Of a stretch of 64,000 nt of DNA, positions 1-64,000 are shown one piece after another (positions within the stretch are counted from its first letter, which is position 1; each line of letters opens with the position of its first letter). The notes beneath the pieces were generated by a model. That model did no database searches. It was not told the DNA's origin and worked only from the letters and a program-made list of their open reading frames with translations. This DNA is from Calvatia gigantea (lineage: Eukaryota; Basidiomycota; Agaricomycetes; Agaricales; Lycoperdaceae): the NCBI GenBank assembly GCA_025093985.1, contig JACAAK010000005.1:1736001-1800000 (forward strand), written 5' to 3'. Position numbers and translations under genes: made by a program.

Positions 1-2712
1 TCTAATCACGAAAACATTGACCTTTGAGACAATTCTCGTTAGGATCGGGATGGACGGCTGAAAGGGTTGCGGACCTTATGGAACCAACGGGGGGACAGAA
101 CGTAACTGGCGGGTAACATGATACACAGTGCAAGAAGATTTATGGGGGGTTGGTATGAGAAAAGTGAATCTGCCTTGACTCTAGGAGAAGGCTTGGCACG
201 GTGCTTAGTTTCTGGAAAAAGTACAGACGCACCCTTCGATAGTCGACACCGCTGTCCTGAACATGGCCTCTGCTGCCGCGTCCTCATTGATGTTGGCAAA
301 GGTATTTGATAGAATCTTGGATGACTTTGAGCCAAAAGAGTATCGTTAAAGAAAATGAAAAGTCGCACAGAAACGAGCACTGTGAGCTAAGTGAGCATTG
401 GGCTCTGAGAAGGTGCAAATACCCTACCAGTCAACAAGAGTGTGTTACTCAAACAAGCGTAAGTGACCATGAGCATAGGACCGAACACCGGATGGAATTG
501 GCCTAAAATAGTGGTGTCGGTAAGACTACGGCCGCAGGGAAAGCATAGGTGCCCACCTGCCCGATCAAATCCACTCGCGTCGAGTCCAAAATATAAGTCA
601 AGCATCCACCATGCAATCGTACTAGAAAAATGTGTTTTTATGGGATGTCTGATAAATTGAGCATACATACCCCGCACCGTAGCTGTAAGATAGCGTGAAA
701 CATCAGAATTTTTCAGCGAAGTTGACTAGATATCATACCTAGCACCATTTCGACTTAGTCTGTATAGGACATGTCAGAAGATAAGTTATCACATGGGAAG
801 AAACTGCTTACGTCCACAAGGCGTACAAAAAGCCACAGAAACAGAACGCCGCAATAAACATTAGAATCATGAATTGCATGAACATAGCCCGAAGTGATAG
901 AACCATCAAGTTGTCTTTCAATGTCACAAACGCCAATCTAGGGGAATAAGTAGGTCAATCAGTGCGATGAAATTGTGGCACACCTGGGAAACATCAAGCT
1001 CGCAATTAATGCTAAAAGGTCGATACCTAGTGTCCGCGCCCAGTATTCTATCTCCTATCAGCGCGGTGTCACTGGGAGGCGGAAGCACGCATACGCTTGT
1101 GATAGACCCCGTACAAGCGAAGGATCGCATAGATACTGTATAGAGTAACTGTTTACTGTCAATGAGGAGAGAAGCTGGAGGCGCCGCGGAACGCACCGAA
1201 TGCCAAATCAAACCCATTCTGCCGAAATCCGTCAGCAAGAATACGTCTGCCAACCGATTCGAATACATACCCACGTGCCTTTGGAATACACTACAAGAAT
1301 ACATTAACGATGAACCGTAGGATATCCCAAAAAACAACATCACCTCTAATACCATGTTCTTGCATTGCCGCGATCTTTTCTAACGAAAAACCAAGTGCAT
1401 ATACCATGAAGATAATCTCAGAGTTGTTTAGTGTGGCGGTATCGCTGTACTCGATGGCGATGACAAATAGTATGAATAATAGTAGGAAACTGAGGGAGCA
1501 CCGGTCAGAGATTAACTCACAGAACCAGGAGGGATCTCACTTCAAGTATTCAAGAACGGAGCGAATTGCAGGGACTTTTAGGCTGCCAATGGGTTAGATC
1601 CTGAAATATAACAAACTTTCAGCTTTACCGATAATGGTCAAGTAAGGGTGCTTTGTGAGGATCATAGAAGTGAATCGGATTCCTCTTGTATGTCTACATG
1701 TCATGTTTTTGGATGTGATCACCCGCCAAAGGGTTGACCGTACTCACATCAGAGAGAATGGAATGGCTGCTCTGAGCCTGATAAACGCATTTCCCGCTGT
1801 AAGTCCCGCTCAACGAATACTGCAAAGGAATGAGGTCGAAGAACTACCCACGACCAAATCGCGTTGATAACCTTCTGGCAGGCAGAACTCCTGATAAACA
1901 TCTTTGCCCTTCCCATAATGGCCATTTCAATGGCGTTCCCTACACGGTTTTCAAGGTCATCATCCCTTTCCTGCTTCGCTTGGGCAATTATTGCAGGATC
2001 AGCGCCGTTATATACAGGCCAAGTGGTCGTAAGAGTGAACGCCAGATGATACATATTACCCCCAAGCTGCCTAAATACGCGAGTGGCCAGAATTTCACAG
2101 AGGGTGGCTCGTGTTCGCGAAACATTGGCAGTCGTCATGTTATCGTCCCTTAGAAAGTAGACGCGGTTCAGCAGGAGGCAAAAAACCACGGACATGTTCC
2201 CGCTTTGTTGAATGGCTGAATATCTTTCGACGAGCGGCCGAACAAGGGAATATGTGAGATCAGGGGCAGTGAGCTGGTTTAAGGTTTATTTCAGCGATTT
2301 CTGCAACGTGATCAAGTTGAGACTAACGGCCTCAAGCGAAAGCGGTGAATCTATCTTTTGTATTGAGGTCATGCACTAACGCGACAAGGCTCTCTGACTA
2401 CGCACCGATGCAGTACTGAAAAGCGAATGACGAATCTGTCAGTATCTGTGCCGACCAATCCTTCTGGCCCCATCCCCAACCTTTGAGCGGGGCTTGTACT
2501 GACCATAATATCCTGGTCCTTGCGTCAGCGTGTACATAACGGATAGCAGGCGGACCGTGGAACATACCGAACGGATCATGTGGATAATTGGGAAAACTTG
2601 GGTGCTGTCTATATCTTCCCTGTTTCTTGGTTGAGTGATCTTTGAGGGTATAGGTGGAAAGAGAAGCTGACGGTCTCAACAGGTGTTGAAGCTCTGGATT
2701 CGATTCTGCCAT
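1..2712 (-). CDS. YVC1: YVC1-type TRP cation channel (3' end beyond the window)
   Basis: Fungal vacuolar TRP channel family (TRPY1/Yvc1), which releases calcium from the vacuole. The gene reads leftwards over many short exons. Conserved blocks appear in family order: LTAPDLTYSLVRPLVERY near 2250; TRATLCEILATRVFRQLGG near 2110; CQKVINAIWS near 1870; TYKRNPIHFYDPHKAPLL near 1670; FMVYALGFSLEKIAAMQEHG near 1390; YSKGTW/NGFDLAF split by an intron near 1250; a hydrophobic segment with LMFP/RLAFVTLKDNLMVLSL near 950; AWWMLDLYFGLDASGFDRAG near 590; FHPVFGPMLMVTYACLSNTL near 470; and SLFSYQPPINLLALCIMLPA near 150. Several hydrophobic helices are visible. The last visible intron is 22..74 and exon 1..21 reads VNVFVIR, so the C-terminus lies outside. 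The start at 2712 (MAESNPELQ) is the only upstream ATG that looks right, but the N-terminal exon is poorly conserved, so the start is less certain than the family. Confidence 0.9.
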
Positions 2713-3352
2713 GTTCGGGGGGCGATGGAAGTGGGAGAGGGAAAGAGTTGTATTTTTAGGGAATGGTAACTTGTTGCATCATAACCATGCTGGGCTTACA
2801 TTAAATTCAAAAATTCGAAGTGATCCTAATTGAACCAGTTTGCAGTGGACACACAACAGCAGGCGATCGAACCTGCAAATTACCCCCCTTCCACCTGTTT
2901 CGTGTTAAGACCAAGCTTACATTCCAACAAGTACTTTAAGAAGGGCAAAAGATGAGTCTGTGTATGCAGTAGTATATCCTACTTGCCTTGACTGGGAAAA
3001 GAATGATGCAATCCCAATCACCTGGTTGATCCAGACTCCCTTAAGCTGACGGCTCACTTGGAAGTTGTCGTTCTGGGAAACTCTGCCTTTGCGCATTCAT
3101 TGACGGTTTGTGTAGGCTGGGGAATGGATCCTGTGGCAATAAGCCTTCATGCTGTGTAACAATGCAGAAGAAAATGCAGAATAAACGCCTTGACTGTTAG
3201 CCTGAAGTGAGCCAGAACGCGTGTAGGCTCGGTTCGTTGTTTGCCCAAATTGACTCTCCGACCTCACGCGTTGTCGCGTCTGTCCATAAAGGCACCTGAC
3301 CTAACATCATACCTCGGTGCACCGTCCTCCTCGTCTCTCTTCGCTATTCAGT
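2713..3352. promoter_or_regulatory. divergent intergenic region between YVC1 and MBP1
   Basis: About 640 bp between two start codons that face away from each other, so it must carry both promoters. I see no convincing coding exon or RNA gene. The stretch before the MBP1 start, about 3290-3350, is pyrimidine-rich, as is common in basidiomycete 5' leaders. Confidence 0.5.
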
Positions 3353-6183
3353 ATGCAGTCGGCATCCAGAATGCCAGGAAACACGAGTCCACCCGTCAAA
3401 ATATATAATGCTGTCTATTCTTCTGTACAGGTATGAGCCTCACGACGATATCCAATTTGTGCTCGTTGACACGGTCGCGTCTCTCAGGTATATGAGTGTA
3501 TGGTCCGGGGTATCGCAGTTATGCGCAGACGCAATGATTCTTATGTCAACGCGACACAAATATTGAAAGTCGCGGGGGTTGACAAGGGCCGTCGTACTAA
3601 AATATTGGAAAAAGAAATCTTACCTGGGAAGCATGAGATCGTGCAAGGCGGATACGGCAAGTACCAGGGCACCTGGTTCGTATACGTTGACCTGAGAAGA
3701 ATATCAAACGGTTAATGATTTGGACTTTACTGTAGGATCCCTATAGAACGGGGTCGTGATATTGCGCTTCAGTACGGCGTCGCCCCGCTACTCTCACCAC
3801 TTTTCGATTTCCAGCCATCGACAAATTCCCTTGGTTCCCTTCCTGTCAGCACTTCCGCCGGTGCAACATCGCCACGTCCTCTTTCTGCTTCTTCCTCGTA
3901 TTCTAACCTCGGTAATACTGGTAACTACGTTCCATCAATCCCGTCCACTCTTGCCCCGCCACCCATCATGCCCGGTTCCGCTCTTCGCCTTCTTAATCAA
4001 GGTCGTGCTCAGGGTCTCTTCACCCCATCGACCTCAGACCTGACCGCAAAGGCACAAAGCTTCAACTCACCCTCACCCTATTACAACTCAGGACTTGCGC
4101 AATCTCCGTTTTCCCAAACGCCGCCCCCTTCATCCTTAAAGAGGAATCGGTCCGAGGCAGATGCCGACGCCATCATGGCATCCGCTCATGGTCTGTCCAG
4201 CTGTCCTGTGAATGTGAATAAATAGTCTTATCATGTGTTCTGTTATTTCTGTACAGATGCTCGGTCATCATCGACAATACTCCAAATTAATGGGGAGGAT
4301 AACCCTTCTCCCGCGAAACGGCTCCGTCGCGACGATTCTCCATCACGTCACTCCGCTTCTCAAACTGAATCCTGGCCAGCATCATCACAAACCCAACCTA
4401 CATCGTTACAGTCAACCCAACAAACCTCCAACGGTCTCTCTCGGCCATCCAGCACGCAATCCATTGCCAATGGGAAGGCTGATAATACTGTAGAAAGCGC
4501 CACCTATGCTATGCGTTTTGCGTCAAAGCCGTCTGTCCCACGTGGTTTAGATCCAACTGCTCCTCTAAAAGACGGTCGACGGGCAGCAGTACTGGCTGCG
4601 ATCTGTCAACGCGACGAACCCGGCCCTATCCTTGACCTCCTCCGTGAAATAGCCTCGGACCCTTCAATAAATGTCAACCCAGGTGTATTCGACATTGATA
4701 CTGTTCTGGATGACCAAGGTCATACCGCACTACACCTCGCCGCGAGTCTGGCCAGACAGCGAGTAGTTGACTCCCTGATAGCAAATGGTGCAGATGTTAA
4801 TCGAGGGAATTATCTCGGCGAGACACCTCTCATCCGTGCGTGTCTGGCGACGCATAATGCGGATCAACAATGTTTCAATGCCCTTGTCGCATCTTTAAAT
4901 CAATCCATACGCACTTTGGATACCTCCAAAAAATCGGTTCTCCATCACATTGTAGCACTAGCGGGTGTGAAGGGTCGGGCCGTATCTGCAAGATATTATC
5001 TCGACCAGATTCTGTACTGGATAGCACAACACCAAGGCGGGGATTTCCGTTCATTGGTAGATTTGCAGGATGAACATGGGGATACGGCACTGAATATTGC
5101 CGCAAGGGTTGGAAATCGGAGTCTTGTAAGAACGCTACTGGATGTTAATGCGAACCGAACATTACCCAACAAACTTGGGCTACGGCCTGGTGACTTCGGC
5201 GTGGAGTCAGAGGTGATATGATACCTCTAGATTATGAACACAGTGCTGATCCATCTCCTAGGAGTTGAGCGGAGGACTAAAGGCTGAAGATATCCTCTCC
5301 TCGTTACGAAGCGGTCCTTCAGTACCAGTCCAGAAGAGCCAAGATGTTATTGCAGGTCCAGAAATTTTCACCCGTTCCTAATCTTCATGCTGATAGCTTC
5401 CTAAGACATAACCACAATGATCCAGAACCTAAGCACGGACTTCCAAGCCGAACTCAAAACAAAACAAGATGCCCTGGACGTGACCCAAGCGCATCTCCGT
5501 GCAGCGACCCGCGAACTCTCCGACAAGCGGAAACAAATTCAGACTTGGCAATCCCGCTGTGCAGAATTGGACCAAATAACCCAACGCGTCCGCAATGTCG
5601 AAAAAGCTCTCTCTGACGAGGATCAATTCGATTGGACGGGACGTACGGATCTTAATGGCAGCGATGCAAGAGAGACTGCAGGACCGGGGTTTCAATATAG
5701 GGGTATTGGGTCAACGATGGTCGGGATTGGGGGTGTAGTGGATATTTCGGTGAATGTTGATTCAGAACCACCGATGCCTGGCGGTGCGGCGGCTGGAGGA
5801 GATAGCATGGCGACTCTGATAAGGCTAAAGAGGATGAAAATTTGGCACCAGAGGATGGAGAGCCTGGTCAAGGCAAGGCTGACGAGTTTGCAGGGCGCAA
5901 GTGCGGAGAAGGAATATCAGTGTAAAAAGATCATTGCACTTTGTACGGGGATACCCATTGATAGGGTGGAGGATGTGAGTAAACATTATCCTCTCGCGGC
6001 GCAAATAACCAATTTGTTTCCCCCACAGATGCTCGAGAACCTGGTCATTGCGGTGGAAAGTGAGTCCCAGGTTGTGGATATCGGTCGAGTGTCAGGCTTC
6101 ATGCAAAAGGTACGGTGCTTCCCTTGTATTCTCTTCCTCGTCTTACGCAAGTTTTTTTCCAGGTACGGGATGGTATCATATGA
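3353..6183 (+). CDS. MBP1: MBF transcription factor DNA-binding subunit (APSES/KilA-N plus ankyrin repeats)
   Basis: Homologue of Mbp1/Res1, the DNA-binding subunit of MBF, which drives G1/S genes through MluI-box sites. Splicing gives eight exons: 3353-3430, 3488-3675, 3736-4190, 4257-5212, 5262-5355, 5406-5974, about 6029-6109 and 6163-6183. All join in frame to a protein of about 813 residues, close to the usual family length. The APSES domain lies in exons 1-3 ([57 protein letters not shown]). A Ser/Pro-rich linker with a KRLRRD basic patch follows. Ankyrin repeats occupy about 4690-5200 ([37 protein letters not shown]). A coiled-coil stretch begins near 5410. No frame break is seen. It converges on PRP4 with a 201-bp gap. 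Confidence 0.93.
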
Positions 6184-6384
6184 TCAGAACGGTTTCTTGT
6201 GGTCGCATCCGCTTTCGTAGTGGACTTAATGTTATTTGTCGTATGTTGGATTTATGTATTGATTACTGTTCTCATTTATTTTACCGAGCGTCACTTATGT
6301 AGGAGTTGGCAATCCCATTATCACGGAACTTCGACATTCCAAAAAATAATGCATACAATAAAAAGATGACTACAAACATAAGGC

Positions 6385-8375
6385 CTAAAAATCCCCAGGG
6401 GCGTATAACTGGAAGTTACGATTGTAAGTACCCGAGGCAATCATATTTCCATCGCTCGAGATATCCACAGACATGACCTTCCCGGCATCCGTTGTGAGTG
6501 TGCGCAGCAGCTGCCAATCATCCGCACTCCAAAGTTTCACGAGTCCATCGTAGCTAGAGCTGGCAAAGAACAACCCTGACCGATACCGCCACTCCTCTGG
6601 CGTGTACCCCATTGCCGCAGCATCCGAGTCTGGTGTTTCAGAGTCGGCTCGATCGTGGGATTTGTCCTCGCTTTCAATACCATTCATTTCGGTATCTTCA
6701 TTTTTGGCTGTAGACGTTAGAGGCTTGTAGAAAAGGTCATTTGCATAGAAGAAGCGGATGTCTGATACGTTGGAGAGGTGTGCAGGGATTGTGTAAAGTG
6801 CCTTAAGGGCACGAATATCCCAGAGGCGAATCGTGTCATCGCCCGCACCCGTGGCGACTTGATATCTGAATTTATGATTCGTCGTGAACAGGAGCTATTG
6901 GTGTTGAAAGGGTGGGATACGAACCCGTTTGGAGAGAATGCAATGGAGTAGATGGCTTGAACATGTCCATCGAGTACCATGGTTGTCCGTCCTGTTCGCA
7001 AGTCCCAGACTCGACCAATTGCATCAAGCCCACTAAATTGATATGTTAGATGGGTACGACAGGTTAATTGTATACGAACCCAGAGACAATCAGGGCACCA
7101 TCTTGCTGGAACTCAAGAGCGAAGACTTCCTTGGAGTGTCCTTCTTGAAGCAATAATTCCTTTGAGGTATTGACGTCCCACAGGCGCCAGGTGGTGTCAA
7201 AGCTAGCACTGGCAACGTAGTCACCGGAGGGGTGGAAAGCGACACGGCATACTCGGTCTTGGTGGCCTTGGAGAACAGTGAGAGGCTGATCGCTAAATTT
7301 ATTTTGTTTGTCAGAGGATTTCAACAGGTTCTAACGACTGGCCGACCTATTCATTGACCAGAGATTGACGTTGCCTTCGCCTGCACCACTTGCAAGGTTA
7401 ACAACGTCTGGACTTTGAGAAAGTGTCGATTGCGGATGCCACGCCACACCGCTCACTTTATCACTATGCCCTGAAATGATATGAATAGAGAGCCATGGTG
7501 AATTCAGACCTTAAATCTACCTCTGAGAGCACGTATTTCCGTGCAAGCTGGTACATTCCATAGTTTAACCGTCCCTGACCAGCCGCCAGTAGCGAGAATC
7601 TCGTTATTTGGCGCAAAACGGACTTGCGCAATGGGTCGCTCATCGCCAATTTGGGAGCCCAGATTGGAGAATTTCTGCGTATCGACTCAATTTTGAAAGA
7701 AGGCAAAGATATGAGCGGCGAACACTAACTTTGACTTCGTTGAGTACTTTCTTTCTGATATCAACAATTCGACCAAGCTCCAGTCTACTGTCTAAGCGTT
7801 GCTGAGCGATCCGCTTTTGAGCTCTGTCGAGAAGGGAAACCAAATGCAGTTGTAAGCACCTTATCTGCATGAAACCCGATGAACCCAACCTGGGCAGCGA
7901 GTACTCCGCTATCCGTCTACGAGCTTCTAACAGTTCGAGGGAACCTGGGGTGTAGAATTCTTCTTCCTACATGAAGGATGAGGGCACATGATAGGATAAG
8001 AAGGAAGACACGAACATTTTCACTCTCTTCTGACTCAGACCCAGACTCGATGGGCATAGCATCTTCTCCGCGAGCTGCGTTGATTTGGGATAAAACATAG
8101 ATGAGGCGGTCTCGACGATCAGCAGCCTGAAATGCGAATCAGGGGGCGCAATGTAAGCATGAAATAGGACATACACGTTCACCGAACAGAGTTATGGGTT
8201 CGCCGATTTCCCTCAACCGTGCTCTGACACGGTTATCATCCGTAGGGACAGCCAAAGCGCGTGCCTTCTTTTTCCGCTCGAGCTCGTCAAGGATGACTTT
8301 GTTTTCTATCCTCGCACGTTCTGAGCTAAGGTAGTCGCCATCATCCATAAGGGTGTCGAGGGTTAGGTCTGGCAT
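6385..8375 (-). CDS. PRP4: U4/U6 snRNP protein PRP4 (SFM domain and WD40 propeller)
   Basis: Spliceosomal U4/U6 snRNP component, orthologue of yeast Prp4 and human PRPF4. The N-terminal SFM/PRP4 motif is clear: [25 protein letters not shown], then [17 protein letters not shown] across an intron. WD40 blades follow to the C-terminus: [117 protein letters not shown]. The stop is at 6385-6387. I chose the ATG at 8375 ([16 protein letters not shown]); reading further upstream has no ATG. The gene contains several short introns. An acidic insert near 6640 ([18 protein letters not shown]) separates two late blades and is likely a surface loop. It shares a short divergent promoter with the NDR kinase. 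Confidence 0.93.
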
Positions 8376-8514
8376 GGTTAGAAGACGCAGCGAGGGATTG
8401 AAACTGAAATTGGAATGGGAGGAAGACAAGAGTCACGGGAAATGTGCGTGGGTGAGGCACAAGATTCGCTTTTCAGGTCCTTACAACCATCACCGCCCAA
8501 CTTCCAACTTCACC
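8376..8514. promoter_or_regulatory. 139-bp divergent promoter PRP4 / CBK1
   Basis: Only 139 bp separate the ATG of PRP4 (minus strand) from the best ATG of the NDR kinase (plus strand), so both 5' leaders and core promoters must sit here or overlap into the genes. No TATA box is obvious. Confidence 0.6.
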
Positions 8515-10473
<1,959 letters not shown>

Positions 10474-10985
10474 GGACGGATACCCATCAACGACGATATC
10501 CCATAATGAATTAATGGATCCGGAGTGCTGAAGGATATTCGCAAGTTTTGGATTTCTCTTCGATTTGTCGTTTTTGTTTTGTTCCGTTTATAGCTACTGT
10601 CGCTCGCTAATTGTAAATTGGATATGGAAGGTGAATGCAAGCTGATGCCACGATGCTACCACCACTAGAAGAACTTCTCTATGCAACAGATTTTGGATAG
10701 ATGAAATATTCAAGACAGGGAGCCCGGGCCGGGCCGGACCATACAGAAGCCCACTCACCACTTGTGACTTCAGTTTCAGCTACCTATTGGCGGACTACCA
10801 GCTGTATCATGCGGCCCACAGTTATTCCTTCCTACACCCGATAGCTTGGTAATAAATTCACAGTTCCAGAGTGAGAAGGTATAAGTGATGAACAAAGAAA
10901 CATCACCAGCACTTCCCAATAATTCGCCACTATCCACAACAAACCCAACTCCCGATTCAAGTTGTAAAGGACAAGGTGCTTCACG
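10474..10985. other. intergenic region CBK1 - polyol dehydrogenase
   Basis: About 510 bp between two same-strand genes. It holds the CBK1 3' UTR and the promoter of the dehydrogenase. A GC-rich patch of alternating GGGCC/CCGG occurs near 10723-10738. No coding exon is seen. Confidence 0.5.
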
Positions 10986-12566
10986 ATGGTGGTGGAAAGC
11001 AACATCGAGGTTTACAACCCTCGCAAGATCCTAGATCATCCTGAGTTCAAGGTGCTAAAAGCGGGAGAGAAACCGGAATCTGGAAGCAATGTCGCTGCGT
11101 TTTACAACCCACAGCATGAAATTCACCTCGTCGTGAAGCCGAAACCGAAACCAGGGCCTGGACAGGTGCTGTTGCATGTGCGTGCTACTGGGATCTGTGG
11201 GTGGGTTCTGCGGTCTCTATGAAGTTACCTCAAGATTGATGGATTTTCCGGACTTGCTTGTAGGAGTGATGTTCATTTCTGGAAACATGGACGGATCGGT
11301 GACTCGATGGTCGTTTCCGACGAGGTACAGTACTTCTGTGTTACGCCGACCTGTCAACAACCTCGCTAAGTTCCTATGTAGTGCGGTTCTGGACACGAAA
11401 GCGCTGGTGAAGTGATTGAAGTTGGCGAGGGGGTTACGCAGTGGAAACCTGGTCTGTTGTTCCTGCACAGAAGGCAACTTATCCAGAACTCACACGTTGC
11501 ACAGGTGACAGAGTTGCAATCGAGGCAGGGGTCCCGTGTTCCCAAGCTTCATGCGATCCTTGCAGGACGGGAAGATACAATGGGTGTCCCAATGTCATAT
11601 TTTTCTCTACCCCACCTTACCATGGTACGCATTTCCTAAACCTATAAATTTCGACCTTGTAACCGTTTCTTGTTTACAACAACAGGGACTTTGACGAGAT
11701 ACCACATGCACCCGGCACAATGGCTTCACCGCCTTCCTGATAATGTCTCCTTTGAGGAAGGTGCTCTAGTTGAACCACTGGCGGTCGCTCTAGCAGGAGT
11801 CGAGCGTTCCGGATTGCGCCTCGGAGATCCTCTTCTCATCTGGTACGGTTCATCCACTTAGACATATATTTCAAAAATGAAATGATCTGATGGCAATGTC
11901 TGTCCCGTTCTTAGTGGTGCGGGACCCATTGGTCTGGCGACCCTCCTTTCCTCCCGTGCAGCGGGAGCCGAACCCATCGTCGTTACCGATCTCTTCCAAT
12001 CTCGTCTCGACTTCGCCAAGCAACTGGTCCCCGGAGTCCGTACTGTTTTGATTCGAAAGGGAACCACACCCAAGGAACAGGCCGAGGAGATCAAAAGAGC
12101 CGCTGGATGTGAATTGAAAGTTGGATTGGAATGTACGGGCGTGGAAAGCAGCATCCATGCGGCTGCTCATGTGCGTATCTCGGCCCCCGGGTTTTCACAT
12201 GTTAAAGGTGTCGCTGACTGCGCTTTTTCGATGGTGGAATTAGTCGATACAGTTCGGTGGGAAGCTGTTTATTATCGGTGTTGGAAAGAACGAACTCGTG
12301 GTACGTTTTCAGATGAGTAGTCCAGTGAACCGCCTGACGACAGCAATCAGTTTCCATTTATGCACCTCAGCATCAATGAAATAGATGTCGGCCTTCAGTA
12401 TCGCTATGCCAATCAATATCCCAAAGCAATCCGACTCATCTCGTCTGGTTTGATCAACGTTAAACCACTCGTCACTCATCGCTTTACACTTGAGAATGCC
12501 ATTGATGCTTTCCACATCGCGGCTGACCCAGCACAAGGAGCTATCAAGATTCAGATTTGCGATTGA
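10986..12566 (+). CDS. zinc-dependent polyol dehydrogenase, probably L-arabinitol 4-dehydrogenase
   Basis: Medium-chain dehydrogenase/reductase of the sorbitol/xylitol/L-arabinitol group, which oxidises a polyol with NAD+ in pentose catabolism. Intron-joined blocks: [21 protein letters not shown] with the catalytic zinc Cys, [20 protein letters not shown] with the GHE motif, [11 protein letters not shown] and a structural-zinc region with spaced Cys ([20 protein letters not shown]). Then [46 protein letters not shown] coenzyme loop, [16 protein letters not shown], and the end [20 protein letters not shown]. The start at 10986 ([14 protein letters not shown]) precedes the conserved N-terminus and the stop is at 12564-12566. 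The N-terminal extension fits fungal L-arabinitol dehydrogenases, but the substrate cannot be fixed by eye; xylitol or sorbitol dehydrogenase are alternatives. It converges on the BYE1-like gene with a gap of about 320 bp. Confidence 0.88.
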
Positions 12567-12890
12567 AAGGAGGAATTGTATCTATTGTCTTTTAACTGTT
12601 TTCTCTGTCGTTCTGTTCTATGTAGGTTCTCAAAAGGTGCGGACCGCGAAAGAAATAGAATTGTCTATAGTTAGTCTGTCCGAGCCACGCCGTCGTTGTA
12701 AGGAACCGAAGACGAGCCTTACAGGCTCATAACATAACCTGTGATTATAGCTATAGTACATATCGTAGTTCTTTCTCCCAGGAGCAATCGAAGAATACAT
12801 ACACCACAGAGGCAGAAACGAAAAGGAAAATAATGATAATCACCCACATGAGTCCCCCACGAAACCGAAGATCCCTCGCAGCAACCCGAA

Positions 12891-15800
12891 TTACCAACGA
12901 CGGTTCGGGCTTCCACCTCCGTCATCATTCCTTTGCTTTCGAGGCCAACCGGAATCAACAGACCGGTGTGGGGCATTTCCTCCACCGCGATGCTTTCCGC
13001 GTGTCCCTCCTCGATGTCTACCGTCACGACCTCCATTACTACCGCCACGCCAAGGGCCACCACGCTCCCGGTCTCGGTCACCGCCTCTTCCTCCATGTGG
13101 TGGGGGATAGGAGTCTCGACGGTCGTGGTCACTTGGGCTTTGATGACGCGGCAACGGATGTGTTGGAAGAGGTGGCTGTCTATAGGGCAAAAGAGAGGGA
13201 TGTCCCCCTGGGGGCAGTGGCGGCGGCCCAGATGGGCCGGGGAAACCTGGCCACTGGTGAGGTTGATGAGGTGGTTGATTTGGAGGTGGATGCGGGGGTG
13301 GTACGCCGTGTGGATGTGCCACAGGTATGGAAGGTAATTGTGGAGCCACAGGAGGACCACCGCTTGGAGCTGGGATGTTGATCGGGAGACTTGTGCTGGT
13401 AGTCAGTGTTCGAAGGAGGTTTTGAACTTGTTCCGGTGTCAGCGATGCAACTTCTGCTGCCAGTGCGGCCTGATCAATCTGCGGTGGTATTGTGGGTTGT
13501 GGTTGTAGAGAGTTTGCTCCAGGTGGTGAGATGGGTGGTGGTGGGCCGGGTGGCGAATGAGATGAAGATGCAGCATGGTAAGGCGACGGATACATGGAAA
13601 AATTGGTGGGTGGGGCGGGAGGCGTCACTGAAGATGGTTTTGATGCAGCGGGTGGCCCAGATGCTGGAGCGATCGGGGGTGGTTGCGGTGGTGGGTGATC
13701 AAGTTTACCCCGAATTAGGATCCAAATGCCAATCATAAAATCTACCTTTCGCGTCCTCGGGATCTTGAGTTCGTCCAGAAGTTCAATATATTCTGGTAAC
13801 GGTTCGCTTGCAAGCAGAGGTATGAGGTAGAGTTCGCGTCCAGGAGCCCACTCCTTATGTCGTTGACCCCAGGGGAATATCAGTCCATGACGACTATGGT
13901 AAATATAAGTTAGTCAATTGTATACTCAAATATATCATTAGACGCACTCTCTCGACTTCAGGTACTCGATTAAAGCATTAAAATCGGTCTTCAAAACTTC
14001 AGCCACGGGAGAGAACGCAACCGCGACCAACTCCTTTGTGGGGTTTAACCTAACTTGAGTCAAAAATTCTGAGGAGCTTTTCGTTGGCACACGTCCATCG
14101 ATCCTCAAATCCTCTGAAGGGAACAAAGTTTTCCACCACGGAGACTGATGGCCAATTGATCGCCCACCAATTTGTTTTGCAAAGACTGACGTCGATTGGG
14201 GGGCAGCTGTGTCGAGTGGCATATGAATCTATACAATTCGGTCAATGTCTAAACTATTGAAGCAGGTACAATGGAATTTGCGTACCTTGCCTGTCCAACA
14301 GTGCGGCGCTGCCTCGAAAATGGTTTCCGGGTCCTGATCGATTGCGGATCCGACAGCTGCAGACCCACCCGCCTCGGACCGATGAACAACTTCATCCTTC
14401 TCTTCCAAAAACATATCAAAATCGTCATCATTTGTGACTTCCATTGGCTCAGGTTCCATCATCAGGACCCTTCAGCTTGTCATGACCGCTGGACTCCCCA
14501 CTACCGCCGCCTGCGGACATGTCTTTATTTTCGTCTGCATCTGCTGAGGAAGCCGGGGGCGCCTCAGGACTTCTTGATATGTCGTCGTCCTTCGGTCCGC
14601 TCCACAACGAATTTAGATCAAAGGAGAGCCCGCGTGGTCGGGTAGCCGAAAAAGGTGATGGTGTAGTTGGGCTTGTGGTAGGCGAGACGGAAATAGAACC
14701 CAGACCAGTAACTGTATGATGTACTCCAGGGGATTTCTCAGTTGGGTTTCCATCTAGTTCAATAGGCTGGTCAAATGGCTGGGGGGTGGTAGTGGAAGTA
14801 TCCAAAGTCAAGTCCCCACCATCCAGTCCCAGCAGGAGCGGCGGCACCATCTTGTTCCGCTCCATCCTCGTCGATGTTAATTAAATCTGCTAGATTCAGC
14901 TCCGGTTCCGGAGCGGCCATAGTCACTTCCGAAATCGTATGTGTAAACAAGGGTCTGATTGATGGACTGAGGATATCTTCCCCCACAGATCCTTGTTGGT
15001 GTTGCTGAAGAACGTGGGCGGGGACGGGTGGTGGAGCTCCCCATGCCGTTCCAGCAGTGTCCGCTGTCGGACTGTGGCTGGGGACGACAGGCGATTCGGG
15101 CGGAACACTCAGTGACTGCGTTCTCTGTCTCTGTTTTTCGACAGCCTTCAACCTCTCCTTCCGCTCTCTCTCCCTCCTCTCCTCCTCCTCCTCCTCTCGC
15201 TCCCTTTGTCTCTCAGTCTCCCTTGCTCGCGCTATTTCACCATTGACATCTTCGATGTCCTGTAAACCTTTGTGTGTGATCTTTGCGCGCGGTACAAGGG
15301 GTTTTTGAAGAATAGTTTGTTCTAGAGATTCCTTCTCCGCGATCTTGATGTGCTGTTTGGTCTCCTCATCCGCAAGATCTGTGGAAGACATTAAGGATAT
15401 TTCTTTGGGTGTAATTGTGCCCGTTGTAATGCGTTGGTGGATGACAACACGGTCCGGTTTGCTTAAATTGAACTGGAGCATACGGAAACGATCCCTGGTT
15501 GAAAGCGTCTAAGTTCATGACATTTGGAAAATCGATATGGGAGACTTACTTATACTTGCCACCAGCATGCGGTGCGCCATTCTTGTCCGGCTCTGAGTAT
15601 ATTTCAAATATGCACTGTTCAAGCTCGGCACTGAACTGTTTGCACTCATTCATCAAAGTCTCCTTCTCTTCCTCTGTCATCTCGTCCAATTTTTTCGGTT
15701 CAACGCTCTGTATTTCTCTTTGACCCCCATCTCCACCTTCACCTTCAATTTTCTCTGTGTGGCGGACATGAGGGTACCTGAAGAACACCTCCTTGAAGAC

Positions 15801-17478
15801 TTCTTCCAATTTCCCAAGACAGTATTTTCGGACTGGGTCTTCAGTTGTGGTATCCGACCTCTTGCGTTTAGTTGGAGGCTGGGTTTCAAAAACACTCTGC
15901 TTCCGTTTAAGTCGAGATTTGCCGGATGCAACAACAGGAGATGGAGGTGTTCGCGACCGCGATATTTTCCGGGCTTTTGTTCTCCGTTTGATTTTGGATT
16001 CGTCGTCTGATCCAGAACCCGATTCGGAACCTGAGGCGGGTGAGTGACGTAGCCGACGCTGAAATATACGCATACATTCCACACGGTCAGTGAAAAGTCT
16101 TAGAGATAGGAGAAGATGAATCACCTTGCCCTTCGATTTGGTATTGTGACCCTCTTCCTCCGCAACGTATTCATCTTCACTCCCATCACTTCCCGATTCT
16201 TCAGAAGGAGACTGCGGTGGAGGAGGTGCAGGGCCCTTGGTCGATACTGCCACTGCTGGTTTCTTTGGTTTCGAAGTCTTGGGGACGACAGTCTCTACGT
16301 CACTGCCACCATCCTCGAGCGCTTCTGGGCCTTCCCATACCACTAGAAAACACAGGAAAAAAAGGAGGATGGTCAGCCAACGTTTCGCCCGGACAGGAAA
16401 AATAACGAATAAGAAAAGGAAAAGGGGGGGTGTACATCGTACAGTACGGAGAAACAGCAATTTCTTGGAAGTGCAACTTTCGCCATTTGCTGGTGGTTCA
16501 TCATGTATGTTACTTAGAATAGAGTCAACTACTCAGGGTCAAGGAACCGAGGTCTCATGCGACACACGCGAACTGGGCGCTAAAAACAACCCGAAGCAAG
16601 TGCCTCCTTCCCAACCCCTCTTCCCAGCGCTAGTGCGGAAAGGGCTTGGCGAAAGCGAAATGATACCACACTATATGCTAGGTAGTTCAGGCTGATTGAT
16701 ACGCATGAAGGAGACACAAAATCTACTCCCAACCCCATCGCATGACTGATAGAAACGGGGGGGGGGTGTGGGGTGGGCCGAGATAGGGGGGCGCGCGAAT
16801 CACGACACAAAATGGCGAAAGTTACACGGCATGAGTGCTTCCAATAAGAATTTCTTTGGTTGAAATTGCTTTTTCTCTCTGGTACTGGACATACGGGATA
16901 CGCGAGGCGTGGTAAGGGCAGTGTTGTGTACTCACTAGCTGATTTGCGGCCGGTGGACTGAGTACAGGAAGGACATATATATACTTCTGTAATTAGGAGG
17001 GGCGAGGTTTTAGCAATGGTGGCTCCAAGGAGCTGTGAGACATGACTGACCTATTTCCTCAGCATCGGGTTCGGTCAAGTCCACGCAGATGAAATGATAC
17101 CTAGTATATCGGGTGAGTAAAAGGGTGAACGGGTGTATACGCGACACGAACCATATCTTGCATTCGGCACAACGAACCATAGGTGACCCATCGTCTCCTC
17201 TACTGCAAGTACAATACGCGACCTTCGGGGTCTTCGATTTTGCCTTCTTGGCGGTAGAAGGCTTAGTTGATGAGGTAGCAGTCTTGATGTTCTCCTTTTC
17301 TGATGTGTCGATACTGTGAAGTTGATCTTGTTTGACGGAAGGAGTTGTTGCGGTGGTTTTGCGGGTGGAATGTGCCTTAGCCTTCGGTGTTGGTTGTGAC
17401 GGTACCTGGGGAGCATGAAATGGATGAGGCGGCCGCAGCGGCGGCTGCAGCAGCCCTTGTGCGTGCGCGGGTGCTCAT
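12891..17478 (-). CDS. BYE1: BYE1/PHF3-like transcription elongation regulator (PHD, TFIIS-M, SPOC), with +1 frame breaks
   Basis: Chromatin and RNA polymerase II-associated protein of the Bye1/PHF3/DIDO type. Order from the N-terminus: poly-Ala start MSTRARTRAAAAAAAASS (17478); a basic linker; a PHD finger near 17230-17060 (YCTCSRGDDGSPMVRCAEC, KIW/YHFICVDLTEPDAEEI); an acidic/basic Ser-rich region; the TFIIS central domain near 15850-15350 (VRKYCLGKLEEVFKEVFFRY, FNLSKPDRVVIHQRITTGTI, LMSSTDLADEETKQHIKIAE); an Arg/Glu coiled coil; a SPOC domain near 14290-13770 (GRVPTKSSSEFLTQVRLNPT, KELVAVAFSP, RHGLIFPWGQRHKEW); and a Pro-rich then RGG-rich tail to the stop at 12891. Three junctions need a one-base deletion to read through, at 17408-17411, 14828-14830 and 14456-14457, all in short homopolymers. 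The start depends on the first of these; an alternative is an upstream exon with an intron spanning 17478. Confidence 0.85.
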
Positions 17479-18826
17479 ACCAGGTTTCCTGTGATCAGTT
17501 CTAGAAGAGAAAGTTGTTATCAGAAGTGCGGTCTTGTGAGAGAAAATACTGAATCATCGAGGAAGGTGTGTTTGATGACTAACGTTTGTGGTTGACACAA
17601 GTCAGATTCCCATCACGTGGCAGCCGTGGGAGATCTCGCTCAGGGGCTGATTGAATGCAGCTTGCAATGGTTGGACCAGCCACCAGTCCAGGGGGCGGCG
17701 TTGGAGTGGTGCGTGGACGCTGTAGCAGGCAAGTGCAAGACTCATGCGAGTCCTGGTCCATAGACCAGGCAAACACTATACCTGTCTGCGGCAGTCTGCC
17801 CGGGTGATACCATCGAGCTTCTTTGCCCACGGCGTCCGTTGGGCTGAGCTGCCATATGTATGGGAGTCCTATGATTTGCCCACTGATCACCGTTTGACGG
17901 TCTTCTGGCGAAATCGGGGCGCCATTTAGGCTTCTTTGTGGGATATTTCAGAGTGGAAGCCTGACAGAGATTCTGACGCCCTTTATGCATCATAGGAATA
18001 GCCGTTTCCCGGTGCGAACTGATACGGAACTATTTTTCCAGAAGTCGAGCTACTGCTACTGATCATGATGATTACATCTTGCTACCCGACAATCCTATCA
18101 GTGCTATTACTAAAATTTTAGTGTGCACTGCTGATGAATCTCCCCAGGGTTCATAATGTTGACTTTATAGCTTGTGGGACGGGTACACGGTCTCGAGGCG
18201 CCGGATTTGCCCATGAAGCTGTACCGGAGTGACAGAGCAAGACGCATTGGTGACGTCTGTGTATTGTTTAACCCCTTGGAGTAATGTTGAGTTGTGACAA
18301 ATATAGGTTGTTGGTGGAGTGGCCACATTCCTTATTCAGTGGATTCCAGGAGAGTCAAGCTATCAAGAGTGGACGACGGGCTGTGGGAGGGGACAGCGAA
18401 AGCGGAGAACTTGATCCATCCGGCACGGAGTCTACTGCTGGAATGGAATATCCTTTGGAAGGGAATATGTTGTGGACGTGTGCGGTCTCTTGGACTGTTT
18501 TAGATTTCCAAGGCTGTCTCGCGCCCGACCCTGTCCCGCCCCCTCCCCCCCCCCACTTCCCAGATGTTATCTGGCCCCTCCTCCCATCACCCCCACCCCA
18601 AGGCAGTATCACTGGCACAGATTGTATTCGCACTTTTTTTAATAGGAGTGCTCGGCTAAAGTATGTATTTCCCAGAAAGTGACCGTGATAAGGTTGCTTC
18701 CAACTATTATGCTGCTTGCTTCTATCATAACACGTTTTTACTCACCCCATCCTTTCTTTCCTAGTTTCGCCCACATCATCTTCATCCCGAGCGGCGCTCT
18801 GGACTTTGAGGCTGGCGCTATCGTCA
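17479..18826. other. intergenic region, divergent promoters of BYE1 and the CH-kinase gene
   Basis: About 1.35 kb between two divergent starts. Open frames here are short and show no recognisable domain on either strand. A poly-C tract lies near 18539-18557. Pyrimidine-rich DNA precedes the start of the right-hand gene. Confidence 0.45.
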
Positions 18827-21800
18827 ATGGCAGCAGCCGCTGCCGTCCTCTCATCGTCCAAGCCATCGTCCTCCACTTCCTTTAATATGGCAACTCACCA
18901 ACGCATCAATACGGGTGTCATCCCCCCCATGCCATCATCGTCTCGTTCCCCACCACGTTCATCAGCGTCGCCGCAACCCGTTAACGACAACTCTCCCAGG
19001 GGTTTCAACCGCCTTGCTTCGATCGGCCAGAGCATTCGCACTGCGACACGCTCGAAGAAGACTCTCGCTCCAGAACCTGATGAATTTGCCACTGTCACTG
19101 CAAAGACGGTCAAGGGAAAAGGAAAGGAGAAAGTCGCAGTGGAAGAGGTACCCAAAGAAAAGGACAAAATGAACGTTTTCGGGAAGCTGGGTTCCAAGGT
19201 CACTTTCCGTCGAACTCGTAGGGACTCTCTTACTCCTTCTCCCGCACCGACCTCGCAGGATAGATCCTTCTGAGAGCAAGGAAAGAGTTGCTGGATTTAC
19301 CAGCTACATGACACCTTCCCTCAGGTTGGCGTCAATGTCTTCGCCTGCCCTCCATCTGTCATCACAGGCTCTGCCATCACCCAAGTCACAACCCGCTGTT
19401 CCTGCTTCTTCTTCTTCGGTTGCAGGGGTTTTGGTGTCCCCCACCCGGCAACGCACAAGACGAACAAGCCAGCCACATCCCACTGAAATTAGCAACCCCG
19501 TCCCTCTTAACTCAAGACGGGAACGACAGCCTGTTTTGTCCAGAGAGCCCACATATCGTCATCGCTCAACTAAATCCAACACAATAAATCCCTCTCCCCC
19601 TATCCTTATTCCCAGCACACCTCGGCGGAATCCTTCTCGTGAGGTCCATAGTCCTCGCCCTTCTGTCGAGATGGAAAGCCCTCCAGATACCCCTACACCA
19701 GCCCATCGAGGCAGAGGTATACTTACGCCAACTTTGCGTCCTACTACCGCCCATCCGGAGCCTTCCAGCCCTCGAACAGCCCGTCCTACCAGCCCTCTTA
19801 GAGCACGTTCCCCGCCCCACCCCCGTGTTGTGACCCCAACAAACCGAGGTCTGAGTTCCGGTTCCGTAACTCGTCTTCATGCTTCCAGTCCGTCCCCACC
19901 TCCACGGCGCCCCTCTATTGACTTCTACACGGCGTCCGTCGATTGATTCTCCACGCCGACCATCTATCGATGCACCTCGCAGGGTCTCCGGTGAAACTCC
20001 GCATCGATCTTCGCGAGACTCCCCCGTGGATAATCGTACCGAATCTCCGACACCTGTCCGACCCCGCCCTACGTCCCCTCAACAAAGGTCTTATGCCCAA
20101 AATCGCCATTATAATATATCGGCAGCTTCTTTAATACCGCCGTACAACCCTGAGCATCGTGAACAACTTCGGAAAGCTGCATCCATGGTGTGCAAGGAAA
20201 TGGTACGGCCGCCACCCCACATGAATAAATCTGGGCAGGCAGCACGGGATTGGGAAGAGGTCGAGAGACGGCTGCATCCTTTATCTAGATTGGAGCGGGT
20301 TTGGGGTATGAGCAGTATTAGCTCAGCCAGCAGCCTTAATGTGTCGACCTCTGGATTGAGCCCCAGTGGCTTAAGTGCAGCAGGGGAGGAAAGGGAGCGA
20401 CGTGTCTTCTGTGAAGCACTTCGGGATGGCTTTGTGTTATGCCAGTAAGTGTTATATACCCTACTCCTATCCTTTCTGGAGTCCCCCGTCCTGTTGTCGT
20501 TATGCTGACCCTGTGCTTCTAGGCTCATGAACAAGCTTCGCTCGGGAAACGTCGTCCGGCCCGACCCTCGCGAGGACGGATTCGTTAAAACATCGAATGT
20601 CACGAGGTTTCTCGCTGCCTGTGCTTCGTATGGTCTACAACATGAAGACCTGTTCCAGCGTGACGATTTAATTGAGGGTACAGGCGAATCCCTTGCACGC
20701 GTCTCGCATACAGTTACCACTCTCTTTTCCTTCGTCGAAACTCCAGCTCCCTCACGTATCAAGTGGATCAAACCATCTTCCCCACCCTTATCGCCATCAT
20801 CTGGGTTATCATCAGTAGGGCCGTACATGAAAGGATCGTTTGGCAGGGCATCGGCATCAACCCCAAACCTTTTCCCTCAATCCACGTCTCCTACTCCTAC
20901 CTCACCCCGAAAACGTTATAGCCCACCAGCAGGCTTGCCACCTGTGCGTTCGGATAGTTCCGAAGAAGCCGTTAATGTAACACCAAAGGTTCGCCCCGCT
21001 CGCGGATTGACACACAACGACAGCAACATCAGTGTCAACGTTATGGATCCGTCAGATTCGGCAGTGTCGGATGGAGATGAGGAGGCGGAATCAGAGCACG
21101 GGTCAGTTGCTGAGGTGAAGCCTGCGCCTGTGCCCCCTCTACTTAGGCCCCCGCCGAAGTCACCATTTCGTTCACGGCCCGCTCAGCAAGGCCAGGAACT
21201 GCCACAACAACAGCAACAACAAAGGCAACAGCAACGGCAAGCGGTTGATGACAGAGGGATTTCAGTGTGGGTCAAGAATGCAGCTTCTCCCTCAACTACG
21301 ACCGGATCACCTTCCAGACGTATATCCCCTCATACATCGAGATCAGGAGTCGGACTTTCTCGTGTTAACTCTATGGCAGCGGAGTCCACCAGGGCGTCAA
21401 TTGGTGATACGTCGTTCTTAGAATCGCCAATTGGTGTCAGTCCGCCTGGCGAGTATGGCTTCGCTCGGCAGTCTGTTGCATCGAGTGCGGTGACAGATAC
21501 GACTGCGACTACTCAAGTGTCGAGTATTCTTGAAGATCATCGTTATGAGGGAGGAAATAACAAGTTCGGGACCGTTAGGACTATGACGACGGATGTAACG
21601 TCGGAGGTGCCGTCAGTGGGGAGGACGGAAGGTGCCGCCATTGCAGATGAACTGGGGAAGGCTAAGATGCAAACATCGCCGCCTGTGCCACCGCCAAAGG
21701 GGTCGAGAGAGAGGAGGACGAGTGCGACACACGGGCACACGATTGATTTGACCAGGGTCGCGGAGGAACCCGACGATGGCAGTTCCTCAGGCAACAGTCG

Positions 21801-24800
21801 GAATAGGGATCTGAAAGGCAAAGGCAAAGCAGAATCGCCCACAAAGGGGTACGAAGCTGGAGAAGGAGGGAAATACGCTGAGAATCCTGTAGAGAAGGTT
21901 CGCGCGGTGAACCTTCGCAAAGCAAAGTGGCCCGATGACTTTTTGGACGTATTTCAAATGCAAATGCAAAGCTCAGCGTCCTCGTCAGTTGACCCTGAAG
22001 AATCATTGTCGCTGTCTGCTCCATCACCGACCTACATGCGCCCTCCTATATCCCGATCTGTTTCCCCTCCGAAGAAGCTGGCAATAGTGGGTATGGGCGC
22101 AGGGAGACGCATAGATGGGTCAAGTGACTCTGCCCCTCTAGCTCCGAGAAGACCTACGCACCTGTCTAGGCATAGCGTGGACACTACCCCTGCTTCTCTG
22201 GTCTCTGGATCGCCTTCATCAGGGTCTCCAGTGGGCTTGTTGCCGAAGGAATCAATATTAAGGAGAGACACTAATCTAGAAGGAATGTTGGGATCAGGGA
22301 ATCGGGTTATGCTTCGGAGGGCGAGTACGAACAAGAGTCCGTTACCAAATTTGCCTTCACAGCGTGCTGGGAGCAGTCTGTCGGTATCGCGGCATACACC
22401 AGATTCTGAGGGTGATAGTGGCGACGTGAGAGATGTGAGTAGGGAGAAGAGAGGAAGTGGGGGCAGCGGTCCAGTGCCCGTACCGTTCCCTCGTAGGTCC
22501 TCTGGTGGAGATCATTCTGGCTCACCTTCACCATCACCTCGGATGGCAAGTCGTAACGGGCATTGCTGAAAATGCTTCGGGATCTGCGGATTCATTAGTA
22601 AATGCGAACACAAGCGAGAAGGCACCCTGGCCGCCAAGGGGGAGATTCCAAAGCGAAATCAATGGTAGTTCGAGGGTAAAGGGACGGCCGAATTCGTACG
22701 ATGACCAAGGAGCCAAGCCGCTGAGGTTGAGGTTTGAGAGTATGGTGAATCTGGGAAGGACAGACTCAGCAATGACAAGTGCGAGTGATTTGATAACGAG
22801 GGACTCAACGGATGGAAGCGCAGTGAGGAAAACGCTCGTGGTCAGAGAGGAAGGGAAGCCCCCAACCCATTTTGTGAGTTTTCCCTCAAACTCCCCCATT
22901 TCTCCCCAAATACAGCCTTTATAGCGTATTTTTACCTTTGCATCGATCGCTGACCTACGTTTTGGGTTTGCAGCGACTTGGAGGTTGCATTGGAAAGGGC
23001 CAGTTTGGAAGTGTGTATATGGCGCTCAATCTCAATACGGGTCAGACTGTTGCTGTGAAACGGATTCGGCTGGAAGGGTTAAAGGAAGATGAGATTTCAA
23101 CTTTGATGAGGGAAGTTGATATTGTCAAGCGTTTGTCACATCCAGGAATTATCAAGTACGAGGGTATGGCGCGTGATGAGGATACACTGAGCATAGTCTT
23201 GGAGTGAGTTCCACTTCGGTTATATATATCGTAACTTATCCCTTCTCCAAATCGTTTCCGCATTAGGTACGCCGAGAGTGGATCGCTCGCACAAACCCTT
23301 AAGGCATTCGGGAAGCTGAACGAACCACTGGTAGCGAGCTATGTCGTCAAGATTCTTGAAGGGCTGCATTACCTTCACCAGAGCGACGTGGTCCATTGTG
23401 ATTTGAAAGCCGCGAATATTCTGACGACGAAGAACGGCAACGTCAAGTTGTCCGACTTTGGTGTGTCACTCAACCTTCGTGCGATGGGACGCCAGAATCA
23501 GAATGACGTCGCTGGAACTCCTAATTGGATGGCTCCCGAAGTTATCGAGCTTAAAGGCGCTTCTACGAAGTCCGATATCTGGTCACTGGGTTGTACAGTG
23601 GTCGAGCTGGTAACTGGGAGGCCCCCGTACGCCGAAATAACCAATAGCATGACGGGTAAATCTTAATATATTTCCCCTGTTTTGTGCGGAGTACTAAATT
23701 GAGCTGCATCCAGTTATGTTCCACATCGTGGAGGATAAGATGCCACCAGTTCCCGAAGGATGTTCGCCGCTGTTGCAGAATTTTTTGGAGCAGTGTTTTC
23801 ACAAGGAACCGTCCGAACGGCCAAGCGCAGAGCTTTTGTGTGAACACCCATGGTTGAAAAAGAATTGGGTTGCTCTCAAGGTAGGCCCCACGACGTGTCA
23901 AGTACATTTTGGGACATTGACGTAGTACGACCTAGGATCTGCGACCTCAGGACAGCCTCCCATTCCTCCGTCGGGTTAGTGCAGACTTGCAGAAGCCTGA
24001 CATGGTGCGGTTCCTATCCAAGTTGGACTTCCCCGAGTCACCGACCGCGAACGAATTCCCGAGAGACGATATCACAAACTCACCACCAGTTTCACCTATA
24101 TCGGCTGTTGGAAGACGAATCTCGAACGCTTCCATACGCCCGCCCCCCTTGGACGCTGAATTCTCTCCCAGTGAACATAACTTTGTCAAAACTACATTCA
24201 GCAAACGTGAGCCAACCGTATCAATCTGTACGACATCGGCGTCGTTAATTAATATTACTCTTCCTAGCTGTAACTTGTCGCGTCTGTCTTGAGAACGTCA
24301 AGAAAACTGCTGTTCTGTGCGCCAAATGCAGTTTAATCTCACATTCCAAATGTGCACCTCACGCACCACCGACTTGCGACCTACGATCACAACTTCTCCT
24401 ATACGCCCACTATGCGGAGCAAGGGAATCCCGCAAGTCTATATTCGAATCCGATACTGGATTATTACGATATTCCTCGTGCCCCGGCTGCGATGTCAGAC
24501 GTACCCTACATCGCGCGTGATACCCCTCGCTCGAGCCTTGATACCCAACCATCCCAACCCATTCACCACACTACAGCGTCGCACGTGGGTTCTCCACCGA
24601 CCGCTTTCAAGTTTATGGCAGCCTTCAAGCGGTCCCGGTCCAACCTAACCAATGAGGCCGCCAATTCCAGTGTCCTAGCTTCTGAGCCTGACCTTCCTGA
24701 CTCGAGGACAGCGCCTTTAGGCGCTGTTGCTGACAAGCCCAGCGAAACACACTTCAACGACAGGACTCCAGTTCCACGCAAACGTCGGGCGTCAGTGTTG

Positions 24801-25190
24801 CAAAAACGGTCGAAGGAACGACCGCGGTCATACACGAGCAACAGCACGGGTGTCAGCAGTCTACGAAGCGCCGCCACAGCTCCCGAAAGTATCAACAGTA
24901 ACACTCAACCAGAGCGTATGTCACAGCTTTCGAACGTGGTCAATACTGGGACCTCGTCCTCGCAGGAACGCAACCCGAACGGTGATCATTCCAAGGAACA
25001 AGGACGGAAGAAATCAGCTGCGGCCAACGCTGTATCCTCGAACGGGATGGTGTCTGATACAGACACAAACGACTTGGCAGAACTCAGCACGGCTTCCTCC
25101 ATTCTTCCCGGATTTTTGTCACTTGATACCAACCGACGACCAAAAACGAAACGCGATTCAAAACAATCCAGTAATTGTATTGTACAATAG
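18827..25190 (+). CDS. CH domain + Cdc15/SepH-type kinase + C1 zinc finger + CaaX box
   Basis: A long multidomain STE-type kinase resembling Cdc15/Cdc7/SepH of the septation network. After a Ser/Pro-rich N-terminus with RRPSID repeats near 19905-19980 comes a calponin-homology domain (20390-20750: CEALRDGFVLC/QLMNKLRSGN, FLAACASYGLQHEDLFQRDD). A long disordered linker follows. The kinase spans about 22976-23880: GGCIGKGQFGSVYMA, TVAVKRIRLEGL, VVHCDLKAANIL (Cys replaces the HRD Arg), LSDFGVSLNL, GTPNWMAPEVIELKG, and PHPxLKK-like end CEHPWLKKNW. A C1-type finger at about 24170-24370 fits HX12CX2CX10CX2CX4HX2CX7C. The protein ends NCIVQ, a CaaX-like box. CH and kinase parts join through a 49-nt intron at about 22551-22599 and another before RLGGCIG, both in frame, so this is one gene. 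Two +1 breaks (19268-19269, 19923-19924) lie in the disordered N-terminus. Start: first ATG, 18827. Confidence 0.88.
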
Positions 25191-26822
25191 ATCTTGCTCT
25201 TTTTCAGCCACTTTCACCTCTTTCAGTTATCTTTCGCCCTCTCATGGACTCAAAACGCACTTAACACCTATATACGCCCACCTCCACTTTCCACCACAAA
25301 TCAAACCACAATTTTCCAAATTGGGACACTCGTATCTGTATCTTTATCCTAGTAGTTTTCTTTCGTATAATACCCTCTCTCATCCTTCTTCCTTCACTTG
25401 ACATTTTTCTGCATGTATTTCTCCATCCTCACTCACCCACGGTGCTCCGGACCTGGCACCCTCATTTTCCATTCGGCCTGTAACGCACTCTGTTGATGGT
25501 AGTATAGCGATCCATAATTTTGTATCACCCCAGAACACGCAGTTGTATCATCACCAGAGCGATCCCACAAGTACGCCCAACATACATCAAGGTGCCTGCC
25601 TAGTCACTCGTACCTCTCTTTGAATGCGTTTTCATCGTTGAATACTTCTCATACATAGTTCCTTGAAATCCTTGCTTGTCGACCAAACAATGGCTACTCC
25701 CAACTCTGTTTGATTGCCCGCTCATAACTACCACTCAAAGTGGTCGGAACCTAGTTGGCTGTTTCCCCGGTAAATTGCAGCTTTTTGTGAGATGGAGGAG
25801 TCCTAGGAGTTACCCGCCAGGCATCTGCATCAGGATCCAACTCCTGAAGTAAACGGCTATGAGAGTACTCGCACATTCTTCATTGCGCTTTCTACAGTTC
25901 GGACAGCTAATTTGTAATAGGAGAGACTACGAGATGAGCGGTGGTTGTGTAATTACGGTGGAAATTTTTGGGATGTGGAGCCAAAACGCGGACAAGTGTA
26001 TGCAAGGGCCACCGCTGACACTCGAGAAGTTCATGAATCCAGAAATTAGCGCCCAGAAAAGAGCACCAAGATGGATTGATCCGCCAACCCCCCCCCCCCC
26101 AGCGTCAAAATGAAGTGAGGACGGAAGCCTAATGGAGCCGTGGCCAGCCGTGGTCCTGTACTATACACTCCAAGGCTGGTATACCCGTTCAGAAAGTCGC
26201 GATAGTTATAAGTACCCCGGTATTTGAGTTAATTCCTTTCGAAGCTTTCCCGGGATCCCCAATTTCGTCCTTGTCGGCACACAAGTCCCAGCAGAAAAAA
26301 CTTCTCAGTGCCAGTGTGCCGTCTCACTTTCAGAATTTTTGCGCACTGCAGCAGGCAAAAACGTGGACGCGACGTGGATTTGGGCTGTCGCAAAAACCAC
26401 CGGCAGGCAGCACAATGGGCACGGTGGTACCCATGTCCCCACCCACATCATCGGAGGTTGTTGTCATACCGTTGGAGAGTGCTAAATATAGCCCGCAGTG
26501 AACAACGCTCGTTTCGGATTGTGGTCTTCAAAGAATCTGGGTGAGTACGATGGGTTGGATTAGTGCGCTATTCGTAGTTGAATCTGCGCATCAGGTGTTG
26601 GATGGCCCCTTGAGAATGACTACATACTTACTTCTGCGAACTGCATCAGGGGCAGGCAGAAGGCCCTCCTTCCGGCCAAATCAAGCCGAGCCGCGAGGGG
26701 TGCATTGGTGCCTTATTACCATTTCATCACCTATGTTTCCGACATATTTAAAGGGGTTGACATTGGAGACTTTTTCACGACCCCCTTAGCCCTCTCCCCC
26801 CGAACCCTGTTCAGTTGCCGCC
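25191..26822. other. gene-poor region before the secreted-protein gene
   Basis: About 1.6 kb with only short, unconvincing open frames. It should hold the 3' UTR of the kinase gene and the promoter of the next gene. A poly-C run occurs at about 26087-26100. No RNA gene or repeat is recognised. Confidence 0.45.
26745..26752 (+). promoter_or_regulatory. possible TATA box of the secreted-protein gene
   Basis: TATTTAAA lies 71 bp upstream of the start codon at 26823, followed by a pyrimidine-rich stretch; spacing fits a fungal core promoter. Confidence 0.45.
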
Positions 26823-28015
26823 ATGCTTTTCAACTTCAAAGTTTTATTTTTGGTTACTCTCACCAACATCCTCACTGGGGCCGTGAGCGGTTCACCGGTG
26901 TCAGAGACCAATGCTCAACGCATGGCGAGGGGCCTTCCGCCCAACCCCCCAGCACAGTTCGCCAGACGCTCCACCGCTGTTTGGTGTAAGCGCTATCCCG
27001 CACCGTACCTTACTTAGATCTAATACAAGAGCGTCTGAATAGCTGACAAACGCACCGAGATATCTCCCAGCCCATCCCCCCATCCGCCCAAATGGTGAGC
27101 TTCAACAATTTGTGCGAAACGAACTAAAAACATACTCATACACCTTAGCCACGCGGGCAAAATAGAGGTCAGGTATGAGTTCGACGGACATGCGGCAGGG
27201 TTCGTTAGAAACTGGCAGAACGGTGGAATGTCCGTCTCCGTCTTCTCTTCTCATTCATATCGCGAGAGCTCAGCTCCCTATGCAGAAGTGGCATCAACTT
27301 CAGTGGCGATCCGTTGGAAGTCGAAGTCTGCAAGGTACATGGTGATCGCTACGACATAAGTGCTACGGTAAATTGCGCTTCTAAAATTGGAAGTTCGGTA
27401 GAACTAAACAAGCGTTATATTAAGAATCCCGTCTTCAAACCTCCCTTTTATGTCGGTGCGAGCGCTGGCCCCGTTGCTAGGTCTCTAACTACAGGCAATC
27501 GAAGGTTCATTTCTCTTTCCATTATTCGGACTATTTCGCTAACAGGCTTGGAATTGTCAGCTCCGTCGGATTTGGCAACGTCCCACGAAGTGAGCTCTAC
27601 CCTAAGGGGATACAAAACGCATTTTTCAACCTCATATTTCCTGACTAGCTCCTCCTAATGCACCTCCCACATTAATTGATGGAAACTATTATGAATCCGC
27701 CATATGGTCGTATAACCCCTCAACTGCGGAACTTGCTCGTACGTCCCTCGTATACCCTACTCGTTCCGCGGCTTTACTTGAGTTCTTCCTTCGCATTTCT
27801 TTACATAGCTCAATGGATCAATCCTGATGGAAGCAAACCCAACACCGTAATTGCGTACGACATTCGTGCGGTAGGTTCAAAATTGAACTTCTCCTATAAG
27901 GAGCAGCCTCTTATTGGTTTTTTTTTTTTCCCATTTTAGAACGGGCTCTTTTTCGTCGGTGACATTTCCCAATGGAACGTATCAGGATCTTTCGCATCTG
28001 CCGTTGTATGTGCCA
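26823..28015 (+). CDS. small secreted protein of unknown function (ARGLPP type)
   Basis: Begins with a signal peptide (MLFNFKVLFLVTLTNILTGA) followed by TNAQRMARGLPPNPP and an ARRS dibasic site. This propeptide style is common in secreted proteins of Agaricomycetes. Downstream exons carry GKIEVRYEFDGHAAGFVRNW, YVGASAGPVARSLTTGNRRL, APPTLIDGNYYESAIWSYNP, a spliced QWINPDGSKPNTVIAYDIRA and LFFVGDISQWNVSG. These blocks match in order a widespread basidiomycete family of secreted proteins with no assigned function; I infer membership from remembered consensus, not from a search. At least five short introns are needed. The 3' end is uncertain: the last confident block ends near 28005 and the terminal exon may lie anywhere up to about 28300. 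It lies next to secreted chitinases but reads the other way. Confidence 0.6.
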
Positions 28016-28640
28016 TTTCCTATCCCAGGTATATTTTTATAGCTTATATCGGTGTCCATAACAACAGCATTTCTTCCTCGTGTAAACCTATACTGAAGCT
28101 TTCGGACTTCGTTGTACTCACAGCTTCCATTCCTTGTTCATCCTAACATACGACCCGGACTTTTTTGATCTTCAATCTACGACTTTGTTCTTGCTCGGAC
28201 TATTAAACTTGTTTCTCATGATGCTATTGATTTTGTTTGTATTCTAGGTAATGCTTATCTTGCTTGGAAATCTCCCAGGGCTGAGAGTAAGCTCATCTTA
28301 CACCAGGAATCGAAAGACGAGTATTATTGACACATGGACGGGTTAGGGAATGAACGGACAGGATGTACCTTAGTCTTTTACCACTATCTTCGAATACACA
28401 CTTAAACCCACCGCATTACCTCGTTCTCCCCTTAAGTGGGGCCGACCTTAGATGCCCGATGGCGGCCCCCCAAATCAGACTGCAAGTTTACTTTGCCTCG
28501 TTATGTAAATCATCCCTACTTTAGTGCTCAATGCGGACTCTGTCAAATGGACTTCTCTTCATATTCAAAACGCATCATAATACAACAGTGTTTGGTTGGA
28601 TTTAACTTCGAACCTCGAATAGGCATCTCATCCCATGCTT
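28016..28640. other. convergent intergenic region
   Basis: About 600 bp between the secreted-protein gene and the 3' end of chitinase 1. It may contain the last exon of the former. Otherwise AT-rich and without recognisable features. Confidence 0.4.
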
Positions 28641-30189
28641 TTACACTGGGAAAGCGCTGGCTCGAACGGCTCGAATCCAGGCGGCTGCAGCATTGGGATA
28701 CTGCCAAACCATAACACCAGCGTCTAAAGTGGCGCTGTAAGCAAGACATCTACAAGCCAACTAAAAGGTCAAGGACTCACTCCAGCCCCGAGCCTTTGCC
28801 TGCTGCACACACTGTGCCAAGGTTGAGGTCGACATAAAACCATTACTCGCATCAGCGGCAGTGGCGGGTTTCCCGATGACAAGCTTCGAGAGGGGGACAC
28901 CGCTAGCTGCAATTTGAAAGATTGCGGTCCGAGGCCATTGAGAAGAGGATGTGGTGAGTAAATTATTGCAGGTAGTGTACTCGTTTACACCCTCTGGAGT
29001 GACAAGGTCAAGAAGCGGTTGGAGAGGAGTGAAGGTCAAACACGCACGGTTGTAGAACTAAATAGCACTTTTCATTAGATTGTGCCAATGACGACAAAGG
29101 GAAGAAACTAACCTGGATGTTATACCAATCAATTTGACTCCCAACGCTTTTGTGGACGGTGAGATATCCACCTCCGCCAAACCTCCCGGGTGAGAACCTA
29201 TTCCAGTGTCAGGATCAATCTTTCAAAAGCGGAAAACCGTACCATGGTGCGAGAGCTGGGAAAAGGAGTTGGTGAATAAAGTTTGGCCATGTACCACAAA
29301 GATGAGAAGCTCACGAGCGTGAGTCAAGATGTATGTGCTCTGGGGAAGTTGAGTTCGAAGTTGCCTTGTGAAGGTGATAAGCCATTGCTGAGCACAGGGG
29401 CAAAAATCAGTCGCATATCATCCATCTGGAGGGTAAACTTCACCTCAGCCCTTCCATTTCCTGCGTTCATAGCATCTAGGTCCTTTAACGATATGATATA
29501 TTAAAATCTCCGATAAGAAACTCCGATAGATGCTCTCACCTCGTAATCAACGTCAACACCATCTAAGTTGTACCGTTTAACATAAGTAGCCACACTGTTT
29601 GCTATAGTGACAGCGTTGGCACCAGCAGAAGTGGGCCTTTCAGTTCCACCAAAGACGGAGACGATGAGCTTTACCCCAGCAGCTGCGTATTGTGATTTGA
29701 TACTTGCACGCTGTGCGTCGGTGAGTTGGGTCCATTCCAACGCCTGTAAATAAACACAGATGGGGTTGGGAGTAAATTAATGTGGCACAGACAAGGCAAG
29801 CAGTCCCCACCTTATCAAAAGGACCCCTTGTGAGGAAGAAGGAAAGGGCACTAAGGAACCGGTTCAATAATTTTCTTTAAAACAAGGTGGACTTCACAAA
29901 CAAGACATTAAACCCCTGATGTCCATTGGTTTAGCAGTGTTTCATTCTCAATGATGATGTGGACCTCTACCTTAATCTGAGACACTGCGGGGGCTCCCCT
30001 CACGCCAGAAACAAACTTGTCACTGTAGACCACGAAATGGGGAGGGCCAGGAACAGCATTTTGAGCACGGGTTTCCAAAAAGCTCCTCGCTGTGTCAGTG
30101 AGATTATAGGCCTCAAGAGATACCGCAGCTGCCGAGAGGAAACTCGAGAGCCCGAGGACCATAGCAGTAATTCGTTTTAATCCGAGCAT
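28641..30189 (-). CDS. GH18 chitinase, copy 1
   Basis: Secreted glycoside hydrolase family 18 enzyme cleaving beta-1,4-GlcNAc links in chitin. The start at 30189 opens a signal peptide (MLGLKRITAMVLGLSSFLSA). Exon blocks: GPPHFVVYSDKFVSG, SALSFFLTRGPFDK, YAAAGVKLIVSVFGGTERPT, then the catalytic motif NLDGVDVDYE, which satisfies DxxDxDxE with the acid/base Glu present. Next come APWFSPGRFGGGGYLTVHKS, QIDWYNIQFYNR, TTCNNLLTTSSSQWPRTAIF, LVIGKPATAADASNGFMSTS and the end DAGVMVWQYPNAAAAWIRAV. The stop is at 28641-28643. About ten short introns are needed. No disabling change was noticed. The signal peptide and the NLT(D/E)TAR motif are very close to copy 3, less so to copy 2, so copies 1 and 3 look like the more recent duplicates. 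Confidence 0.88.
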
Positions 30190-31109
30190 GTTGGTTTTGA
30201 GGGGATATTCTCAACAGCAAGTTGTCTTCAGGAGCCAGGTCTGCACCTTGGTTGACCTCGATGTCATTTCTGGCCCTGGTTTAATAGGCTTTATACTGAG
30301 GCTTTGTTGCTCGACGTTCACCTATAACTCCACGGAAAGGATGGGATCGTATTCTGATGTTCCCTCGACCAACCGGCTGGCTAGTTTCGATTCTAGGTCT
30401 TTCTCGTGCGCCAACAAAGCAACCTTACCTGCACGCCTTTAGGAAAACTCCTTGCAGGTCTTCGGCATGTTTCGGAACACTTTTCTTTGAGGACCTACAG
30501 GTACTAAGTGCCTTTATTGGCCCGGCAGGAAAACCACTAGAATTAGGGCATGCATGCTAGACCGGCACATTGAGAAAACGTCTGGGTCTGATTGGACCAT
30601 TTGTAGTAGAATTATCAGGTATAATCTGTTTTCTGTTTCGCGATGACGAGATAAGTAGGTCTAGAGGCGAAGTAACAAGTCCAAGGAGTGTTGATCGTTC
30701 AACTTAGGCGTAGCTCTATTTTTATTCGTGTGAGCCACGTGCAAAGCGGATCTCCGAAATGGGGAAGGCACCCTTGGCTTTTCCATCCAACATTTAGTGC
30801 TTTGCTGGGAAGACTTGGCCAAAAGGCGTCAAGCCCCACGACTAGCGATATCGACATGGCTTAAACTTGTTTGTGATCAATGATGTATACGTCGTCCCCC
30901 CTTCCAGACTAAACTGGTTAAATTAGGCTGGGCAACAGATTGTGCCTAGAACCCTCATCAGGGAACCTCGCACATTGTTCCACGGTTACTGGGTTTCAAA
31001 GTCATGATCAAGAAGTAAGAAAGTATATTTCCGCGGTGTACACGAGTCGTCTGTGTTCTAGTGAAAAAAGAACTCTTCCCATATTCGCAGCCGGGAGAAC
31101 GGGGATAAA
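30190..31109. other. intergenic region between chitinase copies 1 and 2
   Basis: About 920 bp containing the promoter of copy 1 and the 3' UTR of copy 2. The open frames present are short and carry no domain. No tRNA or transposon end is seen. Confidence 0.45.
30289..30295 (-). promoter_or_regulatory. possible TATA box of chitinase copy 1
   Basis: TATAAAG on the minus strand about 100 bp upstream of the start codon of chitinase copy 1. Confidence 0.4.
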
Positions 31110-32617
31110 TTATACGGGCCACGAGAGCGAACGAACCGAAGTAATCCAGGGAGAGGCAGCACGGGGATACTAATCGAATGGCCACTTGAGCGTCCGGTCT
31201 CAATCGCAAAGCAAACCAAGAATGGATACATACCTGCCAAACCATGGCACCGCCGTCTGGTAACAATAACAGTAAGCCACAATTCTCCGAACACACTAAA
31301 ATGGTGCACTCACCCCAGCCTTTACCTTTCGCTTGTTGCAGACAGCTAGCCAAAGTGGAAGTTGATATAAACCCATTTGATGCATCGCTAGCCGTAGCGG
31401 GTTTTCCGATGACGAGTTTGCTCAATGGTACACCACTTGCGGCAATCTGGAATAAGGCAGTGTTGGGCCAGGTGCTTGAGGACGTCGTGAGTAGGTTGGC
31501 GCATGTCGTGTACTCGTTGACGCCCTCTGAACAGACATGTCAATTAGGAGGTTTTGGGGTGGAAGTGGCGATGGAAAAACCCACGATTATAGAACTGTAC
31601 GTTGTACCAGTCGATGAGATTTCCCACTGTTTGGTGGACTCGGAGATAGCCACCTCCGCCCCACCTGTTGGGCGAGAACCTTCACCTAGTATTAGGGACT
31701 GCTACAGTGACGCCGCTGTAGACAACTCACCATGGTGCAACAGCTAGGCGGTTTTTTTTCGCGTAAGACTCCTGACAAAACGATGTACGATCACGGATAC
31801 TTACGAGCATGGGTAACAATGTAAGTTCCTTGAGGCAATCCCACCCTCAACTGTCTTGTGAAACTGATCAGCCAATCCTGGAAGTTCCACTTCGTGAGCA
31901 AAAACTCGGAAGTTGATCGGGTCAACCAAAAATACCTCAGCCTTTCCACTTCCTGAATCGAAGGCGCCGAAGTCTTCGTAGTCCACATCAATACCGTCCA
32001 GATTGTACTGCTTCACCCAATTTGCAAATGAATTAGCGGTAGCGATTGGATCGGCATTGGTGGTAGTTGGAATATCTGTCGATCCGAACGCGGAAACGAT
32101 GAGTTTAATGCCAGCTGCGGCATACTGGGATTTGATAGTGGAACGTTGGGCAGCGGTGAGCGTTGTCCACTCATAAGCCTGGAATTTGAGTAAGTACTCT
32201 GCGTGACCGAGCGTTTGTCAGGGAGGAGTATACCTTATCCCATGCGCCCTCCAACAGTAAAAATGACAATGTACTAGATGTGAGATAAGGTGAGCGCGTC
32301 GCAAGAAAAGCACATCAACCATGGCCCTCACAATACGTTGAAGCCCTAAAACCAACGCGGGTCAGAAATACACGCAGAGCTAGCAGCTACGACACAAAAC
32401 AACCCACCTTAATTCGAGAAACGGCAGGTGGCCCAGTCGTTCCGTCATATGCATCCGCATAGACAACCCAATGCGGTGCGGCGGGTGTAGCCCGAGCCAG
32501 AATATCCCTTGCTTGATTGTCAAGGCCGTTCCATACGGTCTCGTTAACTGGGATTGACGCAACCCCGCGAAGGGCGAATGTCAAGAGAGTTAAGAGGGCG
32601 GTCCAAGAGAAGAGCAT
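31110..32617 (-). CDS. GH18 chitinase, copy 2 (divergent)
   Basis: Paralogue of the neighbouring chitinases. Signal peptide MLFSWTALLTLLTFALRGVA from 32617. Blocks: APHWVVYADAYDG, LSFLLLEGAWDK, YEWTTLTAAQRSTIKSQYAA, GIKLIVSAFGSTDIPT, NLDGIDVDYEDFGAF with the complete DxxDxDxE motif, FTRQLRVGLPQGTYIVTHA, WFSPNRWGGGGYLRVHQTVG, LIDWYNVQFYNR, TTCANLLTTSSSTWPNTALF, LVIGKPATASDASNGFISTS. The C-terminus is rebuilt by a terminal intron: GGAMVWQ joins YPRAASPWITSVRSLSWPV, with the stop at 31110-31112. The mature N-terminus and the propeptide differ from copies 1 and 3, so this is the older branch. All catalytic features seem intact. Confidence 0.87.
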
Positions 32618-34877
32618 TTTTCAGAATAGGATGAACTTCCGAGAAGACCAAAACCTTTGTGAGGTTAGAAAGTTCAGAGTGTTGAAGCTTGCTTTTATAC
32701 ATATGTCAAGGGAGTGAATTCCTGGCAATACGACGAGGTTGAACCGAAATCCTTGGGTGAGCCCTCGTTCTCAAAGCCCAGCTGACGAGTTCAACGTATG
32801 GTTTAGTCTTTGTTGCTGTCGGTTATCCTTTCGTCCTGGCGAAACCATCCGGCATTCCGTGTGGACCTTCCCCGGCACGATATAAGAAATTACCTGAAGG
32901 GGACATTTTGCGATGTTTTCGAAATATGCAGAGCAATAGAATGCATGGGTAACGACCATCGTGCACACCGCTTCGCGAAAGAACAGAACCACTACGAAGC
33001 TTAGGAGGCAGGAAGAATTCACCAAGATAAGCGTACTCCGGATGTGACCAAGCACAGTATGAGAGATACATATGCACCAGAACCCAAATGTAAAATTCGC
33101 CATGCGTCAGGCATTGCATGGTTCACTCAGTGCTCGAAGGAACCTATGTTAGTGAGTGGGTCAGGTGGTACTGGGCCGAGGTTATTGCCCTTGTGCATGG
33201 GGATTCGGATAGGAAGTCAGAATGAAGAGTTGAGTATTGTGTAAGGAGGAGTTTTTTTTAAAAAACGCTCCACAGACCACAGTCGAAGGTTCAGACTTAT
33301 GGGAGGCCAGGCTTGAACAGGGGTTTCGGCGGAGCCCCAGGTGTTGATCCAAGGGTACTGAAGATATAGTGTTGACGAAGAACCGAAAGAGCGATTACAG
33401 CGTGGAATCTAACAAACCCCCCAAGAGAGAAGTGCCAAGTAACACGTCCTGCGCTTGTACATGTAGTCGGCGCAGTGGAGAGAAGCTCAAGTCGCATTCC
33501 GTGCGGTGGCAAGGTGCCCAAGAGGAACAATACGAGAAAGCATGGAGTTGTATACCAAGTGCACCGTCGTGACCGAACCAAAGATGGCTTAACGCAAATT
33601 GCACGAGGTTAGGCCTTATAAAGCAAGAGGACGCGGGATAAACCTCTTCTTCAACACCTCAATGAGACCTACAAAATGGTCTTCGTAAATCGCCCAAGAA
33701 TTGATTTTGCCGAAGTAGTGACCGTGGAGACTCAAAATCCACGCGGTTAGCAGTCAGACTCGATGATAATTCCGCTTTGATTGGCCCCCTTGCCAATCTC
33801 CCAAGCATAAGAAATACGACACGGCTGAAGCGCTGAGAGGTCCCGTGCACATTCCGGCAAAGTCGGCCTATTGTTATCTAAGGTAGATCTTAAAGCACTT
33901 CAGCGGTAGATGCCCATTTAGTATCCGCAGGGCAGTGGGACGAAATGATCAGTGCAGTCGTCTAGCGCTGGGCAGGCACGACAGGGACAGGCAACAACTC
34001 GAGGATTTGCCTGAGCAACGCATTATGTCAACCAATTGTCAACTCGCTCGGGGCAAAATAATCAGGAGGGGGTCTAAGTTCACCCCCTCTTGCACGAGGA
34101 GGACATGAGGCGGGTTGCCGGCGTCGGGCGAGTTCGGTAAGCATCCAGTGATGATGTTGCACCCAGGACAGCAAAAGTAATCAAAATATAGTATCAAATG
34201 GAGGAATGTACATGAGGCTTGGATGAGGGTGGGAAAGGACTCATGTAGGGTACTGGAGTGGTCGGAGCGGTGTCCCGGCAGTGAATTAATAATGCCATGT
34301 AACAGTGTTTCGACTTGACAAACGAGGCGTTGTGAACGCGTTGGGACGGGAGCAGTAAGTATTGATTAGCTGGAAATACCAGTAGCTTATAGCGGCTGGC
34401 CAAGCGAAGAAATTTTTTCTTCTTGGAGGCGACAGCGTGAACGAGCGGACTGATGATCCACCATGAGCGGAGTGAGGGGGTGAAATTTAAGAACTTCCAT
34501 GGCTTATTCTTAGTGCTTGGGGACGGACCACAGGAGTTGAATAATGAGGTTGATGGTGTATTACACTTATTACTACTGGGAGTTGTGGGTCAGTAGTCAG
34601 TGAGTAACCAACTAGTCTCAGTCGACTGGTCGGTGCCGTCAGTGTGTTCACCAGGGGGTTTTGGTGTTCGGAGGGGGTAACCGAAAGAGAATGAAGGCCA
34701 GGAGACAGCAGCACGTGAATTCGATCAGAAGTGCGCCTCAAAGGCAGGGTCGCGCTTCCTGTCGGGAGTTTAGGTAAGGTGCTGCATTCGCCGTTACTTA
34801 TTATACTTATTATAATATCTACTTAAGCACTAACCTGTTCTTAATCTTCCACTCCTCCCCACCCCCTTCGACTCTCG
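32618..34877. other. gene-poor 2.2-kb region
   Basis: Between chitinase copy 2 and the next plus-strand gene. All open frames are short and show no recognisable domain, signal peptide plus body, or codon pattern. A near-palindromic T/A run (T7-8 then A6) occurs at about 33252-33266; a similar run lies near 41670-41683 upstream of chitinase copy 3. I recognise no transposon or RNA gene. Confidence 0.45.
32692..32699 (-). promoter_or_regulatory. possible TATA box of chitinase copy 2
   Basis: TATAAAAG on the minus strand about 75 bp upstream of the start of chitinase copy 2. Confidence 0.45.
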
Positions 34878-35714
34878 ATGGCTTCCTACTTTGCAGATGA
34901 TGCTCCTCGCCCCCATCACTCGGCGCAGACAAACACTGTATCAACTGGGTAGACCCGTCCATTTATTTAAAGCCCTATCTTGCCTATTGACGGAACGTGC
35001 AGGAAACTGGAGACGACGTTGAAGAGAGTTTCGAAGCGGGCCCTTTTGTATGAGGATCAGATGAAAGATCTGGAGGTGTGTTGGCTCGCCGTTACCCCAC
35101 CAACTCTTCAACTCATCATCTCCTTAAGGCTCGGCTATCTCACCACCTCAGTGACTTCCGTAAAGTGGACAACGACTTGCAACGGGCGTTGTGCACCCTT
35201 CAAGTTAGCTCCTGAGTGGATGGATTGTAACCGGTCAGCTACTAACAGTGTTTCCAGGTGAATTCCAAACGAGCGGATCGCGCCCTGGCGGTGCAAGTGC
35301 CGCGCATCGAGGACGAATTCGACGAGTCCTTGGACGCACTCACAAAGTTGGGGGAAGAACTGCCTGTCATCAGGTCACAAGTGAATAGCATTGCCGACGT
35401 CTATCTGTCAGGGCATAATATTGTGAGCTTTAAATGTTCATTAATACAAATTTGGGAGCGGCTTTGAGTAATCTCCGTCTTAGGCCAAAGAGCTTGTATC
35501 CGAACTGGAATGGCTCAACACGGACTTTTACGAACGCTGGCGGCGAATTATTTTCACTTCGACTAGTCCAGTCTCCTGGCGCTGGAAGACGATCATGCGT
35601 GGTCTCTTTGTGGTTTCGTTCGTGACCTGCTTCTGGCTATTCTGGATAGCTATTGCCGGTGCATACCGGGCACACAGGCACAGACTTGTCTGGGGTGACA
35701 AGCTCATGTCATGA
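34878..35714 (+). CDS. conserved tail-anchored coiled-coil protein of unknown function
   Basis: Four exons, 34878-34948, 35003-35075, 35258-35422 and 35484-35714, join in frame to a protein of about 179 residues. It has an N-terminal low-complexity start (MASYFADDAPRPHHSAQTNT), an amphipathic helix-rich middle (KLETTLKRVSKRALLYEDQM, KRADRALAVQVPRIEDEFDE, LDALTKLGEELPVIRSQVNS, AKELVSELEWLNTDFYERWR) and a single hydrophobic segment close to the C-terminus (GLFVVSFVTCFWLFWIAIAG) followed by a basic tail. The pattern of heptad helices and one C-terminal membrane span resembles a SNARE-like or tail-anchored trafficking protein, but I see no SNARE zero-layer and do not recognise the family. Clean splicing and natural composition support a real gene. 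It ends about 320 bp before VPS5. Confidence 0.75.
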
Positions 35715-36035
35715 TCAGCGGTTGCTTGAGGGCACGGTCTCCCGTAACTTATCACCTCGCTACTTCTTGCATTGCATTTATTCTCGCCATCACTCTCGCT
35801 GCAATCTGCTCATACCACCACCACGTTCCTTTGCTTTGTAGACTGACAATCATATTCTCTTTGAAATTGTGTCAAAGCACTGATTCTGTACGCCTATCCT
35901 CGAGATGCATAAGTACTTAAATAAATGTAGAAACGGAATTTGGATTTTTGGTATTGATGCGGATCATTTCTTCCGTTTTGGGATGTTGTCCCTGGCCGAC
36001 ATATCCAGTCCTGTCCTCAACAACCTCCACTCTCG
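35715..36035. other. intergenic region upstream of VPS5
   Basis: About 320 bp with the 3' UTR of the membrane-protein gene and the VPS5 promoter; pyrimidine-rich just before the start codon. Nothing else seen. Confidence 0.45.
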
Positions 36036-38643
36036 ATGGATGACTTTGACGACCTCTTGACGCCGTCAAGGCGCGGTTTTGAAGAAAATCCTTTTGCCAA
36101 TCCGTTCAGTAATGACAGACCACATTCTCCGGACCCATGGGCTTCACCGTTTGCCAATACTCAGCAGGACGACGCCTTCGGTTCCTCTGCACCACTAGAT
36201 CCATATGCCAACCCATACGAATCCTTAACGTCCTCCTCTCCTACGAAACATGACCACCAACATGACGAAGATGATCAAACTACGACAGCGGTCACGTCTC
36301 CTATCGTGACGAAGGATGGAGGAGTCACCTCTTAACGATCCCCTGGACTCTGCCGCACATGCAAACGAAGAGGATGAGGAACCACCAACCCGCCCGTCGC
36401 CCAGGCTTCAGAGAAAGCCTTGATTCCTCACAATCTAGCTTTGATGAAACCGCAACGATAAGACCTACAGAACCCGAGCTCTTCGATGGATTGCCGATAC
36501 CTTCATCCAAGAGTGCGCAACCCTCACCTCTCGCAAAAACAACACCACAGGCGACCACTGAGGAGCGCACCGAACCTGGTGATGAGCACAGGGGGGAAGA
36601 ATCTCCGAGAGATAGGTCGGGCTTTATATCGCATACCCCAGGCTACTTCGGCTTCGAGTCCGGGTACTGTAACGAAGACCTCAGAGTTCGTATCAACTCT
36701 TGATGGTGGGCTCGGTGGCGGGATTGGTATTGAGGGTTCTATGGCCGGATTGTCCCTCGGCTACGATGCATTCGCCTCTGGTAGTGGATCAGGTGGTTGG
36801 AGTGGCAACAACGCCTGGGGTGCAAGTAGTGAACCCCTCCCCTCGACGTCAACCGGATCGACGGCTGCTGAAGATTCCATTGGTGGGCAGAAAGGGGAGG
36901 ATGACGACAGTGACGATGATAAACCTATCAGTCAGACATTAAACAGGTTTCAAAATGAGGATCCTGAAAGAGCGGTGCGTCTGTTATGGTTTTCAACACT
37001 GGAGGGGTGGCTCACGATAAGTATCGGTTTACAGAAAGCTTTGAATGCGCGAAAGGATGGAAAATCTGGTATACAACCCCTGTTCGCCATCACAGTCGAT
37101 GACCCTCAAAAAATCGGGGACCCACTTCGTTCATTTACTATGTACACCGTTCATACGCGAGTATGTAGCTCCACTCTTTCCTTCCTCCACTTGGGGTGCT
37201 AAACCTGCCACGCGCACGCACATAGACAACATCCCCCATGTACCAGAAATCCTCCTTCTCCGTCCTTCGCCGTTATTCCGACTTCCTCTGGCTCTACGAA
37301 ACGCTCCAAAGCAACAACCCGGGCGTAGTCGTACCCCCGGTCCCCGAGAAAAACACATTCGGCCGCTTCGATGATACTTTTGTTCGGCAACGGAGATTAG
37401 GACTGGAGAAGTGTATACAAAAAATCGCTAACCACCCTGTCTTGGGAAAGGATTCTGATCTGAAGTTTTTCTTGGAAAGTGATACGTTTGCTTTGGACGT
37501 ATGTTCTAAGTTTAAGCTCATGTTTGTGGTAATGGTGTGTTGATCGTTGTGGTATAGATGAAGCATAGAAAGGCAGAATCGGCGCACGAGAAGGGTGGGC
37601 TGATTGCCTCCATTGGACAAACGCTTGCTGGGCCGCGGTTCCATGAAACTGACGAGGTGAGCTCATTAATTTTGTATCCATGACTGACATGTTTGTTTAA
37701 CGTAAGTCAGTGGTTCGACAGACAAAAGGGTTATCTGGACAGTCTCGAAGCCCAGCTAAAAGGTCTAGTCAAGGCGATTGAGATGGTCGCCAAACAGCGT
37801 GCAGGTTAGGTCTTCCTTAATAATCATGCTTCATTTCTAACCCGTCCCATTTAGAATTGGCTACCGTAACCGGCGAATTTGCGCAAACAATAAGCGACCT
37901 CGCATCTTCCGATGTCGGTACTCAGCTGTCGCAATCCCTCTCAGGGCTCGCAAATGTCGAGCGCAAAGCGCAAGAGCTACAGACCATTCAGTCAGATCAG
38001 GATATGATCACAATTCTGGCTACGTCCGACGAATATTCTCGTCTCATAAGCTCTGTCAGGGTAGGTGCTTAACCCCTGATATCGGAGCTAAACGAAGAGC
38101 TTATGTGCTGTGGAATAGCTCGCATTCAGCTCGAGAATCCGTATATACCATGAGTGGAAGAACTCTGAGAGCGACCTGCTAAGGATCAAGCGGAACCATG
38201 AGAAGAATAGGGCGCAGGGACAAACTCCGACGGACAGATTGAGTTATTCGTTGCAACAAGTCGCTGAGGTACGTCCTTCATATTCTTTTTCCAAGCATGG
38301 TGCTAGATGGATGACACGAACAATAAACAGGCCGAACGGAGAGCAGCAGAATCTAAACTCGAGTACGAACAAGTATCCAAACTCGTCAAACAAGAAGTCG
38401 CGCGGTTTGAGCAGGAGAGGATTGAAGATTTCAAAGACTCTTTGCATGCGTTTTTGGAGGGAATGATTACGCGACAGAAGGAAGTAAGTGTGGATTTACT
38501 TTAATTTTTACAATGGCATTTTTGATCGTAATTCTTTTTGCAAGTTGATCGCAAGTTGGGAAAATTACCAGGGAATTCTATTAAAGAGGGCCGATAACGC
38601 GTCTGGACCGACGCCCGTTCTTCAAGGATCGGCCGACGAGTAG
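36036..38643 (+). CDS. VPS5: retromer sorting nexin VPS5 (PX and BAR domains), with +1 frame breaks near the N-terminus
   Basis: SNX-BAR subunit of retromer, which recycles receptors from endosome to Golgi. The N-terminus is acidic and disordered (MDDFDDLLTPSRRGFEENPF). The PX domain spans about 37050-37530: LFAITVDDPQKIGDPLRSFT, MYTVHTRT, SSFSVLRRYSDFLWLYETLQ with the phosphoinositide-binding RRYSDF, and VVPPVPEKNTFGRFDDTFVR. The Vps5 BAR region follows to the stop at 38641-38643 (GPRFHETDEWFDRQKGYLDS, LEAQLKGLVKAIEMVAKQRA, ELATVTGEFAQTISDLASSD, IYHEWKNSESDLLRIKRNHE, DFKDSLHAFLEGMITRQKEL). In the disordered N-terminal region three +1 breaks occur at 36332-36333, 36420-36421 and 36662-36664. 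Removing one base from each homopolymer gives one smooth frame. PX and BAR exons are undamaged. Start: ATG 36036. Confidence 0.92.
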
Positions 38644-38919
38644 CATACTATGTAAAGAATCTTGATTGACTCATCTTACGAGCACGCGATCATCTGCCCA
38701 GTATATCTCCCAACATGATAACTTCACTTTCCTTCTTGGACCAAGCTTGCACTCGCAAATACCCATGTTGTAATTCGAGAATCGATGCGATCTCAAAGCA
38801 GTTCGAACAAAAGATTCGCATAAAAAACGCGCAAATAATATAATACATAATGCTTAGCTCATTTTTGTGAGCGAGAACGAAGACTTCCAAACTCCGAGAC
38901 AAAATCTTAATCTCTACTT

Positions 38920-40478
38920 CATTCCGGGAATGCGAGGGAACGAACGTCACGAATCCAGCTGGCCGCAGCATCAGGGAACTCCCAAACCATAATTCCGGCA
39001 TCTGAACCCAGCGATTAAATCCGTAAGTGAACTATCCTGGGGCCAAGTGGGAAATTGAGAACTCACTCCAGCCTTGATTCTTCGCCTGTTGCGCACACTG
39101 TGCCAAAGTCGAGGTGGAGATGAATCCATTACTTGCATCGCCAGGAGTGGCAGGCTTCCCGATCACAAGCTTCGAGAGTGGAATACCGCTTGCTGCAATT
39201 TGGAAGAGTGCAGATTGAGGCCATGTATTTGAGGATGTGGTGAGCAAACCAGCGCAAGTCGTGTATTCACTAGAGCCCTCTGAAGTAAGAGGATTAAGAG
39301 TTGGTTTGGGAGAGGAGAGGACCGTCAGGCTTACGGTTGTAGAACTGGTATAACATTTCCGTTAGATCATCTTGACGATGGTAGAAACCGCTACAGGCTT
39401 ACTTGGACGTTGTACCAGTCAATCAAATTTCCGACGTTTCTGTGGACCGTGAGATATGCACCTCCACCGAACTTCCCAGGAGAGAACCTTTGCTAATGTC
39501 AAAATGGGCCTCACTGCATGGTCATGAGGAACCGCACCATGGAGCAACCGCTAAGAAAGAATTAGTAGCTAAGCTTGACCATGGATCGCCGAGAGCAGAG
39601 ACTTACGGGCATGGGTCAAGATGAACGAGCTTTGAGGAAGTTGAACTCGAAGTTGCCTTGTAAAGTCAGTAAGCCATTGCTGGGCGTAGTGACGAGATTA
39701 AATAACAAAGTCGATCAAATTAGCACATCACTTACCTCAGCCCTTCCGTTCCCCGCGTTAATAGCGTTGAAGTCCTTCGGTCATATAACTTATTAATATC
39801 CCTCGGAATGAAGCAGGAGGATTCTTACCTCATAGTCGACGTCGACGCCGTCCAGGTTGAACTGCTTGACAAAAGCAGCCATAGTGTTTGCTGTAGCAAC
39901 GGGATCGGCGCCGGCAGAAGTGGGTGCGTCAGTGGCACCAAAGAGGGAGACAATGATTTTTATTCCAGCTGCTGCGTATTGTGATTTGACACTAGCACGT
40001 TCTGCGTCGGTGAGCCAAGTCCATTCCTCGGCCTATGAAAAGGTGTGGATAAGTTTAAGACCTCATTCAAGCTAAGAGTCCTGGCTTCTTACTTTGTCGA
40101 AAGGACCTTCCGTGAGGAGGAAGGAAAGAGCACTGCGGGGGGGTCAGCCGAACAATTCCGGTCTTGAGATTTTGGCAAGGCGACATACAAGACATTATAT
40201 CCCTAATAATTACCAGGTTAGCAATTGTTCTTGCCCCTGGTAACAATGGAAACTCTTACCTGAACCTGGCTAACTGGAGGAGGTCCTGTTTGTCCGGAAA
40301 CGAACTTGTCGCTGTAGATCACGAAATGGGGAGGACCAGGAACAGCCTTTGGAGCACGATTTTCCAAAAAGTGCCTTGCTGTCTCAGTGAGATTTTCGGC
40401 CCCGAGGGGCACTGCAGTCACCGAGAGGAAACTCGAGAGCCCAAAGAGAATTGCACCGATTCGCTCTAATCCGAGCAT
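38920..40478 (-). CDS. GH18 chitinase, copy 3
   Basis: Third GH18 paralogue. Start 40478 with signal peptide MLGLERIGAILFGLSSFLSV and propeptide NLTETARHFLENRA, near-identical in layout to copy 1. Blocks: GPPHFVIYSDKFVSGQTGPP, ALSFLLTEGPFDK, YAAAGIKIIVSLFGATDAPT, FNLDGVDVDYED with the full DxxDxDxE motif, LTDFTRQLRVQLPQSSFILT, APWFSPGKFGGGAYLTVHRN, LIDWYNVQFYNR, TTCAGLLTTSSNTWPQSALF, LVIGKPATPGDASNGFISTS, and the end DAGIMVWEFPDAAASWIRDV with the stop at 38920-38922. It is separated from copies 1 and 2 by about 6 kb carrying the unknown membrane protein and VPS5, and converges on VPS5 with 276 bp between stops. Confidence 0.88.
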
Positions 40479-42081
40479 AAGTGTTTAATGTTTTGCAGCG
40501 GTATCCTTGATAGTGAGGTGTTTTTGAGAACAAGGTTTGAGCCTTAAAAGGTTGGAAGCCGTTCTTTGAGCCCGATTAAATAGGTTTTCGCTGAGACTTC
40601 ATTGCCCAGTGCTTGAGAACATGAAGGCCTATTTGCGTCAAGGAGACGCTGCGAAGGACAGAGAAACCAAGTCGACCCATATGGTCCCTTCATGAAGTGA
40701 CCCCACCCCATGCCCAAAGCGTAGAGAATTTCGTCAGGTCAGCCTTTCTTCACCAACCCAACAAAAGCGCAACCCGGTGTGGAAGCATGAAACAGAAGTA
40801 TCAAACCCGACGGCGCATATGTTTTTTCGTTCCCCTGAGAACATTCACCCAGGTCCCACGAGTTTATTAAATAAAGAACGCAACTAACCGCCGTTGTGCA
40901 TATGGGACGACCGGCAGGCCATAAGTGAAGTATGATAGAAAGAGAGCAAAGATGCTCACACCCTCGAGCGGCTGCTTTAGCCGCGTTCCCATTGTATCAA
41001 GTTTTGAATTCTGGAACAATTTTCGGTGTGTTTAAACGTATGAGTCGCATGGTTGAGGTACAGATGACTCGAGACCAACGAACAGGGAAGGTGGTCAGCC
41101 GAACAAGGTTCGCGAACGCCATACTGAGCGACCACATCAGGAGGGAGTGAACCAAGATATGTGGGAGAGCGAGTGCGTAGGACTTCCAATGAGCATTTTC
41201 CTTCCATTGCTGGGAAGGTACAATAAACATTGCGGCAACACAAGAACACCCCAATAACCATTGAAATGCAGGTCAGCTTCAAGGCCCGGTTCGGACTTTC
41301 CGGGCCAGTTTCGATGACGCTACCTAGGAAACGGTCGCAAGCAAGCCACTTTATCAGTTAGGGCGGCGAGAGGCTTCCAAAACGCGAAGAAATCAAAATA
41401 GCCTTCATGCTCCACACCCTCATGGAGGAGGACGGTCCGCAAACCCGGAGAAAAAGAAACTCAAAAGACCACCGTGAGCACAGGTCTGATTCAGTTTCCT
41501 GTTCCAGTTCCTTGTGGCGAAGAGACGAATCGACCTTGTGCGAAAACCAGAGACAAAGTACACACAAGGTCTTAGAGAACCTCGTGGCCCTATTTTTAGT
41601 CCTGCCAGCCACGTGTTCAGCGCTCCAATGCAATGAGTGTATCCCCGAAATAGGCAAGAAAGCTCGGGTGTTTTTTTAAAAACCTTACTCTCATTTTTCC
41701 CTCCCCAACCCAGCAATTTGCCCATCGAGGGGCCTCCATCGTAAGGGGTGCAGCACTGGTCCTAGTACTTTTCTTGGTAGAGTACGCCAAAGTGAACTCA
41801 AAAGGACGAGTAGTTAGAGTGGGATAGCCTCTGACGGACCCTTCGTAGGGTTTAAACCGCTGTGCGCCCCGACCCTCCTCCTAACTCGTATTATCTAGAC
41901 TAGAGATAGGGTATATCTTCGGAGAAGTTCTGGAACAACCAGTGGCGACCGACAGTCTGCCTGGGAATGGCGACTCGGCTAGGCGCTGAGCGCTTGGACT
42001 CTTGCCTCTTGCGCTCTTGCTCAGGAAAAGTTTATTGAAAGCCCCCGAGCTGCGCGATTGATGATGAGGTTATTTTTGTCT
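40479..42081. other. gene-poor region upstream of chitinase copy 3
   Basis: About 1.6 kb of promoter and spacer. Open frames on both strands are short and lack domains. It borders the repeat-rich region to the right. Confidence 0.45.
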
Positions 42082-42951
42082 CAGGTGTACCGTCGCCGAG
42101 AGGGACATGGTCTACTTTTTGATGAGCACCTGCCATATTCTGAGATGAACCCGGGGTCCTGGGACTCCGTAACAGACTGTTGATCATACCGACCTCGTTG
42201 TTTCCCCGTCAAAATCTAATATATATTATAATGAAGATATTATTTCACAGGTATTCAACCCAGTACACCTGGACTTTTGTACGATAGCTGAAATATCCCA
42301 TGGTGTAATTACCCAATTACACGGGGAGATACACACCCAAATTGCACTCTAAGGCGAGATGTTCCACTCTCATTTTCACACTTTCATTTACAGATGTTTT
42401 ACCATATTTACATAATTTAACGCCCTGGTTCCGCGATAATCTGTTGGAAATACTTGTTATACTCAGGTCAAGCTCGAAATTTGTGGTACCTAGTCTACTT
42501 CACGTATATTTGCAGTGTTTCAAGGTGGGGCAAGCAGGGCTTGATAAATTTTCACACGGTGCTATTTTGATCTATTTGATGCATTGATGGGTAATATTTT
42601 GAACTAAGTTTTCGGCACTCAGAATAAGTTGTAACCTCGAACGGACGTCTAGAGACATGTATAATGGGTCACGAATAGATAATTCGAGCTAAACGATGTT
42701 GATTTCTTTATTTTGAGAGCCCAAGTTTTGCAGTGGGTGGGCTGCGAATGCTCTCTGCCCCCCTTTGCCGGGCGATACGTTGCAGGAAATACCGCTAGCG
42801 GGCAGCTGTGGAGGTTACTTACCCACGGTCTTTTTTACATTTTAGACTCGCCAGTGTGACCCGCGCCAGGCCACATGACATCCTACCAAGACCCCATTAG
42901 CATTTCACGGATGAAAAACAGACCATGTCCCTCTCGCCGACGGTACAGGTG
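42082..42951. repeat. 870-bp inverted-repeat element (possible non-autonomous DNA transposon)
   Basis: Two 32-bp arms, 42082-42113 and 42920-42951, are inverted copies with about three mismatches; both contain a GTACCGTCG-type block and the shared core CGAGAGGGACATGGTCT. The space between is AT-rich and non-coding. The layout resembles a MITE or a decayed transposon. I could not identify a clear target-site duplication, so the true ends may be slightly different. Confidence 0.55.
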
Positions 42952-43526
42952 ATCAAGTTGCACTAGCTACCGCGGTCACTCCAGATAATCAGCATTGGGT
43001 GTGAGTGGTGCGTGCCTAGAATTACATATGGAACCTCAATGGGTTCATCTGTATTCTGAGGCAGGAGGAATTCCCGCCATGCCAGCCAAAAAGAGGACCA
43101 TGTAATAAATTGGTGAGAGTGACGAACTGAGGTATTCCATGAGAACGCAACGCGGGAACGCTAAGTGTACAGACCGTGTAGTGTGGAATCACAATGGCGA
43201 AGCCAGCTGGGAACGGACACAATCCTTTCAAACCATGGAATTCCATAGTTTCTTTCCACAACGAGCCATATTTTTGAGTACTTCATCACGCACTCTCGGC
43301 CCGTTTTCCATTCCGCCATCTTCAACTCCGGGTCTCTAAGGTTTTGGAAAAGTCAGATATTACGGGGGAGACCTTTTGCGACACGGTTTTCGGTCACTTC
43401 GAGTGAACCCAGCTTTGTGTGGGGAGCTTAAGGCTCCAGCCCTTGACGTTTAACATTCAATCCCAATCTACACCACTGGTCCTCACCCCGCTCTAGCCGC
43501 AGCAACTTCATAGCTTGGATTTGGAT
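42952..43526. other. spacer left of the copia element
   Basis: About 575 bp with no convincing coding frame. Short frames at 43022-43339 are not supported by composition. Confidence 0.4.
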
Positions 43527-43531
43527 GTATG

Positions 43532-43802
43532 TGTTGGAATATAGGTAGACTTCCGTTATCTTTTTCTTACAGTAGATAATCACTTCGCTATCACGTGACA
43601 TCACACTCATTCGCTGGCCTCATACCTTGCACACCCTCAGTCTCGTTCCACGTCGACTGAGGGTAAGCAAACCATCGTTCTCCATTGTACACACTAGCTA
43701 ACTCATTCCGTAGTCTATCCTAGGTAATTACACAATCTAATGCAGTCTCGTTCCACGTCGACTGAGGTCTATCCTAGCCCTGCGCGTCATATCTTTCCTT
43801 TA
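43532..43802 (+). repeat. left LTR
   Basis: 271 bp beginning TGTTGGAATATAGG and ending CTTTCCTTTA; identical by eye to the right LTR over its full length. A 25-bp block is present twice within the LTR, at 43638-43662 and 43743-43767; its first copy can form a hairpin with a CTCAGTC/GACTGAG stem. Confidence 0.93.
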
Positions 43803-46800
43803 GGTTATGGACCCCGGTGTCGCGACCTATTGAACCCGCTCATTCGTTTATACCCTCCGACGTTATCCTATTCTTTTCCCGCCGTTTTCGTTACCCCTGC
43901 TATACTAGCACCTTCGAGCCGAGCAACCTCTCTTAGACCCACGTTATGTCCCAAGCTAGCCAGGCATCCAAGGTAGACTCTGATGGTCGCCAAGGATCCG
44001 CCGGTGGTAGACTTTCGTCGCCATTCGGACAACCTGAATCCGCAGACTTAGGTCGCGAGAGTCAGACCGGACAGTCCAATACCAGGACTATGTCGGCGGC
44101 TTCGGCAGGCGTTTCGGTCAAGCACGAGGAGCCGAGCACACCACCTAGGGGGAAGGCACCGTCGAAACCCAACAAAGTCCATTGGACTCTTAATGTAGCT
44201 CACATCGAGCCTAGTCGTTATCAATACATGATGAACCTCCCCGTTAAACTTAATGTGTCGAACTACAAGATATGGGTCCAGCAGATGCGGACTCAATTCC
44301 GAATCTTTGACGTTTACGACTACTGTACCGGTTCTGTTCAGGGTGACACCAACAACGCAGAACACGGTGAGAGATGGGCTCGCACAAACGCTATTGTCTG
44401 CGCCATACTCTCAGCCAACATGGTGGAGGATATCCAGATACAATTGGGTTATCACGAAATCGCTGCCGATATGTGGGGGGAAGCTCAATCTATATTCGCG
44501 GGACAGTCTATGATGGATTGGACTCTGCTCCTGAGCACCCTTATCACAACGAAATACGTCGACGGCGAGGATGTTATCACACACATCACTACGATGAAGA
44601 CACTACGTCGAGACATTGCGGCTATTAAACGCGACATCGGAGACGATTTTTTCGCCTGTATCCTGCGCCTATCTATGCCACCCAACTGGAGCTACGTATT
44701 CGCTGGCCTACCTGAAAACTACACAGCCACTGAAATCGAACGTCGTATTCGCGAAGAGGATGGTGTTCGAAAGAATCACCAGGCTACTGCCGCTCTCGCA
44801 TACCGCTCTATGGCCAGGAACAACAACAACAATAATCGGCGAAATCAGACTCAGCAACCTGGTCAACCCTTCTGCACGAACTGCAAGATTTCGGGTCATG
44901 ACTGGAAGGACTGTTGGTCGAAAGGGGGTGGGGCTGAAGGTCAAGGACCTCGCCAGAGGAAGAAGAAGAATAAGGGGAAACAAGGAGGGAACTCACGTCA
45001 CAGAGCTAATCAAGCTCAAGCTGATGAAACTATGGACGACAATCGATCTACGGCTAGTGGGGGGAACTCTCTTGCTGGGGACTCAGCCTATATGGCTACC
45101 ACCAGCTCACAGCCGAAATCGGACACTTGGATTCTCGACAGCGGTGCGACGGCACACATATGTAACCAACGATTGGCATTCACAACATTCACACCTCGCA
45201 ACGATATTATTGGAGGTATCAATGCCGACGGCCCTCAGCTACATTCCACAGGTGTGGGGAACATTGAGCTCCTCGTCACCGTGAAAGGCCGCCCTGCTCG
45301 CGTCGTCACTCTCCTCGATGTCAAATACTGTCCCAATGCTCGCGACAACCTCATTTCTGAGAGCCGAATGGATCGAAAAGGCCTCGAAATTCGAAAGAAG
45401 GGGGGATTGGTCCAAATTAACAAGAAGGCCGAAATCGTTATGGAAGGACATCTCCAACGAAATGGCCTCTACCACCTCACCTGCTCTTATCCCCTGGAGA
45501 CTTCACCTCCATCTTCGCTAGCCTTCGCTGCTATCTCCTCTGACATATCGTCACTGGATCTCTGGCATCGCCGACTTGGGCACCTCAATGAGGAATACCT
45601 CCGACACCTAGCTAAGCATCAGATGGTCTCCGGGCTTGATCTCAAGACCTCGGATCGACTCAATGCATGTGCAGGGTGTGCCCTCGGCAAGCATCCACAA
45701 GCTCCCTTCCCTCAGCAAGCTTCGCGATGAGCGAAACGACCCCTTGAGCGCCTTCATGCTGATCTCCAAGGCCCTTTCTCCACTTCTATTGAAGGGTACC
45801 ACCATGTCCTCATTGTCGTTGACGACTTTTCGAGGATGGGCTGGAAGATCTTTCTTAAGCAGAAGAGCGATGCTCGACAACACCTCCGAGACCTCATCAC
45901 CTCTCTCGAGAACCGAATTGGCAACAAAGTGGTCTATTTTCGATCAGACCGCGGTGGCGAATTTACAGGACATGCACTCAAGTCATACTTCAAGGACAAG
46001 GGTATCACCCACGAGATGTCAGCTCCACACACTCCTCAACAAAACGGTGTAGCCGAATGATTCAATCGTACTACTCATGAGCATGCCCTCGCCATGTTGA
46101 AGGAGGCTGGTATGGCTGATGGCTTTTGGCCTGAAGCTCACCAGTATGCTAGCGATGCTCGTAATCGCAGTCCAACCAAGACACTCAACCACATCACTCC
46201 TTACCAGGCATTCTTCAACGAGAAGCCCAGTGTCTCTGCCTTCTGAATTTTCGGATCACGCTGCCATGTTCGCACACCACATGAACTTCGACGAGGAAAG
46301 CTTGATGCCCACTCTATTGAAGGGGTATTCTGTGGCTTCGATCCTGCCTCCACTTCGTGGAAGATATGGATCCCTTCGAAGAGGTCATTTCAGGTATCTC
46401 GGGACGTCATCGTCTATGAGACAGTGAACCACCCAGGTATTGATACATCTATGCCTCCTGTCACAAGTGAGGGGGTGAACATCGACGATCCCACTCATTC
46501 TCGGAGTCATCCTAACTCCATCCCTATACCTGAGGAGACTGGTTCGCCTCTCCCTCGTTCATCTCCTATACCTTCCGATCCTCCATTCACCACTCCTCCA
46601 TCCATTTCTGATCCTCACCCAGCTCCTTCGACTGCTAATCCCAATCCTATTCCTTCCTCCATTCCTAATCCATCTGAGCCTCAATGAACTACCCGAATCT
46701 CTCGACCATCATGGATCAAACAAGCCAACGAGGAACAAGCAGTTAAGGAATTTGAAGCCAAGAAACAGTGTCAGAAAATACGTGAAGCTCGAGCTAATCG

Positions 46801-48391
46801 TCTCAACAATCCAACCTCCAAATACCAACTACCTCCTACAATTCCTGAGCACGAAGCTGTCGAGCACACTCCTGAAGGCGACCTCGCTCACATTGCCTAC
46901 CTAGCTGCCTATGGCCCAGTCATCCCTCAGAGCTTTGAGGAGGCTATCACTGGACCTGATGCCGACAACTGGTGGAAAGCTATGAGGGAAGAGATATCTC
47001 TTCACTCTACTCGAGGAACCTGGAGAGCTGAGAAGATGCCGAAGGAGAGGACTGCTGTTGGTTGTTGATGGACCTACGCAATCAAGTTCGGACCTGAAGG
47101 AGAAGTACTCCGATACAAGGCTCGTCTCGTCGCCCAAGGTTTCAATCAGATCCCTGGTCTCGAATATGATGATACCTTCTCTCCAACCACTCGTCTGGAG
47201 TCAATCAAGCTCATCCTTCACCTATCCGCTACCCTTGGTTGGGAACGTGCTCAAGATGATGTCACTGGTGCTTTCTTACACAGCAACCTCGACTGTATCA
47301 TCTACATGAAGCAACCACCTGGCTTTGAAGATGGTACCAACAGGGCGCTACTACTCATCCGAAGTCTGTATGGACTCAAACAAGCTGCCCGTCTCTGGTA
47401 CAAGTACATGGTTGAGCGTCTTACATCTATCCACTTCAAACAGCTCCACACCGATAATGCGGTATTCTATCACAAGCTGGAGTCTGGTACTACCATCATC
47501 GCCATCCATGTCGACAACATGTTCAGTACTTCATGCTCACAGGATGAACTCAAGCATGTTCACTCCCAACTTCACAAGCTCTTCGACATGAAGGAGGAGG
47601 ATCCGAATTGGCTCATGGGATTTCTTCTCATTGAGGACCGTCTAGCTCAAACCATTTCCATCTCTCATTGCCAGTACATCGATACCACTCTCAAGCGATT
47701 TCATATGCAGAACTGCCATCCTACATCGCTCCCACTCGATCCTGGCTGTAAACTCTCTAAGGCTGATGGACTTCAGACCAAGGAAGAGAAACAGCAAATG
47801 GCCAAGACTCCCTATCGTGAACTTGTAGGAGCTCTCACCTGGATATCACTCATCTCTTGCCCAGACATCGGATTTGCTGCTTGCTTCCTTGCTCAATTCA
47901 ACTCCAACCCTGGACCAAAGCACTGGAAGGCTGCCCAGCATGTACTCCAATACCTCGCTGGTACTCATGATATTGTCCAAGTCTTGGGAGGAAAATCCAA
48001 GGATAATCGTCACCTGACCCTTACTGGCTATTCTGATGCATCTGGAGCTGAGGACCCTGACGATCGTCGAGCTGTCACTGGTTGTGTCTTTCAGATGGGT
48101 GATAAATCTATTATCACTGTCAGTAAGAAACAGCCTACAGTTGGGGACTCATCAACTGAGAGGGAATACATGGCTGGAGCTTACACTGTCAAGTATGGAT
48201 TATGGTTGGTTCAACTTCTAGCTGAACTGGAGATGCCCGTTTCACTTCCCATCACTGTCTATATGGATTGCACCAGCAGTATCGATCTCACCAAGGACTC
48301 TCGTTTTCATGGAAGGACCAAGCACATAGACATCAAACATCATTTTATTCGTGAACGTGTTTCTGATGGGACCTTTACTATCTGTTATTTA

Positions 48392-48603
48392 CAGTAAGGG
48401 ACAAAACCGTTCCAATGTTTTGAACTTCTCAGAAGATCAGCTCATATCTCAAGGACTACTGTGGCTGTGCACTTCCTAATTTAATTGTAGATAGTCCAGT
48501 ATCTTATCTAATCATATGCAAAGTATGATTATGTAATCCTTTGTTTTAGGGGAGTTATTAATTAATTAATATTTTAAGTGCATTGGAACAGTTTTGTCCC
48601 TCT
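48392..48603 (+). repeat. left inverted arm of the Tc1 element
   Basis: About 212 bp. Both its outer and its inner end carry a 21-bp motif (AGGGACAAAACYGTTCCAATG) in opposite orientation, so the arm on its own looks like a small inverted-repeat unit. AT-rich core with a repeated TTAA block. Confidence 0.85.
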
Positions 48604-48629
48604 TGAAATTTATATACAAAATGGGTATT

Positions 48630-49703
48630 CTAGTACCTGGTATAAGCTCCCTTGGCCTGTAAAACTGCCTGGACCCTCCTAGGCATACTCTCTATCAGAT
48701 TCTGACACACTTCTGGTTCTATGTCATCCCACTCCTTTTGTATCCTCTCCCATAGGGTATTCATGCTATCAGGAGGAGTATCATACTCTCCCAGCTTATT
48801 CTTGAGGTGAGTCCAGAGATGTTCAATGGGATTAAGGTCTGGAGACTGTGGGGGCCATACCATAACCTCCAATTCAGACTCATCTAGCCAGTTTGTAGCC
48901 TTTTTGCTCTTGTGTTTGGGGTCATTGTCCTGTTGGAAGACCATATCCTCCTCATTCTTCCCATACCACCTGATGCTCCTCTTTAGTTCATCCCCCAAAA
49001 TTTGAACATAAAGGTCAGCATCCATCTTCCCTTCAATTTTAGTGGCAAACCCCACTCCATCCCACAGCATACAACCCCAGATCATCACATTTCCTCCACC
49101 AAACTTGACTGTTCCCTCAACCAATCTATCATTCAGCCCCTCTCCTGCCTTTTTCCATACCCAAACCCTTCCATCTGATCCAAACCGATTGATTTTGGAC
49201 TCATCTGTCCAAATAACCCTCTTCCAGTCCTCCAGGGTCCAGTTAACATGTGCTTCTGCCCACTCCAACCTTTTCCTCCTATGGACAGCAGTAAGTTTAG
49301 GTCGTTTCCGCTTGACTACAGCCTTCATTCCAGCTCCTCTGAGTGCCCTGCGCACTGTTTTGGTGGATACAGGCTGGGCAATAACATTTTGAAGTGATTT
49401 GGTGACTTGGGAGGCATTGTCAGCCTTGCGAGAGGTGATGAGGCGAACAGAATAGTGGATATCAGAGGGAGAAAGTTTAGATGGGTGGCCACTAACAGAT
49501 TTGGAAAGTGTTGATCTATGTTTGGAGCGAATCCTAGAAATAGTACTGACTCCCAGACCAGTAATAGAAGCAATATGATGAGCAGATTTCCCTTGGTCCA
49601 GGTAAGAGAGGACTCTATTGGTCTGAGTAGAGGAAAGAGAGCGCATATAGTTGTAAAGGTATAGTGGGGGAGTTAATTTGCACCTGAGAATAAGCACATC
49701 CAT
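48630..49703 (-). CDS. Tc1/mariner transposase, intact
   Basis: 357 residues in one uninterrupted exon. N-terminal helix-turn-helix DNA-binding region (THxxN-like LSSTQTNRVLSYLDQGKSAH, HIASITGLGVSTISRIRSKH, GHPSKLSPSD) and paired-type second half (TVRRALRGAGMKAVVKRKRP). The catalytic triad is complete: WTDESKINRFGSDGR, FQQDNDPKHKS, then PDLNPIEHLW; 34 residues separate the second Asp from the Glu, so DD34E, the canonical Tc1 signature. The first ATG is at 49703; a second Met 19 codons later (MRSLSSTQTN) is an equally natural start. The stop is at 48630-48632. No frame or stop lesion is present, in contrast to the surrounding copia gene, so this copy may be active. Confidence 0.95.
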   Translation of the reverse strand: MDVLILRCKLTPPLYLYNYMRSLSSTQTNRVLSYLDQGKSAHHIASITGLGVSTISRIRSKHRSTLSKSVSGHPSKLSPSDIHYSVRLITSRKADNASQVTKSLQNVIAQPVSTKTVRRALRGAGMKAVVKRKRPKLTAVHRRKRLEWAEAHVNWTLEDWKRVIWTDESKINRFGSDGRVWVWKKAGEGLNDRLVEGTVKFGGGNVMIWGCMLWDGVGFATKIEGKMDADLYVQILGDELKRSIRWYGKNEEDMVFQQDNDPKHKSKKATNWLDESELEVMVWPPQSPDLNPIEHLWTHLKNKLGEYDTPPDSMNTLWERIQKEWDDIEPEVCQNLIESMPRRVQAVLQAKGAYTRY

Positions 49704-49784
49704 TTATACATCACCCTACATGGTCACATGATTTTATTTGTATTTATTTGATTGCAATAAACGAAGTCATGTGCTCAGAATTTG

Positions 49785-49996
49785 AGAGGGACAAAACTGT
49801 TCCAATGTACTTAAAATATTAATTAATTAATAACTCCCCCAAAACAAAGGATTACATAATCATACTTTGCATATGATTAGATAAGATACTGGACTATCTA
49901 CAATTAAATTAGGAAGTGCACAGCCACAGTAGTCCTTGAGTTATGAGCTGATCTTCTGAAAAGTTCAAAACATTGGAACGGTTTTGTCCCTTACTG
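49785..49996 (-). repeat. right inverted arm of the Tc1 element
   Basis: Inverted copy of the left arm, differing at roughly five positions (for example TTAGGGG versus TTGGGGG). It carries the same 21-bp motif at both ends. Confidence 0.85.
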
Positions 49997-50107
49997 TATC
50001 TACCAAGGAAATGACTGCCGATATTCTCACTAAGGCTCTTAAGGAGCCAGACTTCATTCATTTACGTTCTAAACTAGGTCTCCACATACCTTCAGTCTAA
50101 GGGGGTG

Positions 50108-50378
50108 TGTTGGAATATAGGTAGACTTCCGTTATCTTTTTCTTACAGTAGATAATCACTTCGCTATCACGTGACATCACACTCATTCGCTGGCCTCATA
50201 CCTTGCACACCCTCAGTCTCGTTCCACGTCGACTGAGGGTAAGCAAACCATCGTTCTCCATTGTACACACTAGCTAACTCATTCCGTAGTCTATCCTAGG
50301 TAATTACACAATCTAATGCAGTCTCGTTCCACGTCGACTGAGGTCTATCCTAGCCCTGCGCGTCATATCTTTCCTTTA
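50108..50378 (+). repeat. right LTR
   Basis: 271 bp identical to the left LTR as far as I can compare by eye, including all of its roughly fourteen CpG sites. Identity implies a recent insertion. Confidence 0.93.
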
Positions 50379-50640
50379 GTATGGAGCGACACCCCCCGAG
50401 TTGGGTGCCAGGGACTTACGGTTGAATTGGTTAGAAATTCTGGTCCAATGCGTTTGTAGTAGTTCCCCTCAGGACTTTTGATGATTGTAGAGAACACCTT
50501 AGTGAGGGAATACTAACGGGTAACATATTTCATTGATTATAACCCACAGATACAGTAGCGTCTTACGTATGGTTAATAATTTGAGGGACTCACCCGGGGC
50601 ATACCTGCAAGTCCACTGGGAGCGAAAGATAAAACCACGG

Positions 50641-52744
50641 TCACTCCCAATGTCGTCTCTTATCCTCGCCACCAACCTCAAGGAAATCAGATGGCCGTTC
50701 CCTCTTCAAATTTTTCCTCCGGTTGTTCACTGGTAACCTCTGATAGGCCGAATCCGGGCCAGGCTGTTGCTGGTTCGGGTAAGCACCTCCAGAAGCATTT
50801 CCAATGTTGCCATTCATCCCCATTCCACCCATTGCGGCACCTACGTCCATATTGTTCACATCAAAATTCGCCGCAGCTTGGGCCTGTTGTTGTAGCGACG
50901 TGGCGGCAGCGAGTGCGGCGGCATATGTTTGCGTGTTGTTGAGTTGGATCTGGAGTTGCTGGTATTGCATTTCCGTTTGCATGCGGACTTGGTTGGGAAG
51001 TGAAGGGTTTTGAAGCATGATGGAGAGTTGGTTAATCTGGGCTTGGAGTTGTGTGATGTTTTCCATGACCTGGGACATGTCAGCGAGAGTAGGATCGGGT
51101 TGGGTATCGGTGTAGAGGTTGTCTTGGTCACCGAGGATGTTGTCGGTGCCGGACTGATAAAAAGAAACGTCAGGGAACTGCAAACTGCAAGAGGGCGGGG
51201 GAACACACTTGATTTCCGTTCGACGGTTTTCCGGTCTGGTAATCTTCAGCTCCGTCCTTGCTTTCCTCGATAGCCCTCTCGATATAGTCTACGACTTTGT
51301 TTCGCATTGGCTTATCCATAATCAGCTTGTCCAGAGAGGCGACCTTCTTCGAGCAGTTTGGGCAGATGAAGTCACGCTCGAGCAGATGTGTTTGTATACA
51401 TTCTTCACAGTAGTCTTGACCACAACAAGGCGTCTTGACAGCGTCACGGATGAGTTTATTGTCGATGGGACAAGCGAGCGAGGGGTCGGTTGGTGGTTTC
51501 TCGCGAACTTCAGCTGCGGTTAGGCCTTTGGCACGCAAGGAGACTTGTTTTTGCCATGACGCCCTTCACAACCAAGCATGAGATAAAAAACAAACACCTC
51601 TGATGCATGGGACGAAACACATACAGATCAGGTTGCGCTACGACATAGCCACCTTCTGGGGTGACCATCACTCCTTGAGCTATATCACCGGTAGGGTTCT
51701 CGACAGCTTTCAACATGCTACGAGGGATACCCGTTGTCCTCTTGATACGCGGACGATGGTCAAATTCACGGTCGTTATTTGTTGGGCAATCTTGAATCCA
51801 ATGACCTTGTCGAGAACCGGGTTAAGGACACATTTTCAAAATAGCGGGCTGTTTTCCAACCTTTCTTTCCACACCGATAACAAACATAACTTGGAGGTAA
51901 AGGTCGGTCCTGATGAGGGGAAAACGGCTTCCCTCCGCGCTGGGTCGCGGTTCCTCCTCCTCGGTTATAATGAATTCGTTGGGCACTGTTTTTAGATTTC
52001 AAACGGGGGGAGGCAAGCAGAACAAACGTTCGTTAGAAAATGCACTGCTATACAAATTGAATGCCCCGAGGGGTAACACCAACTGTGACATCTTTTCTTG
52101 AGTTTCCTCCCAGTTTGCTGTCTGGGCTTGGAACATGGCAGCCATAGCAGCCGCTTCGTCTTCTTTTGTTATGTTACTAGAGATGACGGGTTGCTAGAAC
52201 CTTGTTAGGATGCATTTTAAAAATAGATATAAATTGGGGTACGAACTGGGGTAGAACTCTTGGTAGCAGGAGTTGGAGGCGTCGATAAGGCTGGGGTTTC
52301 TTCTTTACCGTCGAAGCGTTTTGACATGGATCCCTTATGCCAGGATGAAACGGAGGAACTCCCAGGTCGTTGGATAGTCTCCGAGGTCGGTACGGTTGGC
52401 GCAGCGCCAGATACATACATTGAAGCTTTCCCTTTCCCTGGTCTGGCTGAAGGCATTCGCTTCGCGGTAACGGACGACGAACGGGGAATAATTATCGAGT
52501 CATCCTTGTATTCTGTGCAAACACAGGGCTTAACACCACGACGCATATACCGAGTAATTTACGGCTACTCACCTTGTTTCGTCGCGGAGTCGTATATGTA
52601 CAGGTCAAAATCATTTGCCTTACTCAGATTATTCGCAAGAATGACCTCTCTCTTGAGATCAAAGACGGATATACCAGTGCCATCGAAAGTTACTCGCGAC
52701 TCGTTCTTTTGTGAATTGAACTTGTAAAAGACGGAAGAAGCCAT
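50641..52744 (-). CDS. MPE1: MPE1-like cleavage and polyadenylation factor (DWNN, zinc knuckle, RING)
   Basis: Homologue of yeast Mpe1 and animal RBBP6, part of the pre-mRNA 3'-end processing complex. The start at 52744 opens the ubiquitin-like DWNN domain (MASSVFYKFNSQKNESRVTF, GTGISVFDLKREVILANNLS, DFDLYIYDSATKQ). Then a Ser/Thr/Pro linker, a CCHC zinc knuckle (YVCYRCGKKGHWIQDCP, the second half after an intron), and a C4-type RING near 51460-51340 (LACPIDNKLIRDAVKTPCCG, QDYCEECIQTHLLERDFICP, NC). The tail holds Gln-rich helices (MENITQLQAQINQLSIMLQN), a Met/Gly/Asn-rich stretch and a basic C-terminus RRKNLKRERPSDF; stop 50641-50643. About seven short introns. It is divergent from ERG4 across 327 bp. 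Confidence 0.92.
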
Positions 52745-53071
52745 GTTTATTGGGTGATAACGATGTCGCTAAGTAATATAAAGAGTTTGGCGTGCAAAGC
52801 CAAGCCAAAAGCGGGAGAGAGAAGAGGATGAAGAGGGTGGAGGCTGGCTGGATGCTGGACGGCTGAGCAACGGTCAGCAAAGCTTGCGCATTCTTGGAGT
52901 GGGAGTTGTTGGCTGTTTGGCTAGCGCTTTGGGTCGGAATCATCCTGCACCGATCAATTCTATTTTTGGCGGGTCGGAAACAAGTCGTTCGATCGCGTAA
53001 TTTTGTAGGCCGGTACATAACTCGCGTCCACAGTTTGACCAATCCCCTCCACACCTTCCTTCACTCCCACT
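52745..53071. promoter_or_regulatory. divergent promoter MPE1 / ERG4
   Basis: 327 bp between the start codons of MPE1 (minus) and ERG4 (plus). It must carry both promoters. No clear TATA box; polypyrimidine stretch before the ERG4 start. Confidence 0.5.
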
Positions 53072-54978
53072 ATGGCAGGCCAAGAAACAAATGGCTTGCG
53101 ACAACGCTCTGTCGACCCTACGGCTAACTACGGCACAACACAATCGGATGGGACATCCAAAGGAAAGCTCGTCATTAGTGACGTTGGTAAGGCCATGGAC
53201 AAACGGTTGGATCAACACGAAACGTAGGGCGCTTTTTTTTTTTTTTTTTTTTTTTTTTTCCTTGTAGGATTTGCTGACGTTGTGAAACTCATGCAGGTAT
53301 GAGTTCGGGGGACCCTGGGGTGTCGCTGCCATTATTACAGGTTTTCCGATTTTGATGTACTACTTGTGGATTTGCTTGTGGTTCTATGACGGGAGACTTG
53401 TACATCCTACTTCTGTGGATGACATTGTTCCCTTTTTGTGGAGGATGTGGGAGCACGTTAGGAAGGTGAGCACTATTCAGAGAGCTTCAATCTCCCGTTT
53501 ACCAAGACTTTTCATAGGATGCGAGCCCCAACCTTTACGCGTGGAAGGTGTACTCTGGCAATTTCTTCTTCCAGTTGTTCATCGCCTGGATTCTTCCCGG
53601 ATTCCAACAGGAGGGTCTCCCCGTCCCTTCTCTCGGATACAAGACCCTCATGTATAACTGCAACGCTATCCAATGTTGGTACACCACCATTGTTGTCTCC
53701 TTCGCTCTCCATTGGACTGGCGTCTTCCGCCTCACCGAAATTATCGATAATTATGGCCATCTCATGTCCGTTGCTATGATCTACGGTTTCGGTGTTTCTT
53801 TCCTTACCTACTTCCACGCCGTTGTGACGAAAACTACGATTCGTATGTCTGGCAATCCCGTTTACGATTTCTTCATGGGTGCCGCCCTCAATCCTCGTCT
53901 TGGTCCGGTCGATTTGAAGATGTGGGCTGAAGTGCGCATTCCTTGGGTTATCGTCTTCTACTTGGCTGTTTCTGGTGCCTGCAAGCAGTATGATACCCTT
54001 GGTTATGTTACCCCTGTGAGTTCTTGCTCAGTTTCTTTATTGAAAACCTCTTCTGATATCCAATGCAGAATATGCTCTTCATGTGTCTTGCAACTGGTCT
54101 CTATATGAACGCCTGGTACGGCACATATTTTATTACTTAAGGCCATTGAGCTAAATTTTAATGTAGCGCCAAAGGTGAAGAGTGCATTCCCCAAACCTGG
54201 GACATGTACCACGAGAAATGGGGTTTCATGGTCATCTTTTGGAACTTTGCCGGTGTGCCCTTCGTGAGTTCAATGAACTCTCTTAGTTAACTCTGCTAAC
54301 TTCTGCTAACATACTCCTTAGTCCTATGTGTACTCGGTGGTCTATATGGCGTCCCATGATCCATCTGCATACCGTTTCCCTACTCTCGGTTACATTACGA
54401 TCTATACTACTTTGGTTACAGCTTACTATATGTGGGTAAAATCTCGGTTGGGTGGAAACACTGACTTACGGGTTTTGGGCAGCTGGGATACCGCCATGGC
54501 ACAGAAGAGTCATTTCAAGATGCAGACTCAGGGCATTACGACATTCCGCAAAACTTTCCCTCAACTCCCTGGGCACACAGTCAACAATCCCACCTTCATT
54601 CAGACCGCCCATGGGTATGTGTGCTAGTTTTATGAAAATATATTAACGCCACTCAACTAAACTATAGCAATCGTTTGCTCACGAGCGGCTGGTGGAAGTA
54701 TTCTCGCAAGCCAAATTATGTTGCTGACTGGACAATGAGCTTCACCTGGGGCGCTATTATCGGAACTGCGACCATCATTCCCTACTTCTACTCTGTGTTT
54801 TTCATCACTGTGTTGGTCCACAGGTGTTCTCGTGACTTTGAGCGGTAAGTAAAATTATTGATGGACGCGTTCATTTCCTGGACTGACTTGTATTGGCAGA
54901 TGCGCGATAAAGTATGGCAAAGACTGGGAGCGGTACTGCGGGGTGGTCAAGTACAAGTTCATCCCTGGAATTTATTGA
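53072..54978 (+). CDS. ERG4: delta24(24(1))-sterol reductase ERG4
   Basis: Last enzyme of ergosterol synthesis: reduces the C24(28) double bond with NADPH in the ER membrane. Start ATG 53072 ([20 protein letters not shown]). The first intron most plausibly spans 53206-53296, joining MDKR to [20 protein letters not shown]. Family blocks follow: [80 protein letters not shown] with [44 protein letters not shown], and the reductase end [15 protein letters not shown] and [20 protein letters not shown]. Many hydrophobic helices are visible. The stop is at 54976-54978. All exons join in frame with short introns. No damage noticed. Confidence 0.94.
53233..53259 (+). repeat. poly-T tract of 27 bases inside the first ERG4 intron
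   Basis: An uninterrupted run of 27 T within the first intron. It could act as a very long polypyrimidine tract. Length of such runs is unreliable in sequencing. Confidence 0.9.
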
Positions 54979-55404
54979 TACCCTAGATAAAAAGTATTTA
55001 TGCATAATCTTCCGTAGAATTTGAATTCATGGATCGTTATTATTGTTGAACGTTGAATGTTGAATGTTGGACGTTGAGTCTGTGTGAGAGTCCGGAGTTG
55101 GGAGAGTGACAGAGCCAAACAAGCCGCGACTGAATTACAGGAGTTGATTAGACTGGACCACATTCATCCCAGCAACCGCGCTCAGAAGGTCCTTTCCCCT
55201 CTCCACGCCCGCTGCGAGGAACCGTCGTCGTCGCGTCCAGCAGGCTGAGGGCCTGCATACCCTGTACTGAGTGGCATTTTCGACTCACAGCCAGCCCCCT
55301 CTGGGCATAGACCAGGCGGTTCCTCTAGCCTCTAGCCGTTTCCAGCTCTTGTCCTTTACCCTCTTCTTGCTTTCTTTTTTCTGTTGATACCATTGATACC
55401 ACCC
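54979..55404. other. intergenic region ERG4 - KAR9-like gene
   Basis: About 425 bp. It holds a short tandem GTTGAATGTTGAATGTTGG-like repeat at about 55047-55075 and a pyrimidine-rich leader before the next start. No gene seen. Confidence 0.5.
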
Positions 55405-58352
55405 ATGACTTCGCTCCACGTTTCAACCTCGCTCGATTCGAGACTCGGTTCGTCAGCACAGTCAAGCCCTGGGACCTACATCACCGTTCCCCCTTCACCA
55501 GCATCACCCTTCAACCAATCTTCGCCATCCTCATCTAAACACTCACTGGATCTCTGTGACGATGGTGTGTTTATTTACCGCCATTCCCTTCGTGTCAATG
55601 GTTGAATATGATATACAGAGAATGCGACTATCACCATCAGGCGGAACACCGGCGAACTCGAGTACGTTTCCTCGCATTTAGTTTTACTGGATCTATCTGA
55701 CAACTCTTGCACAGTGATCTACGATTACTAGCCATCTCTACTCATATAACAGAGCTTTCCTACTCAGTGTCCGATATACAAGCGCGTATCTTTGGTGAGT
55801 CCACAGCCCATCAATCACTGAAAACGTCTACAACTGTTCCTGCTCTTTCCAGAAATTCAAGAGCTCCGCCACAAATCCCAGTCTTCCGGTGACAGCGCAA
55901 ACACGACTGGTGCCATCGACCGATCCCTCGTGACTATGGACGAGAAACTCGAACTTGTACAAAAAGGCATCAAGTCTGTAACCGACACTCTCGATCCCCT
56001 CCTTAAGTCCTCCGCAACCCCGACTCTTTCATCTCGAACTGGTTCACCAGACGAGCGCACTGCTGTCCTACGCAAACATGCCACTCTCCTATCTGAATGG
56101 GAAGCTGTACAGAAGGAAACTCAGGTGCTAAGGGAGGAGCTGAAGGAGGACAAATGGCTGACTGTATTCCGAACGGTGACGGACCAAGCTGACGGAATGA
56201 TGTCAAGCTTGGAAAAAGCTGTCAATCGGTGTCAGGATTTCGTATGGCAGGTGCACCGGAAGGGGATTGGCTCTGTAGAAGACCCCAATATGACCTCACG
56301 GTCATCCCTGGGATCGTCAGGCCGAGATGACAAACACGCTGTGACGTTCGAAGTCTTCACATCCCTTCTGGATTCATATGAGGCGAAAAAAAAGTGCGTT
56401 CTTTTGCTTCCATCAATTCAATTGAAGAAATGCTCATATTAATTTTCAGGCACTATGTGCCGGCTACGTCTAAAGTCCTTGCCATTATTGACAAGGGAGT
56501 TCAGGAGCGGGTTACCAAGAACGGAGAAACACTTCGACGCCACGCAGAATCTGTACAGCGATGGCGCAACCTGCGCGAAAGGATAAACAGAACAGACATA
56601 GAGATGGAAAATGTCCGCAGAATGTTTTTGGGTAATGATGGATCCAGTGAAGCCGGTTCCAGTACCTCTGGCAATAGATCGACAACGAATGGATACCTGG
56701 CCACCCCAATCAGCGCCCCTCGCATGTCTCGAACAGGGAGTGCAGCAAGCTAATATATCCGAATCCGTGTCACCTCTACGAATGTTCGCCCGCAAGCTGA
56801 CTGGTAGCACTCGTTCATCCATCTCCCCTCTTGCTACGAGTAAGAACAAGATGTCACGCACCCCTTCTTCTGAACCCCCACCCGATGGCAAGAAGAGCCG
56901 TAAATCATCCTTCTTCTCATCAGTCCGCGGAAGCAACAACAAACCCCCCTCCACGCCAGAACGCCATATCCATAAATACAGCCATAGCCTTACTCCCGAC
57001 ACTTCCCCTAGAACGTTATCGAAGCTCGATACTGCTTCTGTGGGCAAGAGCAAGGGTCCCCCGAAACCAGTATGGAATAGCTCGACGAGGGTAGAACCTG
57101 AAGATAAATCGCGGACAATAAAGGGTACTCCACCAAGGCGGTCGCCGTCAGCTGCAGGTCATTACGGGGATCCACCAGTACAAGGAACGCCGTACAGGAG
57201 GAGCTTGTCCAGAGCATCGATGGCTTCGTCAAGGCCATGGTCACCAATCAGCTCATCGATATCAACAACACAGTCCCACTTCCCTCATCCTCCACCTCCA
57301 CTACCCCCTCTGCCTACTTTCCGACCCCCCTCCCGTGCACAAACACCTTCGCGGAATCTTTCGCCCACAACTGCCGCCACGCCTCGATCACGACCAAAAA
57401 CACCAAGTTATATCCCCGCTCCTAAAGGCACCCGCTCAGTATCATCGAGTGTTGTTGAGGGTTTACCAACGGATCACGACCAACTTACGAGGGCTTTTTC
57501 GCCCACATTCTCTATTTCCGGAATGAGTAGCGCTTCCGCATTTGGGCACCCTCCGAGACCACCCAGTCGGTCTATGATTCCAATACCAAGTGTGCATCTC
57601 TCGACTCCTTCGAGGCCATCCACTTCGATGTCAAACTACATCACGCCAGAAAGCCCGACGAACAAGTCAACGTTCAAGTTCACAGCGACCAGGGCCCAAA
57701 CGCCCGATCATGAAACCTTACGCCCGAGACAATTGCGTGGATCTATTTCTGCTAGCCCGTCCGTACAAAGATCGACGTTCAGACCACCTATTCCCAAGAT
57801 GCCGCCTTCGAGTTTCAAAGACGGGTCTTCTAATGGGAGGACACCTTCAAGACCTAGTTCACGTGCGGGTGCCCATACGCCTATGACAGCGATGTTGATT
57901 GAGAGCTGGGTACAGGGCGGCGTGCCTGTGCATGAGTATACTCCAGGAAGCACAAAGGACCCCTTAGATATGGAGGTTGCGAACGTGTTGAATTCCTTGG
58001 GACATGGGTTTAAGGTTGAGAGAGTTGACCCGCCGCCGTTGAGGAAGGCTCCGAAGGAAGGAGTGGAGCTACAGGCGAAATATAGGTTTTCGACTACCCT
58101 GAGTAGTAAGGATGTTACTCTCAAGTTGACGACGATGAATAGAAGAGGAGGTGCGGGGGGGAATGTGACGGTGAAGAAAGTGATGTGTCGTGTTGGTGGT
58201 GGTGAGTAGTTTTATTTGGTTTCGGGCTCTTTTTTTCGTGCACGAGGCCGGTTTTTCGGGTTTGAACGCGTGTGAGGAAATTGGTTACTGATGCTTAATG
58301 CTTTCTAGGGTGGCAAGATCTAAGTGATTACGTTCTGAACCGACAAACGTAG
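55405..58352 (+). CDS. KAR9-like microtubule/spindle-positioning protein with a C-terminal GAR domain, one frame discontinuity
   Basis: N-terminal helical region (LRLLAISTHITELSYSVSDI, ATLLSEWEAVQKETQVLREE, VFRTVTDQADGMMSSLEKAV, ETLRRHAESVQRWRNLRERI) fits the Kar9 cortical-protein family, which links the mitotic spindle to actin cables. A long Ser/Pro/Arg disordered region follows (about 56780-57900; SPLRMFARKLTGS, many SxxP sites). The C-terminus (DPLDMEVANVLNSLGHGFKV, ERVDPPPLRKAPKEG, KKVMCRVGGGWQDLSDYVLN) matches the GAR/GAS2 microtubule-binding module of fungal proteins. The final intron joins GGG to WQDL and the stop is at 58350-58352. At 56747-56748 the frame shifts by one; deleting one A of the AA joins TGSAA to NISESVSPLRMF. 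A 46-nt intron from 56632 to about 56677 is an alternative but gives a less natural peptide. Start: ATG 55405 (MTSLHVSTSLDSR). Confidence 0.8.
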
Positions 58353-59247
58353 ATGAGTTTGCATTATTTGGTTCCGCTTCTAGATTTCCAGCACAGAAAT
58401 TGGTGTTTAGTCTCCAGTTCTCCTCGATTGAGATACGGAGCACAATATTACTGCTGTTGGCGAACTTGATTTTGGTATTTTGCAAGCAATACATAGTATG
58501 TTTCATCAATTGATTTACGTTGTCGAGCTCTCCTCCATCCGCCTTTCTGTTTGCGCATTATAATCAATTATTCCTTCAGTTGTAAGATACGATTTTTATT
58601 GTGCTTTGCAATGAAACGTATTATGCATCCTTGATATTGTTCGGTCCCCAGGCAGAGGAACCAAGAAAGAGAAAAGCGAATAATGATCTATTGGACATAA
58701 AGCGGTGTCGAGCTTAATAAACAAAGAAAGCCGCACGGCAACCTCGTGTCAATGGAGGTCGGTGACAAGAAAAGACGAGACGGCAACAATTGTTGTGCCT
58801 TTTCCGTAACACATCATTTCGAACATTATAGACGTCACAAACGGTTATCACGAAGCATCAAATACCCACATTTCGGGGTGCATATGATTATCAATTCTGC
58901 ATCACCCGAGAACAGAAGGGACTGGAGTCTCCGCCAACCGAGAACTGTGTGGAGTTACCGAGCTAAAATGCGACAGGGGCGTGGCCCTGCTCGACTCATT
59001 CGTGACATTTGACACACCGGCGTTGTTGTTGTTTTCCACTACCTGCGACCCTTGTTTAGTTTGGGGAATTCAATTGCCGTCGGGGATCCCGAGCGCTTGG
59101 CTCTATAAATATGAGCTTCCTTTAGACCGGTGCCAGCTAGCTGTCCCCCCACCAACTTGAATTCCACCCTCACTTATTCCGTATATTTTACTCGAAAGCT
59201 TTGTCGCGACCTAGACGTTCTCTGACGTTGCAGTGCCCGCCAGCAAG
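58353..59247. other. intergenic region upstream of TRAPPC12
   Basis: About 900 bp without convincing coding frames. It contains the promoter of the next gene. Confidence 0.45.
59104..59110 (+). promoter_or_regulatory. possible TATA box of the TRAPPC12 gene
   Basis: TATAAAT lies about 140 bp upstream of the start codon at 59248, followed by pyrimidine-rich DNA. Confidence 0.4.
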
Positions 59248-62179
59248 ATGACCAGACACTTCTCATTACCATTGTCCTCGGCCTCGAATAAAGAGGTCAA
59301 AGCTGGAACGGAGTTTCCAAAAGCGGAGGATGCGAACGAAGGTGATGAAGAAAAGCTGGCGACGTTAAGGACACCCAACAAGTTGCGCAAGCCTAGACCG
59401 TTTACCTTGTCCCTTCCTTCTTCCAAGAAGAGGCCGAGCTCTGTGCCGTCCGCATCGAAGCCAGTACCGGTAGTACCAGTACCTGTGCCAAGGCCATCGC
59501 TCTCCACAAACTCGTCTTCGTCAGACTCCATCCCGTCGCTGGCAACTCCCTCACCGCCCCCGAGTCCCACTAAACTCAAACCCGAGTCAAAAAAATCGTC
59601 TCAGGACGGTTTCATTGCGTTCAGTACGCTCAATCTCGGGCTTGATTCCGAGCCACCACTCTCATTCGTCCTCGGTGTCCATGACGTCGACCAAGGACGC
59701 AAAGGCGCCCTCTGAGTCATCATCTTCTACTTCTACTTCGCCATCGGTGTCGCCAATGAAGGCCATACCACAGAAGATGGCGAGACAAGTAAGGAAATCG
59801 ATTAGTCGGCTAAGTTTACACTTACCACACGTGACTACCAAATCAAGGCCTCGATCATCTTCAGCATCAGGCGTCTCTCCTCTTGATCACCATCACCAAT
59901 CATCCCAGACCCTTCCCTCGATTCATGATACCGCGGTGGTAATCGTCCCTCCCTCTCCAAAGCCTACCAAGGAAGTGCATTTCCACGACAAACAACCAGT
60001 GGCCGAAATACCATCCAAGACGATTCCTGAGGATATCCCCACGCAGAACTTGGACGAACAACGCGACTCTCAGCCAGAACTAGCCACCGAAACTTCTCCT
60101 CTAACTGAAGCCACTACCGGTTGATACCGAAGAGGTGCTGATATTAGACACTTCTGAATCAGAAGTTACGATCATCGTATCAACCGCTCTTTCTCCTGTT
60201 GAAGAGATGTCACCGTCATCCGCGACTGAGGTTCCCTCTATCCCCACACCAACCACGGTGAGAGATACGCGATCTCAGTCGCCTTCCGAGTCTACTCTCA
60301 TAGACACCAGTGTTTATGTTGGACCGGAAGTTCCTAACCCATTCCTCATCGAGGAGGAGAGTGATACTTCGTCTTCGGACAAAGGAGAAGATCAAAGGGA
60401 AACTTCTGTTGGCCCTTCCGTTGCTTCTTCCGAACCGCCAGCTGCCCAAGAAATTGCTCTGACCGTATCGACGTTAACTGGTGCCACAACTTCTCCAGTG
60501 CCTTCTGAGCCACCCTTGCTATCACCCCTCAATGTAAACAAGGATGTCCCCCCTCCACCTTCCGAGGAAACCGAACAGGAGGAGGTCCCAGAGCTCTTCC
60601 TGCCTGGCCTCATCACCCCTACTATGTTCTTACCCATCCCAAATGTGCGCCACTCTTTTTATTCATCAAATATGTTGTTATGGTGGTTACCGAAGTCTTC
60701 TTCAATGTACATGTGTAATAGACGGATCCGTTGACTACGTTACTCACAAAATATATTTATCCTCCTGCGAAGAGGCCCGTGCGAGATATTAGCGGAGAGT
60801 GGAAAAGGACCGATTTTCATACCATGGTTGTAAGTCCTCCGAACCCCCCTTTCCTACCTATAATCGCCGCGGGATGAGGTTGATTGTTATGTTAGATGAC
60901 CAACAGTTGGAGAGCCTTGGCAAGGATGGCCAGGGACAGAATTGTCGTTTCCAGTCCGGGTGATATTGAGAACATACTTGGAGTGTGTACTTCTGCCGCT
61001 CAGAGTTCATGCAAGGGACCTAATCACGGCGTAATTCTAGCTTTGGTACATTCGTCTCTCAAGTCTCGCGCGCCTCCGCCTTTCCAACCAAACAGCGGCA
61101 GAGTGTACAAACCTCTTTGCAGTTCTAAATGCTATCGAACCTGTCGAACATCGTCAGTGGCTATTCGAAAATACCTTACCATTTGAGTTGGAAGTTATGT
61201 ATGCCCGCACCAAGTATTGGTCGGGTGATCATATGGGGTACCTGGATGCACTGAGTGCATTGCTAAGGAAATGCAAGCGAAAAGCAAGAGAGGCCGGGAA
61301 GGCGAGGGAAGGCGAAGTACAGGAAGTTAGGGACATGTGGAAGGAGAGGGGCGCAAGGGTGTGTTTGATTTTAGCTTCGCAGTTAGTCGAGATGAAGGTG
61401 AGGATCTATGCGACGGTCGCTCACGTCCATGAACAAAATGCTCACAAAGATGAATTTTCAGGATATCACGGCGGCAGCAAAACTCCTTGAACCCCTCTGC
61501 ATGCAACCCCCTTCCTCATCTACTAATGGTGAACCTGTAACGAACCCAACTCTCCGCTCCGCAGTAGCCCGCATATACCTCCAAGGTGGAAATGTACAGC
61601 TCGCAGCACACCATTTCTCGCTGGTTGCCCAGGACCCAACCGCGGACGAGGCCTTGAAAAGAATGAATGAAGCACTTTCGGGTGCCATAGAGGGTGATTG
61701 GGATAAGAGTGCAGGTGTATGGAGGGAACTGATCGAGCATGACTCAGAGAACTTTGTTGTATGTCCTTTTCTCGGGCTCTCGAATTTTACAAGCGTCTGA
61801 TCAAGATGTCCCAGGCTGTGAACAACCTGAGTGTCGCATTGTTGAGCCAGGGAAAACTCAAAGAGGTACATTCTCAAACTGCACTCGTCCCGGACAATAC
61901 TAACGACATATTCACCAGGCAATTGATGTGATGGAACAAGCACTCAAATCATCACCATCGACTGTTGTGGTTGCTGAACCGTTTCTGTTTAATCTCTGTC
62001 TGTGTCTTTCTCTACTCTTCCCACGAGGACGCCACTAATACCCTCTGTTTGCGACAGCGACATTGTATGAACTGCGTTCGGCTGCTGGTCTGGAGAAGAA
62101 AAAGGATCTTCTCGTAGAGGTCGCCCAATGGAGTGGAGATGGTTTGAAGACCGGCTGCTTGAAGATGCCCACCAACTGA
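59248..62179 (+). CDS. TRAPPC12: TRAPP complex subunit 12 homologue (TPR protein), with +1 frame breaks in the disordered N-terminus
   Basis: The C-terminal half carries the TRAPPC12 core: NLFAVLNAIEPVEHRQWLFE, NTLPFELEVMYARTKYWSGD, HMGYLDALSALLRKCKRKAR, GARVCLILASQLVEMK/DITA, AAKLLEPLCMQP, then TPR-like helices (RSAVARIYLQGGNVQLAAHH, DPTADEALKRMNEALSGAIE, AVNNLSVALLSQGKLKEAID) and LYELRSAAGLEKKKDLLVEV to the stop at 62177-62179. In animals this subunit acts in ER-to-Golgi tethering. The long N-terminal half is Ser/Thr/Pro-rich and disordered (MTRHFSLPLSSASNKEVKAG). It is continuous only if one base is removed from each of two homopolymers, 59610-59612 (giving QDGSLRSVRSISGLIPS) and 60121-60122 (giving TTGDTEEVLILDTS). 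About seven introns. It converges on CLR2 with 151 bp between stops. Confidence 0.85.
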
Positions 62180-62330
62180 TCACAATTTTTGACTTTTCGT
62201 CTGTACAAAATATATTGGTGATATACTCCTACCCAAACATCCGAGTGAAAAATACATGAACGACGACAACACACTAAATGTGAACAAGAATATATCAAAA
62301 AAATGCTTGCGAAAACAAATGCTTCAGATT

Positions 62331-64000
62331 TCAATGCATCGTGACATCCTCATCCTCCCGAGTCATGGGGAATCCACCAACATCCTGGATCATAGAGAAC
62401 CCACCAAATTTCTCGCCTTCGCTGAGATTTTCCTTATCTTGTAACATGTCCACATCTTTATCCTCGTCTTCCTCACTGTGTACCTCTCCAAGTGCCTTTT
62501 GGATCTCATAACTTTTGTGCCTTTCCAGCTGACCATATGCCTCCCGATCCGCTTTATCCAGCATCTTGATTCGACTTGGTACGAATTTTTCGGGATCAAC
62601 ACTACAGTGGAATCCACCATTCAAACCATCCAAGGCCCATATATGTCCGTATCTCAAGATTCCGCCATCATCCAGAGGGACTTTTGCTGCGCGATGGAGT
62701 TCACGAGCGAGAAGTGGATGCATAAGGAGCCCAGGGTAATATCGCCCAGCGAGGAGCGAGAGGGAGATGACAACTTCGTGACCTGGTGTCAAAACAGGTC
62801 GGAAACGGTAGCCGATGGGGGGTTGTGGTGGGAGGTAGTATGACGGCGCAGGTGTTGGCGTTGTTGAATGATTGGGAGGTATCAGCACCGAGGAATTCAC
62901 GGGGGCTTGCGTTGATGGCTGAGTTTGCGCGGGCCCGGACGGTGTTGAATCTGGTGCAGATGTTAATGTCGTGATCGGTTGTGCGATAGGTAGTCGAGCG
63001 GCCGGTGCTGAAGACGCCCGAGCGGACGAGGGTTTCGCCGTTCTTGATGTTTCCGTGCGGGCTTGCACCTCGAGACGGTGTTGCTTCACATTCTCGTCCT
63101 CGTCCTCGTCCCAATCCTCATCTACCAACTCAAACAGCGGTCCACTAGCTCGACATTCCTTCCTCTTCCTCCCGTCCTTGGAGACAGTTTCTACCACGAA
63201 CAAAGCATCGATCCGCATGAACACACCCCTGGATCCTGCACCAATTTCTGAGGGGTCACGACCAGTTACCCTATAAGCCTCCATAGCCTTCTTACTGGGA
63301 CAACCAGGCGGAGATATGTTCTGTGCACCATGTGGTGCAAGGCACCGTCTTGGGATCTTCAGTCTCACAAAATCATCAGCCCATATCCGTTCTGGCCCCC
63401 ACCACAACCCCTGGAACCGAGTCTGTGTCCGAACAAGATCAGCGGGAGGGCCAAAGACTTCGTCTGCGAGTTTGTCGAGATCAGACTGAGGCATTCCAGG
63501 ATGGGGACTAGAGAGATCCCGAAACGGATGACGCGAGTTACTGGAAATAGTCGTCAATTCCGTAGTCGCGGAGTTCACCCGGCCAGCAGCTGTAATAACA
63601 GCATGAAGTGAATTATCGTTTTGGTTTTGGGATGCTGAAGGAGGAGGGGGCGGGGGCGGGAGGGAATATGAAATTTGCCATTCATCCGTCACGGAGAAAA
63701 ACTCTGACAGATTGGAGGCAATTTGGACGGCTATAGCGTATGGGGCGCCTGCTTCAACGAAAGAAGGCGGCGTATCTCCTGGGCATGGATTGAAATGCGA
63801 GACATCGTCACGATCGAAATTAAGGAGTTGGGGAGGGATGGCTTGTAGTGCTGCAATGAGCGCGTCAGAAGAAACATATGCTTGGTAGGGTATGACTTGG
63901 CTATCGGACACGTGGGTAGACTTATTTACGGCGAAGAGTTCAACGTGGTAGACCGTAGATTGTTCAACTCGAAAAGGGGGTATATCTTCTTTCTCGACCA
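62331..64000 (-). CDS. CLR2: CLR2-like transcription-silencing protein (5' end beyond the window)
   Basis: One open frame from the right edge of the window to the stop at 62331-62333, about 556 residues without an intron. Reading from the edge: VEKEDIPPFRVEQSTVYHVE, LFAVNKSTHVSDSQVIPYQA; then VEAGAPYAIAVQIASNLSEF, a Pro run, LADEVFGPPADLVRTQTRFQ, LWWGPERIWADDFVRLKIPR with CLAPHG, GSRGVFMRIDALFVVETVSK, GYRFRPVLTPGHEVVISLSL, LAGRYYPGLLMHPLLARELH. These fit the Clr2 (cryptic loci regulator 2) family, a component of the SHREC histone-deacetylase/remodelling complex in fission yeast. The start codon is not in the window; a GTG near 63911 is internal because the frame remains open upstream. The end is acidic (EEDEDKDVDMLQDKENLSEG). 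Family assignment is from remembered consensus and moderately secure. Confidence 0.75.
   Translation of the reverse strand, partial: VEKEDIPPFRVEQSTVYHVELFAVNKSTHVSDSQVIPYQAYVSSDALIAALQAIPPQLLNFDRDDVSHFNPCPGDTPPSFVEAGAPYAIAVQIASNLSEFFSVTDEWQISYSLPPPPPPPSASQNQNDNSLHAVITAAGRVNSATTELTTISSNSRHPFRDLSSPHPGMPQSDLDKLADEVFGPPADLVRTQTRFQGLWWGPERIWADDFVRLKIPRRCLAPHGAQNISPPGCPSKKAMEAYRVTGRDPSEIGAGSRGVFMRIDALFVVETVSKDGRKRKECRASGPLFELVDEDWDEDEDENVKQHRLEVQARTETSRTAKPSSARASSAPAARLPIAQPITTLTSAPDSTPSGPAQTQPSTQAPVNSSVLIPPNHSTTPTPAPSYYLPPQPPIGYRFRPVLTPGHEVVISLSLLAGRYYPGLLMHPLLARELHRAAKVPLDDGGILRYGHIWALDGLNGGFHCSVDPEKFVPSRIKMLDKADREAYGQLERHKSYEIQKALGEVHSEEDEDKDVDMLQDKENLSEGEKFGGFSMIQDVGGFPMTREDEDVTMH

Follow-up and report, generated by a model that had tools for sequence, protein, structure and literature searches.

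Introduction

In SepH, Cdc7 and Saccharomyces cerevisiae Cdc15, kinases of mitotic exit and septation initiation, the kinase domain is N-terminal or nearly so. This position is not a sure mark of the Cdc15/SepH group, because the kinase domain of Candida albicans Cdc15, a protein with an armadillo-like C-terminus, lies at residues 211-460, according to the part of PMC5995815 available to us. In the accessible parts of three kinome surveys, each following its authors' own classification, one CDC15/cdc7 kinase and no second is listed for each of two yeasts (PMC2078597), one STE11/CDC15 kinase, SepH, and no second for Aspergillus nidulans (PMC3591445), and one Cdc15 for Fusarium graminearum (PMC3245316). 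From Rhizopus oryzae, five “Cdc7 homologs” that lack the C-terminal tail have been reported; the authors considered them to represent Cdc7 predating the gain of the tail (PMC2699053, excerpt). In a table for Rhizopus microsporus, protein 266182 is labeled “Kinase with actin-binding calponin homology domain”, with cdc15 (232829) named separately (PMC7482071, excerpt). Beyond this one table label, we found no description, in open-access papers, of a protein combining a calponin homology (CH) domain, a kinase, a C1 zinc finger and a CaaX box. We report here on a gene with this layout in a stretch of 64,000 nucleotides of Calvatia gigantea DNA (hereafter referred to as the window), which a first-pass annotation had taken for a septation kinase of the Cdc15/Cdc7/SepH type with a layout special to its lineage.

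Results

Domain content of the window protein

The gene occupies positions 18827..25190 of the + strand (ATG 18827-18829, stop 25188-25190), on which all its features described below also lie. It was rebuilt exon by exon from the genomic letters alone, and its product aligns end to end with a Macrolepiota protein (P0001). The CH, kinase and C1 domains and the terminal CIVQ that the first-pass annotation had joined in one protein were all found within some tens of bases of the positions it gave, and in the profile search it proposed, the three domains exceeded their Pfam cut-offs. The protein begins with a long low-complexity region (18827..20145), followed by a segment (20146..20394) that precedes the CH match and was included in the query for the CH-region search. 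On comparison with P0221, in which the CH domain is uninterrupted, the first part of this segment may correspond to CH helix 1, with an insert rich in Ser behind it. The CH domain itself (20395..20730; PF00307, 35.9 bits versus a cut-off of 26) matched calponin alpha (1h67, E 2.9e-12), Vav-3 (E 3e-8) and Vav when searched alone against the PDB. Single type-3 CH domains vary in actin binding, and the presence of one is weak evidence for such binding; the binding of F-actin by this domain would be the weakest step of the interpretation proposed below.

The STE-family kinase domain (22974..23856; PF00069, 244.2 bits versus a cut-off of 31.7) has a complete set of landmarks (glycine loop, VAVK, helix-C Glu, Asp, Asn, HCD, DFG and APE) and is predicted to be active. 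Its catalytic loop, HCDLKAAN (23394..23417), indeed has HCD (23394-23402) in place of HRD, as previously noted, but this is a trait of the family: the first match in the catalytic loop was HCD in 217 of 235 relatives, HCN in five and another motif in four, with none found in nine, and the notion of a local oddity was rejected. Directly past the kinase lies a conserved motif, DLRPQDSLPFLRRVS (23936..23980), which corresponds to near-invariant columns of the alignment and has similar counterparts in Pucciniomycotina and Glomeromycota.

The C1 finger (24176..24377; PF00130, 35.3 bits versus a cut-off of 26.5) has a spacing of zinc ligands (His/Cys) that fits the pattern found in 188 of the 235 relatives. 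In C1 domains of the typical diacylglycerol-binding kind, the inner Cys pairs enclose a loop of 13-14 residues that includes Gly and Gln. The C1 of this family does not have that form: its loop is of the short type, with 10 residues in 187 of the 188 relatives and nine in the other, and has no conserved Gly or Gln; Lys/Arg is near-invariant in this C1. Of the membrane-lipid binding first proposed for the finger, binding of the diacylglycerol kind is weakened because the loop is short; the sequence suggests an atypical C1 that would bind acidic lipid or protein rather than diacylglycerol. Matches of the C1 to the PDB were weak, with RacGAP1 first (E 0.0005), followed by PKC delta, RASSF5/Nore1 and Raf-1; PKC delta aligned with three extra residues, and RASSF5 without a loop gap (E 0.008-0.009, weak).

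An AlphaFold2 model was obtained for the relative from Rhizophagus irregularis (54-row alignment, mean pLDDT 60.3, pTM 0.41). The CH and C1 domains were modeled with pLDDT values above 90, the linkers and tail with values below 50, and the kinase with values of 75-96, except for values of 42-56 at about residues 471-480, 501-510 and 541-580, the last of these stretches corresponding to the catalytic and activation loops. The model is thus suggestive of folded islands on disordered tethers, with a disordered tail. Only kinases were present among the best 50 Foldseek matches to this model. The CH and C1 domains might be regulatory parts rather than anchors, with a CH domain that folds back onto the kinase, as it does in Vav, and a C1 that binds either the kinase or a GTPase of the Ras/Rho type, as in Raf or RASSF5, leaving membrane targeting to the CaaX box alone. 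The resemblance of CH to the Vav proteins as well as to calponin, the high-ranking but weak matches of C1 to RASSF5/Nore1 and Raf-1 in the PDB, and a non-RD catalytic loop, which suggests another kind of control, are consistent with such an arrangement, but CH has probably been lost in Sporobolomyces and its kin with the kinase retained, and the long low-confidence linkers and the pTM of the model neither show nor exclude packing. We consider a purely regulatory role for the two domains unlikely.

Conservation of the CaaX box

Conservation of the C-terminus was assessed on 181 near-complete relatives, 54 of the 235 having been dropped for lack of a loop motif or C1 pattern, or for having fewer than 100 residues after C1. 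A Cys at position -4 was found in 166 of the 181, whereas the remaining 29 positions of the final 30 each had Cys 0-2 times; some of the 15 exceptions are partial or odd gene models. These frequencies argue for strong constraint on the CaaX box and bear out the proposal that the terminal CIVQ (25176..25187) is such a box, making membrane anchoring well supported at the level of sequence. The last residue was Q in 137 relatives, M in 19, A in four, S in four, I in one and G in one. CaaX boxes in which X is mostly Q or M suit farnesyltransferase, and the cysteine is most likely farnesylated, as predicted from sequence. Three loci of the prenyltransferase repeat family, which may be of the farnesyl or another type, are present in the C. 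gigantea genome. In the window protein, the box is preceded by a basic stretch (25146..25175), and a Lys/Arg-rich sequence likewise precedes the CaaX box of the relatives, in which Lys and Arg are among the commonest residues at positions -8 to -18.

Distribution and layout in other fungi

The 235 relatives were pooled from three protein searches and include no ascomycete sequences. The CH-region search gave 216 matches, with visible sizes of about 889-2830 aa; CH, Pkinase and C1 occurred together in 106 of the 120 matches listed, which bears out their union in a single protein, and we take the named matches to be Agaricomycetes. The C1-region search gave 70 matches, including Pucciniomycotina, and the kinase-region search 1495, of which the 120 listed extend to Glomeromycota, Ustilaginomycotina and Tremellomycetes (visible sizes of about 471-1498 aa in both searches). 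Six names, including Macrolepiota, were placed with the NCBI taxonomy; the placements of the other named relatives are those we presume to be correct, and many metagenome entries are nameless.

A CH profile of our own, built from seeds that included Kalmanozyma but excluded Glomeromycota (some of the seeds are within the 235), matched 164 of the 235 relatives, including those from Glomeromycota. The order CH, kinase, C1 was found in 141 of the 141 relatives having all three domains. All four parts (scored as CH by our own profile, the kinase loop, the C1 pattern and Cys at -4) were present in 89 of the 103 relatives of at least 1500 aa, and in 127 of the 235 overall, many of which are fragments. 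The layout extends to Ustilaginales and Glomeromycota, and the idea that it is peculiar to the Calvatia lineage was rejected.

Outside Agaricomycetes, the set consisted of 30 proteins: 29 named ones and one from a fern record, which is probably a fungal contaminant. Pfam identified Pkinase in all 30, C1 in 24 and CH in eight; CH was matched by our own profile in 10, the C1 pattern in 25 and Cys at -4 in 23. All seven Glomeromycota proteins matched the CH profile, and CH, Pkinase and C1 were listed together for six of them; four of the seven end in CVIM, and the remainder are either partial or have a different end. In the single Kwoniella protein (Tremellomycetes), CH was detected by our own profile only (85.7 bits) and C1 by pattern only, neither appearing in the search listing. 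An Exobasidium model has C1 and CaaX without CH. The C1 pattern is missing from two Naganishia models and from those of Mrakia and Phaffia, the last two being short (470 and 567 aa). Finally, CH was absent by our own profile from 14 of the 15 Pucciniomycotina proteins, Phenoliferia alone having a remnant (22 bits); this distribution suggests that CH is ancestral and was probably lost in Pucciniomycotina.

A separate SepH-like gene

The same genome contains a separate gene (on C67; L019, about 1062-6280) encoding a kinase domain close to the N-terminus, with the motif HRDIKGANIL, followed by helical repeats. Pfam armadillo matches to its tail were below cut-off (ARM_ARMC5, E 1.3e-7; ARM_PUB, 0.005; Arm, 0.006), and an armadillo-like tail of this kind was found once in the genome; in the window protein, Pfam gave no armadillo match at E 1. 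HRDIKGANIL and the kinase-armadillo layout are features that we take to mark SepH and, by layout and motifs, this gene appears to be the better candidate for the true septation kinase. The window kinase shares more with that of the Rhizophagus relative (167/254 identical positions) than with that of the SepH-like gene (106/215); the identity between the SepH-like and Rhizophagus kinases was 115/215, the SepH-like sequence lacking part of the activation segment in both comparisons, and that between the window kinase and a GCK from the same genome was 93/234. These identities suggest that the window family and the SepH-like gene split before Glomeromycota and Basidiomycota parted.

A FastTree phylogeny was estimated for 54 kinase domains (the window, 48 hand-chosen relatives and five other kinases from the same genome, with no ascomycete sequences). 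The window family formed one clade of 49 tips (support of 0.967), excluding the SepH-like gene, which was nonetheless the nearest of the five other kinases (support of 0.991 for the family and the SepH-like gene together). An exon-by-exon search of the genome, yielding 116 matches, revealed no second close copy of the window gene. Among long matches at other loci, the best were L008 and L009, which resemble GCK kinases and are 39-40% identical to the window gene; shorter exon matches, including two in the SepH-like gene at 46 and 51%, were 46-53% identical.

It is improbable, on this evidence, that the window gene is the mushroom septation initiation kinase, that is, a Cdc15/Cdc7/SepH orthologue to which CH, C1 and CaaX have been added. 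Relatives do carry database names such as “Cytokinesis protein sepH”, “STE/STE11/cdc15” and “Protein kinase of the Mitotic Exit Network”, and the SepH-like gene is the nearest other kinase in the tree; nor does kinase position separate the two cleanly, since the window kinase lies behind a long N-terminal part with CH and that of C. albicans Cdc15 is also internal (PMC5995815, partial text). Nevertheless, an HRD kinase with the armadillo-like tail is encoded by another gene, the window protein instead carries HCD, a C1 finger and a CaaX box, and the identities suggest a split before the divergence of Glomeromycota and Basidiomycota. By description only, the five R. oryzae proteins may belong to the window family (PMC2699053, excerpt).

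Reading frame of the gene

Six introns have ordinary borders: 20445-20522 (splitting CH), 22874-22973 (ahead of RLGGCIG and the kinase; GTGAGT ... TTTGCAG), 23204-23266 and 23656-23713 (within the kinase), 23881-23935, and 24207-24267 (splitting C1). The view that short in-frame introns join all the parts of the gene was therefore upheld for these six, including the one before RLGGCIG, but not for the other intron proposed to link CH to the kinase (22551-22599, correctly 22550-22598 after a shift of one base), which is more likely to be a frame break, because it has a poor donor (GTCGTA) and aligns with coding sequence in the Macrolepiota (P0001) and Agaricus (P0002) proteins, although the lengths of the relatives vary here. 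Two further frame changes, near 19255 and 19930 in the N-terminal region, had been overlooked. P0001 and P0002 read through both, and candidate introns of 41 bases (near 19218-19258) and 40 bases (near 19850-19889) were dropped because, as judged by eye, the same two proteins code through them.

At the fimbrin-like locus of the genome (L002), pieces of the open reading frame likewise change frame. In the SepH-like gene, the frame changes twice in the conserved kinase domain at places with no fitting intron; together with those at the fimbrin-like locus, these changes suggest that the three frame changes in the window gene are assembly indels. Were they real mutations, the gene would be a decaying pseudogene, a very improbable reading to which the want of good introns at the three sites lends some color, but which is countered by their confinement to low-complexity linkers with every domain intact, by the similar changes at the two other loci and by a kinase 87.5% identical (224/256) to that of Macrolepiota. 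The wrongful joining of two adjacent genes, for a CH protein and a kinase, is scarcely credible: the consecutive split models of Blastosporella (P0114/P0129) and Astraeus (P0107/P0140) recall such a pair, but P0114 stops inside the kinase at an exon border of the window gene, as annotation splits do, and single models with both CH and kinase are known from Agaricomycetes, Ustilaginales and Glomeromycota.

Discussion

The four-part layout, its conservation and the existence of a separate SepH-like gene are read directly from the sequences. On balance, we consider it probable that the window gene belongs to an old fungal STE-kinase family, a paralogue of SepH/Cdc7/Cdc15 rather than the septation kinase itself, the product of which is most likely farnesylated, held at the membrane and perhaps linked to the cortex by its CH domain. 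From the N-terminus, the protein would comprise CH, a long flexible linker, a non-RD kinase, an atypical C1, a flexible basic tail and the CaaX box. We infer that the farnesylated cysteine and the basic tail, perhaps with basic residues of C1, would keep the kinase on the membrane, whereas CH, at the far end of a long tether, would reach cortical actin or a cortical regulator, such that substrates would be phosphorylated only at points of contact between membrane and cortex. As the Arg of HRD is replaced by Cys, activation would probably occur through localization, a partner or domain release, rather than through activation-loop phosphorylation. A broader formulation, which we put forward tentatively as quite possibly right, is that this paralogue of SepH, farnesylated and of the non-RD type, represents an ancient family of fungal kinases that has not been described before. 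It would couple the membrane, through CaaX and the basic, atypical C1, to the actin cortex, through CH. The family would have been retained in mushrooms and in mycorrhizal fungi that are mostly aseptate, would be absent from the ascomycetes that serve as septation models, and would go under the names sepH and cdc15 in databases.

Most likely, then, the septation reading is wrong, and the window gene represents a kinase family that is old and conserved, has an unusual layout and has attracted little notice. If so, the kinase named as the septation kinase in several mushroom genome records is a different protein, and maps of the septation pathway built on those database names would be wrong at the top. 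The age of the family would imply that yeast and Aspergillus systems have lost a branch. Under the broader formulation, the ancestral job of the family would have been cortical rather than in septation, and the view that Rhizopus Cdc7 lacks the tail (PMC2699053, excerpt) would stem from a confusion of paralogues. The family would also provide a rare further protein kinase with a conserved CaaX box of its own, in organisms that form mushrooms or live as plant symbionts.

The protein kinases GRK1, GRK7 and LKB1 are prenylated and share with the window protein a CaaX box on a kinase; they belong to other kinase groups and are not known to have CH or C1. Raf/KSR, Vav and RacGAP1 combine C1 and/or CH with a signaling domain, as in the window protein, a likeness of domains only, and differ from it in catalytic family or in domain order. 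R. microsporus 266182 (Mucoromycota), compared by its table label alone, resembles the window protein in combining a kinase with CH. The proteins of the Cdc15/Cdc7/SepH group differ from the window protein, which has HCD rather than HRD, a CH, a C1 and a CaaX box, and no armadillo match; they are nonetheless alike in their kinase domains, the SepH-like gene being, with 106 of 215 positions identical, the nearest kinase of the same genome in the tree.

Relatives of the window kinase

Several relatives of the window protein were filed per species name in Lactarius (P0160, P0166, P0170, P0152, P0157 and P0163) and in Mycena (P0008, P0070, P0131, P0033, P0146, P0175 and P0187), suggesting the existence of lineage-specific extra copies of the window-type kinase. 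The C1 pattern or the CaaX terminus was missing from some of these entries. Among the 15 Pucciniomycotina proteins examined, only P0215 (Phenoliferia) contained a CH remnant (residues 235-292). Another family member, P0218, has a database record assigned to the fern Adiantum nelumboides; it was placed with Exobasidium-type sequences in the kinase tree, and its presence in this record is probably due to fungal contamination.

Other genes in the genome and window

A separate SepH-like gene, with an N-terminal kinase and an armadillo-like tail, lies on the forward strand elsewhere in the same genome (locus L019, 1062-6280, corresponding to G000:C67, about 2452560-2457780). Its reading frame shifts within the kinase, and these interruptions suggest assembly indels. 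The window itself also contains an ankyrin-repeat ORF (4226-5218), together with Copia-type retroelement ORFs and one Tc1/mariner-type transposase ORF (43937-48394 and 48633-49703).
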